From assembly GCA_016125075.1 (NCBI GenBank), contig WGMO01000003.1, positions 151,090 to 215,089 on the forward strand: DNA of 64,000 nt, in the 5' to 3' direction. This stretch comes from Terrimonas sp. (lineage in GTDB: Bacteria; Bacteroidota; Bacteroidia; Chitinophagales; Chitinophagaceae). The notes under the pieces were generated by a model, which was not told the DNA's origin, did not search any database, and saw only the letters and a program-made list of their open reading frames with translations. Below, piece by piece: positions 1 to 64,000 of this stretch; position 1 is the first letter of the stretch; every line of letters starts with the position of its first letter. Position numbers and translations under genes: made by a program.

Positions 1-247
1 TTTACAAAACAGTTCAGTAACAGCCAAATTCACTTTTAACAATATCAGTTTCAATTATCCCACCAATACCACGGTGAGTTATATTATGCTGGATGGGCTC
101 TTGCCGGGTAAGAATTATTTATGGAACCTGGAGTTTACAAAACGCCTGATCAATAATGTCGAATTAAATATCCAATATGAGGGACGTAAACCCGGAACAG
201 CCAGGACGGTTCATGTAGGGAGGGCCACGATCAGGGCATTATTCTGA
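1..247 (+). CDS. C-terminal end of a large surface or outer-membrane protein (partial)
   Basis: An open frame enters from the left edge (frame 2) and stops at TGA 245-247, giving about 81 residues. The tail reads ...[24 protein letters not shown]. Alternating polar and hydrophobic residues and a terminal phenylalanine are typical of outer-membrane beta-barrel or large cell-surface proteins of Bacteroidota. I recall similar tails on very long uncharacterised proteins of this phylum, but cannot name a family. The start and most of the protein lie outside the window. It converges with ychF. Confidence 0.6.
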
Positions 248-316
248 TAAATTTTTACAGGTACCGCCAAAAGGATTTGGATCGGCAATACCGGAGGTTG
301 ACAGTCCGCTCTGCAG

Positions 317-344
317 ATTTCCGTTTATACATTAAAACGGAAAT
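317..344 (-). terminator. 10-bp hairpin enclosing the ychF stop codon
   Basis: ATTTCCGTTT (317-326) and AAACGGAAAT (335-344) form a perfect 10-bp inverted repeat with an 8-nt loop. The ychF stop codon (325-327) lies in the arm/loop junction. No T-run follows on either strand, so it is at best a weak terminator or a 3'-end stabilising hairpin. Confidence 0.35.
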
Positions 345-1422
345 GCATGATATCGCCGTCTTTAACGATATATTCTTTTCCTTCTATCCGTAGTTTTCCG
401 GCTTCGCGACAGGCCGCTTCAGAACCATACTGGATGAAATCATCATAGGCGATCACTTCTGCTTTGATAAATCCTTTCTCAAAATCGGTATGGATCACGC
501 TGGCAGCCTGTGGTGCCTTCCATCCTTCATGGATAGTCCAGGCACGGACTTCCTGTACACCAGCGGTGAAATAGGTAAAGAGGTTGAGTAATTTGTAAGT
601 GGATTTGATAAGACGGTTCAGGGCAGGTTCCTTCATCTTGTATTCATCCATGAACAGCTGCTGGTCATCCTTATCTTCCATTTCAGCGATCTGGGCTTCT
701 ATGGAATTATTCATCACGATCACTTCTGCCTTGTCATGTTTCACCGCTTCCATTAGCGCGTCGGAAAACTTATTACCGGTATGCATCGAGGCTTCGTCGA
801 CATTGGCTACGTAGAGGACTGGTTTTTCGGTCAGTAAAAAAAGATCGGCAATGGCCGGCCTTTCTTCGCGGGTAATATCCAGGTCACGAATGTTTTTCCC
901 TTTTTCCAGGTGTTCCCTGCACCGGATCAATACTTCCAGTTCGATTTTCAGTTTGGGATCGATGCGGGCCTGTTTTTCCGTTTTCTGTATCTTCTTTTCC
1001 ACGCTTTCCAGGTCTTTTAGCTGGAGTTCCGTATCGATGATCTCTTTATCGCTGATGGGGTTGATGGCACCTTCTTCCCGGAGGATGTTTTCGTCTTCAA
1101 AACAACGGATGACCTGTATGATGGCATCTACTTCACGGATATTGGCGAGGAATTTATTTCCAAGGCCTTCGCCCTTGCTGGCACCCCGGACCAGTCCGGC
1201 GATATCTACAATCTCAATTTGTGTGGGAACGATCCGGTTGGGAATGACCAGTTCTGCCAGTTTATCCAGGCGTTCATCGGGTACATCCACGAGGCCAACA
1301 TTGGGCTCGATGGTACAAAACCGGTAATTACTGGCCTGTGCTTTTGCGCTGTTGCTCACTGCGTTGAATAAAGTCGATTTCCCGACATTGGGAAGTCCCA
1401 CGATCCCTGCTTGTAATGCCAT
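325..1422 (-). CDS. ychF: Redox-regulated ATPase/GTPase YchF (OLA1 family)
   Basis: YchF is a universally conserved P-loop NTPase of the Obg-HflX group. It binds ATP better than GTP, associates with ribosomes and acts in translation or stress control in the cytoplasm. Visible motifs are GLPNVGKST (P-loop, about residues 9-17), [17 protein letters not shown] (G3 region) and VANVDE (G4 region). The C-terminal TGS domain (about 285-365) includes [14 protein letters not shown]. At 365 residues it matches the usual length. The ORF track starts 7 codons earlier at a TTG, but that TTG overlaps a -7 promoter element (1441-1448), so ATG at 1422 is chosen. The upstream rhodanese gene ends 55 bp away and could also read through. 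Confidence 0.96.
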
Positions 1423-1440
1423 GCTTAATTTTTCAGGCCG

Positions 1441-1448
1441 CAAAGATA
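1441..1448 (-). promoter_or_regulatory. -7 promoter element of ychF
   Basis: On the minus strand the sequence is TATCTTTG, an exact match to the Bacteroidota -7 consensus TAnnTTTG. It lies 19-26 bp upstream of the ychF ATG. No well-spaced -33 TTTG was found; the nearest is 25 bp upstream. Confidence 0.6.
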
Positions 1449-1477
1449 ATGGTTAAGCTTCTTTTGATGGCATCAAA

Positions 1478-2695
1478 TTACTGGTTTTGTAATGGTACAT
1501 CCACGACCCAGTCTTTTAAGGAGGCCTTGCCTTTTAGGTTATACCCTGCCCAGCGGAGGTTCCATATCCCGCCTCTGAGGATATTGATATTTTGATAACC
1601 CATCTCCGTGAGCATTCTGGCAGCATCATAAACTTCAGGCTGGTTATTAAAAGTGCATAAAACTACCATCTTTTCTTTTGCCGGCAGGGTTGGATTGTCT
1701 TTTAAAGTTTGAAAGGGAATATTGATGGATCCTTGTATATGACCGATGTTTTCCCAGTAATTTTTTGACTGGTTGTTATACTGGTCTTTACTTCTCAGGT
1801 CGATGACAACTGCGGGCGTGGTTTTCATTTTTGTGTCAAATGCAGTCGCAGAAATGATGTGGTAGGGTGCATTGCTTTGCCATTTGATAACGGAACGATT
1901 GCCATTATTTACTTCTTCATCCACCCAGGCATCCATACCGTTGAAAAGGATACTGATGTTTTGTATACCGAGGTTATGCAGTAAAATGGCAGCATCCGGG
2001 CTTTCGTTGCCGGCTTCATCGACCAACAAAATGGGCTGGTTGCCGGGAAGGGTTGAAATTTTGCCCTCCAGTTCACTGAACAGGATCGGGTGGGCTGCAT
2101 CAAGTCGGCCCATCACATTTCTTTTCTCATAGGAACTGATCCCCCGGAATAGCGAATCTGCCCGCAGGTCTATAATAAAGAAAGGGTTTGATTTTCTGGC
2201 CTGTTCCATCACTTCACCGGGTGACAGAATAGTGTAGGGAAGATTGCTTGTATACAAGATTTTATAGCAGGAGGGAAGCTTGTTTTTTTCCATGATAATA
2301 TCCGTCATTCCACCATTGATGTTAAAGATCCTGGTAAAGCCGCTGTCCGCGAGCATCCGGGAAGCACGGCGGCTGCGCTGGCTGTGCGAACAATAAATGA
2401 AAATGGGTTTATCTTTCAGGGCTTCCAGTTCCCGCCACCGTCCTGCCAGTTCCGTAATATTGATATGGGTTGCATTTTTCAGTCTGCCGATATTCAAGCT
2501 TGCGTTGGAACTGGAACTGTCATAATATTCCCCGTTGCTCCTTACATCCAGCAGGGTATATCCTTTATTTTCATTGAGTGTTTTACAGAGGTCTTCCGGG
2601 TAAACAGTCCGGTATTTGACATTATCAAATTGGAACTGCTGGGGAAAACACTCTATTGTAAGCGCCAAAGCAGCCAATAACATATACAGTCGCAT
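1478..2695 (-). CDS. Exported protein with three rhodanese-like domains
   Basis: Rhodanese domains transfer sulfane sulfur through an active-site cysteine. This 405-residue protein begins with a hydrophobic signal peptide (about 1-18) and carries three domains, at about 25-135, 150-265 and 275-395. Domain 1 has the active-site loop CSHSQRS and domain 3 has CTFNNQP, so both keep a catalytic cysteine. The equivalent loop of domain 2 reads LLVDEAGNES and has none, so that domain is probably structural or regulatory. The family call is firm; the substrate is unknown. It lies upstream of ychF on the same strand and diverges from the SpmAB gene. Confidence 0.85.
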   Translation of the reverse strand: MRLYMLLAALALTIECFPQQFQFDNVKYRTVYPEDLCKTLNENKGYTLLDVRSNGEYYDSSSSNASLNIGRLKNATHINITELAGRWRELEALKDKPIFIYCSHSQRSRRASRMLADSGFTRIFNINGGMTDIIMEKNKLPSCYKILYTSNLPYTILSPGEVMEQARKSNPFFIIDLRADSLFRGISSYEKRNVMGRLDAAHPILFSELEGKISTLPGNQPILLVDEAGNESPDAAILLHNLGIQNISILFNGMDAWVDEEVNNGNRSVIKWQSNAPYHIISATAFDTKMKTTPAVVIDLRSKDQYNNQSKNYWENIGHIQGSINIPFQTLKDNPTLPAKEKMVVLCTFNNQPEVYDAARMLTEMGYQNINILRGGIWNLRWAGYNLKGKASLKDWVVDVPLQNQ

Positions 2696-2866
2696 ATGAT
2701 TTATTTTTGAAGTTATAAGTTAATCGATTTCCTTCCGAATTCAATACCGGAATTTATAAAAGGTATTTTCGTCCCGGTAAAATGACTGATTTTTACACCT
2801 GTTTTTTGGGCCGAATCTGGCCTAAACAACTAATTTGGATTAAATTCACCCATATAAAACTTTAAT

Positions 2867-4357
2867 ATGGCCTTAAGCAGGATATGGGCATCATTTATCA
2901 TCGTTGCCATTCTGGTTGCACTTGCGAGAATGATGGGTGGGGATGGTAAGATTTTCAACAGGATGGTAGTAGGAAAGTCTTCTGATAAATATGACAGTGT
3001 CTATTATTACGCGGTTGGGAATCCTTCTTCGCTTGGCTTATCGGATACATACTCGGATTTTTTGAAAGAATATGGCTACTATGAAACCGGGACGGTTGCA
3101 AAGGCTTCGGTATTGCTGGTTAATTCCCTGCAAAATGATTCTGCCTCCATCATTCAATCCCTCCATCCCGGTATCGATGTATATACCTATGTTTCTATTC
3201 AGAAAAAATTCACTAAGAAGGTCGACGGGGTTATAGAAACCGCTAAAAATGCGGTCATTGATATTATCATTCCCCTGATCGGTGTACTGGCTTTATTCAT
3301 GGGGTTCCTCAATATTGCCGAAAGGGCGGGAGGGGTGAGGCTCTTATCCCGGATCATCTGGCCATTTTTTTCAAGGATATTCCCGGATATTCCGAAGGGG
3401 CATCCCGCTACCGGTCATATGATGATGAATTTTGCAGCCAATTTACTGAATCTTGATAATGCGGCTACTCCCTTTGGCTTAAAAGCGATGGAAAGCCTTC
3501 AGGAATTGAACCCTAACAAAGCGGTCGCTTCAAATGCACAGATCATGTTCCTGGCCTTGCATGCTTCGGGCCTGACCCTGATCCCTGTTACGATCATCGC
3601 CTATCGTTCTGGAATGGGAGCGGCCAATGCAACCGATATATTCATACCCTGTATGATCGCCACTTTTGCGGCCACCATGGCCGCGATGTTCATTGTTTCC
3701 CTGAAACAAAAGATTAAACTTTTTCAACCCGTGATCCTGGCCTGGGTAGGAGGTCTGTCGGCCGTTATCGCCCTGCTGGTCTTGTATGTTGTAAGGTTGG
3801 ATTCAACCCAGGCACAGTTATTCTCGAATGGACTCAGCAACGGGATCATCCTGTTTATTTTTATTGTAATCGTTATCGGTGGATGGTATAAGAGGATTGA
3901 TGTATTTGATGCATTTGTGGAAGGGGCCAAAGGTGGGTTTGAAACAGCCGTAAGGATCATTCCTTATATTGTTGGAATGTTGGTGGCCATCAGCATGCTC
4001 CGGACCAGCGGTACCTTTGACATTGTTATAGATGGTGTAAAGTCCCTCTTCATGGCATTGGGTACAGATACCAGGTTTGTAGACGGATTGCCGACCGCCC
4101 TGATAAAACCACTCAGTGGCAGTGGTGCCAGGGGCATGATGCTGGATACTATGAAAACTTTTGGGCCGGATTCATTTGCCGGTCGGCTGTCCTCCATTTT
4201 GCAGGGCACCTCCGATACCACCTTCTACGTGGTGGCCGTTTATTTTGGGGCTGTCAATATTAAAAACACCCGTTATGCCATTGCGGCGATGTTAATGGCT
4301 GATCTTGTAGGTATCATTACTTCCATTTTACTGGCCTATCTCTTTTTCGGGGGATAA
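2867..4357 (+). CDS. SpmA-SpmB fusion, nucleoside-recognition (Gate) membrane protein
   Basis: This is a polytopic inner-membrane protein of 496 residues. The first half resembles spore maturation protein A (FMGFLNIAERAGGVRLL, then HPATGHMMMNFAANLLNLDNAATPFGLKAM). The second half resembles SpmB (GSGARGMMLDTMKTFGPDSF, then LQGTSDTTFYVVAVYFGAV). In sporulating Firmicutes these are separate proteins; fused forms are common in non-sporulating Bacteroidota, so a spore role is not implied. A non-membrane segment of about 85 residues follows the first membrane helix. The transported or sensed molecule is unknown. It converges with the DUF4397 gene across a strong hairpin. Confidence 0.85.
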   Translation: MALSRIWASFIIVAILVALARMMGGDGKIFNRMVVGKSSDKYDSVYYYAVGNPSSLGLSDTYSDFLKEYGYYETGTVAKASVLLVNSLQNDSASIIQSLHPGIDVYTYVSIQKKFTKKVDGVIETAKNAVIDIIIPLIGVLALFMGFLNIAERAGGVRLLSRIIWPFFSRIFPDIPKGHPATGHMMMNFAANLLNLDNAATPFGLKAMESLQELNPNKAVASNAQIMFLALHASGLTLIPVTIIAYRSGMGAANATDIFIPCMIATFAATMAAMFIVSLKQKIKLFQPVILAWVGGLSAVIALLVLYVVRLDSTQAQLFSNGLSNGIILFIFIVIVIGGWYKRIDVFDAFVEGAKGGFETAVRIIPYIVGMLVAISMLRTSGTFDIVIDGVKSLFMALGTDTRFVDGLPTALIKPLSGSGARGMMLDTMKTFGPDSFAGRLSSILQGTSDTTFYVVAVYFGAVNIKNTRYAIAAMLMADLVGIITSILLAYLFFGG

Positions 4358-4386
4358 AAAAACCACCTCAAAGAATTGAGGTGGTT
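4357..4386 (-). terminator. Rho-independent terminator of the SusC-SusD-DUF4397 operon
   Basis: AACCACCTCAA (4361-4371), loop AGAA, TTGAGGTGGTT (4376-4386): a perfect 11-bp stem. On the minus strand it is followed by a run of seven T, so it terminates the minus-strand operon. The stem can also serve the convergent plus-strand SpmAB gene, though without a T-run. Confidence 0.85.
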
Positions 4387-4418
4387 GACTTTAACACTGC
4401 TTATGCTATATGAAAAAT

Positions 4419-5192
4419 CTATCGGGTATAGTATAAAGAAACCTGTCTTCTCCTCGCGTCTGAAGAAGAAGAAATCGTGGAATATCCTCTTGAAAAAACA
4501 GTCATGACGCGTTGGTTCGGAACTGTATAGGTCCCTGAAGGATAGGTTGCCAAAGAGGTGCCACTTCCTGCAGGCTTTATTTCCCATTTGCCACCGGTTC
4601 CCTGCACCAGGGTAAATTCATTGCTCTTACCCATGAATGGGATATTACCGGCCACCAATGTTCCGGCAAAATAAAGGTCAACACCTGGCAGATCGGGCAT
4701 CAGGTTTACAAACCGGTAACGGGTGAATCCGGAATCCGGCTGGCTCATATTTTCCATGATCAGTGAACTCCTGGCAGAAGAACCCGTATCGGCAATATGG
4801 AAGGAATAATAATTGCCAGCTGTAAGATTGGCAGTTCCGATAAATAGTTGTGTGGAATCAGCCGTGGAAGCTGCTTTGGGAATGGTAACGGCAAAAGCAG
4901 CACTGGTGGCTTCAGTGGCAAAGTAATCCGCCTGGCTGCCCCCCCCGGTATTCAATCCGCCTCCCGGAAATGGATAAGCGTAATTGATCGTGCTGCTGAC
5001 CCGTACTCCGTTGATCTTTAGCTGGACTGCCGGGTTGTTCTTATAGGCGCTGGCATAATTCAATTTTACAAAAGCCTGCTGGATATTGGCAGGGGTCCTC
5101 AGCAGGGGAATATCCGGGGAAGCTTGTTTTTTACAGGATAAGATTCCCGCCAGGCCCAGGATGATGGTTGCTGATATGATTTTATTTTTCAT
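4419..5192 (-). CDS. DUF4397-type lipoprotein, third gene of the SusCD operon
   Basis: The protein has 257 residues and a lipoprotein signal ending GILSC, so it is probably anchored in the outer membrane. The segment FVKLNYASAYKNN...VQLKINGVRV and the later RFVNLMPDLPGVDLYFAGT are typical of DUF4397, where short beta-sandwich repeats of the form VDLY recur. It starts 15 bp after susD and occupies the position often held by SusE/SusF-like accessory surface lipoproteins. A ligand-binding accessory role is inferred from position only. It ends in front of a strong terminator. Confidence 0.75.
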   Translation of the reverse strand: MKNKIISATIILGLAGILSCKKQASPDIPLLRTPANIQQAFVKLNYASAYKNNPAVQLKINGVRVSSTINYAYPFPGGGLNTGGGSQADYFATEATSAAFAVTIPKAASTADSTQLFIGTANLTAGNYYSFHIADTGSSARSSLIMENMSQPDSGFTRYRFVNLMPDLPGVDLYFAGTLVAGNIPFMGKSNEFTLVQGTGGKWEIKPAGSGTSLATYPSGTYTVPNQRVMTVFSRGYSTISSSSDARRRQVSLYYTR

Positions 5193-5207
5193 AATTTTTC
5201 TTTGTTT

Positions 5208-6812
5208 TTAAGGTTTAGAGAACCAGCATTCAACAGTATGGTAATCTGGATCTGTTGCCCCGATCCTTCTGAGTTCTTCGATATTCCAAACATATTCCGA
5301 ATTATAACGGGGTCTGACCCTGTAGGCAGGTTTTCCGTTATTATCAGGGAAAAGTAAACTTCCTGTTGGCGGGGCAAAATTGGTATAGACCTGTTCAGTT
5401 GTCACCGGATCAATATCAGTATAATGATACCTTCTCAGGTCAACCCATGTTTCTGTGTTATTAAATCCCCAGAGCGAAATATATTTTTGTAACATAATTT
5501 GCGCCAGGGTCAGGCTGCTGGCAGCAGCCGGAACAACGGCGGGGTTGGCAAGGAAATTATTCTTGATGGTAGCGGTGATTTCATTGCCGGAGGGTATGTT
5601 CTGATTAAAACGGGTCATCAGCATATCAAAACTGTACTCAATCCCTTTCTTGTAAGCAGCCAGCGCCAGTGTCTTGTCATTCTTTTTATAGGCAGCTTCC
5701 GCTTTCATGAATTGTATTTCTGAGGCAGTCATGATGGGGAATTCTCCATTATCACGAAATACATATTTGGCATTAAGGTCATTAGGAGGGAACGGCACAG
5801 CTGTGGTTCCACCCCAGAAATTATCGGGCCGGTCGGCAGCTGCTAATGCTGTTTCTCCAGCTGCAAGGGGTAAGCCCTTCATGGAACCGTTGGAGGAAGT
5901 GCGCAGGTAATACCATTTCCGCGGATCATCCACGCCATTGAATGCGGGGTTTGCACCCTGCAACAGATCACTGATGAATTGTGACTGCCGGAAATTGGCC
6001 ATATTTCCCCGGAAGGGCCCGAAGAAAGAGGCTTCGTCATTCTTTCCGGAATTGGCCCATTTAACGGTTGCGTCATCGCTGGCATCAGCTAATGACTTGT
6101 CGCAATATGCGATTACAGAATCTGCATTGTAATTGCTTTTGTTGGTCAAATGATGAAAGGATCTGGCTAACACACCGTAAGCAAATTTCTTCCATTTGGA
6201 AGCATCACCATTATAAAAGTATCCATCACCCAGTGCAAGGTTGGCCTGGCTGGATGCGCCATCAGTCCTTTCCAGGTAACTGATTGCCGTGTGGCAAAGT
6301 TCCCGCACATAGGCATACACTTCTTCCTGGGTATCATATTTGAAGGTCAGCAGATTGGTATTGAATGCTTCTTTGAGGATCACATCCCCATGATAATCGG
6401 TGAGGGTAAGCCAGCTCCAGGCCATAATGGCGTATCCCACACCCACATAATCCCATTTCTGTTCCTCTGCTGCCCAGTCAATCATCCTCAGCACATTCTG
6501 GCCCAGCAACCAATAGTGGTTACGCCAGATATCTCCCATCGCATCGCTACCAGAGAAATAACCCATCCTTTCAGCCGTATAAGAACCGGTTCGGTAAGAA
6601 AAGTTTTGTATATACAAGCTCAGGTATCGGTTATCTCTCTGTAGATCCTGTGCTATATTATATATTACCGCCGGCAATAACTGCTCTGGCGGAACCTTGG
6701 TCGGGGCATTGGGGTTCAGGTAAGCATCATCCACCTTCTTACTGCAGGAACTGGCCAGCAATAAAAAGACCGAAGTGATCAGGTAAAAGCGAAATATCTT
6801 TTTCATATTCAT
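5208..6812 (-). CDS. SusD/RagB-family outer-membrane lipoprotein (SusD-like_2 type)
   Basis: SusD-like proteins sit as a lid on a SusC transporter and capture ligand outside the cell. This one has 534 residues, a signal peptide and a lipobox (LASSC), then the SusD-like start YLNPNAPTKVPPEQLLPAVIYNIAQ. The C-terminal part (SEYVWNIEELRRIG) matches the SusD-like_2 subgroup. Helical TPR-like segments fill the middle (WDYVGVGYAIMAWSWLTLTDYHGDV). It starts 12 bp downstream of susC, in an operon. No glycoside hydrolase or peptidase gene adjoins, so the ligand cannot be guessed. An ATG two codons inside is an alternative start. Confidence 0.92.
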   Translation of the reverse strand: MNMKKIFRFYLITSVFLLLASSCSKKVDDAYLNPNAPTKVPPEQLLPAVIYNIAQDLQRDNRYLSLYIQNFSYRTGSYTAERMGYFSGSDAMGDIWRNHYWLLGQNVLRMIDWAAEEQKWDYVGVGYAIMAWSWLTLTDYHGDVILKEAFNTNLLTFKYDTQEEVYAYVRELCHTAISYLERTDGASSQANLALGDGYFYNGDASKWKKFAYGVLARSFHHLTNKSNYNADSVIAYCDKSLADASDDATVKWANSGKNDEASFFGPFRGNMANFRQSQFISDLLQGANPAFNGVDDPRKWYYLRTSSNGSMKGLPLAAGETALAAADRPDNFWGGTTAVPFPPNDLNAKYVFRDNGEFPIMTASEIQFMKAEAAYKKNDKTLALAAYKKGIEYSFDMLMTRFNQNIPSGNEITATIKNNFLANPAVVPAAASSLTLAQIMLQKYISLWGFNNTETWVDLRRYHYTDIDPVTTEQVYTNFAPPTGSLLFPDNNGKPAYRVRPRYNSEYVWNIEELRRIGATDPDYHTVECWFSKP

Positions 6813-6824
6813 GATTTTTAAATT

Positions 6825-9800
6825 TTAAAATCCGGCACGGAAGCCAAAATTGATACTGACAGGTGTGGCAATATTGCCATAGTCAAATCCAAATCCCCCT
6901 ACACCCCTTGATCCCGGGGTATTACCGTTAACGGCCGGATCGGCTCCAGAGTAATTGGTGAAAAGGATAAGGTCATTTGCGGTAACAAATGCACTCAGGC
7001 TTTTCAAGAATTTGAACTTTGAACTTAATTTCTGTTTATCAAAATAATAACTTAAGGTGATATCCCGCAGGCGAAGCCAGCTGATATCCTTTTCGATGAA
7101 TTGTTCTTCCGGTAAGCTGGTGTAAAAGTCTGAGCGCAACATCGGGATGACCGCAATATTGTTTGCAGTCGGTGTGGCCGAATTTTCAAAACCATCTTTC
7201 AATACACCCTGTATAACGACTGGCTGATCACGGTCCAGTGTCCTCACACTTTTTCCAATGAGCGTTAGGAATCTTTCGGTTCCATTATAGATATCTCCGC
7301 CGGATTTCAAGTCCCACAACATGTTAAGGGACCAGTTTTTGTAACGCAGGTTATTGTTAAATCCTAAGGTGAAATCCGGATTCCGGTCGCCACGGATCTT
7401 GAACTGACCATCAGATAAAGGTAAACCGGTGGTTGGATTGATCAGGATCTGTCCGGCATCATTGCGCTGGAAACCATAAGCAGTGATACTGGTGGTAGGC
7501 CCGCCTTTTACCAGCCCGCCTCTTGCATTGCCATATAACCAGGTATCGGCGATATAGAATTCAGGCACATTGGCCGGCAGGGACAATACCTCATTCCAAC
7601 CTTTCGCAAAATTGAAGGTCATCGTCCATCTCCAGTCTTTTTTCCTGACCGGGTTGATATTGATGACAGCCTCAACACCCTGGTTCCGGGTGGAAGCTGC
7701 GTTCAGGGTATTCAGGATAAAACCGGTTCCATAACTGGCCCGGAAGTTTTCTACGATCTGGTCAGTATTCTTTGTATTATAATAGGCCATGTCAATGCTG
7801 AACAGGTTATTCAGGAACCTCAGTTCTGTACCGATTTCATACGTATTCTGACGTTCAGGTCCCAGGTTGAAGTTATTATTGGTAAACCCATACGTAAAAC
7901 CGCCTCCACTGGAATTGGCAACATTAAAGACCGACTGATTGGAATAAGGACTGTTTGACCGGGCCGTTGAGGCAAGAGAGGTTCTGATCTTTCCATAATC
8001 CAGTACCGTACTGTTCTTCAGGGCAGGTATAAGGTCCGAGAAGATGATACTGAGACTGCCGCCCGGGTAATTGAAAGAACGGTTCACTTTTGGCAGGGTG
8101 GAAGGTTCTTCGAAACGGTGCGTATAGTTCAGGAAGATGATATTTTTCCAGTTCAGGGCCAACTCACCAAAATAGGCAAACTGGCGATAGATGACATAGT
8201 TGGCATCACCATATAATGACTGCCTGCTTAACCGGACGCGGGTAGAAGGATCTGTATTGGAAGAATCCCTGCTGTTGACATCCGCGAGCTTTGATCCGGA
8301 AACAGCCACCATATCGGTCCTGTAATCCTGCCACATGGTTCCCACCATCAAACGGGTATTGAAGTTGCCGAATGATTTTTTGGCGGTCGCATTGATGGTA
8401 TGGTTATAACCTTTGTACTTCCTGTAATAATTGTCAAGGTATCCGTTTGTGGAGGCCGAATAATACGCAGACTGGGGATGATAGAAGGTGTAACCATCCT
8501 GGTCATACCAGTCATAGCCAAAGCGGCCGGCAATGGAAAGCCAGTCAAAAGGATTGATATTGATACCGGCTGTTGCAATATAACGGGTCAGTTCATCCCG
8601 GCTACGGTTAAAATTCACATTAAATAAAGGATTATCTATCTCGGCATTGGGATCACCACCGGGATAAACCTGCACCTTGTTACCGCTGTTATCGAGATAA
8701 GAAGAAATATCATTATTGGAAGGCCATTGGTAAAGACTCAGCATATATCCCCCGGCTCCCCGTAAAGGTTTGTCGTTATTGCTGCTGATAATTGAAAAGG
8801 CAGGCGTGATCTCGATATATTTACCAATCTTGGTATAATTCGACAAACGAAGGTTGAGTTTTTTATACCGGTTATTCGGAACAACGGATTGCTGGTCAAA
8901 ATAGGACCCGGAGAAACGAAAGGAAACATCCTTTTTGCCAAACTCCAGACCCAGGTTATGGGTTTGGGCAAATCCGGTCTGGAAAAATTTATCTACGTTG
9001 TCATAGATTGTTGTTCCGTCGGGATATTTCGGTCCGAAATAGCTAAACACTGCATCTGCGATGCCATTGGTACCCGGCGCATACATACTTTGCGTCTTGG
9101 GTAACCTTTTAATCGTCTGCACCCGGAAACTGTTGTCGTATGTAACTGATAATTTACCATCGGCGTTCCTGCCTTTGCGGGTTGATATCACAATGGCCCC
9201 TGCACTGGCCTGGCTTCCATATAAAGCAGTCGCTTCAGGTCCTTTCAGTACTGTGATCGACTCGATATCCGAGGGATTGAGGTCGGCTATACGGTTGGTA
9301 TAATCGTTATTGCGGTTAGGCCTGTCCGATGCAAGCCCAAGTCCGCTTCCCTGGTTGCTGTTTTCATCCAGTGTCTGGTTATCTACGATCACACCATCTA
9401 TGATAAAAAGAGGCTGGTTGCTTAAGGCCAGCGAATTGAATCCCCTTAATACGATATTGGTAGATGCGCCCGCCTGTCCTCCCGTGGGGGTGATGCTGAC
9501 ACCAGCCACACGGCCCTGCAAGCTGTTGAGAAAATTCTCGCGTTGTGTTTCGGCGATTTCTGTCCCCGATAGTTTCTGAACAGAATAACCCAGTTCCCGG
9601 GGATTACGTTTGATGTCCATCGCTGTTACTACAACTTCCTCCAGCGAATTATCCCTGTTGACCATCGATACCGATACGGTAGCGGTAGAATTGGTGACTT
9701 TAACGTCGACCGGTTCAAGACCCACATACGTAAACTGGAGAACATCCCCCGTCTTGGCACTGATACTGAATTTACCATTTGCATCAGTTTGGACAGCGGT

Positions 9801-9950
9801 ATTGCTTCCTCTTACTTTTACGGTTACTCCTGATAATGGGGTATTATCAGTCGGTGACGTAACGACACCGGTAATGATCTTTTGCTGGGCAAATAAAGAA
9901 TTGCCAAGCAGCAACAGAACAGCGACTAGTGAATGCAGAATTTTTCTCAT
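6825..9950 (-). CDS. SusC/RagA-family TonB-linked outer-membrane transporter
   Basis: The protein has 1041 residues. A signal peptide ends near SLFAQQ (residue 22). A carboxypeptidase-like regulatory domain follows (about 25-105), then EEVVVTA and the plug domain (about 115-230, with LRGFNSLALSNQPLFIIDGVIVDN, a SusC signature). A 22-strand-type barrel closes with INFGFRAGF. It moves oligomeric nutrients across the outer membrane using TonB energy. It is the first gene of the SusC-SusD-DUF4397 operon and lies 90 bp downstream of a DeoR-type regulator on the same strand. No exact -7 element was seen in that gap, so co-transcription with the regulator is possible. Confidence 0.95.
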   Translation of the reverse strand: MRKILHSLVAVLLLLGNSLFAQQKIITGVVTSPTDNTPLSGVTVKVRGSNTAVQTDANGKFSISAKTGDVLQFTYVGLEPVDVKVTNSTATVSVSMVNRDNSLEEVVVTAMDIKRNPRELGYSVQKLSGTEIAETQRENFLNSLQGRVAGVSITPTGGQAGASTNIVLRGFNSLALSNQPLFIIDGVIVDNQTLDENSNQGSGLGLASDRPNRNNDYTNRIADLNPSDIESITVLKGPEATALYGSQASAGAIVISTRKGRNADGKLSVTYDNSFRVQTIKRLPKTQSMYAPGTNGIADAVFSYFGPKYPDGTTIYDNVDKFFQTGFAQTHNLGLEFGKKDVSFRFSGSYFDQQSVVPNNRYKKLNLRLSNYTKIGKYIEITPAFSIISSNNDKPLRGAGGYMLSLYQWPSNNDISSYLDNSGNKVQVYPGGDPNAEIDNPLFNVNFNRSRDELTRYIATAGININPFDWLSIAGRFGYDWYDQDGYTFYHPQSAYYSASTNGYLDNYYRKYKGYNHTINATAKKSFGNFNTRLMVGTMWQDYRTDMVAVSGSKLADVNSRDSSNTDPSTRVRLSRQSLYGDANYVIYRQFAYFGELALNWKNIIFLNYTHRFEEPSTLPKVNRSFNYPGGSLSIIFSDLIPALKNSTVLDYGKIRTSLASTARSNSPYSNQSVFNVANSSGGGFTYGFTNNNFNLGPERQNTYEIGTELRFLNNLFSIDMAYYNTKNTDQIVENFRASYGTGFILNTLNAASTRNQGVEAVININPVRKKDWRWTMTFNFAKGWNEVLSLPANVPEFYIADTWLYGNARGGLVKGGPTTSITAYGFQRNDAGQILINPTTGLPLSDGQFKIRGDRNPDFTLGFNNNLRYKNWSLNMLWDLKSGGDIYNGTERFLTLIGKSVRTLDRDQPVVIQGVLKDGFENSATPTANNIAVIPMLRSDFYTSLPEEQFIEKDISWLRLRDITLSYYFDKQKLSSKFKFLKSLSAFVTANDLILFTNYSGADPAVNGNTPGSRGVGGFGFDYGNIATPVSINFGFRAGF

Positions 9951-10040
9951 AGCGAAATTTTAAAATTTGTTTGCATGATGAATGTGACAGGCTTTAGCCC
10001 AGCATTTTGGTTTTTATGTTCAATTGGATGGTACATATTT

Positions 10041-10796
10041 TTATAAAATTTCAATTCCCATCTGCCGGTAGGGTTGCATCTTTTTATCATCTTTCGGTAA
10101 TTCAGTAATGATCGTGTCCACCTGGCTGACCGTACAGATCTGTATGGGCTGAAAAGAATTTATTTTTTCAGCAATCGTAAGACAGATAACTTTTTGAGAT
10201 GATTCAATCATCGCTTTTTTCAATTGCACTACATCCCAGTCGTTGTCGGTGATGCCATGTTCAATATCAATGGCATTGATCCCCAGGAAACAAAGGTCAG
10301 CCTTGATCTGCCTGATTTTATCAACGGCCTCACCGCCCACTGTAATTTTTGAACTTTTTGATACTTTGTCACCTATCACAATGACTTCGATGGTTGGATG
10401 GTGCATGTATTCCACCACAGCGGGGATACTGCCTGTGATAAATGTGGCTTTTAACTGGGGAGGAAGTACACGGGCCAGTTCAAGGATCGTGCTGCCCCCG
10501 CCCGTCAGCACAAACATCCCGTCCTGGATCAGGGAAACCGCTTTTTGTGCAATGATCTTCTTTTGACTTCTCGAATAAACCTGGGTGGGAGAATAATAAA
10601 CCTCGTTAAAGGAAGGGGAGAGGGCTCCTCCATGAACTTTGATCACCTTGCCGGAATCGGAAAGTTCCTGCAAATCACGCCGGATTGTGTCTTCAGACAC
10701 ATTGATATCCACACTCAGGTTAGATGATAATACCTTATTGTGCAGGTTTACCTGGTGGAGAATATAGGCATGCCTTTCCCTTTTAAGCATAAGCAT
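10041..10796 (-). CDS. DeoR/GlpR-family transcriptional regulator
   Basis: The 251-residue protein has an N-terminal helix-turn-helix (about 5-60, with NVSEDTIRRDLQELSDSGKVIKVHGGAL, the DeoR signature). The C-terminal sugar-phosphate sensor domain (DeoRC) includes LTGGGSTILELARVLP and DLCFLGINAID. Family members bind phosphorylated sugars or nucleosides and usually repress nearby catabolic or uptake genes. The ORF track starts at 10865, but a -7 element TAAATTTG (10808-10815) lies inside that extension. I therefore choose ATG 10796, with ATG 10790 as alternative. A 6-bp inverted repeat sits at the promoter and may be its own operator. The adjacent SusC operon is the natural target. Confidence 0.88.
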   Translation of the reverse strand: MLMLKRERHAYILHQVNLHNKVLSSNLSVDINVSEDTIRRDLQELSDSGKVIKVHGGALSPSFNEVYYSPTQVYSRSQKKIIAQKAVSLIQDGMFVLTGGGSTILELARVLPPQLKATFITGSIPAVVEYMHHPTIEVIVIGDKVSKSSKITVGGEAVDKIRQIKADLCFLGINAIDIEHGITDNDWDVVQLKKAMIESSQKVICLTIAEKINSFQPIQICTVSQVDTIITELPKDDKKMQPYRQMGIEIL

Positions 10797-10810
10797 TTGG
10801 TTCCAACCAA
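10797..10810. promoter_or_regulatory. Candidate operator overlapping the deoR-type gene promoter
   Basis: TTGGTT-CC-AACCAA is a perfect 6-bp inverted repeat with a 2-bp centre. It spans the predicted transcription start and the 3' edge of the -7 element and ends at the start codon. Such a position fits autorepression. This is inference from symmetry and location only. Confidence 0.45.
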
Positions 10811-10815
10811 ATTTA
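10808..10815 (-). promoter_or_regulatory. -7 promoter element of the DeoR-type regulator
   Basis: The minus strand reads TAAATTTG, an exact TAnnTTTG match, 12-19 bp upstream of ATG 10796. A TTTG lies 23 bp further upstream as a possible -33 element. Confidence 0.55.
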
Positions 10816-10873
10816 TAGCATATTCCCGCAAAAAACCGCAAAAGTTCGAAATTTTTTACCCCCAATCATGAAA

Positions 10874-10905
10874 AAACCTGCATAAAATGTGGATTATGCA
10901 GGTTT
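10874..10905 (-). terminator. Rho-independent terminator downstream of the 152-aa membrane protein gene
   Basis: AAACCTGCATAA (10874-10885) pairs with TTATGCAGGTTT (10894-10905): 12 bp with an 8-nt loop. On the minus strand a run of six T closes the stem. It isolates the upstream gene from the DeoR-type regulator. Confidence 0.85.
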
Positions 10906-10929
10906 ATATAAAACGGTAGCTGGGAAGTT

Positions 10930-11388
10930 TTAACGGGAATTAAAGGTAAACCTGATGCTAAGCCCCAGGGCCGAGGGTTCAAAATTAATATCACTAATGA
11001 TGTTCAATTCGGGTTTCCAGTCAAGTGACAGGTTAAGCGGAAGGTTTTGAAACTTATAATCGAGGCCAACGATTCCCTGTGCGCCCACTAAAGGATCCGG
11101 TTTTGAAAAGCCGATATACCCGCCTGCGCCATAAAACCATTTAAGCCCCTGGGTATTGTTGATGGGTTTATGCACTTCATACAAGGCTCCCAGGGCTGTA
11201 GGGTCGCCAAATGCAAACATGGCTTCGATGGCTGATTTCTCATTCAGAAAGAATTTGAATGTTACAGCATTGTTAACGACAGCCCCGGCAGAACTCAACC
11301 GGATCCCCAATCCTGTTTTATAATCCTGAGCGTGCGATGCCGTTACCAATAATATTCCTGTCAAAAAAGTGATAACAAATTTTTTCAT
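10930..11388 (-). CDS. Small outer-membrane beta-barrel-like protein, function unknown
   Basis: The protein has 152 residues from ATG 11388, giving the signal peptide KKFVITFLTGILLVTASHAQ. The mature part alternates hydrophobic and polar residues (LGIRLSSAGAVVNNAVTFKFFLNEKSAIEAMF, then LGLSIRFTFN at the end), as in small porin-like or OmpW-like barrels. The 13-residue extension in the ORF track would bury the signal peptide and is dropped. The family is not named. It has its own terminator and is probably monocistronic. Confidence 0.7.
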   Translation of the reverse strand: MKKFVITFLTGILLVTASHAQDYKTGLGIRLSSAGAVVNNAVTFKFFLNEKSAIEAMFAFGDPTALGALYEVHKPINNTQGLKWFYGAGGYIGFSKPDPLVGAQGIVGLDYKFQNLPLNLSLDWKPELNIISDINFEPSALGLSIRFTFNSR

Positions 11389-11503
11389 GGTGGAAAGTTT
11401 CTCTTCACAAAACGAAAACAATGCCAAGTAATTTTAAATAAAATGCAAAAATGATGATAAAACGGTTCGTAGTTTGGCCTGGCTTACCTGAAGTTGGAGA
11501 AAA

Positions 11504-13276
11504 CTATTGAAAGAGTTCGTATTTTGATTTTGGTCTTCTGTCATCCATCCATTTAAAGTTTTGAAGCCGCATTTCTGTCGGGCTTTTTTGACGGATGGGC
11601 CAAAGCGTTCCCTTAACGCCACTGCGGGCCACAATCCTTTTCAATTCCTGTTGGAAAAAATAGATATCATAGAGGTCACATTCCGACTGGTTGACACCGG
11701 TATAAGCGCTGTCCTGGTCCTGCAGGTAATAGATACTCTGGGCACCGCCCCTGGCTCTTGCCGAATCAATGTCGCCATCCGTAAACCAGGCATCCAGTCT
11801 TCTGGATTGTACCTGGTTGTAAACTTCAGGGTCCAGTTCACCGGCCAGGAAGCTATTATTAAAAGCCTCCATCTTGCTCGCTTTCTTATTTTTTGTAAAT
11901 AATAATATTGTATCCCCAAAAACCTGGTTTTTGTTGGTCCACACAACCGGATCGTCATAAAGCCGGAAAGTGGAATCCCTGAAAGAATAGAAAAGACTGT
12001 CACATACTGCCTGTAAAGAATCAGAAAAGATCCGCACATTCCCGTAAGCTTCAAAGTAGCGGTTGGTACTGTCTTTGTTTTGCAGGGTATCAGCATCCAT
12101 CACAACAGTCCCCACAATCATCTCTTTTTGGGGAGCATGGTCCATGGCAACGGAATCACTGGCCAATACCTGTTTTACAATCGGGCCCTGGATGGTAGAA
12201 TCTTTTGTTAAGCCACCCAATTTTAATGAATCATTCCCCACTACCAGGTCACTGTCCACCGGGCTGAGCGTATCGCTCACTTTGGGTTTTACAAGGTCCG
12301 TTAGCCGTGCTGAAAAAAGAGTGTCTGCAGCAATGAAAATGGAATCATTATCCTGTTTGATGATCATCACCGGGTTCCGGGTGGCCAGGAAGGCATCTTT
12401 GTTCTTATCGACAAAAATATTATCCGCCAGCACCGTGCGGCCTTCTGCCGTATCCCTAACGATACCCCTGCCCTGGATCTGGATGATGCCCAGGCTGTCA
12501 TTATTATAAATATAATCACCGGTTACCTGCAATGAACCGTCGTTGATGACCGACCTTCTCCCAAATTCCGCATTTCCTGTTTTCAGGTTATAAAATCCTT
12601 CACGGGTATTGATGGTGCGCCCCGTACTGTCACGGATAAATGTTTCCGCAATAAACCTTGCGGTTTCCGTTTCCGTATTATAAAGTATCGAGTCCGACTT
12701 TACATAATAGGCCGGATCTTTGAGTTCCACGTTTTTTTTGAAATAAACATCTTTCAAGTCGGAATAGTAAACGCCTTCCTTACTGGTCACGATAGTTTGT
12801 TCATTGACAACCGTGCCACCGTTCTTATAGGTGCCAATCTTCGTGCTGACATCATATTCCAGTTCATTGGTCGTAAGAACACCCTTGCCATCTGTGAGCT
12901 TGACATTTTTTTTCAGGTAGGCAATCTTTGTATTGATATTGTATAGCAGGTAATCGGAATAAACATCCGTCGTATCGCTGTCGTTGAGATGGACATGACC
13001 AAATGCTTCAAATATTCCTGTTTTTTCATTTTTAACACAGCTGTCACAGTCAAAATAGGAGTTGCCTTGCCGGAGTTTTACATTGCCCGACATGATCTGT
13101 AATTCAGTTACGGAATCGATTTTTCTGAATTCGAGCGTTTTACTTTGCAGCACTTCTACAAACCTCGACGTGTCCCTGGGTGTGAAACTGGTGGTGATGG
13201 GGGCTTCCTGGCCCATTACAGATACTGTTGTTATCAGCAACAGTAGAATCACCATGTTTTTTTTCAGGAGATACAT
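11504..13276 (-). CDS. OstA/LptA-like protein
   Basis: The protein has 590 residues and a signal peptide (ending SVMGQ). The OstA/LptA beta-jellyroll repeat pattern runs through about 40-330: GNVKLRQGNSYFDCDSC, GHVHLNDSDTTDVYSDYLLYN, KNVKLTDGKGVLTTNELEYD. LptA-like proteins bridge the periplasm and carry lipopolysaccharide to LptD. It is much longer than E. coli LptA (185 aa), as is usual for the Bacteroidota OstA-like protein. Its ATG shares one base with the MCE stop codon (TGATG), suggesting translational coupling. Gene order amidase-MCE-OstA with lptD divergent supports an envelope role. Confidence 0.85.
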   Translation of the reverse strand: MYLLKKNMVILLLLITTVSVMGQEAPITTSFTPRDTSRFVEVLQSKTLEFRKIDSVTELQIMSGNVKLRQGNSYFDCDSCVKNEKTGIFEAFGHVHLNDSDTTDVYSDYLLYNINTKIAYLKKNVKLTDGKGVLTTNELEYDVSTKIGTYKNGGTVVNEQTIVTSKEGVYYSDLKDVYFKKNVELKDPAYYVKSDSILYNTETETARFIAETFIRDSTGRTINTREGFYNLKTGNAEFGRRSVINDGSLQVTGDYIYNNDSLGIIQIQGRGIVRDTAEGRTVLADNIFVDKNKDAFLATRNPVMIIKQDNDSIFIAADTLFSARLTDLVKPKVSDTLSPVDSDLVVGNDSLKLGGLTKDSTIQGPIVKQVLASDSVAMDHAPQKEMIVGTVVMDADTLQNKDSTNRYFEAYGNVRIFSDSLQAVCDSLFYSFRDSTFRLYDDPVVWTNKNQVFGDTILLFTKNKKASKMEAFNNSFLAGELDPEVYNQVQSRRLDAWFTDGDIDSARARGGAQSIYYLQDQDSAYTGVNQSECDLYDIYFFQQELKRIVARSGVKGTLWPIRQKSPTEMRLQNFKWMDDRRPKSKYELFQ

Positions 13277-14268
13277 CAGTTCTTTTCTATAACAACAGAG
13301 TCTTTTGCTGTAGGCGAAGATAGGGGGCCACTCTTGTCTTTTTTGCCAAAAACCGAAACATTAACGTATCGTTTTGGATGTACCCTTACATCATCCAATA
13401 AAGTTTCCAGGCTGACAAGTGTGTTGTTTAAATTTATGTAGAGTTGTTTGTCGTTCATCAGTAATCCGAGTGAACCGTCCTTGCTGTCAATTTTGCCAAC
13501 CACATCTTTAAATTGTGCAATCGTCGTCTTTACCTGTTCCAGGGTGCCTGCCAGGTCCAGATCTGCCATTTTCCGGGTCGCAACCTGAACATTCTGTAAA
13601 ACTGAATCTACTTTATCATTGTTGTTTTTCAGGTTGCCGGTAATGGCGCTTACATTATTCAGTGATTGTGCCAGCGCCCCGGTTTGCGTATTCAGCAATT
13701 CCTGCAGGGATGCCGACGATAACATCAGGTTGCTGATAATGGATTGAATATTTCCTTTTGTATTGGGGTCAAATATCTTGTTGACCGAACTCATCACCAT
13801 TTTCAGGGAATCCAGCGATTCGCGCATTTTACCCAGGGTGGGATTGACCTGTGCTGTCACACTCGACAGCAGGCTGGCAATCTTATCGGTTTGCAGGGTG
13901 TCACCATTGTGCAGGTATTCATTGCCCGTGCCTTTCTTGATATCAATATAGCCCGTACCCAGTAATTCGGATTCAATAGTGGCCACCGAGTTCACAGGAA
14001 TATTGACATCCCTTTTCATATTGATGGTAATGATGATACCGGTAAGCTCTTTATCGATCTCCTTGAAATCATAAACAGAACCAACTTCAAGACCGTTTAT
14101 TTTGACCGGATTGGACTTTTGAATACTGCCGAGGTCGGAGAAGACAGCATAAAGTTTTGTCTGCCGGTTGATGAGGTCATTCCCTTTCAGAAAATTAAAA
14201 CCCAGGATCAGGAGTGTAAGTCCTACTATGACTAAAATGCCAACTTTTGTTTCGTTACTGATTTTCAT
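13276..14268 (-). CDS. MCE/MlaD-domain lipid-transport protein
   Basis: The protein has 330 residues from ATG 14268. An N-terminal membrane anchor (VGILVIVGLTLLILGFNFL) is followed by one MCE domain (about 35-115, with LGSIQKSNPVKINGLEVGSV). A long helical C-terminal region follows. MCE proteins form hexameric rings or tubes that carry phospholipids between membranes, powered by MlaE/MlaF-type ABC parts, which are not in this window. It overlaps the OstA gene by one base and follows the amidase gene by about 140 bp. The ORF track start at 14307 adds a basic non-conserved stretch and is not used. Confidence 0.88.
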   Translation of the reverse strand: MKISNETKVGILVIVGLTLLILGFNFLKGNDLINRQTKLYAVFSDLGSIQKSNPVKINGLEVGSVYDFKEIDKELTGIIITINMKRDVNIPVNSVATIESELLGTGYIDIKKGTGNEYLHNGDTLQTDKIASLLSSVTAQVNPTLGKMRESLDSLKMVMSSVNKIFDPNTKGNIQSIISNLMLSSASLQELLNTQTGALAQSLNNVSAITGNLKNNNDKVDSVLQNVQVATRKMADLDLAGTLEQVKTTIAQFKDVVGKIDSKDGSLGLLMNDKQLYINLNNTLVSLETLLDDVRVHPKRYVNVSVFGKKDKSGPLSSPTAKDSVVIEKN

Positions 14269-14410
14269 TTTCGGTTTTTTGCGCCAAAGGGCTCTTACCG
14301 GCGGCAAATTAGTAAATAATTCCCATCAGATGAAGCCAGATGCGGGAATGCGGGTGAATAGACAATTAAAGCCCGGCAGGCACCGGGAAGGTTTGAAGAG
14401 GGGCCGGATA

Positions 14411-15406
14411 TTATTTATTACTGGTTTTTACAGTATTCCGGTTTAATACAGCTGCCGTTTTTACGGGATCCCGGGAGACCGGTTTTTTGCTGTCATTATT
14501 CTGGGTATTCCCGTTTTTCAGTTTCTCCAGCCAGTCGATATAATTTTTGACCGCATTGGTGATGCTGATGCAGATTTCCTCCTGCCCTTTATCGCTGTTC
14601 AGGTAATTTTCTTCGTCTTTGTCACTGATAAAACCGGTTTCAACCAGGATGCTCGGCATTCCGGTAGCCTGGAGGACCCAGATTCCCGCCTCATTTCTTT
14701 GCTTAACCCCCCGGCTAAACCGACCGCCGGCAATAAATTCCTTTTCAACAAAATCGGCTAGCGTAACGCTGTTTTTAAAAAATTTGCGGGTATACAAGAG
14801 GCGCAGGGCCTTGATCACCGGGTCATTTTCATCGGGAGCAACGATGGTGCTGTCGCTTTCACCATACATGTCTTCGGTCCGGATCACCTCGCCTTTTGCG
14901 TCGTTCCTGTCTACGGCCCAAACAAAGGTTTCGGTGCCGTGAGCAGGGTTGGGCGTATAATAGGTTTTGTAAATGGTTTGTTTAACTTTTTTTCCCTTTC
15001 TTTTCACCCATCTGTACCCGTTTGGCGTCCTGTGCCTGATGCTGGGAGCAGAATTGCAGTGGATCGCTATAAAAAGATCGGCCCCGGATTGGTTCGCAAA
15101 ATCGGCCCTGTACCGCAATCCTTCATTCTTGGTAGGTTTGTTTCCTGCCATCACGTTGGTGGTTCGGGTATACAAAACTTTTAGGTCGGGTATCTCCTTT
15201 TGTAACATCTTTCCCAGTTTGAGGCTTATTTCAAGGCAAATCTGCGCTTCCGTGGAATAGGAACCCTTTGCACCGGGGTCAATCCCTCCGTGCCCGGGGT
15301 CAATAATGATCGTATTGACACTTTTTTGAAAAAAAGAGGCCGGAACAAAGGCCAGGAAACCGACGGCAAAAACAACCAGGAAAAACAGGAATGCGTTTCT
15401 TTTCAT
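14411..15406 (-). CDS. N-acetylmuramoyl-L-alanine amidase (Amidase_3)
   Basis: This zinc amidase cleaves the bond between MurNAc and L-alanine in peptidoglycan during cell separation. It has 331 residues with an N-terminal signal or anchor (about 5-26). Zinc ligands visible are H39 (DPGHGG), E53 (STEAQ) and H116 (AIHCNS); the catalytic glutamate is in ILVETGF (about 272). An insert of roughly 90 residues rich in basic and tyrosine residues lies between H116 and the C-terminal half, as in other Bacteroidota AmiC-like enzymes. It is the first gene of the amidase-MCE-OstA group and is divergent from lptD. Confidence 0.93.
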   Translation of the reverse strand: MKRNAFLFFLVVFAVGFLAFVPASFFQKSVNTIIIDPGHGGIDPGAKGSYSTEAQICLEISLKLGKMLQKEIPDLKVLYTRTTNVMAGNKPTKNEGLRYRADFANQSGADLFIAIHCNSAPSIRHRTPNGYRWVKRKGKKVKQTIYKTYYTPNPAHGTETFVWAVDRNDAKGEVIRTEDMYGESDSTIVAPDENDPVIKALRLLYTRKFFKNSVTLADFVEKEFIAGGRFSRGVKQRNEAGIWVLQATGMPSILVETGFISDKDEENYLNSDKGQEEICISITNAVKNYIDWLEKLKNGNTQNNDSKKPVSRDPVKTAAVLNRNTVKTSNK

Positions 15407-15467
15407 ATTACCGGACTTTTAAAAAAAGGTTAGTTCAATCTTCACAATCATTTAGGTATTAAACATT

Positions 15468-15475
15468 TATTTTTG
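15468..15475 (+). promoter_or_regulatory. -7 promoter element of lptD
   Basis: TATTTTTG, an exact TAnnTTTG match, lies 11 bp before the lptD ATG, so the leader would be only a few bases. The 79-bp gap also has to hold the divergent amidase promoter, for which I saw no exact element. Confidence 0.55.
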
Positions 15476-15485
15476 CCCATACCGT

Positions 15486-18299
15486 ATGAGTCGACTGCGC
15501 AAAATTAGCTTAAAAATCCTGTTGTCTGCCTTGCTGACAACAGTATTATTTTTTACACAGACGTGGAAAACCGCTGCACATATTGCCTATCATACCGGTT
15601 TTGACAGCACTTTAACATTTATTAAGGACACAATCCCTCCCAAAAAGCAGGTAAAGAAAAATATACAACCCCTTTCAGTTTTAAATGAGAACAATCCTGC
15701 TGTCAGCAATATTCCCAATACGAATAACAATCTAAGTGCTGCTGTAATAGATACGGTTCCCGTTTTGCCTTCGGATTCTGTTCAGCCCATACAAAAAATA
15801 GATAGTTTCTCCCTCAAGCTTTCAAAAGATTCGCTGGATGCTCCCATTTATTATGAAGCGGAAGATTCCGCCGTGGTGGTGGTGGATTCGGGTAAAGTGT
15901 TTCTGTATGGAAAAACAAAGACCAATTACCAGGATATTGAGCTGACGGCCCCCAGGGTGGAAATGGATCAGGAGACTATGATTATCACAGCCGTCAACAG
16001 TAAGGACTCAAATGGTGTAACGAGAGAAAGGGCAAGATTTGTTGAAGGTGAACAGGATTTCCAGAGCGATACCATCCGGTATAATATGAAAACCCAAAAA
16101 GGCTTAACCAATAACACCTATACCAAAAGTGATGAAATGTATATCCAGGCCGATAAATTCAAAAAGATCGGTACAATCGTCTATGCCAGTCATGGCGTGA
16201 TCACCACCTGCAATTACGATGATCCCCATTTTGGATTCCGGTATGATAAAATCAAGATCGTAAATAATAAGGTGGCTATTTCCGGGCCTATCCACCCGGA
16301 ATTTGAGAAAGTGCCCATACCGATTTATCTCCCTTTCGGATTCTTTCCCCTGAGCAAGGGCAGGCATTCCGGGTTATTGCCTCCCCAGTTCACGGTAAAC
16401 GACCAGTTTGGAATCGGGCTGGAAGGAATCGGTTATTATAAAGTACTGAACGATTATATCGATATTAAATCGACAGCCAATATTTATTCTTATGGGGGTT
16501 GGGCGGTGGAAGTAGCACCATCTTACCGTAAGCTTTACCGTTATTCGGGAAGGCTGAGCTTCCGTTACCAAAGCACAAAATTTAATTTTAAGGGGGATCC
16601 CGATTTCAACAAGACAAAGACATTTTTTGTGAACTGGTCGCATTCTGTAGATAGCCGGGCCCGTCCGGGAACGAGTTTTTCTGCCAACGTTTCTGCCGGA
16701 TCCACCAAATTCAACCAGTACGTGGCCTATAGCCCGAACCTTAATTTCCAGAACCAGGTAAGTTCTTCCATCACCTATGCCAAATCCTGGCAGGGTAAGC
16801 CCTATAACCTAACCTTGAGTGCCAATCACAGCCAGAATAACCGGACACGGCTCATCAACCTTAACCTGCCCAATATTGGTTTTTCCGTGAGCACTTTGTA
16901 CCCCTTTCAGCGTAAAAAAATGCTCGGAACACCCAAGTGGTATGAAAAACTGGGGATTGCGTATAACGGGTCATTTACCAATTCAATCAGTTTTTATGAC
17001 ACCCTTACTTATGGCAAAAATGGGGTGAAACCTTTTCTGAAATACTTGCTCGATACGGCTTATTATTCTGCCCGTCACAATATACCCATTACCTTGTCTT
17101 TGCCACCTATCCTGAATGGTAACGTGATCATATCTCCGGGCATTTCATATGGGCAGAACTGGATTCAGCGTACCACCACCTATGCCTGGAATGATGTAGC
17201 AAAAAGGGTGGATACCAGTTTCAATAAAGGATTGTTTATCGAACAGACTGCCAGTTTTTCTTTAGGGTTCAGTACTGCTGTGTATGGAACTTTTCAATTC
17301 AAAAAATCAAGGATCATTGCCCTGCGGCATGTGGTGAGACCAACGATCGGGTTCAGCTATACACCCGACCTAAACAAGAATTACCTGAAAACAGTGAAAG
17401 TGGATACCGCCAACAGAACCGTCAATTATAACGCAATTGGCGGGGGAACCTATCTATATGCTTCCAGCCGGAAATTTGCCGGGATGAATTTCAGTATCGA
17501 TAATAACCTTGAGATGAAACTCCGGTCAAAAAAAGATACCGGCGAAAATGCCATCAAGAAAGTGAAACTGATCGATGGATACGGTTTTACCGGCAACTAT
17601 AATTTTTTACAGGATTCATTAAACCTGAGTGATATCTCCTTTTACCTCCGCAGTACCTTATTTGAAAAGATCAATATTTCAGCCAGTGCCACCCTGAATC
17701 CTTATCAATATGACAGCAGGGGTTTCAAGACTCGTAAATATGCCTGGCAGGGTGGAAAATTCAAACCCGGACGGATCAGTGGGGGAAGCCTCTCCATGTC
17801 AACCAGTTTCCAGAGTAAACCCAAGGACCCGGAAAAGGAAAAACAGAAACAGAAAGAAATACAGGAAAGTTATTCCAATGATCCTTTGTTACAGGCGGAT
17901 CAGCAACGCCTGATGGATTATATGCAACAAAACCCCAATGAGTTTGTTGATTTTAATATCGACTGGAACCTGAACCTGAGTCTTTCGCTGTATTTTTCGG
18001 AACGCCTGAAACCGGATTACAGCGGTTTCGAAAGAGAGATCACCTCCAGCGTCAATTTCTCAGGAGGCTTTAACCTTTCCCCCAAATGGAAACTATCGGC
18101 CAATGGATTTTATGACCTTAAACAAACCAAATTACAGACCTTTCAATTGAGTATTGCCCGGGAAATGCACTGCTGGCAGATGTCGATCAATGTTACGCCG
18201 GTGGGGCCTTACCGGTTCTTTAACATCAGCATCAACCCCAAGGCTTCTATACTCCAGGACCTCAAGATCAACAGGACCCGTTCCTTCTATGGCCAGTGA
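15486..18299 (+). CDS. lptD: LPS-assembly protein LptD-like outer-membrane barrel
   Basis: LptD inserts lipopolysaccharide into the outer leaflet. This protein has 937 residues: an N-terminal signal or anchor (about 8-25), a low-complexity linker with many Pro/Asn, an OstA-type beta-jellyroll (about 125-245, DIELTAPRVEMDQETMIITAVNSKD), then a large beta-barrel. The stretch PIPIYLPFGFFPLSKGRHSGLLPPQF is a hallmark of the LptD barrel in this phylum. It is longer than E. coli LptD (784 aa). It is divergent from the amidase-MCE-OstA genes. Its TGA touches the stop codon of the convergent acyltransferase gene with no base between. Confidence 0.9.
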   Translation: MSRLRKISLKILLSALLTTVLFFTQTWKTAAHIAYHTGFDSTLTFIKDTIPPKKQVKKNIQPLSVLNENNPAVSNIPNTNNNLSAAVIDTVPVLPSDSVQPIQKIDSFSLKLSKDSLDAPIYYEAEDSAVVVVDSGKVFLYGKTKTNYQDIELTAPRVEMDQETMIITAVNSKDSNGVTRERARFVEGEQDFQSDTIRYNMKTQKGLTNNTYTKSDEMYIQADKFKKIGTIVYASHGVITTCNYDDPHFGFRYDKIKIVNNKVAISGPIHPEFEKVPIPIYLPFGFFPLSKGRHSGLLPPQFTVNDQFGIGLEGIGYYKVLNDYIDIKSTANIYSYGGWAVEVAPSYRKLYRYSGRLSFRYQSTKFNFKGDPDFNKTKTFFVNWSHSVDSRARPGTSFSANVSAGSTKFNQYVAYSPNLNFQNQVSSSITYAKSWQGKPYNLTLSANHSQNNRTRLINLNLPNIGFSVSTLYPFQRKKMLGTPKWYEKLGIAYNGSFTNSISFYDTLTYGKNGVKPFLKYLLDTAYYSARHNIPITLSLPPILNGNVIISPGISYGQNWIQRTTTYAWNDVAKRVDTSFNKGLFIEQTASFSLGFSTAVYGTFQFKKSRIIALRHVVRPTIGFSYTPDLNKNYLKTVKVDTANRTVNYNAIGGGTYLYASSRKFAGMNFSIDNNLEMKLRSKKDTGENAIKKVKLIDGYGFTGNYNFLQDSLNLSDISFYLRSTLFEKINISASATLNPYQYDSRGFKTRKYAWQGGKFKPGRISGGSLSMSTSFQSKPKDPEKEKQKQKEIQESYSNDPLLQADQQRLMDYMQQNPNEFVDFNIDWNLNLSLSLYFSERLKPDYSGFEREITSSVNFSGGFNLSPKWKLSANGFYDLKQTKLQTFQLSIAREMHCWQMSINVTPVGPYRFFNISINPKASILQDLKINRTRSFYGQ

Positions 18300-19067
18300 T
18301 CATTGCTGGTGGCGGATGTAATAATCTTTCATGATTTCATACACCCGTTGCCGGAGTGCTTCCACGGTTTCCTGTTCTCCCGGAATGATGGGGGCCAGAA
18401 AATGCATCTGCAGCTTTTTTGGAATGAAATAAAAGAATTTATCCTGTGGCAGGGCTTTTTTAGTATTGAAGATGATGGCCGGGATGATTGCCGTGTGGGT
18501 TTCTACCGCCAGTTTGAATGCCCCGTCGTAAAACTTTTTCAGGGGTTCCGTGGTACGGTTGCGGGTGCCTTCGGGATAAATGCACATGTGCATCCCTTTT
18601 TTCAGGACCCGTTTCATGTCTTCAAAGCTTTTTCTCCGGCTTGCATCACTTTTCCGGTCAACCAGCACGGCCCCTTTCCGGTAATAGAACCCAAACAAAG
18701 GCACCCGGGCGAAAGAATTCTTGGCAATCGTCTTATTGGCGCCGGGAATAAAGGGAGAGGAGAGTGGAACATCCATCATGGAATTATGATTACAGGTAAC
18801 GATATACGTTGCCCCTTTTTGGAAGTTTTCCCTGCCGGACACTTTTACCGGGCATCCTACCATTGTTAACCATACCCGCATCCAAACCCGGGCAATGCTG
18901 ATAAAGATCACTTGTCCTCCTGGTTCGGGTATCAGCCAGCAGAGCATGGAAGGGATATAGAAAATAATAAAGGTGATGATAAAACTGAAAAGCCCCCAAA
19001 AGGCCCAGATACGGCCAGCTATGTTTTTAAATATTGTCATTCCGTTCAATCCATTAAGTTTTGCCAT
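18300..19067 (-). CDS. 1-acyl-sn-glycerol-3-phosphate acyltransferase (PlsC family)
   Basis: It transfers an acyl chain to lysophosphatidic acid in phospholipid synthesis, at the inner membrane. The protein has 255 residues. A membrane segment (about 15-55) is followed by the catalytic HX4D motif (NHNSMMD) and the glycerol-phosphate-binding motif YPEGTRNR. Several plsC-like paralogs usually occur in these genomes, so the exact acceptor is not certain. The gene order ung-GNAT-plsC with gaps of 33 and 38 bp suggests one transcript. An ATG nine codons inside is an alternative start. Confidence 0.9.
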   Translation of the reverse strand: MAKLNGLNGMTIFKNIAGRIWAFWGLFSFIITFIIFYIPSMLCWLIPEPGGQVIFISIARVWMRVWLTMVGCPVKVSGRENFQKGATYIVTCNHNSMMDVPLSSPFIPGANKTIAKNSFARVPLFGFYYRKGAVLVDRKSDASRRKSFEDMKRVLKKGMHMCIYPEGTRNRTTEPLKKFYDGAFKLAVETHTAIIPAIIFNTKKALPQDKFFYFIPKKLQMHFLAPIIPGEQETVEALRQRVYEIMKDYYIRHQQ

Positions 19068-19105
19068 TGCTGCCAGGTCTTTTTTACAGGCATTACCCGG
19101 AAAGT

Positions 19106-19690
19106 TTATGAAAAGTCCTTAAATATCGTTTCCCGGATGGCCGGCCATTCGTTCTTTAAAACACTATAATAGATGGATGTCCTCCTGCGGTTATTCCACA
19201 TCGTCATATGACTGCGCAGGATCCCTTCTTCCGTGCCTCCAATATTTTGCAGCCCTTTTCTGGCCCGGGCGTTTTGCACATCCGTCTTGAATTCAACCCT
19301 TTCATATCCGAGATCTTCAAAAGCATAACGCATCATGGCAAATTTAGCATGCTTGTTGATTCCGGTTTGTCGATAGGGCAGGCCCAGCCAGCTCCAGCCA
19401 ATTTCCAGCCGCAGGTCATAGGGGGAAATATTGCCCATACTGCTGCTGCCCGCAATTTGGCCAGTTGCTTTTTCAATAATGGTGAAAGGCCTCCTGGTAT
19501 TGGCAGCTCTATCTTTATGGGCCAGTTCCATCCATCTTGTCAATTGTTCTGGATCGCCGAGGTTCAGGGAAAAAAAAGACCAGGTATCGATGTCTGCTTT
19601 TGCCAAAGCCAGGAATGCGTCATAATCCTTATCGGACAGCGGTCTTAAGATAACCTTTGCCGTTTCCAGTTGTAAATTTTCCGGTATCAT
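19106..19690 (-). CDS. GNAT-family N-acetyltransferase (RimJ/RimL-like)
   Basis: The protein has 194 residues with the layout of RimJ/RimL-type acetyltransferases: an N-terminal LETAKVILRPLSDKDYDAFLAL and a central GNISPYDLRLEIGWSWLGLPYRQTGINKHAKFAMM that holds the acetyl-CoA pyrophosphate loop. The end has YERVEFKTDVQNARARKGLQNIG, the usual asparagine-rich motif. The acceptor (a protein N-terminus or a small amine) cannot be told. It lies between ung and plsC on the same strand. Confidence 0.85.
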   Translation of the reverse strand: MIPENLQLETAKVILRPLSDKDYDAFLALAKADIDTWSFFSLNLGDPEQLTRWMELAHKDRAANTRRPFTIIEKATGQIAGSSSMGNISPYDLRLEIGWSWLGLPYRQTGINKHAKFAMMRYAFEDLGYERVEFKTDVQNARARKGLQNIGGTEEGILRSHMTMWNNRRRTSIYYSVLKNEWPAIRETIFKDFS

Positions 19691-19723
19691 CTTTATTGTC
19701 TATGCTCTTTTTCTGTGTGTGTT

Positions 19724-20395
19724 TTAAAGTTTCCAGTCAATGGGGTCAATCCCGTGGGCTGCAAGATATTCATTAGTTTTTGAGAAATGACGGCATCCGA
19801 AAAAACCGTTATGAGCCGAGAGCGGGGAAGGGTGTGCTGCTTCGAGAATCAGGTGTTTTGATGCGTCGATCAATGCTTTCTTTTCCCTGGCAAATTTCCC
19901 CCAAAGGAGGAACACGACGTGTTTTTTTTCCGAGGATATCTTTTTGATGACCGTATCCGTAAAAATGGCCCAGCCAATTTTTGAATGGCTCATGGGTTCA
20001 TTGGCCCGCACGGTCAGTGAAGCGTTGAGCAGCAAAACGCCCTGCCGGGCCCAGTATTCAAGATTACCATGGGTCGGAGGGGAAACACCGATATCTGACT
20101 GGATTTCTTTAAATATATTGATCAGTGAGGGCGGTTGGGAAATACCCTGTGGAACGGAAAAACTAAGACCCTGGGCCTGACCGGGACCATGATAAGGGTC
20201 TTGACCCAGGATGACGACTTTTACAGTGTCGATCGGTGTTTTTTCAAAGGCATTGAAAATAAGTGAACCTGGAGGATAAATTATTTTGCCCTGTTTTTTT
20301 TCAGTTTTGATATGATGAACGATTTGCTGAAAATAAGGTTTGTTGAATTCCGGCTTCAGGGCTTCTTTCCAGTGCGGCTCTATTTTTACATCCAT
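19724..20395 (-). CDS. ung: Uracil-DNA glycosylase, family 1
   Basis: Ung removes uracil from DNA, starting base-excision repair. The 223-residue protein carries the water-activating loop GQDPYHGPGQAQGLSFSV and the DNA-intercalating loop HPSPLSAHNGFFGCRHF. The ORF track starts at 20491, but that extension runs through the terminator and 3' end of tRNA-Arg. ATG 20395 gives the normal family N-terminus (DVKIEPHWKEALKPEF) and the normal length. Residual read-through from the tRNA promoter is possible. Confidence 0.97.
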   Translation of the reverse strand: MDVKIEPHWKEALKPEFNKPYFQQIVHHIKTEKKQGKIIYPPGSLIFNAFEKTPIDTVKVVILGQDPYHGPGQAQGLSFSVPQGISQPPSLINIFKEIQSDIGVSPPTHGNLEYWARQGVLLLNASLTVRANEPMSHSKIGWAIFTDTVIKKISSEKKHVVFLLWGKFAREKKALIDASKHLILEAAHPSPLSAHNGFFGCRHFSKTNEYLAAHGIDPIDWKL

Positions 20396-20444
20396 CAGAC
20401 AAAGAAGATTTGATTTGGGAATTGAAGGTAAGAAAACAGGAATG

Positions 20445-20471
20445 AAAAAGCCTTCCGTTTTGGAAGGCTTT
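20445..20471 (-). terminator. Terminator of the tRNA-Arg transcript
   Basis: AAAGCCTTCC (20447-20456), loop GTTTT, GGAAGGCTTT (20462-20471): a perfect 10-bp stem. On the minus strand it ends in five T. It lies two bases after the tRNA 3' end and before ung. Confidence 0.85.
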
Positions 20472-20472
20472 G

Positions 20473-20546
20473 TGATCCGGATTGGATTCAAACCAATGAC
20501 CTATTGCTTAGAAGGCAATTGCTCTATTCAACTGAGCTACCGGACC
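20473..20546 (-). tRNA. tRNA-Arg (anticodon TCT)
   Basis: The 74 bases fold as a complete cloverleaf. The acceptor GGTCCGG pairs with CCGGATC (one G-U pair). The D stem is GCTC/GAGC, the anticodon stem ATTGC/GCAAT with loop CTTCTAA (anticodon TCT at 34-36), and the T stem ATTGG/CCAAT with loop TTTGAAT. The discriminator is A73. The 3' CCA is not encoded, so CCA-adding enzyme is needed. It decodes AGA and, by wobble, AGG. It is a single tRNA with its own promoter and terminator. Confidence 0.97.
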
Positions 20547-20560
20547 GCTTTTCAGAGGCG

Positions 20561-20568
20561 CAAAGATA
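20561..20568 (-). promoter_or_regulatory. -7 promoter element of tRNA-Arg
   Basis: The minus strand reads TATCTTTG, matching TAnnTTTG, 15-22 bp upstream of the mature tRNA 5' end. A TTTT about 20 bp further upstream may stand in for the -33 TTTG. Confidence 0.65.
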
Positions 20569-20594
20569 ATAAAATCAGGCGACCGGTAAAACTG

Positions 20595-21116
20595 TTATTT
20601 CATTTCGGGAAACCGGAATCCATTCAGGAATATATCTGTTTTTGAATCAATAGCATCCTTTCGAGAATAGGCATAGAGCACAGCTATGAAACGGGTATCA
20701 GCCCATCCTTTTATTTTGATTTGATTTTTGTCTTTGTCCTCCCAGTAGTCAATAACGCCCCTTGTGTTTTCAAGCCCCTGGAGCCGGTGTCCTTTTCCAT
20801 AACCTGCCGCTCGGGTGACATCAAAGGATAGTTTTAAGAAATCCAGGTAACTGATCAGCAAGGCTTCGGCAGCGGAAAGGTCACTGGTTTCATCATACAG
20901 TTTAACACAGATGATCCCATAAGTAACGCTGTCAACTGTGCATGCTGCGGTCCAAACGGCTGAAGAATCTTCACTCCGGTTCAATTCAAATTCACCGGGA
21001 TCGCAAAAATTATAGGCCTGGCAACCTGAATTACCAATTGGATATTTTTGAAGTTTTTGTGCATCCAGGGAAGACTGCCAGAACAAAAGGAGGAGGTAGA
21101 ACCAGGATTTTGACAT
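20595..21116 (-). CDS. Exported protein of unknown function, 173 aa
   Basis: A signal peptide (SWFYLLLLFWQSSLDAQ) precedes a 150-residue mature part with four cysteines (GCQAYNFCDPG, TAACTVDS, GIICVKLY). No family was recognised. The middle and end (LISYLDFLKLSF, KIKGWADTRFIAVLYAYSRKD) look like an alpha-beta fold. It is divergent from hutH with 94 bp between them and lies upstream of tRNA-Arg on the same strand. Codon use looks like its neighbours. Confidence 0.75.
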   Translation of the reverse strand: MSKSWFYLLLLFWQSSLDAQKLQKYPIGNSGCQAYNFCDPGEFELNRSEDSSAVWTAACTVDSVTYGIICVKLYDETSDLSAAEALLISYLDFLKLSFDVTRAAGYGKGHRLQGLENTRGVIDYWEDKDKNQIKIKGWADTRFIAVLYAYSRKDAIDSKTDIFLNGFRFPEMK

Positions 21117-21149
21117 TCTAATTATTTTTGATAAAGATAATTTTATAAG

Positions 21150-21169
21150 AAAGGGCAGGTATACCCTTT
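21150..21169. promoter_or_regulatory. Inverted repeat in the divergent region before hutH
   Basis: AAAGGG-CAGGTATA-CCCTTT, 6-bp arms with an 8-bp spacer, lies 42 bp upstream of hutH between two divergent genes. It could be an operator for histidine-responsive control. The short arms make chance likely. Confidence 0.25.
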
Positions 21170-21210
21170 AGGCGGTATATCAGTTATTCATTTACTTTGG
21201 GGCAAGATTC

Positions 21211-22779
21211 ATGCACATGCAAACAGGTTTCAAATACGGGATCGACCCCCTGACGACAGGGAAGGCCATTGCCATTGCGTCCGGAAAACTCAGGGCCTAT
21301 TTAGATGAGACAGCCCTTCAAAGAATCAGCGCGGCGGAAAATCATGTACGGGATATTGTAACCCGGGAAAAAACGGTCTATGGTGTCAATACCGGTTTCG
21401 GCATCCTTTCCAATACCCGGATTTCTGCTTCCGACACAATCACCCTTCAGCATAAGATATTGCAAAGTCATAGCGTTGGTGTCGGGGATCCTATTCCCGC
21501 CGAAATTGCAAAGCTGATGCTGGTTACGAAAGTACATGCCCTGGCACAAGGGTATAGTGGCGTCAGGCAGCAAACGCTGGAAAGAATTATCTGGCATATT
21601 GAAAATGACATAATTCCAATTGTGCCGGAGAAGGGTAGTGTAGGTGCCAGTGGAGATCTTGCCCCCCTGGCGCATTTATTCCTCCCCTTAATTGGCCTGG
21701 GGGAATGTTACCTGGATGGAGTAAGATTGGAAACAACAAAAATTTTAAAGCAAAAAAATAGACAAGCTTTACAATTGGGTCCAAAAGAGGGACTTGCATT
21801 GATCAATGGTACGCAATTTATTCTTTCATTTGCTGTGAAGGCAGTTCAAAGAATGCATAATTGCCTGGAAGCAGCCGATATTATTGGTGCCATGAGCCTT
21901 GAAGCGCTTACCGGTACAAAATCCCCATTCGACCAACGCCTTCATGCGTTACGTCCTTTTTCCGGCAACCAGCTGGTGGCGCAACGTTTAAGACTGCTGC
22001 TGGAGCATTCTGATATTATGCAAAGTCATATTGATTGCGGCCGGGTGCAGGATCCCTATAGTTTAAGGTGTATGCCACAGGTACATGGCGCTTCACGGAA
22101 TGCATGGTTACATTTAAAAAACTTAACGGAAGTTGAATTGAATGCTGTTACCGATAATCCAATAATATTCAACCAGGAAGATATTATTAGCGGGGGTAAT
22201 TTTCATGGACAGCCCCTTGCCCTGCCTCTTGATTATGCCTGCTTTGCTGCGGCTGAAATCGGCAATATCAGCGACCGGCGTTGTTATTTATTGCTGGAAG
22301 GGAAATGGGGTTTACCCCTGTTATTGATGAAGAATGTGGGTTTGAACAGCGGCTTTATGATACCACAATACACTACGGCCGCATTGGTTTCTGAAAACAA
22401 GACCCTCTGTTTCCCTTCCAGTGCGGATAGTATTCCTACTTCCCTGGGACAGGAGGATCATGTTTCAATGGGCAGCATCAGTGGCAGAAAAATAAACCGG
22501 GTGCTTGATAACCTTGAGTTTATCCTTGCTATTGAATTACTATCAGCCTGCCAGGCGATTGAATTCAGAAGGCCCCTGAAAAGCTCAGCGCTACTTGAAT
22601 TTGCACATGACTATGTGCGTGATTTTGTTGCCTTTGCAGAAGAAGACAGAATATTTGCTGAAGATATAAACCAGGTGGCGGGTTTGATTAAGGATTTTCG
22701 GTTTGTTGAAAAATTTAATGAATTCGCCGACGGCCTGCATATTGAACTCAGCAAGGGGTATGATGAGTTTTCATTTTGA
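21211..22779 (+). CDS. hutH: Histidine ammonia-lyase
   Basis: HutH removes ammonia from L-histidine to give urocanate, the first step of histidine use. The 522-residue protein has the MIO cofactor triad Ala146-Ser147-Gly148 in GSVGASGDLAPLAH, the catalytic tyrosine loop VYGVNTGFG and the C-terminal QEDHVSMGS. Length and motifs are full. ATG 21217 (third codon) is an equally possible start. It is followed on the plus strand by hutU after an intervening minus-strand lipoprotein gene. The remaining pathway genes are near 51-57 kb. Confidence 0.97.
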   Translation: MHMQTGFKYGIDPLTTGKAIAIASGKLRAYLDETALQRISAAENHVRDIVTREKTVYGVNTGFGILSNTRISASDTITLQHKILQSHSVGVGDPIPAEIAKLMLVTKVHALAQGYSGVRQQTLERIIWHIENDIIPIVPEKGSVGASGDLAPLAHLFLPLIGLGECYLDGVRLETTKILKQKNRQALQLGPKEGLALINGTQFILSFAVKAVQRMHNCLEAADIIGAMSLEALTGTKSPFDQRLHALRPFSGNQLVAQRLRLLLEHSDIMQSHIDCGRVQDPYSLRCMPQVHGASRNAWLHLKNLTEVELNAVTDNPIIFNQEDIISGGNFHGQPLALPLDYACFAAAEIGNISDRRCYLLLEGKWGLPLLLMKNVGLNSGFMIPQYTTAALVSENKTLCFPSSADSIPTSLGQEDHVSMGSISGRKINRVLDNLEFILAIELLSACQAIEFRRPLKSSALLEFAHDYVRDFVAFAEEDRIFAEDINQVAGLIKDFRFVEKFNEFADGLHIELSKGYDEFSF

Positions 22780-22802
22780 GTCAATGTCCATTCAGGGCTT
22801 CT

Positions 22803-22830
22803 AAAAAAAGAGACCCCCTAAAAGGGGGTC
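22803..22830 (-). terminator. Terminator of the duplicated-domain lipoprotein gene
   Basis: GACCCCCT (22812-22819), loop AAA, AGGGGGTC (22823-22830). On the minus strand it is followed within a few bases by seven T. It lies between convergent hutH and the lipoprotein gene and may stop both. Confidence 0.8.
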
Positions 22831-22852
22831 CAGGTAATTTTCTTCCTGTAAT

Positions 22853-23635
22853 TTATTTTTTCATACGCTCGTATACTTCAATGGATTTTGTACCGTCATT
22901 ATTAGCCATTGTCTGGGTAAAGCCATCTGCGCCATTCATGGTGATGTCAATATCGAAATCATGACCTTTTACAGCAGCATAGGTGGAAGCAGTCATTGAC
23001 TCTTTCAGTTTATTATCATTGAGGGTAAATGTGCCAAATCCCATACCGGTATGTGTTTTGTTAAGCGAATCCGTCCAGGTATGACCCCAGATCACATGAC
23101 CTGCATAGAAGGTCTTGTATTGAGTGCTGCTGACATCAGTGGTATCGGTACCTGAGATAATCATTCTTTTTGTCATTTTCCAGGCACCATCAAGCGCCGA
23201 TTTGGAATCTGTGCCAACAGACTGGTAATCCTCGGTCATCTGGAACGCATCCCCATTGTTCATGGTCATATTATTGATTACCTGTTTGTACCCTTTGTCG
23301 GTCTTTTCAATGATCAGTTTGAAAGTTCCCGGATTTCCCACGGCAGAATCCCATGCATTGAAAATGACATTTTCGGTCACAGTATCCTTATCTACGGAAT
23401 AGGAACCGATGCCAAATGCACTGACGGAATCAGCGGGGTTGACATTGGCATACATCATATAATCCTCCGTATAAATTTTCATCTGGACGCCATCCAGCAC
23501 AGTCGTATCCATTTTGTCATTTTTGGCGGAATTGGAAATCATTTTATAGGCACCCGGCATCGTGTTGGTAGCTTTATCCTCCGCATTGTTACAGGCGACG
23601 AGTAATAATAAAGCAGAACCGAAAAGTAGTTTCAT
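22853..23635 (-). CDS. Lipoprotein with two lipocalin-like repeats
   Basis: The protein has 260 residues and a lipobox LLVAC. The mature part appears to be a tandem repeat: residues about 28-135 begin GAYKMISNSAKN and hold FGIGSYSVDKDTVTENV; residues about 150-258 begin GAWKMTKRMIIS and hold MGFGTFTLNDNKLKESM. Each half ends with KGYKQ- or DGFTQ-type strands. The pattern resembles lipocalin-like domains common in Bacteroidota lipoproteins. The ligand is unknown. It sits between hutH and hutU on the opposite strand, so a link to histidine use is not implied. Confidence 0.75.
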   Translation of the reverse strand: MKLLFGSALLLLVACNNAEDKATNTMPGAYKMISNSAKNDKMDTTVLDGVQMKIYTEDYMMYANVNPADSVSAFGIGSYSVDKDTVTENVIFNAWDSAVGNPGTFKLIIEKTDKGYKQVINNMTMNNGDAFQMTEDYQSVGTDSKSALDGAWKMTKRMIISGTDTTDVSSTQYKTFYAGHVIWGHTWTDSLNKTHTGMGFGTFTLNDNKLKESMTASTYAAVKGHDFDIDITMNGADGFTQTMANNDGTKSIEVYERMKK

Positions 23636-23948
23636 TTGATATGTTTTATGTTGGAAAAATTAAAAATACAGGGTTGCCAGTGTTCCCAAAGTAACGGAAA
23701 GTGAAACTTTCATGAAGGATAGGACGCAATTTAAGGAAATTAACCCGGTCAATACACAATTAGGGTTTGTTTTTTTATTCTTGGTAATTTTGGGAGCCGG
23801 GAAAAGTAAAACGGCCCCGATTTTTTATGCAAAGGATTTGCACATCAGGACATTGGGCCTATTTTGCTGCAGATATTTTATAATCAACATTGAAGTTGTT
23901 GATCATTTTTATTAAAGGCGATTTATTGACAAGAGAAAAAATCATATT
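23636..23948. other. Intergenic region before hutU
   Basis: This 313-bp gap lies between the divergent lipoprotein gene and hutU. It holds a 67-codon ORF (23712-23915) that has no recognisable signature and is probably chance. It also holds a short inverted repeat GAAAGT-GAA-ACTTTC near 23698. No exact TAnnTTTG element was seen. Confidence 0.5.
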
Positions 23949-25679
23949 ATGAGTACCATTACGAAATCTCAATACGATCCGGTGAAGTACAAAACACCAG
24001 CCGGTACTTCATTACAATGTAAAGGCTGGATCCAGGAAGCGGCTTTGCGCATGTTACTCAATAACCTCAATCCCGAAGTGGCTGAACGTCCCGACGACCT
24101 GATTGTATATGGAGGAAGGGGTAAGGCTGCCCGCAACTTTGAAGCGTTGGATAATATCATCAGGGCTTTAAAGGTGTTGGAAAACAACGAATCTCTATTG
24201 ATTCAGAGTGGAAAACCGGTTGGGATTTTACAAACACATGAGGATGCCCCAAGAGTATTAATCAGCAATTCCCAGTTAGTGCCCAATTGGGCAAACTGGC
24301 AACATTTTGACGAGTTGGAGAAAAAAGGGTTGATGATGTATGGACAGATGACTGCGGGAAGCTGGATCTATATTGGTAGCCAGGGTATCGTTCAGGGCAC
24401 TTACGAAACCTATGCCGCACTGGCTGTTAAACATTTTGGAGGATCGTTAAAAGGTACCCTGAATGTAACGGCCGGTCTGGGGGGTATGGGCGGGGCACAA
24501 CCCCTGGCCATCACCATGAACGAGGGTGTGGCACTTGTGGCTGAAGTTGAGGAATGGAGGATCGATAAAAGGATAGAAACAAAATACCTGGATGAAAAAT
24601 ATATCGATATCGATGAAGCGATTGACCGGGCTTTGGAAGAAAAGAAAAAAGGGAATGCTACCAGTATTGGTGTTTTGTGCAATGCGGTACACCTGCTTCA
24701 AAGGCTGGTAGCACGAAATATCGTTCCTGATACTCTTACCGACCAAACCTCGGCACATGATCCATTGATCGGTTACTGGCCCCATGAAATTTCATATGAA
24801 CAAGCTAAAATATTAAGGGAACAGGATCCTGCATCCTATATTCACCGGGCTTATGAAAGTATGCATCTACATGTTCAGCTCATGCTAAAGTTAATGGACA
24901 GGGGAGCCATTACATTTGATTATGGCAATAATATCAGGGCACGTTCACAGGAATTTGAGGACAGGATCAAAAATGATACAGCCAATTTCGAGCCCTCCCT
25001 ATTCAGTTTCCGGTTTGGAAGAAGTTTTGATTTTCCCGGTTTTGTTCCCGCCTATATCCGGCCGCTTTTTTGTGAAGGGAAGGGACCATTTCGTTGGGCA
25101 GCACTTAGCGGTGACCCGCAGGATATTGCTGTTACGGATGAATTGATCGCCCGTCTTTTTCCGGAAAACAGGTCCCTGCTGCGATGGTTAAAACTGGCCA
25201 AAGAAAAGATCGCATTCCAGGGACTCCCTGCCAGGATCTGCTGGCTGGGGCAGGGGGAAAGGGAAAAAGCCGGATTGGCCTTTAACGAACTGGTCAGAAC
25301 CGGAAAGGTAAAAGCGCCCATTGTCATTGGAAGGGATCACCTGGATACAGGTAGTGTGGCCAGCCCGAACCGCGAAACCGAATCCATGAAAGATGGCAGT
25401 GATGCAGTTGCAGACTGGCCCATCCTGAATGCGCTGGTCAATACTGCAGGGGGTGCATCCTGGGTTTCCTTACACCATGGAGGGGGAGTGGGCATGGGGT
25501 ATTCTATTCATGCCGGTATGGTAATCGTAGCAGATGGAACTGATGAAGCAGCAGCCAGGTTGGGCCGGGTATTAAGAAATGACCCGGGTATGGGTGTGAT
25601 CCGTCATGCAGATGCCGGGTATGAAATTGCTAAGGATACCCTCCAAAAAAACGGGTTGGATTTTACGGACAGGTTGTAG
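23949..25679 (+). CDS. hutU: Urocanate hydratase
   Basis: HutU adds water to urocanate to give 4-imidazolone-5-propionate, using tightly bound NAD+ as an electrophile. The protein has 576 residues, slightly longer than the 555-560 usual in Proteobacteria. Visible motifs are [31 protein letters not shown], the Gly-rich NAD loop [10 protein letters not shown] and [10 protein letters not shown] with the conserved cysteine. It is second in the pathway but separated from hutH by an opposite-strand gene, so it needs its own promoter. Confidence 0.97.
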
Positions 25680-25746
25680 GATGATAATATGATGATGGAT
25701 GCGGGAAGACAGGATGAATAACGCTGAGAAGACTGGGCCACCAGTT

Positions 25747-26160
25747 TTACCCTAAATACCGGTCGATCACTTCACTGAATGCCTCCAGCGAAAATGGTTT
25801 TTCAAAAAAAACATCGGCTCCGTTTTCTAAGGCTACGTCCCTGACAGCAGCAAAACCCGAAATCATGATGATCCTGATACCGGGTTGCTTTTTGCGGATA
25901 TAACTGATAAAATCAACGCCATATCCGTCCGGAAGCTGGTTATCCAATATGATGAGGGGAGGCTGGTGTGTTTCCAGGTATTCATCTGCATCCAGCAGGG
26001 TGGTCACATAATCCAATTCCAGGTCTTTTTCATTGAGGATCATATCCAGGATCAAACCAATCTCACCCTGGTCTTCTACCACGAGTATTTTTTTTGCTGC
26101 GGGGGGGTCTGTTTTCTTGATGGCTTCCATGATAAGTGGTTTTGTTGTTTTGTATTTCAT
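25747..26160 (-). CDS. Single-domain response regulator (receiver only)
   Basis: The protein has 137 residues and consists only of a REC domain. The acidic pocket is E29-D30 (VVEDQGE), the phospho-acceptor D73 (IILDNQLPDG), the Ser of MISGF and K121 (FEKPF). No output domain follows, so it would act by protein contact or as a phosphate carrier. ATG 26130 (codon 11) is a plausible alternative start. No histidine kinase gene is in the window, so its partner is elsewhere. Confidence 0.9.
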   Translation of the reverse strand: MKYKTTKPLIMEAIKKTDPPAAKKILVVEDQGEIGLILDMILNEKDLELDYVTTLLDADEYLETHQPPLIILDNQLPDGYGVDFISYIRKKQPGIRIIMISGFAAVRDVALENGADVFFEKPFSLEAFSEVIDRYLG

Positions 26161-26365
26161 TTTCCGGAGGGGTACAGATTAATATAATCAAATAGCCTGC
26201 CTAAATGATTTTCTACTGAAATTATTTTCACCCGAACCTAAAATGAAATTATCTTACCCTATTCCCTTTATTTTCCTAACTTCCTGTTAACATTGAAACC
26301 GGAATACCTCCCTTTGATGACTTCCCTATTATTGATTCGCCTTTTTTAATTAAAAATTTTTTACC

Positions 26366-27247
26366 ATGAAAAGAAGAGATTTTATTCATCATTCATCCCT
26401 GATCGCAATGAGTGTTGGTGTTTTTGGTAAGATCAAATGGAACGGCAGATACTATGTGGGCGAAGATCCCACCACCACAGATATACTGGGACCATTTTAC
26501 CGCCCGGGAGCGCCTATACGAACCGACCTTGTACAGCAGGGAACCAAAGGGCAGATTCTCCATTTCAGTGGTTCTGTTTTTGCAAAAGATGGTAAAACAC
26601 CCCTCAACAATTCGCTGGTTGAAATTTGGCATTGCAATGAGGATGGTGTGTATGATAATACTTCCGACCAATATATTTATCGGGCAGCCTGCAAAACCGG
26701 TAAAGATGGTAAATACCATTTTAAGACCATTATGCCCGTTCCTTACCCGGCCGGACCCACTGCAACCCGTCCGGCGCATATTCATATGCGTGTTTCCGGG
26801 AATGCCCAGCAGGACCTGGTTACCCAAGTGTATTTCAAGGGCGATGAATACATTGCGAAGGACGATAGTGCCAGTGATCCCCAATCTCTGAACCGGATCC
26901 TCGGGTCTTCTTTCAATGACAAAAATGAAAGAATCGTCAAATTCGATATCGTGTTGCAGGATGAATATGTACTGGATGATGCTGCCTTTAAAAAAATAAC
27001 CGGCTTATATGAAATGAGCAACAAGACAAATATGGAATTTTACCGGCAGGGCGACCAGCTTTTTGTCAAGGTTAATGGCCAGATCATGGAAGCCATGGAC
27101 TATAAAGGGAATAACAGTTTTGAAGGCGGGTTGGGTAGGGTAAAGGCTGTATTTACTATTATTACCGGTGGAGCTGTCAAAGCAAACCTGAGTTTAGGGG
27201 AAAAAATGAAATTCGAAGGAAATAAAATACTCAGTTATCCAAATTAA
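26366..27247 (+). CDS. Exported intradiol ring-cleavage dioxygenase-like protein
   Basis: Intradiol dioxygenases open catechols using Fe(III) held by two tyrosines and two histidines. Candidates here are the tyrosines in GVYDN and MPVPYPAG and both histidines of RPAHIHMRV. The region DILGPFYRPGAP...GSVFAKDGKTPLNNSLVEIWHCNEDG matches the protocatechuate 3,4-dioxygenase beta-like fold. The start MKRRDFIHHSS is a twin-arginine-type signal, so the enzyme may be exported folded. It has 293 residues; the last 75 or so (FYRQGDQLFVKVNGQIMEAM) look like an added small beta domain. Its real substrate may not be catechol. It stands alone, without other aromatic-degradation genes. Confidence 0.85.
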   Translation: MKRRDFIHHSSLIAMSVGVFGKIKWNGRYYVGEDPTTTDILGPFYRPGAPIRTDLVQQGTKGQILHFSGSVFAKDGKTPLNNSLVEIWHCNEDGVYDNTSDQYIYRAACKTGKDGKYHFKTIMPVPYPAGPTATRPAHIHMRVSGNAQQDLVTQVYFKGDEYIAKDDSASDPQSLNRILGSSFNDKNERIVKFDIVLQDEYVLDDAAFKKITGLYEMSNKTNMEFYRQGDQLFVKVNGQIMEAMDYKGNNSFEGGLGRVKAVFTIITGGAVKANLSLGEKMKFEGNKILSYPN

Positions 27248-27351
27248 TTTTCTTTTGGGTTCCGCGGGTGCAATTTCTTGCATAACATATACCTGAGCGT
27301 GCCACCATTCATCAATCAATCATCAAGTTGTTAAGTATCTAAAATCTGTTT

Positions 27352-28911
27352 ATGAATAAGAAGTTTTTCAGTTTATCAATTGTTTTATTGCTGGTTTTTT
27401 CAGTTGCAGCGCAGGAAGGGGTCGATATGTCAATGATGCAGAAGATCAGAGAGGAGGAGAAAAATAATTCTCAGGTGGCCATGATTGCTCATCAATTAAC
27501 AGATGTCTGTGGTCCCCGTCTTACCAATTCCCCGGGTTATAACCGGGCACTTGATTGGCTGGGTTCCATTGCCAAGGAATGGGGATTAAACAATGCAGGA
27601 AGGGAAGCCTGGGGTGAATTCGGAAAAGGCTGGAGTAATGAACAGGGAACATTATCCCTGAAATTCCCTTATTATGAAAATATAATCGGTTATCCCGTTC
27701 CCTGGTGTAAGAGTACCCGGAATGCAGTTTCCGGTGAACTGCTGATGCTGGATGAATTGGATTCCGCAGCCATCGATCAGGCAGGCGCATCCCTCCAGGG
27801 CAAGATCGTGATGTTAAAACCCTCTTCATTTAAAATACCCGATGCCTTCAAGGCATTTGCGACCCGTTATGGCGACAGTTCACTGGACAATATCCCTGAA
27901 AAATATATGTTTACCCGCAGCCAGATTAATATGTTCCTGCCTTACCTGAAAAAGGAGTATTACACTAAATTATACCTGGAAAAAAAAGGAGCAGTAGGAC
28001 TGCTGGAAAGCAGTTCCAATTCAATTGACGGAACAGTATTTGTTGATGGCGGAGCCGGTTATGCAACGGGCTACGAAGCCACCCTTCCCGAAATGAAGAT
28101 CAGCCGGGAAGATTATCTCAAACTGGCAAGGCTGATGATGGACAAAAGGAAAGTGGAAATGGAAATGAATGTTCAGAACACTTTTTACGACAGTGATCTG
28201 ACAGGATATAATTTTGTAGCAGAAATTCCCGGAACTGATCCTGCTTTAAAAAGCCAGGTTGTTATGCTGGGTGGCCATCTTGATAGCTGGGCCGGCGGAA
28301 CAGGGGCTACGGATAATGCAGCGGGTTGTATAGCCACACTCGAGGCTATCAGGATTCTTAAGGCATTGAACATTCAACCCCGGCGTACGATCCGCATCGC
28401 ACTTTGGGGTGGGGAAGAACAGGGCTTGTATGGTTCTTTTGGATATGTAAAAAAACATTTTGGTAATCCTGAAAACATGAAATTGACACCCGAGCAGGCA
28501 AAAATTTCGGCCTATTATAACCTTGATAATGGCAGTGGCAGGATTCGGGGGATCTATACACAGGGCAACGAAGCCGTCAGGGATATATTCAAGGCCTGGC
28601 TGGCACCATTCGCAGATATAGATGCCAATGATGGGGTAACGCTCAGCAATACCGGCAGTACCGACCATATTAGTTTTGATGCAGTCGGCATCCCTGCATT
28701 CCAGTTCATCCAGGACCCGCTGGAATATGAGACCCGTACCCACCATAGTAATATGGATACATACGATCACTTATCCATCAGTGATCTGCAGCAGGCAGCT
28801 GTGATCATTGCAGCCTTTGTATACAATACAGCCATGCGGGAAAAAATGCTGCCCCGAAAACCATTGCCTAAACCCGAGAAATTTGTTTTTGATGTAGACT
28901 TTCCAATTTGA
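27352..28911 (+). CDS. M28-family zinc aminopeptidase/carboxypeptidase, exported (copy 1)
   Basis: The protein has 519 residues with a signal peptide (SIVLLLVFSVAAQ). Zinc site motifs are GGHLDSWAGGTGATDNAAG, the catalytic pair in LWGGEEQGLYGS, the metal aspartate in YYNLDNGSG and the last histidine in THHSNMDTYDHL. An apical PA-type insert lies near 140-290. Family members remove amino acids from peptides outside the cytoplasm. A clear paralog lies at 62255-63841 with the same layout. Confidence 0.93.
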   Translation: MNKKFFSLSIVLLLVFSVAAQEGVDMSMMQKIREEEKNNSQVAMIAHQLTDVCGPRLTNSPGYNRALDWLGSIAKEWGLNNAGREAWGEFGKGWSNEQGTLSLKFPYYENIIGYPVPWCKSTRNAVSGELLMLDELDSAAIDQAGASLQGKIVMLKPSSFKIPDAFKAFATRYGDSSLDNIPEKYMFTRSQINMFLPYLKKEYYTKLYLEKKGAVGLLESSSNSIDGTVFVDGGAGYATGYEATLPEMKISREDYLKLARLMMDKRKVEMEMNVQNTFYDSDLTGYNFVAEIPGTDPALKSQVVMLGGHLDSWAGGTGATDNAAGCIATLEAIRILKALNIQPRRTIRIALWGGEEQGLYGSFGYVKKHFGNPENMKLTPEQAKISAYYNLDNGSGRIRGIYTQGNEAVRDIFKAWLAPFADIDANDGVTLSNTGSTDHISFDAVGIPAFQFIQDPLEYETRTHHSNMDTYDHLSISDLQQAAVIIAAFVYNTAMREKMLPRKPLPKPEKFVFDVDFPI

Positions 28912-29029
28912 TCGTTCAGGAAGGGAATGATAAAGGGTATAAAGTGCGACCCATCCTTTCTCTGCCAGATCCCGGTTTCAGCGTTGTATGCTCATCCGGT
29001 AAATGATCTATTCGCTAAGTGGTAGTCCA

Positions 29030-29037
29030 TATCTTTG
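29030..29037 (+). promoter_or_regulatory. -7 promoter element of the LLM-class oxidoreductase
   Basis: TATCTTTG matches TAnnTTTG and ends 7 bp before ATG 29045. This implies a leaderless mRNA, or that the fourth codon ATG (29054) is the real start. Confidence 0.5.
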
Positions 29038-29044
29038 CTTTTAA

Positions 29045-30088
29045 ATGATCCTTATGGAATTAGGTGTTGGTATGTTTGGCGATAATCATTACGATCAGGA
29101 AGGTAAACCACGATTACCCGGACAGCGGTTAAAGGAACTGATCGAGGAAATCAAACTCATGGATGAAGTGGGACTTGATTTCTACGGTATCGGGGAACAT
29201 CATCGCCCGGACTATGCGGTTTCCACTCCCGAAATAATTTTGGCCGCTGCTGCTACTGTTACGAAGCAAATTAAGCTGGGCAGTGCTGTTTCGGTCTTGA
29301 GCTCCTCAGACCCTGTGCGGCTCTACCAGAGTTTTGCCACCATTGACCTGATCAGCGATGGCAGGGCTGAACTGGTAGCCGGCCGGGGAAGTTTTATCGA
29401 ATCCTATCCGCTCTATGGATATCACCTCGAAGATTATGATGCGCTTTTCGAAGAGAAACTTGACCTTTTGCTGAAAATCAATAAACAGAATCCCATCAGC
29501 TGGAAAGGGAAATTCCGTCCTGCCCTGAACAACCAGTTGATCCTGCCCAGGGCAGTCAATGATGATCTTGCGATATGGGTTGCGGTTGGCGGTACACCAG
29601 AGTCGGTACTACGTGCCGGTAAGTATGGGTTACCGGTCATTTTCGCCATCATTGGTGGCAACCCTGCACAGTTTAAGCCTTTGTTTGATTATTACCGGGA
29701 AGTCTATGCGCATTTTAATCATGATGAAAAAAAAATCCAGGTGGGGGTGCACATGCATGCCTTCTTTGGTGATGACAGCCGGCAAACAGCCGATGCTTAT
29801 TACCCGCTTTACGCTGCTCAGATGAACAGGGTTGGCAGCAGCCGGGGCTGGCCTCCATATGAGCGACAGCAATATGATACTGGTCGGGGGAAAAAAGGTC
29901 ACTTGATCATTGGTGATGCCGAGGAATCCATTGATAAGATTTTGCAAATGGAAGAACTTTTTGGCTTAACCCGTTTTTCTGCCCATATGGATGTGGGCGG
30001 CCCTTCCCATGCCACATTGATGAAATCTATTGAAATATTCGGAACCCGGATTGCCCCGAAGGTCAGGGAAGCTTTAAAAGGAAAATAA
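29045..30088 (+). CDS. LLM-class flavin-dependent oxidoreductase (luciferase-like)
   Basis: The protein has 347 residues with the bacterial luciferase-like TIM barrel. Visible are MDEVGLDFYGIGEHHRPDYAVSTPEIILAAAATVT, the conserved LGSAVSVLSSSDPVRLYQSFATID and the FMN phosphate region AELVAGRGSFIESYPLYG. Family members use reduced FMN or F420 and oxygen on varied substrates; the substrate here is unknown. The promoter spacing leaves ATG 29045 and ATG 29054 as rival starts. It converges with the M24 peptidase gene 37 bp away, without a clear hairpin between. Confidence 0.92.
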   Translation: MILMELGVGMFGDNHYDQEGKPRLPGQRLKELIEEIKLMDEVGLDFYGIGEHHRPDYAVSTPEIILAAAATVTKQIKLGSAVSVLSSSDPVRLYQSFATIDLISDGRAELVAGRGSFIESYPLYGYHLEDYDALFEEKLDLLLKINKQNPISWKGKFRPALNNQLILPRAVNDDLAIWVAVGGTPESVLRAGKYGLPVIFAIIGGNPAQFKPLFDYYREVYAHFNHDEKKIQVGVHMHAFFGDDSRQTADAYYPLYAAQMNRVGSSRGWPPYERQQYDTGRGKKGHLIIGDAEESIDKILQMEELFGLTRFSAHMDVGGPSHATLMKSIEIFGTRIAPKVREALKGK

Positions 30089-30125
30089 ACCACCCCTTCC
30101 CAATCAAACATTACCGTTATTATAG

Positions 30126-31394
30126 TTAGCCAAAGGGTTTGTCAATGGCTGTACTTGTTTTGGAAAACCATTGGGGGCCTTCTTCTGTCATGTATACACA
30201 ATCTTCCAACCGGACCCCAAATTCTCCGGGGATGGCGATGGTGGGTTCCACACTGAAACACATGCCGGGCTGAATGAGTTGTTGATTGCCCTTTACCATA
30301 TTTCCCCATTCATGTCCATCCATACCAATACCATGACCGGTACGATGTGGCAATCCCGGCAATTGGTAACCGGGCCCAAAGCCAGCGTCGGTAATCACTT
30401 TACGGGCAGCGGCATCGACTTCTTCGCAGGCCGTACCGATTTTAGCGGCTTCAAAACCAGCTGTCTGAGATTTTTTTTCCAGGTTCCAGATATCCACCTG
30501 CCGTTGGGTTGGTGTTTTTCCAAATACCACGGTTCTTGTTATATCGGAGGTATAACCTTCGATACTGCATCCGCAATCCATTAATACAATATCACCTTCC
30601 TGTAAAGTACGGGGTTTCACACTTCCGTGTGGAAATGCTGAGGATACGCCAAAAAGCACCAGGGCGTCCGTATTGTTACCACCCAGTTGCTGCTGAGCGT
30701 CTTCTATGATACCGGCCAGTTCACCCTGCGACATGCCTTCTCTTAACCGGGAAATACCATGTTGTATGCCGGCAACAGTAATATCACTAGCTTTTTGCAT
30801 CAGGGCAATTTCTGAAGCTGATTTTATAAGACGGCAAGGCATGGTGACCGGGGTACCACTTACATAATTATAATTTGGGGCTTCCTTACGGATACCATCC
30901 AATATGAAAAATCGTAACCGCTCTTCCATCCCGATATCGCCTGCAGGGATCTTCGCATCCTGAAGGGCTTTGGCCACCATCGTATAGGGACTTTCGTCTT
31001 CCTGCCAGGGATATACTTCTTTGCCGATCTTAATCAATTCCCGAAGCCGGGATTCTTCAAAACCGGGGCATACATACCGGGTTTCGCCTTTAGCCGGTAT
31101 GATAGCGAGCATGGGTCTTTCGCTGGGCCACCAACTGATACCGGTAAAATATTTCAGGGAGGTTCCACTATCTACAATCAATGCACCCATTTTCAACGCT
31201 TGCATCAAATCCTGGGCCTTTGCGATGCGGGATTCCCTTTCTGCAGTTGTGATAGGCACTACATCAGCGGTCATAGGAGTCAGTGCAGGTGATATTTTTT
31301 CTTTTTCACTTTTGCCCAGGTTACAGGCACTGATCCCGGTTGCTACCCCGGTGGCGGTGAGCGTGGAAAGACCGATAAAATCCCTTCTTTTCAT
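30126..31394 (-). CDS. M24-family Xaa-Pro-type aminopeptidase, exported lipoprotein
   Basis: The protein has 422 residues. The N-terminus MKRRDFIGLS is a twin-arginine signal and ISAC (Cys24) is a lipobox, so it is probably a Tat-exported lipoprotein. The pita-bread fold has its metal ligands: the two Asp in LMDCGCSIEGYTSDITRT, His in PHRTGHGIGMDGHE, Glu in FSVEPT and Glu in VRLEDCV. The N-terminal creatinase-like domain fills about 55-190. Such enzymes remove the residue before proline. With the nearby M28 enzyme it could complete peptide breakdown outside the cytoplasm (inference). Confidence 0.92.
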   Translation of the reverse strand: MKRRDFIGLSTLTATGVATGISACNLGKSEKEKISPALTPMTADVVPITTAERESRIAKAQDLMQALKMGALIVDSGTSLKYFTGISWWPSERPMLAIIPAKGETRYVCPGFEESRLRELIKIGKEVYPWQEDESPYTMVAKALQDAKIPAGDIGMEERLRFFILDGIRKEAPNYNYVSGTPVTMPCRLIKSASEIALMQKASDITVAGIQHGISRLREGMSQGELAGIIEDAQQQLGGNNTDALVLFGVSSAFPHGSVKPRTLQEGDIVLMDCGCSIEGYTSDITRTVVFGKTPTQRQVDIWNLEKKSQTAGFEAAKIGTACEEVDAAARKVITDAGFGPGYQLPGLPHRTGHGIGMDGHEWGNMVKGNQQLIQPGMCFSVEPTIAIPGEFGVRLEDCVYMTEEGPQWFSKTSTAIDKPFG

Positions 31395-31627
31395 TTATAT
31401 TTATTTAAAATGTTGATGGATTGAAACAAAGTATGAAGTTAAGCATATCTTAAACCCGATTATCATGGGGTGGATGAATTTTATGAGATAAAGAATGTCA
31501 AAAGATGTCTCCGATTTTTTACGGATGGAACCATCAACACCGGTCATTTCTATCCGTCGAATAATTACCATGCCTAAACTTTAACAACATATTCGTCATG
31601 AATATTTCAATACTTTAATTGCCTATT

Positions 31628-33031
31628 ATGCAAGAAACAACCAGCAACAAAAAGCCATTCTTACTGATGATGGTGACTGTATTATTTATATCCAGTTCCA
31701 TGAAGGCGCAGGAAAGCGGTAGGGATTGGACTTTCCTGCCACCGTCCCGGCTGCAACCGTTTGAAATCACAACAGGTCAAACTGAGCTGTTTTGGTTACC
31801 GCGTGATAAAACAAACCAGGACAATCATCAGTGGGGTAGTCAGTTTAAGAGTGAGCAGCCTGAAAAATACCGGGAGAATGAAGATCGCTTCTTGTGGCTA
31901 CAATATATGGATAAGATTGCCCGGCCCGTTTTGCTTAACCTGGCGAACGACCAACTGAAACTTGCCATGCCCGTGATGGTTTCAAAGAAAGCAGATAATC
32001 CCGCAGGCCGCAAGGAAGTGGCGCCCCTGGAAGCATTGGGACGCTTGTTCAGTGGTCTGGCACCCTGGATCAATGCCGATGGCGGTGCTGATGAAGAAAT
32101 TAAGCTTAGGGATCAATACCGGAACTGGTCTGTAAAAGCAATTGCCAATGCGGTGGACCCTTCTGCAAAAGATTATATGCAATGGACAGGCGGGCAACCC
32201 CTGGTGGATGCTTCATTCCTCGCACTGGGACTGATCCGGGCCCCCTGGGTTTGGGACCACCTTCCTGAAGCAGCCCGGCAAAACCTTGTGGCTGCCTTTC
32301 TGCTGACACGCGGTACCCTGGCGCATTATAATAACTGGATTTTGTTTGCGGCCATGATCGAAACATTTTTTTATAAGTACGGGTTGCCCTATGATGGGGC
32401 AAGGATTGATTTTGCAGTGAATGAATTTGCCCGGCACTGGTACACCGGCGACGGGATGTTCAGCGATGGTATGCAATTCCATCTTGATTATTATAACAGT
32501 TTTGTAATACAGCCTTACCTGTCTGCGATCCTTGAAAATATGGATCCGCAAAACCATCGGTATGATTTTTTCCTCTCTCCTTTCAAAAAGATCAGGGAAC
32601 GGTATGCCGTCCTGCAGGAGAGACTGATTAACGCCGATGGGAGTTTTCCTGTTTTGGGACGATCAATTACCTATCGGGGCGGTGTTTTTCATCACCTGGC
32701 AGATATGTCATATAGAAAAAGTTTACCGGATGGAATCCTGCCATCACAGGTTCGGTCTGCGTTAACGGCCGTGTTAAGGAAAACCCTGGATGGGGTTTCG
32801 GTATTTGATAAAAATGGGTGGTTGGCGATTGGATTGAGCGGATCGCAGCCTTCTTTGGGAGAAGGGTATATCACGACCGGTAGTTTATACCTCTGTGCGG
32901 AGATATTTCTTCCACTCGGTCTGCCTGATACAGACCCATTCTGGTCGGCACCTGCGGCGCCCTGGACATCCGTCAAAGCCTGGAACGGAGAGGATATCCC
33001 GGCAGACCATGCCATGGAAATAGATTTTTGA
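31628..33031 (+). CDS. DUF2264-domain exported protein
   Basis: The protein has 467 residues from ATG 31628. The ORF track begins three codons earlier at TTG. A signal peptide (LLMMVTVLFISSSMKAQ) precedes a region typical of DUF2264: APLEALGRLFSGLAPWI, FLALGLIRAPWVWDHLP, FSDGMQFHLDYYNSFVIQPYL and ADGSFPVLGRSITYRGGVFHHLA. The fold is an alpha/alpha toroid related to glycan-active enzymes, so a role in polysaccharide breakdown is possible but unproven. A 223-bp gap with no recognised site separates it from the divergent M24 gene. Confidence 0.88.
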   Translation: MQETTSNKKPFLLMMVTVLFISSSMKAQESGRDWTFLPPSRLQPFEITTGQTELFWLPRDKTNQDNHQWGSQFKSEQPEKYRENEDRFLWLQYMDKIARPVLLNLANDQLKLAMPVMVSKKADNPAGRKEVAPLEALGRLFSGLAPWINADGGADEEIKLRDQYRNWSVKAIANAVDPSAKDYMQWTGGQPLVDASFLALGLIRAPWVWDHLPEAARQNLVAAFLLTRGTLAHYNNWILFAAMIETFFYKYGLPYDGARIDFAVNEFARHWYTGDGMFSDGMQFHLDYYNSFVIQPYLSAILENMDPQNHRYDFFLSPFKKIRERYAVLQERLINADGSFPVLGRSITYRGGVFHHLADMSYRKSLPDGILPSQVRSALTAVLRKTLDGVSVFDKNGWLAIGLSGSQPSLGEGYITTGSLYLCAEIFLPLGLPDTDPFWSAPAAPWTSVKAWNGEDIPADHAMEIDF

Positions 33032-33081
33032 CAATGGAATATAACAGGGATCAGGTTGGGATCAATCAATGATCTTCTAAC

Positions 33082-33669
33082 CTATTTCGTTAGGGAAAAA
33101 TTATACTTTTTCACAGCTTTCCTGGCCTTACCGTTACTGCCAATCACCGGGTTCATGCGGGGAGCTGTTAGCGTTAACTTGTCTTTTACCTGTTGTTGGA
33201 GAAAACTATTATCAGGGGAGGGAAAAACATTATTGATGGTCACATCCCCATCCGGTCCAATCTCGTATTCGACAAGGATATAATAAGTTCCATTCCTGAT
33301 TTTTTTATTGGGTAATACTTCTGTTGTAAGGTCTTTCGTCACTTCATCCATATAATTTTTCCAGATGACATTATTATCAGCGGGTACTGATTTAGTGACT
33401 TCCGCTCCGGCGTCATTGGTTGATAATGAATTTCTATCAGTCTTCAAATTACTATCCAGGCTGGGGGAGGCGCTTTTTGTGAGCATTATTTTTACCGAAT
33501 CCTGGACCCTTTTCTTACTGGTATCAATTTTTGCAGATAGGTCGTCATCTTTTTTTACCACGGTTCCGGAATCTGTTTTCATCTTGCCGCTATACAATAA
33601 ATCCTTAAGTTTTTGAGAATGGGCGGTGCATGAAACCAGGATAAAGACAAGAATGATTATTTTTTTCAT
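33082..33669 (-). CDS. Exported protein with TonB C-terminal-like domain
   Basis: The protein has 195 residues from ATG 33669, which puts the signal peptide KKIIILVFILVSCTAHSQ at the N-terminus; the ORF-track start at 33774 is 35 codons too early. The middle is rich in Ser, Lys and Asp and looks disordered. The last 90 residues (YYILVEYEIGPDGDVTINNVFPSPDNSFLQQQVKDKL) resemble the TonB C-terminal fold with its GPDGxV turn. It lacks a membrane anchor of the ExbB/D-coupled kind, so it may not energise a receptor. Confidence 0.7.
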   Translation of the reverse strand: MKKIIILVFILVSCTAHSQKLKDLLYSGKMKTDSGTVVKKDDDLSAKIDTSKKRVQDSVKIMLTKSASPSLDSNLKTDRNSLSTNDAGAEVTKSVPADNNVIWKNYMDEVTKDLTTEVLPNKKIRNGTYYILVEYEIGPDGDVTINNVFPSPDNSFLQQQVKDKLTLTAPRMNPVIGSNGKARKAVKKYNFSLTK

Positions 33670-33842
33670 GATGCAATGATTTGATACCCGAAAACAGGTA
33701 AATAAAACTACAATAAAGTTAAGTACAATAGTTGTTAGTGGCTTCATAAAATGGAAGGACTTCTCCCTGGTCATAGGATTTCACAGAAATCGTTCATATC
33801 CAAAACAAGTGGAGAATTGGGTTCCCCCCGGGTCGGGTATTG

Positions 33843-34874
33843 TCAGTTCACGACCCAGTTTTTAATACGCAACACCGGGTGGGGGAGCAGGCCGTTAAAA
33901 GAATCTTCATAAACAAGGCCGATCCCTTTTGCATAATAGTAGGTGTGTATTTCACCGGTAGGCAGGAGGTTGGAACCGGGGCTGGCAACCTCCGGTATCA
34001 TCCGGATTGTATAGATATGCGAGAAAAGGGTTGAATCGATAACCAGTGTTGCATCATTGTCTGCACAAATAAAATGATACCGAAGCGTGTATATATCCAC
34101 ACCCAGGCTGGTTCTGCCGGAATAGGAAGGTGAATACCAGCTATAGCCTTTTGCGATATTTTCTTTCAGAAAATTAAGTTCGTCGTATAAGGAGGGGGAG
34201 AAGTTGAGCGCACTGGTAAACGCACTCAGCGAAGTATATCTAAAATAATCATTACCTGATTTCCGGTAAAATTGTTGGTTGGTTGCCGGGTAGAAATTTT
34301 TGAATTCATTCATGACCTGATGGTTGCTACCATTCAAAAAAAGGTTCCCGGTAACCGTCCTTTCGATTTCAAATCCCGGGAAGATGAGATCCTCATAGTT
34401 CCAGTGACTATTATCCGTCAGGGGAAAATGATCCGGGTTTACTCCGGCATTGGCATTATGTAATGCGTCCTGAACGCTGATAGTGAACTCGCATTCTGAA
34501 TGGTTAAATGTTATCCGGAAATGATAGTCTCCGGCTAATAATGGTTTTCCACTGCCTGGCAATTTCAGCGTCACTAAACCTGTATCCTGAAATTTACCCG
34601 TCGCTAAAAAAGAAAAGCCATTGACCCTGTCCGTTTCAACCTTGTAATTACCGGTTTTCTCTACATAAACCAGCACCGTTAAATAATTACTATCGCTTAG
34701 GGATTTCCCTTTACTATAAGAACCCGAAACTGAGATAGAACTGCATTTATTATTGATATTATTAAACAAATGCCCGACCGCTTTCTTTCCCCCTTCAAAA
34801 CTATAGTCCTTTTTACATGCCATTAGAATGATTGTACATAATATAAACGGCCATGGAAACCTGAAACGATTCAT
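33843..34874 (-). CDS. Lipoprotein of unknown function, 343 aa
   Basis: A signal ending LMACKK gives a lipobox at Cys20. The N-terminal third (about 40-135) looks like a beta-sandwich domain, with SVSGSYSKGKSLSDSNYLTVLVYVEKTGNYKV and GLVTLKLPGSGKPLLAGDYHFRITF. The rest is rich in aromatic residues and ends VLRIKNWVVN. I recognise no family. A -7 element sits 4 bp before the ATG, so the mRNA would be nearly leaderless. Confidence 0.75.
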   Translation of the reverse strand: MNRFRFPWPFILCTIILMACKKDYSFEGGKKAVGHLFNNINNKCSSISVSGSYSKGKSLSDSNYLTVLVYVEKTGNYKVETDRVNGFSFLATGKFQDTGLVTLKLPGSGKPLLAGDYHFRITFNHSECEFTISVQDALHNANAGVNPDHFPLTDNSHWNYEDLIFPGFEIERTVTGNLFLNGSNHQVMNEFKNFYPATNQQFYRKSGNDYFRYTSLSAFTSALNFSPSLYDELNFLKENIAKGYSWYSPSYSGRTSLGVDIYTLRYHFICADNDATLVIDSTLFSHIYTIRMIPEVASPGSNLLPTGEIHTYYYAKGIGLVYEDSFNGLLPHPVLRIKNWVVN

Positions 34875-35198
34875 TTGACAAATCTAATTCTTTTCTTTAT
34901 TTGGTATCCTAATCGCATTTCCGGAAAACCACGCTGGTTTTTTTGAGTAAAACTGCATTTGATGGCTGTTCAAATTTGAGATGGTCTTTTAAAATCGATT
35001 ATGATTTTTACGAATCATATTCCTGTATTGAACTTTGTTTTAAGTATATACTCTTATAAAAAAGTGAAAAGATCTATTGCAGATCCTGATCGCAATAAAG
35101 ATCACCAGTTAAATGTGAATTTGTGAATAAGTTTAACCAATAAGAGTAGTTATTATTGGGTTTCTTGCAGCCACTATTTAATCAAAAAATTCAATTTC
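34875..35198. other. AT-rich intergenic region between divergent lipoprotein and lectin genes
   Basis: In this 324-bp gap the minus strand carries TAGATTTG (34879-34886), a match to TAnnTTTG for the lipoprotein gene. No exact element was seen for the plus-strand lectin gene; GTGAATTTGTG near 35120 is the nearest match. No hairpin, small gene or repeat was found. Confidence 0.5.
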
Positions 35199-36047
35199 AT
35201 GAAACAACTGCTGACTGCTATTGTCATTTTATTTTTCATTCCCGCATCCTCACAAGTTTTATGTGGAACAGCCAATGAAGGAGGATCGGTAACACTGACG
35301 GCCCCTGCTGGAAATATTTTTACCAGCATCGAATTTGCCAGTTACGGAACTCCCAATGGAAGTTGTGGTGCTTTTACCATCGGTGGTTGTCATGCTGCCA
35401 ACAGCCAGACGATCTGTGAAACGGTCCTGGTGGGTCAGAATTCTGCCACGGTCAATGCAACAAATGCGGTCTTTGGGGATCCCTGCGGAGGGACACCAAA
35501 ACGCTTGTATATCCAGGCCCGATATGCATCGACCCTTCCATTAACGCTTTTTTCTTTTTCGGCCAGGCAGTTTAATCCTGGCACGATCCAGTTGTATTGG
35601 GAAAGTGCCAATCAGGTCAATACCGCTTTCTTTACAGTCGAAAGAAGTGAGGATGGTAGCCGGTTTGAAGAGGCAGGTCGCATCAACACCACAAATAATA
35701 GCGCTGGTCAATACAGCTTTACCGACCACTTGCTGGGGATTGCAGAGGCTTTTTACTATCGTTTGAAAATCGTAGAGGTGGGCGGCACCTATCGTTTTAG
35801 TCATGTATTGCGGGTGGTAGCCGGTTCGAAACCCAAGTCGCTTTCCGTATATCCAACGCTGGCCAGTGATATAATTACGATAACCGGAAATAAGGTGCAA
35901 CCAGCCATGATTATCAACAGCACGGGTCAACTGGTCAAAATGGTTACACTATTTGATGGTTACTTTACCCTCAATATCTCGGATTGGCTGAGAGGGGTTT
36001 ATTTTATCAGGACCCAGGAAAAAGTTGTCAAATTTGTGAAGAACTGA
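35199..36047 (+). CDS. T9SS cargo with SUEL-type galactose/rhamnose-binding lectin domain
   Basis: The protein has 282 residues. A signal peptide (ending IPASSQ) is followed by a Gal_Lectin (SUEL) domain at about 22-110, with SIEFASYGTPNGSCGAF, GGCHAANSQTICE and FGDPCGGTPKRLYIQARY. A linker domain (about 113-205, FSFSARQFNPGTIQLYWESANQVNTAFFTVERSEDG) is typical of T9SS cargo. The C-terminal type A sorting tail (LSVYPTLASDIITITG...GVYFIRTQEKVVKFVK) directs export and surface attachment. SUEL domains are best known from animal egg lectins; bacterial examples exist. The likely role is glycan binding at the cell surface. Confidence 0.85.
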   Translation: MKQLLTAIVILFFIPASSQVLCGTANEGGSVTLTAPAGNIFTSIEFASYGTPNGSCGAFTIGGCHAANSQTICETVLVGQNSATVNATNAVFGDPCGGTPKRLYIQARYASTLPLTLFSFSARQFNPGTIQLYWESANQVNTAFFTVERSEDGSRFEEAGRINTTNNSAGQYSFTDHLLGIAEAFYYRLKIVEVGGTYRFSHVLRVVAGSKPKSLSVYPTLASDIITITGNKVQPAMIINSTGQLVKMVTLFDGYFTLNISDWLRGVYFIRTQEKVVKFVKN

Positions 36048-36075
36048 TTCCGGAGGTTTTAGGGGACTTGGAAAA

Positions 36076-36098
36076 GGTTGGAAAACTGTTTTCAAACC
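36076..36098. promoter_or_regulatory. 11-bp imperfect palindrome before the DsrE-like gene
   Basis: GGTTGGAAAAC-T-GTTTTCAAACC is symmetric at 10 of 11 positions about a single central base. It lies 29 bp after the lectin gene and 36 bp before ATG 36135. The one-base centre fits a protein-binding site better than a hairpin. It could alternatively be a weak lectin-gene terminator with loop CTG. Confidence 0.4.
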
Positions 36099-36134
36099 AG
36101 TTCAAATTTTAATTATCTTCCCCAAAAACTATTC

Positions 36135-36827
36135 ATGATAAAGAGAAAATTAGCTGGGGCATTCCTTGGCCTTGTCTTATGTTTTTCTGGGTTTTCCCAG
36201 TCTGAAGCATCCCTAACGCTATTAAAGGCCCAAAAAGACAGTATGCTTAAAGCGGCCTACCAGGAAGATTCTTTAAAAATTGAAAAACAATTTCAACAGA
36301 AGGAAAAATGGGAGAAATTAAAAGCCAGGACCGTGCATCCTGTCTTTAATAGTGGAGACTTTTCCGGCGTGATTCCCGTAGAAAACCCGACGGAAATCCC
36401 TGATCCCAATATGGACTACAAACTCTTATTTGAACTCACTTTCAAGAATCCGGATTCCCTTGCGGCAGAACTCAATTTCGGATTAGTGGAGGTTACCCGG
36501 ATCATTAACCTGCATGCCCAGGCAGGTATTCCTATAAAAAGAATAATGCCAGTTATTGTTGTTCATGCCGGTGCGCTGAATGCCTTTACCACCAATACCT
36601 ATTACCAGGAACATTTCCATAAAGACAACCCCAATCTCGATCTCATTAGCCAATTGGAAAAATTCGGTACAAAATTTATTGCCTGTGGCCAGGCGATGGC
36701 TTTTTTAAATTTTAAGAAAGAGGATATGTTGCCCTTGGTCAGGATATCACTCACCGCACAAACTGTTTTATCATCCTACCAGCTCAAAGGCTATGTACTA
36801 TACAATTTGACCATGAAAGATGATTAA
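36135..36827 (+). CDS. Exported DsrE-family protein
   Basis: The protein has 230 residues from ATG 36135, giving signal peptide KRKLAGAFLGLVLCFSGFSQ; the ORF-track start at 36078 would precede it. A charged helical stretch (about 25-70) leads into a DsrE/DsrF-like domain: YKLLFELTFKNPDSLAAELNFGLVEVTRIINLHAQAGIP and MPVIVVHAGALNAF. It ends with FGTKFIACGQAMAFLNF, where a single cysteine sits where sulfur-relay DsrE proteins carry theirs. Periplasmic DsrE-like proteins are common and mostly unassigned. Confidence 0.8.
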   Translation: MIKRKLAGAFLGLVLCFSGFSQSEASLTLLKAQKDSMLKAAYQEDSLKIEKQFQQKEKWEKLKARTVHPVFNSGDFSGVIPVENPTEIPDPNMDYKLLFELTFKNPDSLAAELNFGLVEVTRIINLHAQAGIPIKRIMPVIVVHAGALNAFTTNTYYQEHFHKDNPNLDLISQLEKFGTKFIACGQAMAFLNFKKEDMLPLVRISLTAQTVLSSYQLKGYVLYNLTMKDD

Positions 36828-37001
36828 TTCACCTGCTTATTTGAAACAATTTAGGAATTGGTAAAAGGGAAGCCTGTTTACGGATTCTTTTTTAAGATCT
36901 TATCAGGATTGTAAATAGATTTTGCAGTTCGGGATATTTTCAGTACTATCTGATAATATACAGGTGCAAATCCTCATTAATATACAAAAATTATTTTCTT
37001 T

Positions 37002-37466
37002 ATGAATGTCATGAATTTCCAGGATTATGATGTGATATTTAATGTATTTCAAGCATTGGAAAAAAGACATATGGAAGCAGCCAGCGAATGTTTGGATGGC
37101 AATTTTAAATCTGAAATTCTGAAACAACCGGTTGGCGCCACTCAGTTCTTAGAGCTTTTCCGCCGTGTCAAGGAAGGTATGCCCGATGCCAGGTTCACCA
37201 TCGAAGACCTCACATCTGATGGAGAAACTTTCAAAGCCAAAATAAAAATCAGTGGTACCCATACACATATTATTCCCTCGTTAAGGAAAGGGTGGAAAGC
37301 ATTAAAGCCTACCGGTAAAAGGATCAATAAAGTGGAAGCAGCTGTTGAGTTGGTGCTGCGCGGTAGCCGTATTGTAGAGATACGCAATTGTGAATCCGGA
37401 AAAGGCGCCATTGCCGTTTTACTACAGGAATTGGAGTTATTGCCTAAAAGTTATTCGTTAAATTAG
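37002..37466 (+). CDS. SnoaL/NTF2-like protein
   Basis: The protein has 154 residues with the alpha-beta cone layout of SnoaL/NTF2-like proteins: an initial helix (YDVIFNVFQALEKRHMEAASECL), SEILKQPVGATQFLELFRRVKEGMPDARFTIEDL and strands such as FKAKIKISGTHTHII. Proteins of this type include polyketide cyclase-like enzymes and many of unknown function. A remnant of a second SnoaL-like gene lies just downstream. ATG 37011 is an alternative start. Confidence 0.75.
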   Translation: MNVMNFQDYDVIFNVFQALEKRHMEAASECLDGNFKSEILKQPVGATQFLELFRRVKEGMPDARFTIEDLTSDGETFKAKIKISGTHTHIIPSLRKGWKALKPTGKRINKVEAAVELVLRGSRIVEIRNCESGKGAIAVLLQELELLPKSYSLN

Positions 37467-37522
37467 TCAACCTGGCTAGACGAACTGAACCGGATTCTTC
37501 CTGGAATCCGGGTTTTTTGTGG

Positions 37523-37693
37523 GTCATTTGGGATGGTGTTGTAAAAGGTTCTCCGCAGCATTATATTGTTCCTGTTCACCTGGCTTTAAGATTTGCCGGC
37601 AATAAGATTGTCGAGGAATTTGGCTATTATAACCGTTCGGCTATCAATGAAGCTATAAAAGCGATGAATGCGGCTAATAGCACCGCGCAGTAA
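37523..37693 (+). pseudogene. 3' fragment of a second SnoaL-like gene
   Basis: The plus-strand frame ending TAA 37691-37693 reads WDGVVKGSPQHYIVPVHL, then RFAGNKIVEEFGYY and SAINEAIKAMNAAN. This matches the C-terminal third of SnoaL-like proteins, in which strand PVHL, strand RF.GNKIVEEFGY and a final helix follow one another. There is no start codon in a sensible place and upstream codons (from 37467) do not look like the missing part. It is not in the ORF track. I judge it a decayed or truncated gene, possibly left by recombination with the adjacent SnoaL-like gene. Confidence 0.65.
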
Positions 37694-37753
37694 ATTTGTT
37701 CCTTTAGATTGTATAAGAGGGGCCCTCTTTTGCTGGGGTTCCGGATGGGATAT

Positions 37754-39583
37754 TCAATGCATGTCAAACTCCCAAACAGACCTGTATCGTCCACGCTCTT
37801 CCGTATATTCGAGAAGTGCCTTATAAAAATGATCCGCACCGAGTGTGGCACTATCTCCAATGATAATCAGTTGCTCTTTGGCACGGGTCATGGCTACATT
37901 CATGCGTCGGTAATCCTTTAAAAAACCGATCTCTCCTTCGTCATTGCTCCTCACAAGGGAGATGATGATATTGTCTTTTTCCTGTCCCTGGAAACTATCA
38001 ATGGTACTGATCCTGATTGGCTGCCGGAGTTGGTCCCTGGCCAGGGTTACCTGGCCGGCATATGGGGAGATAAATGCTGTTTTAGTTTCATCAAAGGTTT
38101 CCTGTTCCAAAATTTGTTGCACGATATGCAGTTCGCCCTCATTTTGCAGGCTCGTACCATCGGGGCCTTTTTTTTCCTGATATCCGGAACCTGCAGTATC
38201 AATAAATGTAATATGGACATGGATATCGTTGAGTGCGGGATGTGTGTTTAAGCGGTCCTGATAAAAATAAGTATTGCTGAAACCTGCTATGGATCGACGC
38301 ATCCTGTATTGGGTATCCAGCAAATAGTTGTCCGCAGTACTATTCATCGCTATTTCAAGGATGGAGCGGTTAAATCCCGCCTGGACAGCTGCCTGGCTTA
38401 ATACGGTGGGTGGTAATTGAAAATGGTCTCCGGCCAGTACATATTTTTCTGCCAGCGGGAATATACACCAGGCAAGGGGCTCTATACATTGCCCTGCTTC
38501 ATCCATCACCAGGGTTTGAAAAGACAAATGGTTGATTTCCGCATCATAGAGTCCGATGGGTGTTCCGGCAATCACAGCTGCCTCCCTGAACATTTTCTCC
38601 TCATGGTAATGCTGCAAATTCCTAATTTCGTCTCGGATTGACCTTACCTCTTTGAAAAGCAGGTTTCGTTGTTCCCTTTCGGCTTTGCCAAAACTTCTTT
38701 TGTATTTAAGTGCCATCCTCCTGAACTCTTCAGCCCTGATTTTCATTTGCTTGATCTCTTTCATCACCCGGCTGCTGATCATCTTACCCTCGGGGGTATG
38801 ATTGAATATTTTTTCATCCACCTTACTCAGGTTTCCTACCCGCAACAGGTTGACTGATCTCTCAATAAGCCCTTTTGCAATATTGTCCACCGCAGTATTG
38901 CTGGGTGCGGATACCAGCACTTTTTCCCCCGATTGTACAAGTTGCAGGATGGCTTCGATCAATGTTGTTGTTTTCCCGGTGCCCGGTGGGCCATGCACCA
39001 CCACCAGGTTTTTATTTCCCATGACTGCCATCACCGCCTGTTGCTGGCTTTCATTCAGGGCTTTATTTTGGAAGACGGGTGGTTTTTCAATACGGCCTTT
39101 TTCGTTGCTAAAGGGCTTGTCACCCTGTAGTTTTTCAAACAGATTGTATAGTTCTTTCTGCTTTTCAAGGTTGGTGATGACTTTTTTCATGATACCCGTG
39201 GTGCGGGTATCCGGCGCCAGTTTAATTCCTACGGCATCCTCTTCGATCCAGTCGGGGAAATCGGGTGCAAAGAGTCGGAATTCGCCGTTCTTCCCATCAA
39301 GACTCAACAAAACTCCTTTTACCGGTTCTTCACCAACCTTAAAGCATTCGATAGCAGCCCCATCTTTGAACTGGCTTATTTCCGGCGGAAATGAGAGTTT
39401 AAAACTGATTTCGGGATAGTCTGCAAACCCGAAGCTCTTTCGGGTCACAATGATGGGATGTATAGCCAGTCCTTCGGCTTTAAGTTGTTTTAACGTGTGC
39501 TGCTGGTCGAGTCGGTATCGCTGTACCTGTTCTTTTTCTTCCAGTTCTATGCCTCGTAATAATGCGCTGATATGCGGATGCAT
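37754..39583 (-). CDS. SF1B DNA/RNA helicase (UPF1/IGHMBP2-like)
   Basis: The 609-residue protein has an N-terminal OB/stalk-like region (1-170). Helicase motifs follow in order: Q motif LNESQQQAV, motif I GPPGTGKTT, Ia APSNTAVDN, II DEAGQ, III GDHFQLPP, IV QYRM, V STIDSFQGQE and VI VAMTRAK. This is the bacterial relative of eukaryotic IGHMBP2/DNA2-type helicases, usually 5'-3' on nucleic acid. It is probably cytoplasmic. It stands alone between unrelated genes. Confidence 0.93.
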   Translation of the reverse strand: MHPHISALLRGIELEEKEQVQRYRLDQQHTLKQLKAEGLAIHPIIVTRKSFGFADYPEISFKLSFPPEISQFKDGAAIECFKVGEEPVKGVLLSLDGKNGEFRLFAPDFPDWIEEDAVGIKLAPDTRTTGIMKKVITNLEKQKELYNLFEKLQGDKPFSNEKGRIEKPPVFQNKALNESQQQAVMAVMGNKNLVVVHGPPGTGKTTTLIEAILQLVQSGEKVLVSAPSNTAVDNIAKGLIERSVNLLRVGNLSKVDEKIFNHTPEGKMISSRVMKEIKQMKIRAEEFRRMALKYKRSFGKAEREQRNLLFKEVRSIRDEIRNLQHYHEEKMFREAAVIAGTPIGLYDAEINHLSFQTLVMDEAGQCIEPLAWCIFPLAEKYVLAGDHFQLPPTVLSQAAVQAGFNRSILEIAMNSTADNYLLDTQYRMRRSIAGFSNTYFYQDRLNTHPALNDIHVHITFIDTAGSGYQEKKGPDGTSLQNEGELHIVQQILEQETFDETKTAFISPYAGQVTLARDQLRQPIRISTIDSFQGQEKDNIIISLVRSNDEGEIGFLKDYRRMNVAMTRAKEQLIIIGDSATLGADHFYKALLEYTEERGRYRSVWEFDMH

Positions 39584-39676
39584 GAACGAAAGATAGGGAT
39601 GAAGCCAGGGATAAAAAAATTAATGAAAGGATAAACGGACACTCATTCCCTAAAAATATATACCATATACTTGAAA

Positions 39677-41644
39677 TCACCGTATCAGGACTGCCGTACC
39701 CTTTTCCCTGTAGATTTTGTCGTCGGCACCAATACCCTCTGTAACCCATACTAATACCTGTGAGGCCTGCGGCCGGCCGTTGATCTTTCCATCCCATCCT
39801 TTTGGATCAGACTGCAGGTCAAAAACCAATTGCCCCCAACGATTATAGACCCTGAAATATTTTAATGCTTTTATACCCGCTGCAATAGGTTTCAGATAAT
39901 CATTTAAACCGTCATTATTGGGCGTGAAGGCCGTGGGTACATAGATATTTACCTTTTTAAATGATCGTACCAACTGGGTATCTACAGTAAGACAACCGGC
40001 ATCGGTTGTTATTTGAATGGTATACAGGATATCAGTTGAACCGTTATAAACGGGATTGACGATGGCCGGATCATCAAGGAAAGCTATGGGATCCCATAAG
40101 GTGGTAATACCGAAATTTCTGGCCGCCAGTTGCCTGGGGTAATTGACCACGGTATTTTGTACCGGATAACTTATCCCGGGAACCGGGGTTTCAATAAGAA
40201 TATTTTTTTCGGCAGTCCTGGCTGTACAACCGTCATTATTTGTCAAAAGGGCATAGTATGATCCTGATGCCGGAACCCTAAAACTTATCTGGTTGGAGCC
40301 TGCTAAAGGGTTGTTATCCCGGAACCACTGTACCGTATTGCCGGGTTGTACAAACAGCACAGCACTATCATTGCTGGTGATGCAAAATCTTTCTTTCCCG
40401 GTTAATCCCAGGCTGGTATCGGGTGTAGTAACCCGAACAGTTACGGTATCGGTACTAACGCAACCGCCACCCAAACTCCGGGTAGTCAGTACATAAGTTT
40501 GGGTAAATGCAGGGCTGGCCCTGGGGTTAGCAATATTGGGATTTGATAATCCTATCGGTGGATCCCATTGGTAGACCAGTCCAGGAATTGAGTTGGCTCC
40601 TATCGGAACCGGATTAAGATTACAGGAAATGGTATCCGGTCCGGCATTGGAAATTACAGTAAGGGTATCGAGCATCCTGGCATAGAAAGTATCGGGACAA
40701 CCATAACCATTATAAGGAATGACCTCCAGGGCTAGCGTAGTCCCGGAGGGTGGGGGCGGATTTAGACTGATCGTCTGAAAATTGCCCAACAACTGCGTGA
40801 AGTTGTTATTAAACCAGGTATAATTCTGGTAACCGTAGGGACCTGTTACCGTAACGGTTGTATCATCCGGACAAAAACTGGCACCTACAAACTCACTACT
40901 GCACTCGGAATTGACATCAATATAGGCATACCCGAAATGACGCCTGAATGTACAATCGGCTGTTTTAAAGAACAGTTGGATGGTTTTACCGGCATGGCCA
41001 TTCAAATTGATGGATACGGTTGTCCAGTCCTTACACCAAACATTTACCGTGTCTTTTTGAATCGGTGAAATAAAAAAACCGGGTAATAAGGACCCATTGG
41101 GAAAAAACGTGAAAGAGGAACAGTTGATCAGTTCATTATCGGTCAGGTTATTGATCTCTAGTTCCAGCCGGGGTTGTTGGAATTCCAAATGATTAGGATC
41201 CTGGAAAACCACGGCATAATGATAAACCAATGAATAGGTGTCCCGGTTGGATGGGATTGTAAAAGTATAGGAAATGCCTTCGGCTTCTGTTCCGCCCAGG
41301 TCGTTTCCCAGCCGGATCGAATAACCACTGCCATTCGGGCAACTAATAGGAAAGCCACCATAATAATCATTGCCATTATTTTGTGCGGCACTATACATCG
41401 TGTGCCGGTTATTGATAGGTCCGCCCGATGGCGTGAGTACGATTTCATTCTGATTATTATTGGCAAATACGGTACCGGTATAACAGATCCAGTTGGCAAA
41501 TGTCCCGGTTTCGAAATCGATATTCGGTGGACAGGATTGGGCTCCTGCATTGATTGAAAAACGGAAAACCAGCAATATTGTAAATATTAAATGGGTAATC
41601 AGGTAGCGGGAGATGGTAATATCCTTGGGGAACAAGTTTTGCAC
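39677..41644 (-). CDS. T9SS type B cargo (gliding-motility-associated C-terminal domain)
   Basis: The protein has 655 residues and a signal region ending INAGAQ. The N-terminal part (about 36-235, NIDFETGTFANWICYTGTVFANNN) looks like a jelly-roll recognition module. Ig/PKD-like segments follow (TLTVISNAGPDTISCNLNPVPIGA, VLTTRSLGGGCVSTDTVTVRV). It ends with the CHU_C-type tail VNIYVPTAFTPNNDGLNDYL and YNRWGQLVFD. Such tails route proteins through the type IX system and keep them on the surface. Function beyond adhesion-like display is unknown. A near-consensus -7 (TAGCTTTA) lies upstream. Confidence 0.88.
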   Translation of the reverse strand: MQNLFPKDITISRYLITHLIFTILLVFRFSINAGAQSCPPNIDFETGTFANWICYTGTVFANNNQNEIVLTPSGGPINNRHTMYSAAQNNGNDYYGGFPISCPNGSGYSIRLGNDLGGTEAEGISYTFTIPSNRDTYSLVYHYAVVFQDPNHLEFQQPRLELEINNLTDNELINCSSFTFFPNGSLLPGFFISPIQKDTVNVWCKDWTTVSINLNGHAGKTIQLFFKTADCTFRRHFGYAYIDVNSECSSEFVGASFCPDDTTVTVTGPYGYQNYTWFNNNFTQLLGNFQTISLNPPPPSGTTLALEVIPYNGYGCPDTFYARMLDTLTVISNAGPDTISCNLNPVPIGANSIPGLVYQWDPPIGLSNPNIANPRASPAFTQTYVLTTRSLGGGCVSTDTVTVRVTTPDTSLGLTGKERFCITSNDSAVLFVQPGNTVQWFRDNNPLAGSNQISFRVPASGSYYALLTNNDGCTARTAEKNILIETPVPGISYPVQNTVVNYPRQLAARNFGITTLWDPIAFLDDPAIVNPVYNGSTDILYTIQITTDAGCLTVDTQLVRSFKKVNIYVPTAFTPNNDGLNDYLKPIAAGIKALKYFRVYNRWGQLVFDLQSDPKGWDGKINGRPQASQVLVWVTEGIGADDKIYREKGTAVLIR

Positions 41645-41977
41645 AATCCTGATTTTTCCTGTTTAAAGCTAAATCAATATTGTCAATAATCGATCAGACA
41701 GCGAGGGGGGTTGCCCGGTTTTTATTAAAATCAGGGAGGTTAAAACCCTTTTTGATCAGCAGAACAGTTTTAGGGGCAATGAATAATACTTTTTGAAAAA
41801 AATTAGTTGGAGATGAATTTTTAGTTTACCTTCACACGGTGACCAGATAGTTCGCGCACATTCAGTATTAGACCGACTCAAAGTTTTACTTTTTCCCTGT
41901 ATTATTTTATTCCTCTTTACTATTTGTACCTGGCTGCCGTCACAGGTATTATATTTCTTATTTTAAATTATTGTTTT
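41645..41977. other. Upstream region of the RRM gene
   Basis: This 333-bp gap lies between divergent genes. No exact TAnnTTTG element was found. The last 150 bases are very T-rich in the sense strand (for example TTTTACTTTTTCCC and TTTATTCCTCTTTAC), so a long structured or CspA-like leader is conceivable. The ORF-track extension (41924) is not supported. Confidence 0.4.
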
Positions 41978-42247
41978 ATGAACATGTACGTTTCGAATTT
42001 AAGCTTTCATACAGATGATCAGGCTTTAAAAGCATTATTTGCACAATTTGGCAATGTATCTTCCGCAAAAGTTATTTCAGACCGTGAAACAGGCAGGAGC
42101 CGTGGTTTTGGTTTTGTGGAAATGGACGATGCAACAGAAGCAGAAGCTGCAATGAAAGGGCTGAATAATAAAGAAGTTGAGGGTAGGGCCATGTCGGTTA
42201 GTGTGGCTAAAGAAAAAGCACCCCGCACAGATAATAAAAGATGGTAA
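41978..42247 (+). CDS. Small RRM-type RNA-binding protein
   Basis: The 89-residue protein is a single RNA recognition motif plus a short basic tail. RNP2 is MYVSNLSF and RNP1 is RGFGFVEM, with their aromatic RNA-contacting residues. ATG 41978 is used; ATG 41984 is two codons later. Single-RRM proteins are abundant in Bacteroidota, where Hfq is often absent, and are thought to act as RNA chaperones. A strong terminator follows. Confidence 0.95.
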   Translation: MNMYVSNLSFHTDDQALKALFAQFGNVSSAKVISDRETGRSRGFGFVEMDDATEAEAAMKGLNNKEVEGRAMSVSVAKEKAPRTDNKRW

Positions 42248-42287
42248 GCTGAATTTATCTTCATTCATTCAATTATTTACAACATTG

Positions 42288-42318
42288 ATTCCGGTACTGA
42301 ATAGTGCCGGAATTTTTC
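42288..42318 (+). terminator. Terminator of the RRM gene
   Basis: ATTCCGGTACT (42288-42298), loop GAAT, AGTGCCGGAAT (42303-42313). The 11-bp stem has one G-T pair and runs into a T tract TTTTTC. It overlaps the GTG start (42304) suggested by the ORF track for the next gene, arguing against that start. Confidence 0.85.
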
Positions 42319-42348
42319 TTTCCAGGTACTTTTCATTTAACGCGGTTA

Positions 42349-42911
42349 TTGACAGTAACAGAAAAAATAATACGGGAAACCCAACAATGGATCATGGATA
42401 TGGTCATTGGGTGCAATTTTTGCCCATTTGCAGCAAATGTCATCCGTCGGGCTAAAGTGTATTACCGGGTGGAACCGAACCCGGATCGCCATCAGTGTAT
42501 GAATGCGGTACTCCTCGAAGCTGAAAGGCTGGACCAGCATCCGGAAATTGAAACTTCTTTTTTGATTTTTTCCAATGCCTGTGTTGATTTTGAAAGCTTT
42601 CTTGATCTGCTTCAACAGGCCGAACAGAAAATGCATCAAAATGGTTACACCGGTGTTTATCAGCTGGCAAGTTTTCATCCCCTGTACCGGTTTGCCGGAT
42701 CAGACGAGCCGGATCCCGCAAATTATACCAACCGGTCACTGTATCCTATGCTTCATTTTCTCCGGGAAAACAGTATCGAAATAGCGCTGGAAAATTATTC
42801 AAGCCCCGAAAAATCCCCCTCCGCAACATTGCTTTTGCCCACGAAAAAGGGATTGATTATATGCGTTTTTTAAGGGATTCCTGTTTTGATTTTAAAGAAG
42901 ATTCCTTTTGA
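42349..42911 (+). pseudogene. DUF1415 protein gene with a one-base frameshift near the 3' end
   Basis: DUF1415 features are clear: TQQWIMDMVIGCNFCPFAANV at the start, QLASFHPLYRFAGSDEPDPANYTNRSLYPMLHFLRE in the middle. After SSPEK the annotated frame turns into unrelated SPSATLLLPTKKG and stops at 42873. Reading one base back, at the A5 run 42809-42813, restores KIPLRNIAFAHEKGIDYMRFL and DSCFDFKEDSF with a stop at 42909-42911. One A is therefore missing from the run. Intact length would be about 187 residues from TTG 42349. It may be a sequencing error, a true lesion, or (less likely) programmed frameshifting. The function of the family is unknown. Confidence 0.85.
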
Positions 42912-43010
42912 TTTGTATTGATCATTCCGGTTTACCACCCTTTGTATTTCCCGGTTATCCTTTTTTCCTCTTTTCCATTTGCTGTAATCATTATTTTTAA
43001 GAAAAACATC

Positions 43011-43598
43011 ATGAAAAAGAATTTCATCTTTTTTGGCGTCTTATTTATACAAATACAAATGATGGCACAGGACAAACCCTATTATTACCAGATTCCGGAG
43101 GCACCCGCCAGTTATACAGCCACGAATGTTGCGGCAAGACTGGTTGACGGATTAGGGTTTCGCTATTTTTGGGCAACGGAGGGGTTGAGACCGGTTGACC
43201 TTGCCTTCAAACCTTCTGACAGTGCCAGGACCTCACTGGAGACCCTCGAACATATTTATGGGTTGACAAATGTTTTGCTGAATGCCGTACAACAAAAGCC
43301 CACCCAACCTTCCAATACCGTGGAAAAGCTATCCTTTGAGTCCATCAGGGCAAAAACCCTTCAGAATATCCAAAAGGCCAGTGAAATACTTAAAAAACAG
43401 CAGGCAAAGCTGGAGGATTTTGATATGATATTTGAAAGGCCTAACGGAAGCACTTCCTTTCCTTTCTGGAACCTGGTCAATGGCCCCATCTCCGATGCTT
43501 TATGGCATGTGGGACAGGTAGTCACATTCAGGCGCTCTTCAGGGAACCCCTTGCCAAAGGGTGTCAATGTATTACAGGGAACCAAAACAGAGTTTTGA
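43011..43598 (+). CDS. Exported DinB-like protein
   Basis: The protein has 195 residues from ATG 43011, which exposes the signal peptide KKNFIFFGVLFIQIQMMAQ. The mature part is a DinB-like four-helix bundle: NVAARLVDGLGFRYFWATEGL, ETLEHIYGLTNVLLNAV and ISDALWHVGQVVTFRR. Histidines in LEHI and LWHVG fit the metal site of the family. Most DinB proteins are cytoplasmic thiol transferases or unknown, so an exported form is slightly unusual. The ORF-track start at 42918 is 31 codons too early. Confidence 0.8.
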   Translation: MKKNFIFFGVLFIQIQMMAQDKPYYYQIPEAPASYTATNVAARLVDGLGFRYFWATEGLRPVDLAFKPSDSARTSLETLEHIYGLTNVLLNAVQQKPTQPSNTVEKLSFESIRAKTLQNIQKASEILKKQQAKLEDFDMIFERPNGSTSFPFWNLVNGPISDALWHVGQVVTFRRSSGNPLPKGVNVLQGTKTEF

Positions 43599-43772
43599 TA
43601 GGGATCCGGCTTTTCGGCCGACTGTCATAATGAAGATGGACTTCTTCCTTCTTTAAAAACGGGATAACTTTTATCAGGTGGGAGATTAATTTATGTCATG
43701 CTCCGATAGGGTTAAAGGGCCTAATTTGTGCTGGATTTTTATTCAAATACCAACTACTAAAAGATATTTACT

Positions 43773-44204
43773 ATGAAAAAAGAATATTGGATTAATATTA
43801 AAAAAGTCGATAACAGACTGGTTATTTTTCTGAATGGGGAAGTGGTTTGGGATAGCGGTATTGTGCATGATGACCCCGACCTGGATCAATTTGTAGAAAT
43901 AACGGATATGTTAAAAGAACATCCGGCTTATACCAGTGAACTGATCTTTGAAGGGTTTAATGATACCTATAATTCTGCCAAGGATGATGACCTGAACCCC
44001 TGGCATTTCAGTTACAGGGTTTTTGAAAGGAATATCGATGCGGATGGCAACATTGTCAGCGAAGTGGATATCATCATTCCTTACGATGAGAAACATTTAT
44101 CAAATCCCAATATGCGGGCGATCAACAACAGCTACAAAATTGTCATGAAAAATGAATCCTTCAAGGTTGTGGGTAACTCCTTGTCCCAGCAGTTTTATAA
44201 ATAG
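43773..44204 (+). CDS. Hypothetical protein, 143 aa
   Basis: No signal peptide or known domain was recognised. The sequence is acidic (DDPDLDQFVEITDML, AKDDDLNPWHFSYRVFERNIDADGN) and reads as a beta-rich domain with an initial IFLNGEVVWDSG hairpin. The coding frame is clean with normal codon use. It converges with the OmpA/PD40 gene with 11 bp between stops. Confidence 0.65.
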   Translation: MKKEYWINIKKVDNRLVIFLNGEVVWDSGIVHDDPDLDQFVEITDMLKEHPAYTSELIFEGFNDTYNSAKDDDLNPWHFSYRVFERNIDADGNIVSEVDIIIPYDEKHLSNPNMRAINNSYKIVMKNESFKVVGNSLSQQFYK

Positions 44205-44215
44205 CGCCGGGTTTT

Positions 44216-45823
44216 TTAATTTTTCATGATCTTGAATTCAACCCTTCGGTTAAGTTGACGGCCTTCATCCGTTTCATTGGTAGCAACCGGTTGTGTTTCG
44301 CCATATCCATGTGAGGTAATCCGGTTGGCCGCAATGCCTTTTGACAGGATATATTCCATTACGGACCTGGCCCGGTTATCACTGAGTTTGAAATTATATT
44401 CATCAGAACCCTTGCTATCCGTGTGGGCGCTCATCTCTATTTCGATGGCGGGGTTCTCCCTGAGCAGGGTCACGACACGGTCCAGTTCAACAAAGGACTC
44501 CGGTCGCAGGTCCCATTTGTCAAAATCAAAAAATACGTTATTGAGTCTTACCACCTGGCCAATTTCAATGGGCACCAGGTAAAGATCTTTGTGTATTTCT
44601 TTATAACCCTGTTTGAACAGGGAGTCCAGATTCAGGTTCTCGGATTGGGCAAAAAAATGGTCTGCCGTGGCCCTGATCAGGTAATTTTTATCATAGGGCA
44701 ATATGATCTTAAAGGATCCGTCATCGGGATCGGATAGTCCGTTTCCGGCTTCCTGGCCGTCCGGAAGGGTTTCATAGAGCAGGGAAGCGCTGATCGGTTC
44801 CTTCGTCTTTTTATTATAAACATTTCCGCTCACCATTACCACCGGATCGGGTCGCTCGATCTCCAGTAATTTAATCCTTACGATATCGCTTTCCCCATAC
44901 CCGTCGGTATTGCTGGTCATATAGGCAAATTCTCCCCCGGCATCCAATGTAAAAAATGCATCAAATCCGGGTGTATTGATCGGACTCCCCAGGTTGACAG
45001 GTTCGCTCCATTTTTGCCAGGACTTATCCAGTCTTTTTGTTTTCCAGATATCATTATCGCCTAGACCACCTGGCCGGTCACTGCTGAAATATAAAGTAAC
45101 CCCGTCGGCGGCAAGGTAGGGAGTCATTTCATTGTACTTTGAGGTACTGATATTTTTCCCCAGGGTTTTCGGTTCGGTCCAGGTGCCATCCGGTGCCTGG
45201 AAGGATACAAAAAGATCATTGCTGTAACTGTTCTTTTCCGGTGACATATACATCAGTAAAGTCTTTCCGTCATTCGTCATGGTGGCCCCGGATTGAAAGC
45301 CACGGTCATATTTCTCGTAATTCTTAATAAAAAGCATATTGGGTTTGCTCCACCTCCCATTTTTTTGACGGTAGCTTAAACTCAATCCATTGCTGTAATA
45401 GTCGCCTTCTACAAAAGCCCCTCTCAACAGGATCTTGTTTTTATCAGGCGAAATCCAGTACACTGCATTATAATACGCCGTATTGAAGGGCTTACCCAGG
45501 TGCATGGCCTCTCCCCAGAACCCCGAGCTATCCCTTTCTGCATACCAAATATCCTGGGAGTTCCGGATGGTCTGGTAATGTGTGTTCAGGGGGTCATTTT
45601 CGCAAATAAAAAATAACAGATCGCCATCCGCCGATATAGTAGGCCTGAGTTCGGAGAGTTTTGTATTGATATTGGGTCCAAGGTTTTCCACCTTCATGAT
45701 CGTGCTGGCCTTAATGATATTATCCTTCTGGGGTTTTAATAACCCTGTTGTATCAGGAGAGGGTTGCGCGGCCAGGTATTGCATATACAGCAGCAGCGAA
45801 AAAAAGAGGATGGCTTTTTTCAC
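44216..45823 (-). CDS. OmpA-family protein with PD40 beta-propeller repeats
   Basis: The protein has 535 residues from a GTG start, with signal peptide FFSLLLYMQYLAAQ. PD40-type repeats fill about 40-310 (LRPTISADGDLLFFICEND, MTPYLAADGVTLYFSSDRPGGLGDNDIW). A carboxypeptidase-regulatory-like domain lies near 330-400. The OmpA peptidoglycan-binding domain (about 425-535) has EMSAHTDSKGSDEYNFKLSDNRARSV and RITSHGYGETQP. Such proteins link the outer membrane to peptidoglycan and often accompany T9SS cargo or gliding proteins. The gene directly upstream, 105 bp away, is a T9SS type B protein on the same strand. Confidence 0.9.
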   Translation of the reverse strand: MKKAILFFSLLLYMQYLAAQPSPDTTGLLKPQKDNIIKASTIMKVENLGPNINTKLSELRPTISADGDLLFFICENDPLNTHYQTIRNSQDIWYAERDSSGFWGEAMHLGKPFNTAYYNAVYWISPDKNKILLRGAFVEGDYYSNGLSLSYRQKNGRWSKPNMLFIKNYEKYDRGFQSGATMTNDGKTLLMYMSPEKNSYSNDLFVSFQAPDGTWTEPKTLGKNISTSKYNEMTPYLAADGVTLYFSSDRPGGLGDNDIWKTKRLDKSWQKWSEPVNLGSPINTPGFDAFFTLDAGGEFAYMTSNTDGYGESDIVRIKLLEIERPDPVVMVSGNVYNKKTKEPISASLLYETLPDGQEAGNGLSDPDDGSFKIILPYDKNYLIRATADHFFAQSENLNLDSLFKQGYKEIHKDLYLVPIEIGQVVRLNNVFFDFDKWDLRPESFVELDRVVTLLRENPAIEIEMSAHTDSKGSDEYNFKLSDNRARSVMEYILSKGIAANRITSHGYGETQPVATNETDEGRQLNRRVEFKIMKN

Positions 45824-45928
45824 GACATTGGATTTTTCAGAAAAATAATGGGAATTACCTAGAAATAATAGTTAACGCACTTTATTATTTTATTGTACAG
45901 GCAAAATACATTTTTAACCTGTTGGTTA

Positions 45929-48787
45929 CTAATGAATAAGGACCATGCTTCCTTTTTCTGAACTGGGCAGGCCTCCTGCCAGTTGATACTGGCATTGCCA
46001 GATATAAACACCTGTGTTCTGAGGCTTTCCCTTGTATGTGCCATCCCATCCCATTGCGGGGTTGGTGCTGGTGAAGACGAGGTTCCCCCACCGGTTGTAT
46101 ACAGCAATTTTGAATTGAATCAGGTCGCCATAGGCCCTGACCTTAAATTGATCGTTCAGGCCATCGTTATTCGGTGTAAAAGCAGTGGGAATATAAATCC
46201 CTCTCTTACATTCTTTTTGCCAAACCCGGATTGTATCATAACCCTGGCATCCATTCTGGTCTTTGACGGATAAACTGTAAATACCTGCTGTATTGATATT
46301 GATTTGGGGAGCAGTGGAACCCGTAGACCACAAATATTTACTAAAACTTCTTTCAGGAATGATCGACAGTTGATCATAGCGGCAAATACTATCCATATCC
46401 TGTAAGAAATTGGAGGGGGGATCATGAAAGACCAGGATCTTTACGGAATCGGCTCCCCGGCAATTATTGTTATCGGTAACCAGAACCCAATACTTTCCGA
46501 GGGTATCTGTGGTGAAGTCGGCGGAACGGCTTCCATCCTGCCAAAGGTAACTGGCAAATGAACCTGGATGGAATGTTAAGGCCGAACCCAGGCAAATCCC
46601 TCTGTCTTCGCCGAGATAAGGTTTTGGGTTAGCCATAACCGTAAGTTGGGTGATAATCACCGAATCACAACCCTGTTGAGTCACGAGGGTATCCCGGTAA
46701 GTCCCGGCATCAGTTTGATAGCTGCCGCCGGCATAATAGGATTCTCCTTCACAGATCGAAACGGGGATGGTTGTATATTGCCTCGGATGAACCAGGAGTT
46801 GAATGGTTCGGATGCTGTCACAACCATTACTGGTCTGAAAAGTATCGATGAATGTGCCGGTGGTGGAATACCCCAGAAAACTTTCCCCTTCACAAATAGT
46901 GCCGGACAGCGAAACATACTGCTTCGGGTTGACCCGGAGTTGCAGCGTGCGAATACTGTCACAGCCACCCATACCCGTAAAAGTGTCCGTATAAGTGCCG
47001 GCAGCATCATACCCTTCATAGCTTTCTCCTTCACAAATCGTTGCATTGATAACCGTTTGGATCGGATGCGTGATGGTGAGGTTCAAATTGACTATACTGT
47101 CACATCCCGCAGTATTGGTAAAGGTATCGCGGTAAAATCCGCTGGTATTGTACAACTGGCCGTTCCAGGTATAGTTTTCACAGGCCGTGACAGCAAGCGT
47201 GGTGTCCGTGCCACTGATGCTGAGGTTCAGGGTGATCATACTATCACATCCGGCTGCATTCATCATGGTTTGTACATAAATTCCGGTTGAAGTATAGGTT
47301 TGCCCGTTCAGCTCAAAACTGTTACAGGCCGTTATATCCATGACAGAAGAAGTGGCGCCATCGCAATTGCTCAGTTTGTGTACAAAAGCGTTAATGGAAC
47401 CGGAAGCGGTTAAATAAAAAGTAGGGAAAGCAGGATCGAAATCAACTGTTTCGCTGAAGAATCCTGTCGTGTAAATATGCTCTGCTGCATCCACCGCCAT
47501 ACAGGCCGGAGCATCGGATCCGGCACCGCCAAATACCCTTACCCAGGCCAGGATGCCGGATGGGTCAAACTTTAAAATAAAAACATCATTCTCCCCATTG
47601 GCAGTAAACCGGACAGCACTGGGCCCCGGATCGAAATCAACAGTTGACCGGTAATCACCGGTAAGAAAAATTCCCCCTAACGCTGTAGTGGTAAGATGAT
47701 TACTGTAATCGGATAAAGGACCTCCAAGCTGTTTAGCCCAAATAAAACTTCCCGCGGTACTTAAGTTCAAAAGAAAAACATCGGTACTCCCTTCTGATTG
47801 AAGATTGAATTGGCCGGATCCCGGATCAAAATCGACGGTTCCCGAAAAGTTGCCGGTTACATAAAGGTTTCCGGCCACATGGGCATTGAGCGAGATGCCC
47901 TGGTCATCACCATTATCACCGATCTGTTTTACCCAATTGAAATTGGCGGTGGGATCCAGTTTCAGGATGAATATATCATTACTGCCGTTTGAGCTCAAAG
48001 AAAAAGAATTGATCCCCGGGTCAAAATCGACAACGCCGCTAAAGTATCCGGTCAGGAAAATATTCCCGGATGGATCAATGGATATGGAATGAGCAGCTTC
48101 ATTCATCAGGCCGCCGATTTGTTTTACCCAGGACAAAACATAGTTGCCCGATAATTTCAATACGAAAATATCATTACCCCCTAAAGCTGTAACGGTGCTC
48201 AGGTTAGCGCCAGGATCCATGTCAACCGAATGATCAAAAAGTCCTGTCAGGAATATGTTTCCGGCTGCATCTGTTTCCAGGTCATGAAACTGGAATACAG
48301 TATTGTCCAGGCCATCTATCGATGCTCCGGAGATGAAATTCCCGTTATTATCCAGTTTGCAGATAAACCCGTCAATCCCCATGGAATTGGAAAGGAAGAA
48401 TGAACCCGGACCCGGGTCCAGGTCAATGGTACCGGAGTAGGATCCCGCTAATAATATATCGCCATTGTTGTCAATCTGAAGGGGATCGCCGAAGATTTGA
48501 ACATCATTGATCTGTTTTGCCCATATAAAATTTCCAAACGCATCAGATTTGCTAATAAATAGGGCAGTACCAGTAGGATAGTTGAGGAAAAAATTCCCGG
48601 GACCCGGATCAAAATCAACATTCCCTGAAAAGGTTCCGGCCGTATAAACATTACCGGCTGCATCCAGTTTTACCGATACCCCATTGCTTACCGGCCCATC
48701 AAAATGTTTTGCCCATGAGAACGTAATATTCTGGGAGAAGACCAGAAAATGGGTAAGTAAAAAAACTATGAAAAAGAATGTCCTCAT
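45929..48787 (-). CDS. Large T9SS type B cargo with SBBP-type and CDS-type repeats
   Basis: The protein has 952 residues from ATG 48787 (the ORF track uses an upstream TTG). After the signal peptide come seven repeats of about 55-60 residues, each with a DFDPG-type turn (DFDPGPGNFF, DLDPGPGSFF, DMDPGANLS) and a strand of the form NFIWAKQ, as in SBBP beta-propellers. Five repeats of about 45 residues follow (AGCDSIVNLNLTI, GGCDSIRTLQLRV, QQGCDSVIITQL). Two Ig-like segments and the CHU_C tail (GIYIPTAFTPNNDGLNDQF, YNRWGNLVFTSTNP) end it. The likely role is a surface-displayed adhesin-like protein. It may be co-transcribed with the OmpA gene. Confidence 0.9.
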   Translation of the reverse strand: MRTFFFIVFLLTHFLVFSQNITFSWAKHFDGPVSNGVSVKLDAAGNVYTAGTFSGNVDFDPGPGNFFLNYPTGTALFISKSDAFGNFIWAKQINDVQIFGDPLQIDNNGDILLAGSYSGTIDLDPGPGSFFLSNSMGIDGFICKLDNNGNFISGASIDGLDNTVFQFHDLETDAAGNIFLTGLFDHSVDMDPGANLSTVTALGGNDIFVLKLSGNYVLSWVKQIGGLMNEAAHSISIDPSGNIFLTGYFSGVVDFDPGINSFSLSSNGSNDIFILKLDPTANFNWVKQIGDNGDDQGISLNAHVAGNLYVTGNFSGTVDFDPGSGQFNLQSEGSTDVFLLNLSTAGSFIWAKQLGGPLSDYSNHLTTTALGGIFLTGDYRSTVDFDPGPSAVRFTANGENDVFILKFDPSGILAWVRVFGGAGSDAPACMAVDAAEHIYTTGFFSETVDFDPAFPTFYLTASGSINAFVHKLSNCDGATSSVMDITACNSFELNGQTYTSTGIYVQTMMNAAGCDSMITLNLSISGTDTTLAVTACENYTWNGQLYNTSGFYRDTFTNTAGCDSIVNLNLTITHPIQTVINATICEGESYEGYDAAGTYTDTFTGMGGCDSIRTLQLRVNPKQYVSLSGTICEGESFLGYSTTGTFIDTFQTSNGCDSIRTIQLLVHPRQYTTIPVSICEGESYYAGGSYQTDAGTYRDTLVTQQGCDSVIITQLTVMANPKPYLGEDRGICLGSALTFHPGSFASYLWQDGSRSADFTTDTLGKYWVLVTDNNNCRGADSVKILVFHDPPSNFLQDMDSICRYDQLSIIPERSFSKYLWSTGSTAPQININTAGIYSLSVKDQNGCQGYDTIRVWQKECKRGIYIPTAFTPNNDGLNDQFKVRAYGDLIQFKIAVYNRWGNLVFTSTNPAMGWDGTYKGKPQNTGVYIWQCQYQLAGGLPSSEKGSMVLIH

Positions 48788-49101
48788 GTAGACAATCAAT
48801 GGGGGATGTTTATCACTAAATGTAAGGGTATTGTCAGATTTGAACAGGGTCTGTTTAATGAATATAACTGATTTGTCAGGAAATTAAAAACAGCCATAAA
48901 ATGCATTTTGTTTGACGGGCAAAACCGCCGAAACTGCTAAAGACGGTTGATTTACGGGTAAATCTTTTGGTTTCATGTAAAACAGGCATCTATAAAAATT
49001 ACAAGTCCATTTTGTTCAAAAGCCTGGAAGCAGCCGGCCGGAATCAGGAAGGCAAAAAAAAGCAGCATTTTTTAAATGCTGCTGAAAAATGTTCTATCAA
49101 A
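48788..49101. other. Intergenic region between a type B cargo gene and a CBM48-like gene
   Basis: This 314-bp stretch holds a terminator at its right end (49053-49083). The minus strand has a near-consensus TACATTTAG about 45 bp before ATG 48787. Nothing else was seen. Confidence 0.5.
49053..49083 (-). terminator. Terminator of the CBM48-like gene
   Basis: AGCAGCATTT (49061-49070), loop TTT, AAATGCTGCT (49074-49083): a perfect 10-bp stem. On the minus strand it is followed by a run of eight T. Confidence 0.9.
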
Positions 49102-49401
49102 TTATAAGGAAATGATGCTATTGGTTCCCCCAAAAATATTGGGCTGTAGCCCATCAGCTTCCGGATCATTGATCCACTCCTTTCCATTGATGATATATTT
49201 GAACTCATGTGTTGAATCTTTAGGAAGATTTACATCTGCAGTAAAACTGCCATCTTTTTTCCTGCTCATGATCACAGCATGTTCCCAGTCGCTGTTCAAA
49301 CCGAGTATTTCGATTGTTTCGGCATTCTCAACCTGGAATGAAAATTTCACTTTGCAATAATCCTTGGTTTTGTAATAAGTCTTCTTTACCATTTTTGTCA
49401 T
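49102..49401 (-). CDS. Small CBM48/early-set (AMPK-glycogen-binding-like) domain protein
   Basis: The 99-residue protein is one beta-sandwich of the isoamylase early-set/CBM48 type: KVKFSFQVENAETIEILGLNSDWEHAVIMSRKKDGSFTADVNLP, then EFKYIINGKEWINDPEADGLQPNIFGG. These domains bind alpha-glucans when fused to amylases; a free-standing copy may bind glycogen or serve as an adaptor. ATG 49401 is chosen over ATG 49392 and the earlier ORF-track start. It has a good promoter and its own terminator, so it is a single-gene unit. Confidence 0.85.
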   Translation of the reverse strand: MTKMVKKTYYKTKDYCKVKFSFQVENAETIEILGLNSDWEHAVIMSRKKDGSFTADVNLPKDSTHEFKYIINGKEWINDPEADGLQPNIFGGTNSIISL

Positions 49402-49473
49402 TTTAAGGTTTGAAATAGAGGTCAACACATGGCAGGCAAAAAATGATCCGGTTCGTTATTCCGGGCAAAAATG

Positions 49474-49506
49474 CAAAATTAAGAACATTCGTCTTTTTTG
49501 TTCAAA
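49474..49506 (-). promoter_or_regulatory. Promoter of the CBM48-like gene (-33 and -7)
   Basis: On the minus strand TTTG (49503-49506) is followed after 21 bp by TAATTTTG (49474-49481). This is the best full match in the window to the Bacteroidota TTTG-N19-21-TAnnTTTG promoter. It lies 73 bp before ATG 49401. Confidence 0.7.
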
Positions 49507-49714
49507 GTTGTACACAGACGTGGATAAAAAGCATATTCACCAAATGATGCGGCATTGAAGCTCTAATGAAGATCAGTAGAATAGGGTTCTAAATCTGCAC
49601 TTTAAGAGAAAATTTTGTATCCCCTGGTAACCACCGGGTCAAGATTTTTATGTCGTTCAGCGGCCCGATAAATTCCGGTATTACAAATTGATCTTTCTGC
49701 TCTATTTTCGGAAT

Positions 49715-50188
49715 ATGAAAACGGCAACGGTACAGGAAATAAAACAGGAATTATCCTCCCTGAAACCCAAAGAACTGATTGATCTTTCCCTGCGATTGGC
49801 CAGGTTTAAAAAGGAGAATAAAGAACTCATGACCTTTCTTCTTTTTGAGGCACATGACGAAGCGGGATATGTAGCCGGTATTAAACTGGAGGTAGATGAA
49901 TTATTTACTACCATCAATACCGCGCATTTGTACTTTGCCAAAAAAACAATCCGGAAAATACTGCGGTATATCAACAAATATATCCGGTATACCGGATCAA
50001 AAGAGGTTGAAACGGAACTGCTGATCTATTTCTGTAAAAAATTAAAGGAATCAGGAATACCGTTTGATCAAAACCTTGCTCTGCACAATCTCTATCTCAA
50101 CCAGGTCAGGAAAATTAAAAAATCGATCCAGGGCCTGCACGAAGACATTCAGCATGATTATCGAAAAGAGCTGGCCTTATTGGATTAG
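49715..50188 (+). CDS. Conserved helical hypothetical protein, 157 aa
   Basis: ATG 49715 is chosen (the ORF track starts nine codons earlier). The protein is nearly all helical and basic: QEIKQELSSLKPKELIDLSLRLARFKKENKELMTFLLFEAHDEAGY, then KKTIRKILRYINKYIRYTGSKEVETELLIYFCKKL. No signal peptide or known domain was recognised; the style is that of a conserved Bacteroidota cytoplasmic protein. It ends 39 bp before the Mur-ligase start, and the ligase promoter lies in that gap. Confidence 0.7.
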   Translation: MKTATVQEIKQELSSLKPKELIDLSLRLARFKKENKELMTFLLFEAHDEAGYVAGIKLEVDELFTTINTAHLYFAKKTIRKILRYINKYIRYTGSKEVETELLIYFCKKLKESGIPFDQNLALHNLYLNQVRKIKKSIQGLHEDIQHDYRKELALLD

Positions 50189-50204
50189 TTCTTTGCAGAA
50201 TATT

Positions 50205-50212
50205 TACATTTG
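50205..50212 (+). promoter_or_regulatory. -7 promoter element of the Mur-ligase/hutI unit
   Basis: TACATTTG is an exact TAnnTTTG match, with TTG 22 bp upstream. It overlaps the TTG start given in the ORF track, which therefore cannot be the real start; ATG 50228 is. Confidence 0.6.
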
Positions 50213-50227
50213 CGCAATAACATACCT

Positions 50228-51601
50228 ATGATATCCTCTGTAAATGATTTCCACAAAGTTTTTTTTATTGGGATCGCCGGTACGGGCATGAGCGCTATTG
50301 CACAGTATCTAAAAGGAATTGGCAAGGAGGTGGCTGGCTCTGACCGGTATTTTTCAGTGGAAAGCAAAGGAGAAACCCAGGAAAAACTGGAAGCCCTGGG
50401 TATCCAATGCTGTTTACAGGATGGTTCAGGAATAGCTCCCAGCACCCAACTGGTGGTAGTGTCTACCGCCATTGAAGACACGGTGCCGGATATGCAGCAG
50501 GCTAGGGAATTGAAAATTCCCATTATCCGCCGCAGCGAACTCCTGGCCATGATCGCCACCAGTAAAAAAACCATTGCAGTAGGAGGTACTTCCGGCAAAA
50601 GCACGACCAGTGCCATGATATTTGATATTTTAACGGCAGCCGGTATAGAACCGAGCATCATCAGCGGGGCCGGCCTCGTGAGTATTATCAAAGAAGGTAA
50701 GATCGGGAATGCAAGGGTAGGAAAGGGGGAATGGCTGGTGATTGAAGCCGATGAAAGTGATGGTTCGATCGTACAATACAAACCGGAGATCGGGCTCTTG
50801 CTCAATGTTGATAAGGACCATAAGGACATCAATGTATTAATGGAGATCTTTACGGTTTTTAAGAATAACAGTCAGAACTTCATTGTCAACCAGTCACACC
50901 CGCTGGCCAGTCAGTTGTCTAAGGGTACGGAACATGATTTTTCAATCAATGGTGAAGCTGCCGGAACGCAAGCAGAAGGATTTTCACAAACAGGACTTGA
51001 AATTCATTTTACCATCCAAGATCAGCCTTTTTCGATCAGGGTGGTCGGTCAGCACAATATGGAGAATGCAGCTGCAGCCGTAGCCGTTTGCCGGGAATTG
51101 GGAGTCAGTTTGGCTACCTGTGCCGGAGCTTTGCAAAGTTATGCAGGGATTTACAGACGGCACCAGGTTCTCGGTAAAAAGAAAGGGGTTATGGTGATTG
51201 ATGATTATGCCCATAACCCGGTAAAATGTGCCAAATCCATTGAGGCCTGTCAGCATATTGCCCCCAAGGTCATTGCCTGGTTCCAACCGCATGGCTACGG
51301 ACCTACCCGGTTTCTGAAAGACGATTTCGAAAAGGAGATCGGGGATGTTTTAAGGGAGGAAGATGAAATATGGATGAGCGAAATATTTTATGCTGGCGGT
51401 ACCGCAGAAAAAAACATTTCAGCTGCTGACCTGATCGCTGAAATAAGGGCTGCCGGGAAAAATGCTTTTTTTGTTGAAAAACGGGAAGAATTCCTTGAAA
51501 CGGTAAGACCCCATCTTACGCAGGATTGTGTTCTGCTGTTGATGGGAGCCAGGGATCCTTCTCTGGAATTATTTGCAGCATCTGTTTGGGAAAATCTATA
51601 A
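50228..51601 (+). CDS. MurC-like Mur ligase (UDP-N-acetylmuramate--amino acid ligase family)
   Basis: The 457-residue protein has the three Mur-ligase domains. The N-terminal Rossmann domain has FFIGIAGTGMSAIAQYLKGIGKEVAGSD. The central ATPase domain has GGTSGKSTTSAM, IEADESDGS and NVDKDHKD. The C-terminal domain has VMVIDDYAHNP and WFQPHGYGPTRF. The overall pattern is closest to MurC. The P-loop is GTSGKST instead of the usual GTHGKTT. No other dcw-cluster genes are nearby, so this is probably a paralog or an Mpl-type recycling enzyme. hutI starts 3 bp after it, so the two are almost surely co-transcribed. Confidence 0.82.
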   Translation: MISSVNDFHKVFFIGIAGTGMSAIAQYLKGIGKEVAGSDRYFSVESKGETQEKLEALGIQCCLQDGSGIAPSTQLVVVSTAIEDTVPDMQQARELKIPIIRRSELLAMIATSKKTIAVGGTSGKSTTSAMIFDILTAAGIEPSIISGAGLVSIIKEGKIGNARVGKGEWLVIEADESDGSIVQYKPEIGLLLNVDKDHKDINVLMEIFTVFKNNSQNFIVNQSHPLASQLSKGTEHDFSINGEAAGTQAEGFSQTGLEIHFTIQDQPFSIRVVGQHNMENAAAAVAVCRELGVSLATCAGALQSYAGIYRRHQVLGKKKGVMVIDDYAHNPVKCAKSIEACQHIAPKVIAWFQPHGYGPTRFLKDDFEKEIGDVLREEDEIWMSEIFYAGGTAEKNISAADLIAEIRAAGKNAFFVEKREEFLETVRPHLTQDCVLLLMGARDPSLELFAASVWENL

Positions 51602-51604
51602 TAC

Positions 51605-52843
51605 ATGACAACACTCGTCACCAATATCAGCCAACTGGTCAATGTTCGGGAAACGCCACAGTTGTTGCGGGGTAAAGAATTGAATGATCTGCCCGTGATA
51701 GAAGAGGCTTTCCTCCTGATTGAAGATGGGTTTATTGCCGGTTTTGGAAAAATGGATGCTATTGATCCTGCCAGCCTGAAGATCAGTCACCAGGTTGATG
51801 CCGCAGGGCAATTTGTCCTTCCCTGCTGGTGCGATAGCCATACCCATCTTGTATTTCCTTCCAGCCGGGAAGACGAGTTCCGGGACAAGATTAATGGATT
51901 AAGTTATGCAGCGATTGCGGAGAAGGGTGGTGGTATCCTCAATTCGGCCAAAAAACTTCTAGCAAGTTCTGAAGACAGCTTATTCAACAGTGCCTGGAAA
52001 AGGTTGGAAGAAGTGTCCAAATTGGGGACAGGTGCCATTGAAATCAAGAGTGGTTACGGATTGAGTACGGAAGGCGAGTTAAAGATGCTAAGGGTGATCA
52101 AAAAATTGAAGGAGCGTTCCAATCTGCCCATTAAGGCAACCTTCCTCGGTGCACATGCATACCCCCCGGCATTTAAGGATGACCACGAAGGGTATATCAA
52201 TGAGATCATCAATGAAATGATACCCAGGATCGCTGCTGAACAACTCGCCGATTTTATTGATGTGTTTTGTGAAAAAGGTTTTTTCTCTCCCGAAGAAACT
52301 GAAAAGATTTGCAGGGCCGGTTTGCAATGGGGTCTCCGGCCAAAGATCCACGCCAACCAGCTGCACCTGTCAGGAGGTACCCAGGTGGGGGTGAAACTGA
52401 AAGCTCTTTCTGTCGATCACCTGGAAACGATGGATGAAGCGGCCATACAAGCGCTGGCTGGTTCCGGTACGATCGGAACACTTTTACCAACAGCCGCATT
52501 TTTTTTACGGATGCCCATGCAACCCGCCCGTGCACTGATTGATGCCGGTTGTGCCATCGCTATTGCTTCCGATTTCAACCCGGGTTCATCCCCCAGCGGC
52601 AACATGAATCTGGTGGTGACAATGAGCTGTATACAAATGAAAATGCTGCCCGAAGAAGCCATCAATGCGGCAACGATTAATGGTGCCTGCGCCATGGATC
52701 TTTCTGCAGTTACAGGAAGTATTACTGTCGGCAAAATGGCTAACCTGATTTTTACAAAACCAATCCCTTCGATCGCCTACCTCCCTTATGCATTTGGCAG
52801 TAATCTGATTGATAAAGTGATGATCAGCGGTGGCTGGATTTAG
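51605..52843 (+). CDS. hutI: Imidazolonepropionase
   Basis: HutI hydrolyses 4-imidazolone-5-propionate to N-formimidoyl-L-glutamate, the third step of histidine use. It has 412 residues. The metal site of this amidohydrolase is seen as CDSHTHLVFPSSREDE, His in GAHAYPPAF, His in IHANQLHLSGG and Asp in ASDFNPGSSPSGN. It follows the MurC-like gene by 3 bp and precedes an antiporter gene by 48 bp. Its pathway partners are hutH and hutU near 21-26 kb and ftcD and hutG just downstream. Confidence 0.97.
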   Translation: MTTLVTNISQLVNVRETPQLLRGKELNDLPVIEEAFLLIEDGFIAGFGKMDAIDPASLKISHQVDAAGQFVLPCWCDSHTHLVFPSSREDEFRDKINGLSYAAIAEKGGGILNSAKKLLASSEDSLFNSAWKRLEEVSKLGTGAIEIKSGYGLSTEGELKMLRVIKKLKERSNLPIKATFLGAHAYPPAFKDDHEGYINEIINEMIPRIAAEQLADFIDVFCEKGFFSPEETEKICRAGLQWGLRPKIHANQLHLSGGTQVGVKLKALSVDHLETMDEAAIQALAGSGTIGTLLPTAAFFLRMPMQPARALIDAGCAIAIASDFNPGSSPSGNMNLVVTMSCIQMKMLPEEAINAATINGACAMDLSAVTGSITVGKMANLIFTKPIPSIAYLPYAFGSNLIDKVMISGGWI

Positions 52844-52891
52844 GGCCTATTTAGATTCGACTTCATGCTTTTTATTCTGTAATTTCCCGCC

Positions 52892-54121
52892 ATGAATAAT
52901 ATAGAAGCGGAAGAACTGCTTATTATTTTTTGCAGCCTCGTGGTACTTTCCTATTTGTTTTCCATCATTGGAAAATACCTGCGGCTGCCTTCTGTTCTCC
53001 TGCTCTTATTTACAGGTATGGGCATTCGGGCTATTGCCGACACGTATAATACGGCCATCTTAATCCCTAACAGGATCGTTGAGGCGCTGGGTGTAGTAGG
53101 GCTGATCATGATTGTACTGGAAGCCGGGCTTGACCTTAAGATCGAAAAAGCCAAATTGAAACTGATCCGGAATTCCTTCCTGTCGGCCCTCATCATTTTT
53201 CTGTTATCGGTGGCCTCCTTAACGGCCCTGTTGAATTTCTGGCTGAACGAGGAGAATATCCTGAACTGTATCATTTATGCGATACCGTTATCTATCATCA
53301 GCAGTGCCATCGTTTTACCCAGCCTTCATACCCTGAATAAAAATCAGCAGGAGTTCCTGGTATATGAAGCATCCTTTTCCGACATCATCGGTATCCTGGC
53401 TTTTAATTATTTTATTGCAGAGGAAATCATGACCTGGAAATCGTTTGCTGTGTTCGGAGGCGGTATCCTGGTCTCCATCATCCTGTCCCTGGTGCTGTCA
53501 CTGGTCCTTTTCCTGATCCTGGCAAAAGTGAAACTCAATATCAAGTTCTTCCTGATATTTTCTTTACTGATCCTTTTATATGCAGGGGGGAAGTTGTTAC
53601 ACCTGCCTTCCCTGCTGATCATCATGATCTTTGGTTTACTGATTAATAATTGGGACAAGATGAAATGGGAGCGCCTGACAAGGTATTTTCCGGAATCCCA
53701 GATTTCGCCCCTGCATGAATTATTGCATTCGATCACAGCCGAATCCTCTTTCCTGATCCGTACATTCTTTTTTATCCTTTTTGGGTATTCGATCGACCTG
53801 CATTTGCTGATGCAGGAAGAAGTGATCGCAGTGGGTTTGATCATTGTGTTCTGTTTATTGCTGATCAGGTTCCTGTACCTCCGTTTCTTTGTCAAAACGA
53901 ATGTTTTTCCTGAATTGTTTTTTATGCCGAGAGGTTTGATTACGATCGTGCTTTTCTATAAGATCCCGCAGTCGATGAAACTCCATGATTTTAACGATGG
54001 CATCCTTTTTTTTGTCATCCTTACCACCAGTATCATCATGGCCCTGGGGATGATCTTTTATAAAAAGAAGCCAGATGAGATCGTTGAAGAAAGGCAGTTT
54101 GTTGAATCAGAGATATTCTGA
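52892..54121 (+). CDS. Cation:proton antiporter (Na+/H+ exchanger family)
   Basis: The protein has 409 residues and about 11-12 membrane helices, starting EELLIIFCSLVVLSYLFSIIGKYLRLPSVLLLLFTGMGI. The region IPLSIISSAIVLPSLHTLNKNQQEFLVYEASFSDIIGILAFNYF holds the family core with a helix-breaking Asp. The C-terminus is short and lacks a TrkA or other regulatory domain. The ion (Na+ or K+) cannot be told. Being inside the hut group, it could balance charge or pH during histidine use (inference), or be unrelated. Confidence 0.88.
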   Translation: MNNIEAEELLIIFCSLVVLSYLFSIIGKYLRLPSVLLLLFTGMGIRAIADTYNTAILIPNRIVEALGVVGLIMIVLEAGLDLKIEKAKLKLIRNSFLSALIIFLLSVASLTALLNFWLNEENILNCIIYAIPLSIISSAIVLPSLHTLNKNQQEFLVYEASFSDIIGILAFNYFIAEEIMTWKSFAVFGGGILVSIILSLVLSLVLFLILAKVKLNIKFFLIFSLLILLYAGGKLLHLPSLLIIMIFGLLINNWDKMKWERLTRYFPESQISPLHELLHSITAESSFLIRTFFFILFGYSIDLHLLMQEEVIAVGLIIVFCLLLIRFLYLRFFVKTNVFPELFFMPRGLITIVLFYKIPQSMKLHDFNDGILFFVILTTSIIMALGMIFYKKKPDEIVEERQFVESEIF

Positions 54122-54251
54122 AAAAACACCCTGTACACCGGGAACAACGGATGCTGGGGCTGGTAACATTTAGTGCAGGATATGAACGCATACCTGTATT
54201 CCTGGAAAATATATTCCTTTAGCAATATCTTAGCACTGTAAATTTATTTTC

Positions 54252-55904
54252 ATGCAACAAATCATTGAATGTGTCCCTAATTTCAGTGAAGGAAGGGACA
54301 TGGCTGTTATCGGACAAATTACCCGCGAAATTGAATCCATAGATGGCGTACGTTTACTGGACGTTGATCCAGGCAAGGCGACCAATCGCACGGTGGTGAC
54401 CTTTGTGGGTCCACCCGACGCAGTGATCGAAGCTGCTTTCCTGGCCATTCAAAAAGCGGGTGAACTGATTGATATGCGCAAACAAAAAGGGGCCCACTCC
54501 AGAATGGGTGCCACGGATGTTTGCCCGCTGATACCCGTTGCCAATATAACCATGGAGGAAACCTGTCAGTATGCCCGGGCTTTAGCCAGACGCGTGGGAG
54601 AGGAATTACAAATACCGGTCTATTTGTACGAAGCGGCACAAACTGATAAATCGCGAAGCAATCTTTCCGTAATTCGGGCGGGTGAATATGAAGGTTTTTT
54701 CGAAAAAATCAAAAACCCGGTATGGAAACCGGATTTCGGTCCCGCAATATTTGATGCTAAAAGAGGAGCCACGGTCATCGGCGCGCGGGATTTCCTGGTG
54801 GCCTATAACGTGAATCTCAACACGACATCCACCCGCAGGGCCAATGCGATCGCTTTTGATATAAGGGAGGCCGGAAGAAATATCATCGAAAACGGGGTCA
54901 AAGTCAACCAACCGGGGTCTTTGAAATCTGTAAAAGCCATTGGTTGGTATATCGAAGAATATGGTATCGCCCAGATCAGCATCAATCTTACCAATCTCCA
55001 GGTTACACCCCTGCATATTGCGTTTGATGAAGCCTGTAAGAAAGCAGCGGCAAGGGGAATAAGGGTAACCGGCAGTGAACTGGTTGGATTGATCCCTTTG
55101 AAATCCATGCTGGATGCCGGTAAATATTTTCTCCGGAAACAGAAACGTTCGTTGGGGGTATCGGAAGCTGAACTGGTCAGGATCGCCATAAAATCGATGG
55201 GACTTGATGAACTCTCTCCATTTGATCCCAACGAAAAAATCATTGAATACCGGCTCAGGAATGATGCGGAATCTAAATTGGTCAAAATGCCTTTGAATGC
55301 ATTTGCCGATGAAACCGCCAGCGAAAGCCCCGCACCTGGTGGGGGTTCTATTGCTGCCTATATCGGTGCATTGGGAGCGTCCCTGGCTACGATGGTGGCC
55401 AATCTCTCCTCGCATAAAAGAGGGTGGGACGACCGTTGGGAAACATTCAGCGACTGGGCGGAAAGGGGGCAGTATTATAAGGATGTGCTCCTGCAACTGG
55501 TCGACCTGGATACAGCGGCCTTCAACAGGATCATGGGGGCGATGGGTATGGCAAAATCAACTGAAGCAGAGCAATCAGCCAGGAATAAAGCTATACAGGA
55601 AGCAACCCGTTATGCCATCGAGATACCTTTTAAAGTGATGGAAACCGCTGCTGAAAGTATGGACCTGATAAAAGCTATGGCAGTCGGGGGCAACCCTAAC
55701 TCTGTTTCGGATGCAGGAGTTGGGGCTTTATGTGCACGGTCAGCTGTCCTGGGTGCCTTTATGAATGTCCGGATCAACGCAGCCGGTTATGCGGATAAGG
55801 AATTCGTCACGGAAATGATCAGCAGGGGAAAAAAGATTGAGAATAAAACAATAGCTTTAGAACAGGAAATCTTAAATATTGTCAATGAAAAAATCGGATG
55901 TTAA
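54252..55904 (+). CDS. ftcD: Bifunctional glutamate formimidoyltransferase / formimidoyl-THF cyclodeaminase
   Basis: The 550-residue protein moves the formimino group of N-formimidoyl-glutamate to tetrahydrofolate and then closes it to 5,10-methenyl-THF with release of ammonia. The transferase part (about 1-290) starts QQIIECVPNFSEGRD and has GAHSRMGATDVCPLIPV. The cyclodeaminase part (about 340-550) has PAPGGGSIAAYIGALGASLATMVANLS and NAAGYADKEFVTEM. Fusion in one chain is as in vertebrates and many Bacteroidota. Its stop overlaps the hutG start region by about 20 bp. Confidence 0.96.
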   Translation: MQQIIECVPNFSEGRDMAVIGQITREIESIDGVRLLDVDPGKATNRTVVTFVGPPDAVIEAAFLAIQKAGELIDMRKQKGAHSRMGATDVCPLIPVANITMEETCQYARALARRVGEELQIPVYLYEAAQTDKSRSNLSVIRAGEYEGFFEKIKNPVWKPDFGPAIFDAKRGATVIGARDFLVAYNVNLNTTSTRRANAIAFDIREAGRNIIENGVKVNQPGSLKSVKAIGWYIEEYGIAQISINLTNLQVTPLHIAFDEACKKAAARGIRVTGSELVGLIPLKSMLDAGKYFLRKQKRSLGVSEAELVRIAIKSMGLDELSPFDPNEKIIEYRLRNDAESKLVKMPLNAFADETASESPAPGGGSIAAYIGALGASLATMVANLSSHKRGWDDRWETFSDWAERGQYYKDVLLQLVDLDTAAFNRIMGAMGMAKSTEAEQSARNKAIQEATRYAIEIPFKVMETAAESMDLIKAMAVGGNPNSVSDAGVGALCARSAVLGAFMNVRINAAGYADKEFVTEMISRGKKIENKTIALEQEILNIVNEKIGC

Positions 55905-56994
55905 CGAAATGGCTGATTCTTTTCAAAAGCAAAATGCCATGCATCATTTCAAAACCTATCACAAACAGGATATCCTGTCCCTGACAAAGATCAGGCGATT
56001 TGAGACAAAACTGGGCGAAAGGCTTCAGGTGATCCACGACACCAGCAATATGGAAGCATCCATCAGTGCTTCCACAGCACAATATGTATTATTCGGCATT
56101 CCGGAAGACCTTGGTGCAAAAGGAAATCATGGTATAGGCGGAACAGACACGCTGTGGATCCCATTCCTGCAAAGTTTTTTGAATATCCAGAGCAATGATT
56201 TTTTTGACGGGGATAATGTACTCCTGGCCGGACATTTTGATTTTGGCGATATCGAATACCTGATCGATACTACGGCCAAAAGTGAGGATGAAAAAATTGA
56301 AGCCTATCGCCATGCCGTGAATACAGTCGATAATGAAGTTGAGCAACTGGTCAAAATGATTACGGCGGCAAAAAAGATACCGGTGGTTGTTGGTGGCGGG
56401 CATAATAATTCATATCCCCTGATCAAAGGGTCTGCTAAAGGCTGGCATAAGGCGGGCGTTATACCGCTGGCTCAGATCAATTGCATCAACCTCGATGCCC
56501 ATGCTGATTACCGCCCGGCAGAAGGCCGGCACAGTGGTAATGCTTTTCGCTACGCCGAAGATGATGGTTATTTACAGAAATATTGTATTATCTGCCTGCA
56601 TGAAAACTATCTGCCCCAGAATGTCTGGCTCGATATCGTGAATAACCCGTTTATAGACTTTATCACGCATGAGGACATCTTTATCCATGAAAAAAGAAGT
56701 TTTATGCAGGCGGTGGCCCACGCTACCGGGTTTACAGAAGACACGATGACCGGTATCGATATTGACCTTGATTGTATACAGAATACGTTGAGCAGCGCCA
56801 TGACCCCCGTCGGGATCCTGCCCAAACATGCCCGGCAATATGTATCGTTTGCCGCTGCCGATTCCAAACCGGCATACCTGCATATCTGTGAAGGGGCAAC
56901 CCGACTTGCAGATGGAAGGGTAGATGCTACTAACGGGAAATTGATCAGCTACCTGGTAAGTGATTTTATCAAAGCCCGGCAATCAGTCTCCTGA
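55885..56994 (+). CDS. hutG: Formimidoylglutamase-type ureohydrolase (arginase family)
   Basis: The 369-residue protein (ATG 55885; ATG 55909 is an alternative) belongs to the arginase family. The Mn2+ site is seen as GGGHNNSYPLIKG, NLDAHADYRPAEGRHSGN and GIDIDLDCIQ. Position next to ftcD and hutI supports formimidoylglutamase (formimidoyl-glutamate to glutamate plus formamide) over agmatinase or arginase. It overlaps the ftcD end, indicating translational coupling. Having both FtcD and HutG gives two exits for the same intermediate. Confidence 0.88.
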   Translation: MKKSDVNEMADSFQKQNAMHHFKTYHKQDILSLTKIRRFETKLGERLQVIHDTSNMEASISASTAQYVLFGIPEDLGAKGNHGIGGTDTLWIPFLQSFLNIQSNDFFDGDNVLLAGHFDFGDIEYLIDTTAKSEDEKIEAYRHAVNTVDNEVEQLVKMITAAKKIPVVVGGGHNNSYPLIKGSAKGWHKAGVIPLAQINCINLDAHADYRPAEGRHSGNAFRYAEDDGYLQKYCIICLHENYLPQNVWLDIVNNPFIDFITHEDIFIHEKRSFMQAVAHATGFTEDTMTGIDIDLDCIQNTLSSAMTPVGILPKHARQYVSFAAADSKPAYLHICEGATRLADGRVDATNGKLISYLVSDFIKARQSVS

Positions 56995-58983
56995 TGTCGC
57001 TTCGAGTTTGACGATCTTTTCAAACACCTGTTCATATTGCCGGTTCATGGAAGCCAGTTCGGAATTTGTTTGTTTGTAGTCAGACTCCGTTTGCAGGAAT
57101 TTTGCTTTATCCAAATAAGTAGAGGGATCAGCCAGGTCGGCCTCCAGTTTTGTTTTCTGTTTATGCAGCAGGGCGATCTTTTCTTCCAGTTGCTGAAAAA
57201 TCCGCTGTTGTTTCTGCAACTCCTTTTTTAATTCTTTATTGATGGGTACAGCGGGATGGTGGTTGGTGCCGGAAGGAGGAGCGTCTGCTGCGGGAGCAAC
57301 TGTTTTTTCGGTATTGTTTTTCCGTTTGGCTTCCCCTTTCTGGTTGCCGGACTCCGCTTTCTTGTTTTCAATCTCTTTTTTGGCCATCCTTTCTTTCCAG
57401 GCCACCCATTCTTCATAGCCCCCTTTGAATTCCTTGATCTGGTGATCGACGATCTCCCATATTTTGTTGGCGGTTTTTGACACAAAATAACGGTCGTGAC
57501 TCACCAAAATGATACTGCCCTGGTATTTGTTCAGTGCTTCAATCAAAAGGTCGCAGCTATGCATATCCAGGTGGTTGGTCGGCTCGTCCAGCATAAGGAA
57601 ATTGGCCTTACTCACGATGGTCTTGGACAAAGCCACCCGGGCCTTTTCGCCCCCGCTCAATATTTTTATTTTTTTATCGGCATCATCACCGCTGAATAAA
57701 AAACAACCCAGGAGGCCCCTTAATTCCAGTTCCGTCATCTGGCTGCCACATTCTTTCATCTCATCGAGGATGGTATTTTCGATATTCAGGGCTTCCAGCT
57801 GGTGCTGGGCATAAAAACTTTCCTCCACATTATGGCCCCATTTTCTTTCACCCTTTGAAAATTTTTCCACACCGGCAATGATCCTTAACAAGGTGGATTT
57901 ACCTTTCCCGTTGGCCCCGATCAAGGCAATCTTGTCGCCCCGGTCGATTTCAACCGAAGCATCTTCGATGATAACATTATCACCAAATGCTTTGGAAACA
58001 TGGTGCAGTTCAACCAGTACTTTACCGGGTGTTTTGTCCACCCTGAAATTGATCCTGATATTGGGCCTAACCAGTTCGGCGTCTTCGATCCTTTCCAGTT
58101 TGTCCAGCTTTTTCATGATACTCTGAGCCATGGCTGCTTTGCTGGCCTTGGCCCTGAATCGCTCAACAAGCCTTTCGTTTTGCCGGATATAATCCTGCTG
58201 GTTCTCGTAAGCCTTCTGCTGCATTTCTAACCGGATGGCCTTTTCCTTTTCATAATAGTCGTAATTGCCAGCGTAGATGTGCAGGCGTTGCTGGTACACT
58301 TCAACGATCTTTGTAACCATCCTGTTCAGGAAATACTTATCATGGCTCACAATCACAACGGATCCCTGGTAATGCAGCAGGTATTTTTCCAGCCATTCAA
58401 TGGAAGGGAGGTCAAGGTGGTTGGTCGGTTCGTCAAGCAATAAGAGGTCCGGTTGCTGCAGGATCATCTTGGCCAGTAACACACGCATCCGCCAACCCCC
58501 GCTGAATTCCTTGTAGGGCCGGTGAAGGTCCTGGTTGGGAAATCCAAGACCCTGCAAAACTTCTTCCGTTTTATGATGGATATTATAGCCTCCCTGGGTT
58601 TCCAGTTCATGCAGCTTGTCGCTGTATTCATGCAAGGTTTTTTCATCCCCGGTTTTTTCAAGTTCTTTACCCAGGGCTTCAATTTCCTTTTCCAGTTGCA
58701 GCACTTTCTCAAAGGCGCTCAATGCCACCTGGAGAATCGATTCATTGGTGTCGAAACTCAGCAGGTCCTGGTGCAGGTAACCAATACTCGTGGTCTTACT
58801 CCGTTCAACTGAGCCGGCGGACGGGGTATACTGACCCACGAGTAATTTAAGCAAAGTAGATTTACCGGTACCGTTATACCCGATAAGCCCGATACGTTCG
58901 CCCGGCTGAATATGCCAGGTGGCTTCTTCAACAATTACCCTTGATCCAAATTCGAATGTCACATTAGTCAATCCTGCCAGCAT
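56983..58983 (-). CDS. ABC-F family ATPase
   Basis: The 666-residue protein has two ABC domains with no membrane part, so it works on the ribosome rather than in transport. Walker A motifs are GYNGTGKST and GANGKGKST, signatures FSGGW and LSGGEKAR, and Walker B is DEPTNHLD twice. A linker near 255-300 and a C-terminal coiled coil (about 575-660, KELKKELQKQQRIFQQLEEKIALLHKQK) are like Uup/YheS. The ORF track starts 17 codons earlier, but a -7 element at 59006-59013 lies in that extension; ATG 58983 is used. Its 3' end overlaps hutG by 12 bp. Confidence 0.93.
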   Translation of the reverse strand: MLAGLTNVTFEFGSRVIVEEATWHIQPGERIGLIGYNGTGKSTLLKLLVGQYTPSAGSVERSKTTSIGYLHQDLLSFDTNESILQVALSAFEKVLQLEKEIEALGKELEKTGDEKTLHEYSDKLHELETQGGYNIHHKTEEVLQGLGFPNQDLHRPYKEFSGGWRMRVLLAKMILQQPDLLLLDEPTNHLDLPSIEWLEKYLLHYQGSVVIVSHDKYFLNRMVTKIVEVYQQRLHIYAGNYDYYEKEKAIRLEMQQKAYENQQDYIRQNERLVERFRAKASKAAMAQSIMKKLDKLERIEDAELVRPNIRINFRVDKTPGKVLVELHHVSKAFGDNVIIEDASVEIDRGDKIALIGANGKGKSTLLRIIAGVEKFSKGERKWGHNVEESFYAQHQLEALNIENTILDEMKECGSQMTELELRGLLGCFLFSGDDADKKIKILSGGEKARVALSKTIVSKANFLMLDEPTNHLDMHSCDLLIEALNKYQGSIILVSHDRYFVSKTANKIWEIVDHQIKEFKGGYEEWVAWKERMAKKEIENKKAESGNQKGEAKRKNNTEKTVAPAADAPPSGTNHHPAVPINKELKKELQKQQRIFQQLEEKIALLHKQKTKLEADLADPSTYLDKAKFLQTESDYKQTNSELASMNRQYEQVFEKIVKLEATSGD

Positions 58984-59005
58984 TTCTTCTTTTTTTAACA
59001 GGTTG

Positions 59006-59013
59006 CAAAAATA
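59006..59013 (-). promoter_or_regulatory. -7 promoter element of the ABC-F gene
   Basis: The minus strand reads TATTTTTG, matching TAnnTTTG, 23-30 bp before ATG 58983. Confidence 0.55.
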
Positions 59014-59041
59014 ACGATTCGTTATTGCTGGCACTAAGATT

Positions 59042-59049
59042 TATATTTG
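59042..59049 (+). promoter_or_regulatory. -7 promoter element of the DUF3347 gene
   Basis: TATATTTG matches TAnnTTTG, 31 bp before ATG 59081. It is back to back with the divergent ABC-F promoter, with only 28 bp between the two -7 elements. Confidence 0.55.
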
Positions 59050-59080
59050 CAGCGAATAAATAAGTATAAATTTTTATGTA

Positions 59081-59719
59081 ATGAAGAAGATATTGCTGGC
59101 TTTACTTATTCTGGTCGTAGCCGTATTGATTGCCTGGAAGTATTTTTTCAGCGGACGGTCCAATACGGCTGACTCGGGGAATAAACTAACCGCCATGGCC
59201 GTCAGTAAACATAGCCCCGCATTTAATGCCTCAATGCAAAAGGTGATGGATGATTATTACCGGATGACCGAGGGGTTTGTCAATTGGGACACGAATTCCA
59301 TCCGGCAATCGGCCAATGCTTTAAAAGCCTCCCTGGACAGCCTGAAAATCGGGGAAATGGCAAAGGATTCGGCTATTTATCCTACAGCGCTTGGACAATG
59401 GGAAGCCGTCAAATCGGAAGCGGAAGGTCTTATGAATGACGAGGGAATTGCTGAAAAAAGAGCTTCTCTGAATATGTTATCCCAGCAGTTATTCGACCTG
59501 TTAAGGATTATCCGCTATGATCTTGCCAAAGTGTATTTCCAGGAATGCCCCATGGCCTTGAATAATTATGAAATGGCCGCCAACTGGTTGAGCCCGGTTG
59601 ATTCCATCCGGAATCCTTACCTGGGAACCCGGGACCCCAAATATGGCGATAAGATGCTGACCTGCGGGAGTTCAAAGGTAACGCTGGATTATCGGGTAAC
59701 AGACACAACTAAAAACTAA
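59081..59719 (+). CDS. DUF3347-domain exported protein
   Basis: The 212-residue protein has an N-terminal membrane anchor or signal (about 3-22), then DUF3347: VMDDYYRMTEGFVNWDTNSIRQSANALKASLDSL and LSQQLFDLLRIIRYDLAKVYFQECPMA, ending NPYLGTRDPKYGDKMLTCGS. The conserved CPM and TCG cysteines suggest metal or heme-like binding, as DUF3347 proteins often occur next to copper or heavy-metal genes; this is inference. It is followed after 19 bp by a TonB-dependent receptor gene, likely the same operon. Confidence 0.85.
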   Translation: MKKILLALLILVVAVLIAWKYFFSGRSNTADSGNKLTAMAVSKHSPAFNASMQKVMDDYYRMTEGFVNWDTNSIRQSANALKASLDSLKIGEMAKDSAIYPTALGQWEAVKSEAEGLMNDEGIAEKRASLNMLSQQLFDLLRIIRYDLAKVYFQECPMALNNYEMAANWLSPVDSIRNPYLGTRDPKYGDKMLTCGSSKVTLDYRVTDTTKN

Positions 59720-59738
59720 TTTATCTGTTATCACCAAC

Positions 59739-62093
59739 ATGAGGCGCATCCAGTTATTTATTGTAGGCAACTTTATCCTGTTTACCGGTATTGCACAGAA
59801 CAAATTCACACTGAGCGGTTATATTAAAGACAGCCTATCAGGAGAATCCATTATCGGGGCCACGATCTCCGTCAATGGGCAGTCGAAAGGGGTGACCAGT
59901 AATTTGTATGGGTTTTATTCCCTTACACTTGATGAGGGCAGCTACTTACTAACGGTTTCCCATGTCTCTTATCAGCCAAAAGTTCTGGACCTGCTGTTTG
60001 AAAAGGATGCAGAACTGAATATTGGTATGATCCCCAAATCTGCGGTAGGTACCGAAGTGATCGTTTACAGTAAACGGCGAGATGCCAATGTCAAAAACGC
60101 CCAAATGGGCAGGGTGGATCTTTCGATAGAGCGGATCAGGAATATCCCGGCTTTTTTGGGAGAAGTAGACATCTTGAAAGCCATCCAGTTATTGCCAGGT
60201 GTCCGTAATGCCGGTGAAGGGAATGCAGGGTTTTATGTACGGGGAGGCGGTCCCGACCAAAATCTCATCATGCTGGATGATGCTGTTGTTTACAATACCG
60301 GGCACCTGTTCGGTTTTTTTTCCATCTTTAACTCCGATGCCATCAAGAATACCGCATTGATCAAGGGGGGGATGCCCGCTCAATACGGGGGCAGGCTTTC
60401 CTCGGTCCTGGATGTTACTATGAAGGATGGCAATTCTAATAAATTCCAGATGGATGGGGGTATTGGATTGATCGCTTCCCGTTTTTCGGTACAGGGGCCG
60501 ATCAAGAAAGAAAAGGCGTCCTTTATCCTATCTGCCAGGCGGACCTATGTTGATGCATTGGCGAAACCCTTTATTAAGAAATCCAGCGCCTTTTATGGTT
60601 CAGGATATTATTTCTATGACCTGAATGCCAAAATCAATTACCGCTTCTCTGAAAAAGACCGATTATACCTGAGTGGTTATTTTGGGCGGGATGTCTTCAA
60701 TTTCAACAATGCCAAGCGCTCTTTTAAATCCAATATACCCTGGGGAAACAGTACCGCCACCCTTCGGTGGAACCATGTTTTCAGCAAAAGATTATTCTCC
60801 AATACGACAGCGGTTTATAATGACTACAAATTTAAATTTGGTGCAGCCCAGAACAATTTCGAGGTTAACCTCAATTCGGGTATCAGGGATGCCAACCTGA
60901 AAATGGATTTTGATTATTACCCTTTGCCCCAGCATAAAATTAAATTCGGGGGGCTGTATACCTATCACCGGTTTACACCCAATGTGGTTTCTGGTCGCCA
61001 GGACTCAGTCGTCTTCAAACCCAATAATGAAGACAATAAATACGCCAATGAATATGCACTCTACGTACAGGATGACTGGGAGATCGGGGAAAAGTTCAAA
61101 CTGAATTATGGTATCCGGTATAGCGGCTTTATACAGGTGGGTCCTTATACCAAATACCGGAGGGATGCCGATGGCAATAAGCTTGACAGTACTGTTTATA
61201 AAGGGTTTGAAACCGTAAAGCCCTATGGTGGCCTGGAACCCCGTGTAACCCTTCGTTACGCATTGAATGATGAAACATCGGTCAAGGCGGCCATCACCAG
61301 GAACTACCAGTATATACACCTGGTAAGCAATTCGGGAAATACGCTCCCGACGGATCTCTGGGTTCCCAGTACCTATATTGTACAACCGCAGATCAGCTGG
61401 CAATATGCCGCAGGTTTCTTTAAAAATTTTAAAGATAACCAGTATGAGACCTCGGTCGAGGTCTATTACAAGGACATGAAAAACCAGATCGAATACCGCG
61501 AGGGCTATACCCCGGGCCTGGAAGACCCTGAAAGGGAATTTGTTTTTGGCAGGGGTTGGAGCTATGGTGCTGAATTTTTTGTGAACAAATCAAGGGGCAG
61601 GTTTACAGGTTGGGTAGGGTATACCTTATCATGGACCTGGCGGCAGTTTTCTGCCTTGAATAATGGTGAAAAATACCCGACCCGCTACGACAGAAGACAT
61701 GATATGAGCGTGGTGGCCAACTATGAGGTCAACAAGCGCTGGAAAATCGGTGGTGTTTTTGTTTATGGTACGGGCAATGCAACAACTTTCCCGGAAAGTT
61801 TTTATATCATCGACGGTGTCCTGACCCAGGAATACAGCAAATTGAACCAGTATCGCCTTGATGCTTATCACCGTCTTGATCTGGCGGCAACCTATACACC
61901 GGAACCGAAGAAAAAACGCAGGCTGCAGAGCTACTGGGTATTCAGTATCTATAATGTGTATAGTCGTCTCAATCCTTATTTCATATACTTCGACCAAACC
62001 GGTAGTCCCTATGACGGATCGCTCAAAGTGGAAGCCAGGCAGGTATCTTTATTCCCCATCTTACCGACTGTGACCTGGAATTTCAAATTTTAA
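59739..62093 (+). CDS. TonB-dependent outer-membrane receptor
   Basis: The 784-residue protein has a signal peptide (ending TGIAQ) and a carboxypeptidase-regulatory-like domain (about 22-105, SGYIKDSLSGESIIGATISVNGQSKGVTSN). A plug (about 115-235, with GFYVRGGGPDQNLIMLDDAVVYN) and a beta-barrel ending PTVTWNFKF follow. It lacks the SusC-type features, so it is a classic siderophore/vitamin/metal-type receptor. The ligand is unknown. It lies 19 bp after the DUF3347 gene and is probably co-transcribed with it. Confidence 0.93.
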   Translation: MRRIQLFIVGNFILFTGIAQNKFTLSGYIKDSLSGESIIGATISVNGQSKGVTSNLYGFYSLTLDEGSYLLTVSHVSYQPKVLDLLFEKDAELNIGMIPKSAVGTEVIVYSKRRDANVKNAQMGRVDLSIERIRNIPAFLGEVDILKAIQLLPGVRNAGEGNAGFYVRGGGPDQNLIMLDDAVVYNTGHLFGFFSIFNSDAIKNTALIKGGMPAQYGGRLSSVLDVTMKDGNSNKFQMDGGIGLIASRFSVQGPIKKEKASFILSARRTYVDALAKPFIKKSSAFYGSGYYFYDLNAKINYRFSEKDRLYLSGYFGRDVFNFNNAKRSFKSNIPWGNSTATLRWNHVFSKRLFSNTTAVYNDYKFKFGAAQNNFEVNLNSGIRDANLKMDFDYYPLPQHKIKFGGLYTYHRFTPNVVSGRQDSVVFKPNNEDNKYANEYALYVQDDWEIGEKFKLNYGIRYSGFIQVGPYTKYRRDADGNKLDSTVYKGFETVKPYGGLEPRVTLRYALNDETSVKAAITRNYQYIHLVSNSGNTLPTDLWVPSTYIVQPQISWQYAAGFFKNFKDNQYETSVEVYYKDMKNQIEYREGYTPGLEDPEREFVFGRGWSYGAEFFVNKSRGRFTGWVGYTLSWTWRQFSALNNGEKYPTRYDRRHDMSVVANYEVNKRWKIGGVFVYGTGNATTFPESFYIIDGVLTQEYSKLNQYRLDAYHRLDLAATYTPEPKKKRRLQSYWVFSIYNVYSRLNPYFIYFDQTGSPYDGSLKVEARQVSLFPILPTVTWNFKF

Positions 62094-62254
62094 CCTTTTG
62101 CTTTTGTAGTAGGAGTCAAACATTAAGCGACTCGCAATGACTAGACCGGCCATCCAGAAAATATTCCATTTGTCGCGATACGATTGCAATAAGATTTTAA
62201 TCCCCACACTGATTGATAAAATACTTTAACTTTCAGGGACTAAAACTTCAAACC

Positions 62255-63841
62255 ATGCGACAGCTTTTTTCTTTTCTGCTTTTATTCGTGTTCATTTCAT
62301 TGTCCGCCCAAACTGAAAAATTGGATGTCACGGCGATGGATAAGATCAAAAAGGAAGGCCTGGACCATTCCAAAGTGATGGATATCGCCTTTCATCTTAC
62401 GGATATGAGCGGCCCCCGGTTAACAGCCTCTCCCGGGTTCATGCGGGCTGCTAATTGGGCAAAAGAAGAACTGGAAAAGATGGGTCTAAAAAATGCAAAA
62501 CTGGAACCCTGGGGAGATTTTGGGAAAGGCTGGGAACAAAAGAAATGTTATGTGGCCATGACCGCTCCTTATTATTTCCCAATTATTGCCCAGCCCCTTG
62601 CCTGGACCGGTAGTACACCGGGGGAAAATGAGATAAAAGGGGAGATCGTGTTGGTCAAAGCGGCAGATACAACTGAATTATTGCAATATGCCGGAAAACT
62701 TAAAGGAAAGATCGTGATGCAATGGAGTGATGCAGCGCTGGAGCCCTCTTTTGAACCCGATGGCAGCCGTTTTGATGAAGCTGCACTGGAAAAGATGGCG
62801 AATGCAGCCGGGCCCAGTGATGAACCCCGCGGTCAAAACAGGCAAAATGCCAATTCTGCGGAACAACAGGCAAGAATGAACCGGTTTCTGTTGCTAAGAC
62901 GCATGCGGGAACTCCTGGCCAATGAAAAACCAGGACTTATTTTACAAATGAGTGCCAGGGGAAATGACGGTACTATATTTGTCAGCAGCGGAGGTTCCTA
63001 TGTGAAAGATGCCCCGGAAGCGCCTGCAAGTGTAATGCTGTCGAGTGACGATTATCTCCGCATTCAAAGATTGATTGAGGCAGGTGAAAAGGTAATGTTG
63101 GAAGCCAATGTTAAGACCCGTTTTTATGATCAGGACATCAGGGGTTATAATGTAATTGCGGAAATTCCCGGAACAGACCCCCTTTTAAAAGATGAAATCG
63201 TCATGTTGGGAGGACACCTGGATAGCTGGCATGCCAGTACCGGGGCCACCGATAATGCTGCCGGATGTTCGGTAATGATGGAGGCCGTCAGGATACTATT
63301 GGTATCGGGACTTAAACCCAGGAGAACAATAAGGATCGCTTTGTGGAGTGGGGAGGAACAGGGTCTTTTCGGATCAAGGAATTATGTAAAAAATCATTTT
63401 GCCGACCCTTCCACCATGGAATTGAAACCGGAACATAAAAAAATTTCTGCCTATTATAACCTCGACAATGGTACCGGGAAAATCAGGGGTGTATACCTGC
63501 AGGGCAACAAAGATGTAAAGCCCATTTTTGCCGCCTGGCTTGAACCCTTTGCTACCATGGGTGCCAATACCCTGACGCTGAACAATACGGGCGGAACAGA
63601 CCACCTGTCATTTGATGCCGTGGGCATACCCGGTTTCCAGTTCATACAGGACCCGATAGAATATAATACCCGGACGCACCATACCAATATGGACAGCTAT
63701 GATCACCTGGTGGCCGATGACTTAAAACAGGCTTCAGTTATCGTGGCTGGATTTGTATACAATACGGCGCAACGTCAGGCAAAGATTCCCAGGAAGGAAT
63801 TACCAAAGCCCAGGGGTGCCAACCAGCAAAGAGGTTTTTAA
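62255..63841 (+). CDS. M28-family zinc aminopeptidase/carboxypeptidase, exported (copy 2)
   Basis: The 528-residue protein (ATG 62255; the ORF track starts at a TTG 14 codons earlier) has signal peptide LFSFLLLFVFISLSAQ. The zinc site motifs are GGHLDSWHASTGATDNAAG, LWSGEEQGLFGS, YYNLDNGTG and THHTNMDSYDHL. It is a close paralog of the peptidase at 27352-28911; the whole C-terminal halves align. Extra residues rich in Asn/Gln (GQNRQNANSAEQQ) near 205 mark a flexible insert in the apical domain. A hairpin follows the stop. Confidence 0.93.
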   Translation: MRQLFSFLLLFVFISLSAQTEKLDVTAMDKIKKEGLDHSKVMDIAFHLTDMSGPRLTASPGFMRAANWAKEELEKMGLKNAKLEPWGDFGKGWEQKKCYVAMTAPYYFPIIAQPLAWTGSTPGENEIKGEIVLVKAADTTELLQYAGKLKGKIVMQWSDAALEPSFEPDGSRFDEAALEKMANAAGPSDEPRGQNRQNANSAEQQARMNRFLLLRRMRELLANEKPGLILQMSARGNDGTIFVSSGGSYVKDAPEAPASVMLSSDDYLRIQRLIEAGEKVMLEANVKTRFYDQDIRGYNVIAEIPGTDPLLKDEIVMLGGHLDSWHASTGATDNAAGCSVMMEAVRILLVSGLKPRRTIRIALWSGEEQGLFGSRNYVKNHFADPSTMELKPEHKKISAYYNLDNGTGKIRGVYLQGNKDVKPIFAAWLEPFATMGANTLTLNNTGGTDHLSFDAVGIPGFQFIQDPIEYNTRTHHTNMDSYDHLVADDLKQASVIVAGFVYNTAQRQAKIPRKELPKPRGANQQRGF

Positions 63842-63860
63842 GGATAAAACAATTCAGGCA

Positions 63861-63894
63861 GAAGAGGCTGTCCAAAAAGGGGCAGCCTCTTTCA
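63861..63894 (+). terminator. Terminator of M28 peptidase copy 2
   Basis: AAGAGGCTG (63862-63870) pairs with CAGCCTCTT (63883-63891), extended inward by TCC/GGG. Only a short T-rich tail (TTTCAGTTTTC) follows, so it is a moderate terminator. Confidence 0.65.
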
Positions 63895-64000
63895 GTTTTC
63901 AGGGTTGGTTTATTCACAATTGAACTGTATAAAAAGCGGTTGCAAAATGTTTATCAGTTTTTGAATTTTGCTGTATAAATTTTTTGTATGGCCAAGCCCC
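63895..64000. other. Right end of window, no gene seen
   Basis: These last 106 bases are AT-rich intergenic sequence after the terminator. No ORF, promoter match or repeat was seen, and whatever follows lies beyond the window. Confidence 0.5.

Follow-up and report, generated by a model that had tools for sequence, protein, structure and literature searches.

The window, a 64,000-nucleotide stretch of a Terrimonas sp. contig, carries a gene for a Mur ligase directly upstream of hutI, raising the question of what such an enzyme does in a histidine-degradation unit. The first-pass annotation had described a MurC-like ligase with an altered P-loop, lying 3 bp from hutI with no other cell-wall genes nearby. 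All of this was found in the sequence: the motif reads GGTSGKSTT at 50582-50608, the stop codon of the ligase (51599-51601) and the ATG of hutI (51605) are separated by 3 bp, hutI being confirmed by TIGR01224, and the open reading frames between 46 and 59 kb included no further recognisable cell-wall gene. No paper describing the ligase or its pairing with hutI was found in the literature. The features of the locus are collected in Table 1.

Table 1. Coordinates of the ligase gene, its key motifs and its neighbours, numbered from the first letter of the window.
Feature	Position	Strand	Evidence or remark
Small conserved protein, start uncertain, upstream of ligase	49688..50188	+	No Pfam/NCBIfam match
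Bacteroidota-type promoter-like site TTG-N22-TACATTTG	50180..50212	+	TTG at 50180, TAnnTTTG at 50205
MurC-derived ligase, proposed murein-peptide ligase	50228..51601	+	457 aa; ATG start, Pfam and ortholog alignment
P-loop GTSGKST	50585..50605	+	MurC and Mpl-type have G[TS]HGK[TS][TS]
DDYAHNPVK	51200..51226	+	Tyr346/His348 equivalents kept (Tyr or Phe); E. coli MurC Glu358 -> Lys333
FQPHGYGPT	51281..51307	+	H. influenzae MurC Arg377 -> Gly356, Arg380 -> Pro359; His376 kept
hutI, imidazolonepropionase	51605..52843	+	TIGR01224, 399 bits (cut-off 298)
Na/H-exchanger-type transporter, inside hut unit	52892..54121	+	PF00999
ftcD, formiminotransferase-cyclodeaminase	54252..55904	+	PF07837/PF02971/PF04961
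hutG-like formimidoylglutamase, start uncertain	55879..56994	+	PF00491, weak TIGR01227

A subfamily close to MurC

The open reading frame, whose start codon was set by ortholog alignment, contains all three Mur ligase domains above cut-off (PF01225, 57.8 bits; PF08245, 47.2 bits; PF02875, 54.4 bits). The catalytic features of the superfamily are present, with the P-loop Lys124 and the Mg-binding Glu173 and His198 found in 128 of 128 ligases, and the adenine-binding Asn residues kept with few exceptions. On the murC model TIGR01082 the protein reached 318.4 bits, just below the curated cut-off of 335.1, versus 119.5 bits on the mpl model TIGR01081, far below the cut-off of 388.7. MurC is also the closest family by profile comparison (hhalign, 331.5 to MurC versus 219.5 to Mpl) and by tree, where the ligase forms a separate long branch outside the Mpl clade, joined to MurC (98/94). 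The AlphaFold model (pLDDT 88) predicted the three-domain fold of MurC, with 1p31/1p3d as the best PDB match (TM about 0.87), against a TM of 0.68 to Mpl (E. coli b4233, PDB 3hn7). Ligase and MurC further share the UDP-binding loop, the ATP/Mg residues and the lack of the Mpl insert; the Mpl motif (S/T)AFFDKRSK is absent, the ligase reading EADESDGSIVQYKP.

Despite this kinship, the ligase departs from MurC at conserved positions. All 117 orthologs carry the motif GTSGKST, whereas the 22 canonical MurCs without exception read G[TS]HGK[TS][TS]; judged from these alignments, the P-loop change is the mark of a discrete subfamily and not noise. In H. influenzae MurC, the incoming amino acid is contacted by His376, Arg377, Arg380, Tyr346 and His348 (PMC3060825). 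The two histidines are kept in the ligase and the tyrosine is Tyr or Phe, whereas the position of Arg380 is Pro in all 128 ligases, Ser in 20 of 20 Bacteroidota Mpl-type proteins (described below), Met in E. coli Mpl and Arg in every one of the 22 canonical MurCs. The Gly found in place of Arg377 is less telling, since Bacteroidota MurC has Leu there. At the position of E. coli MurC Glu358, Lys is found in 128/128 ligases and 20/20 Mpl-type proteins, as opposed to Glu in 22/22 MurCs. We classify the ligase neither as MurC nor as Mpl, because the defining features of both were tested and it has the full set of neither.

The genome encodes eight Mur_ligase_M proteins: MurC, MurD and MurE (contig C12), MurF (C22), a protein of the size of a MurF-Alr fusion (C26), FolC (C5), a cyanophycin-synthetase-like protein (C27) and the window ligase; no Mpl was found among them. 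The canonical murC (G000:C12:50281-51609; 392 bits on TIGR01082, cut-off 335; P-loop GTHGKTT) lies directly after murG within the dcw cluster, and the window gene, which lies outside that cluster, is thus not the only murC-like gene of its genome. A 474-aa open frame on C5, considered as a candidate Mpl, was rejected as FolC. Two of the eight are MurF-type proteins, the stand-alone MurF (L002, G000:C22) and an 829-aa frame with the size of a MurF-alanine racemase fusion (L004, G000:C26), and the cyanophycin-synthetase-like protein (L006, G000:C27) is 879 aa long.

A search of 41 related genomes gave two peaks, with orthologs of 63-71% identity in 9 of the 25 family genomes, then canonical MurC at ~30%, and nothing between. 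The best 80 named relatives were mostly Chitinophagaceae/Chitinophagales, the others being Bacteroidetes or Sphingobacteriales. At 1e-55, a search of the class found the ligase in 4 of 395 genomes, all of this family. Searching the phylum with an ortholog profile returned a single copy outside the family, in genome G319. Subfamily members scored at least 687 bits in this search and MurC-level matches at most 246 bits, with nothing in between; tblastn against plasmids likewise gave only MurC-level matches (~32%). A degenerate DNA pattern for HGYxPT, run on 396 phylum genomes, matched mostly by chance and revealed the G319 copy. This copy (L245, 9034-10416), in another family of the class, is flanked by an unrelated gene and an rsmI-looking gene, consistent with horizontal transfer. 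One metagenome-assembled genome titled Streptomyces griseus (L158) bears a Chitinophagaceae-type ligase and hut genes, its title being presumably wrong.

Mutual exclusion with a Bacteroidota Mpl-type protein

No proteobacterial-type Mpl was detected at 1e-60 when 200 family genomes were searched with TIGR01081. The absence of any Mpl from the family, as this search had implied, was overturned by the finding of a divergent Mpl-type protein: family genomes without the ligase carry instead this 455-aa protein (for example, L274:6254-7618). Among the 200 genomes, 81 encode the ligase, 109 the Mpl-type protein, none both and 10 neither (Fisher p 2.6e-45, with no correction for kinship). Eight of the last group are incomplete or highly fragmented; the other two (G774 and G153) appear close to complete, and the shared function is therefore dispensable. 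The two proteins have in common the Lys at position 358 and the loss of Arg380, and differ in sequence (about 26% identity), in the insert EKRPKF and P-loop GSHGKTT of the Mpl-type protein, and in their neighbours. The Mpl-type gene adjoins genes for a DnaQ-type exonuclease and a glycosyltransferase, and its neighbourhood holds no recycling genes. Those immediately flanking the ligase are not recycling genes either, except for an NlpC/P60 protein found 1-5 kb away in one conserved context.

Given this mutual exclusion of ligase and Mpl-type protein, we favour a reading that the first-pass annotation had kept as a fallback, namely a recycling enzyme sharing a promoter. The ligase probably works like an Mpl, and we assign a probability of about 0.66 to the reading that a MurC derivative here serves as murein-peptide ligase, couples recycled stem peptide to UDP-MurNAc and takes the place of Mpl. 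From the mutual exclusion and the residue changes, we infer a substrate and a reaction. The ligase would phosphorylate the lactyl carboxylate of UDP-MurNAc in an ATP-dependent step, and a recycled stem peptide (L-Ala-gamma-D-Glu-mDAP or a similar one) would then be attached through its amino terminus to the activated UDP-MurNAc, a ligation that would bypass MurC, MurD and MurE. In a stem peptide, the carboxylate of L-Ala is already in an amide bond, so that a peptide substrate would fit the loss of the MurC arginine that holds the free carboxylate of L-alanine; the residue changes hence suggest such a substrate. The ligase shares with Mpl the loss of that arginine and would also share this reaction; it is derived from MurC and appears to have converged on the Mpl role. 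LdcA (peptidase S66) works with Mpl, and murein-peptide recycling is plausible because this family is present in two copies in the genome and in 39 of 41 relatives.

The exclusion by itself shows interchangeability only, and the two proteins might share a job other than tripeptide recycling, such as the addition of another amine to UDP-MurNAc or a related nucleotide. In most loci neither gene stands among recycling genes, and the Mpl-type protein scores below cut-off on both family models, with 259 bits for MurC and 189 bits for Mpl (cut-off 388.7); in the tree it joins E. coli Mpl only weakly (85/31). By profile comparison, however, it is nearer E. coli Mpl than MurC (309.6 versus 258.7), its best PDB match is, narrowly, Mpl 3hn7, and it keeps the KRxKF insert of Mpl (EKRPKF versus DKRSKF); LdcA, as noted above, is present. 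By homology, the displaced protein would be an Mpl, and we consider a different shared job possible but doubtful.

The Arg-to-Pro change seen throughout the ligases would also fit a different small amine. The ligase could then represent a new specificity class, joining to UDP-MurNAc not L-alanine or the usual murein tripeptide but some other amine, for instance a stem peptide with amidation or another modification, or an amine from outside murein. Its displacement of Mpl would reflect a change in what these lineages salvage, and under such a specificity the hut link would be a sign that amino-acid and wall-peptide salvage are controlled jointly. We regard this as unlikely.

Less probable still is a second MurC, an L-alanine ligase serving as a back-up or condition-specific isozyme. 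The ligase is indeed nearest MurC by sequence, profile and fold, and comes within reach of the murC cut-off, but the amino-acid-binding arginine is invariably replaced by Pro, those ligase-bearing genomes that were checked retain a canonical MurC, and a back-up would leave the exclusion of the Mpl-type protein unexplained.

Repeated swaps between the two families

The exclusion could also reflect clade structure, the two families merely residing in different lineages with no functional replacement. Ligase genomes do fall mostly in a few related clades, and a kinship-corrected test, which has only 5-6 pairs and in which 4-5 phylogenetically independent pairs go in the same direction and none is opposed, gave p 0.0625, which is above 0.05 when taken alone. 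On a tree of eight dcw proteins from 34 genomes, however, the ligase/Mpl-type label requires 5 changes, and a single ligase clade within the family was rejected (p-AU 2.8e-5). The switches number at least five, one of them in another family: G319 encodes a ligase of 67% identity and lacks the Mpl-type protein, which is present in all seven of its sampled relatives (52-54% identity). In addition, two genera (g415 and g47) each include species with the ligase and species with the Mpl-type protein. Clade structure is therefore a most improbable explanation. Taken together, exclusion and repeated switching form the pattern of functional replacement, and by the dcw tree the swap took place about five times, so that the ligase has probably taken over the job repeatedly and independently. 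Under the murein-peptide reading, the ligase gene would have spread between lineages, each time displacing the Bacteroidota Mpl-type protein.

The hutI pairing and wider implications

The ligase-hutI pairing is not peculiar to this genome. Among 128 ligase loci with flanking sequence, 40 show a hut context, 44 a second conserved context, 36 neither, and the remaining 8 are too short for assignment. hutI is the immediate next gene on the same strand in 29 loci; Flavihumibacter-type operons have the order hutH-hutU-ligase-hutI, with hutG further down, and Ferruginibacter loci the order ligase-hutI-ftcD. In the window, about 25 kb separate hutI from hutH and hutU (21217-22776 and 24015-25676). 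The second context comprises a DUF1905-like gene, guanine deaminase, a sigma factor, the NlpC/P60 protein and a pyrophosphatase, names that come from reading the sequences and not from family searches. The divergent ligases L228, L238, L240 and L246 adjoin a PaaE-like reductase and a TetR-like regulator, indicating that the ligase has also settled beside phenylacetate-type genes. Relatives of the small protein upstream of the ligase occur in 19 ligase loci, often in the same place. The Na/H-exchanger-type transporter, located between hutI and the downstream hut genes, also adjoins hutI in L047, L048, L119, L133, L135 and L136 and may be part of the hut unit.

The first-pass annotation had placed ligase and hutI behind one promoter. 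The TAnnTTTG just 5' of the ligase is the only one on the + strand between 49.3 and 57.1 kb, and three TTG/TAnnTTTG pairs occur on that strand of the whole window; a sigma-70 promoter scan showed no excess over shuffles. The single promoter-like site is suggestive only: one shared promoter is plausible, and the two genes may be co-transcribed.

The hut context is found only in a single derived section (79 rows) of the ligase tree and needs at least 10 changes on that tree, and the deep branches never adjoin hut. The pairing is thus real, conserved and recurrent, but secondary and not universal. Because 44 loci have the other context, the deep branches lack hut neighbours and one ligase-bearing genome (G023) has no hutI match above cut-off, the ligase is independent of histidine breakdown. 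A histidine-specific role as core function was accordingly rejected: although the ligase lies directly 5' of hutI in many lineages, and even between hutU and hutI in the Flavihumibacter-type operons, most orthologs are not beside hut and none of the residue changes suggests that the substrate is an imidazole or formimino compound, so that the suggested joining of glutamate or a pathway intermediate to a muropeptide finds no support and is extremely improbable. The pairing with hutI would instead be a secondary operon arrangement, perhaps for co-expression of salvage genes.

If the ligase is a murein-peptide ligase, murein-peptide recycling would have arisen a second time, from MurC, and two ligases would interchange across a family of bacteria. 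Recycling would in fact take place in genomes that are now scored as Mpl-negative. Sequence models put the ligase nearest MurC, and any annotation of it under that name would be wrong. The paired families would then offer a natural experiment on how a Mur ligase shifts from an amino acid to a peptide substrate, with a handful of fixed substitutions (Arg380 to Pro, Glu358 to Lys and P-loop His to Ser) open to direct test.
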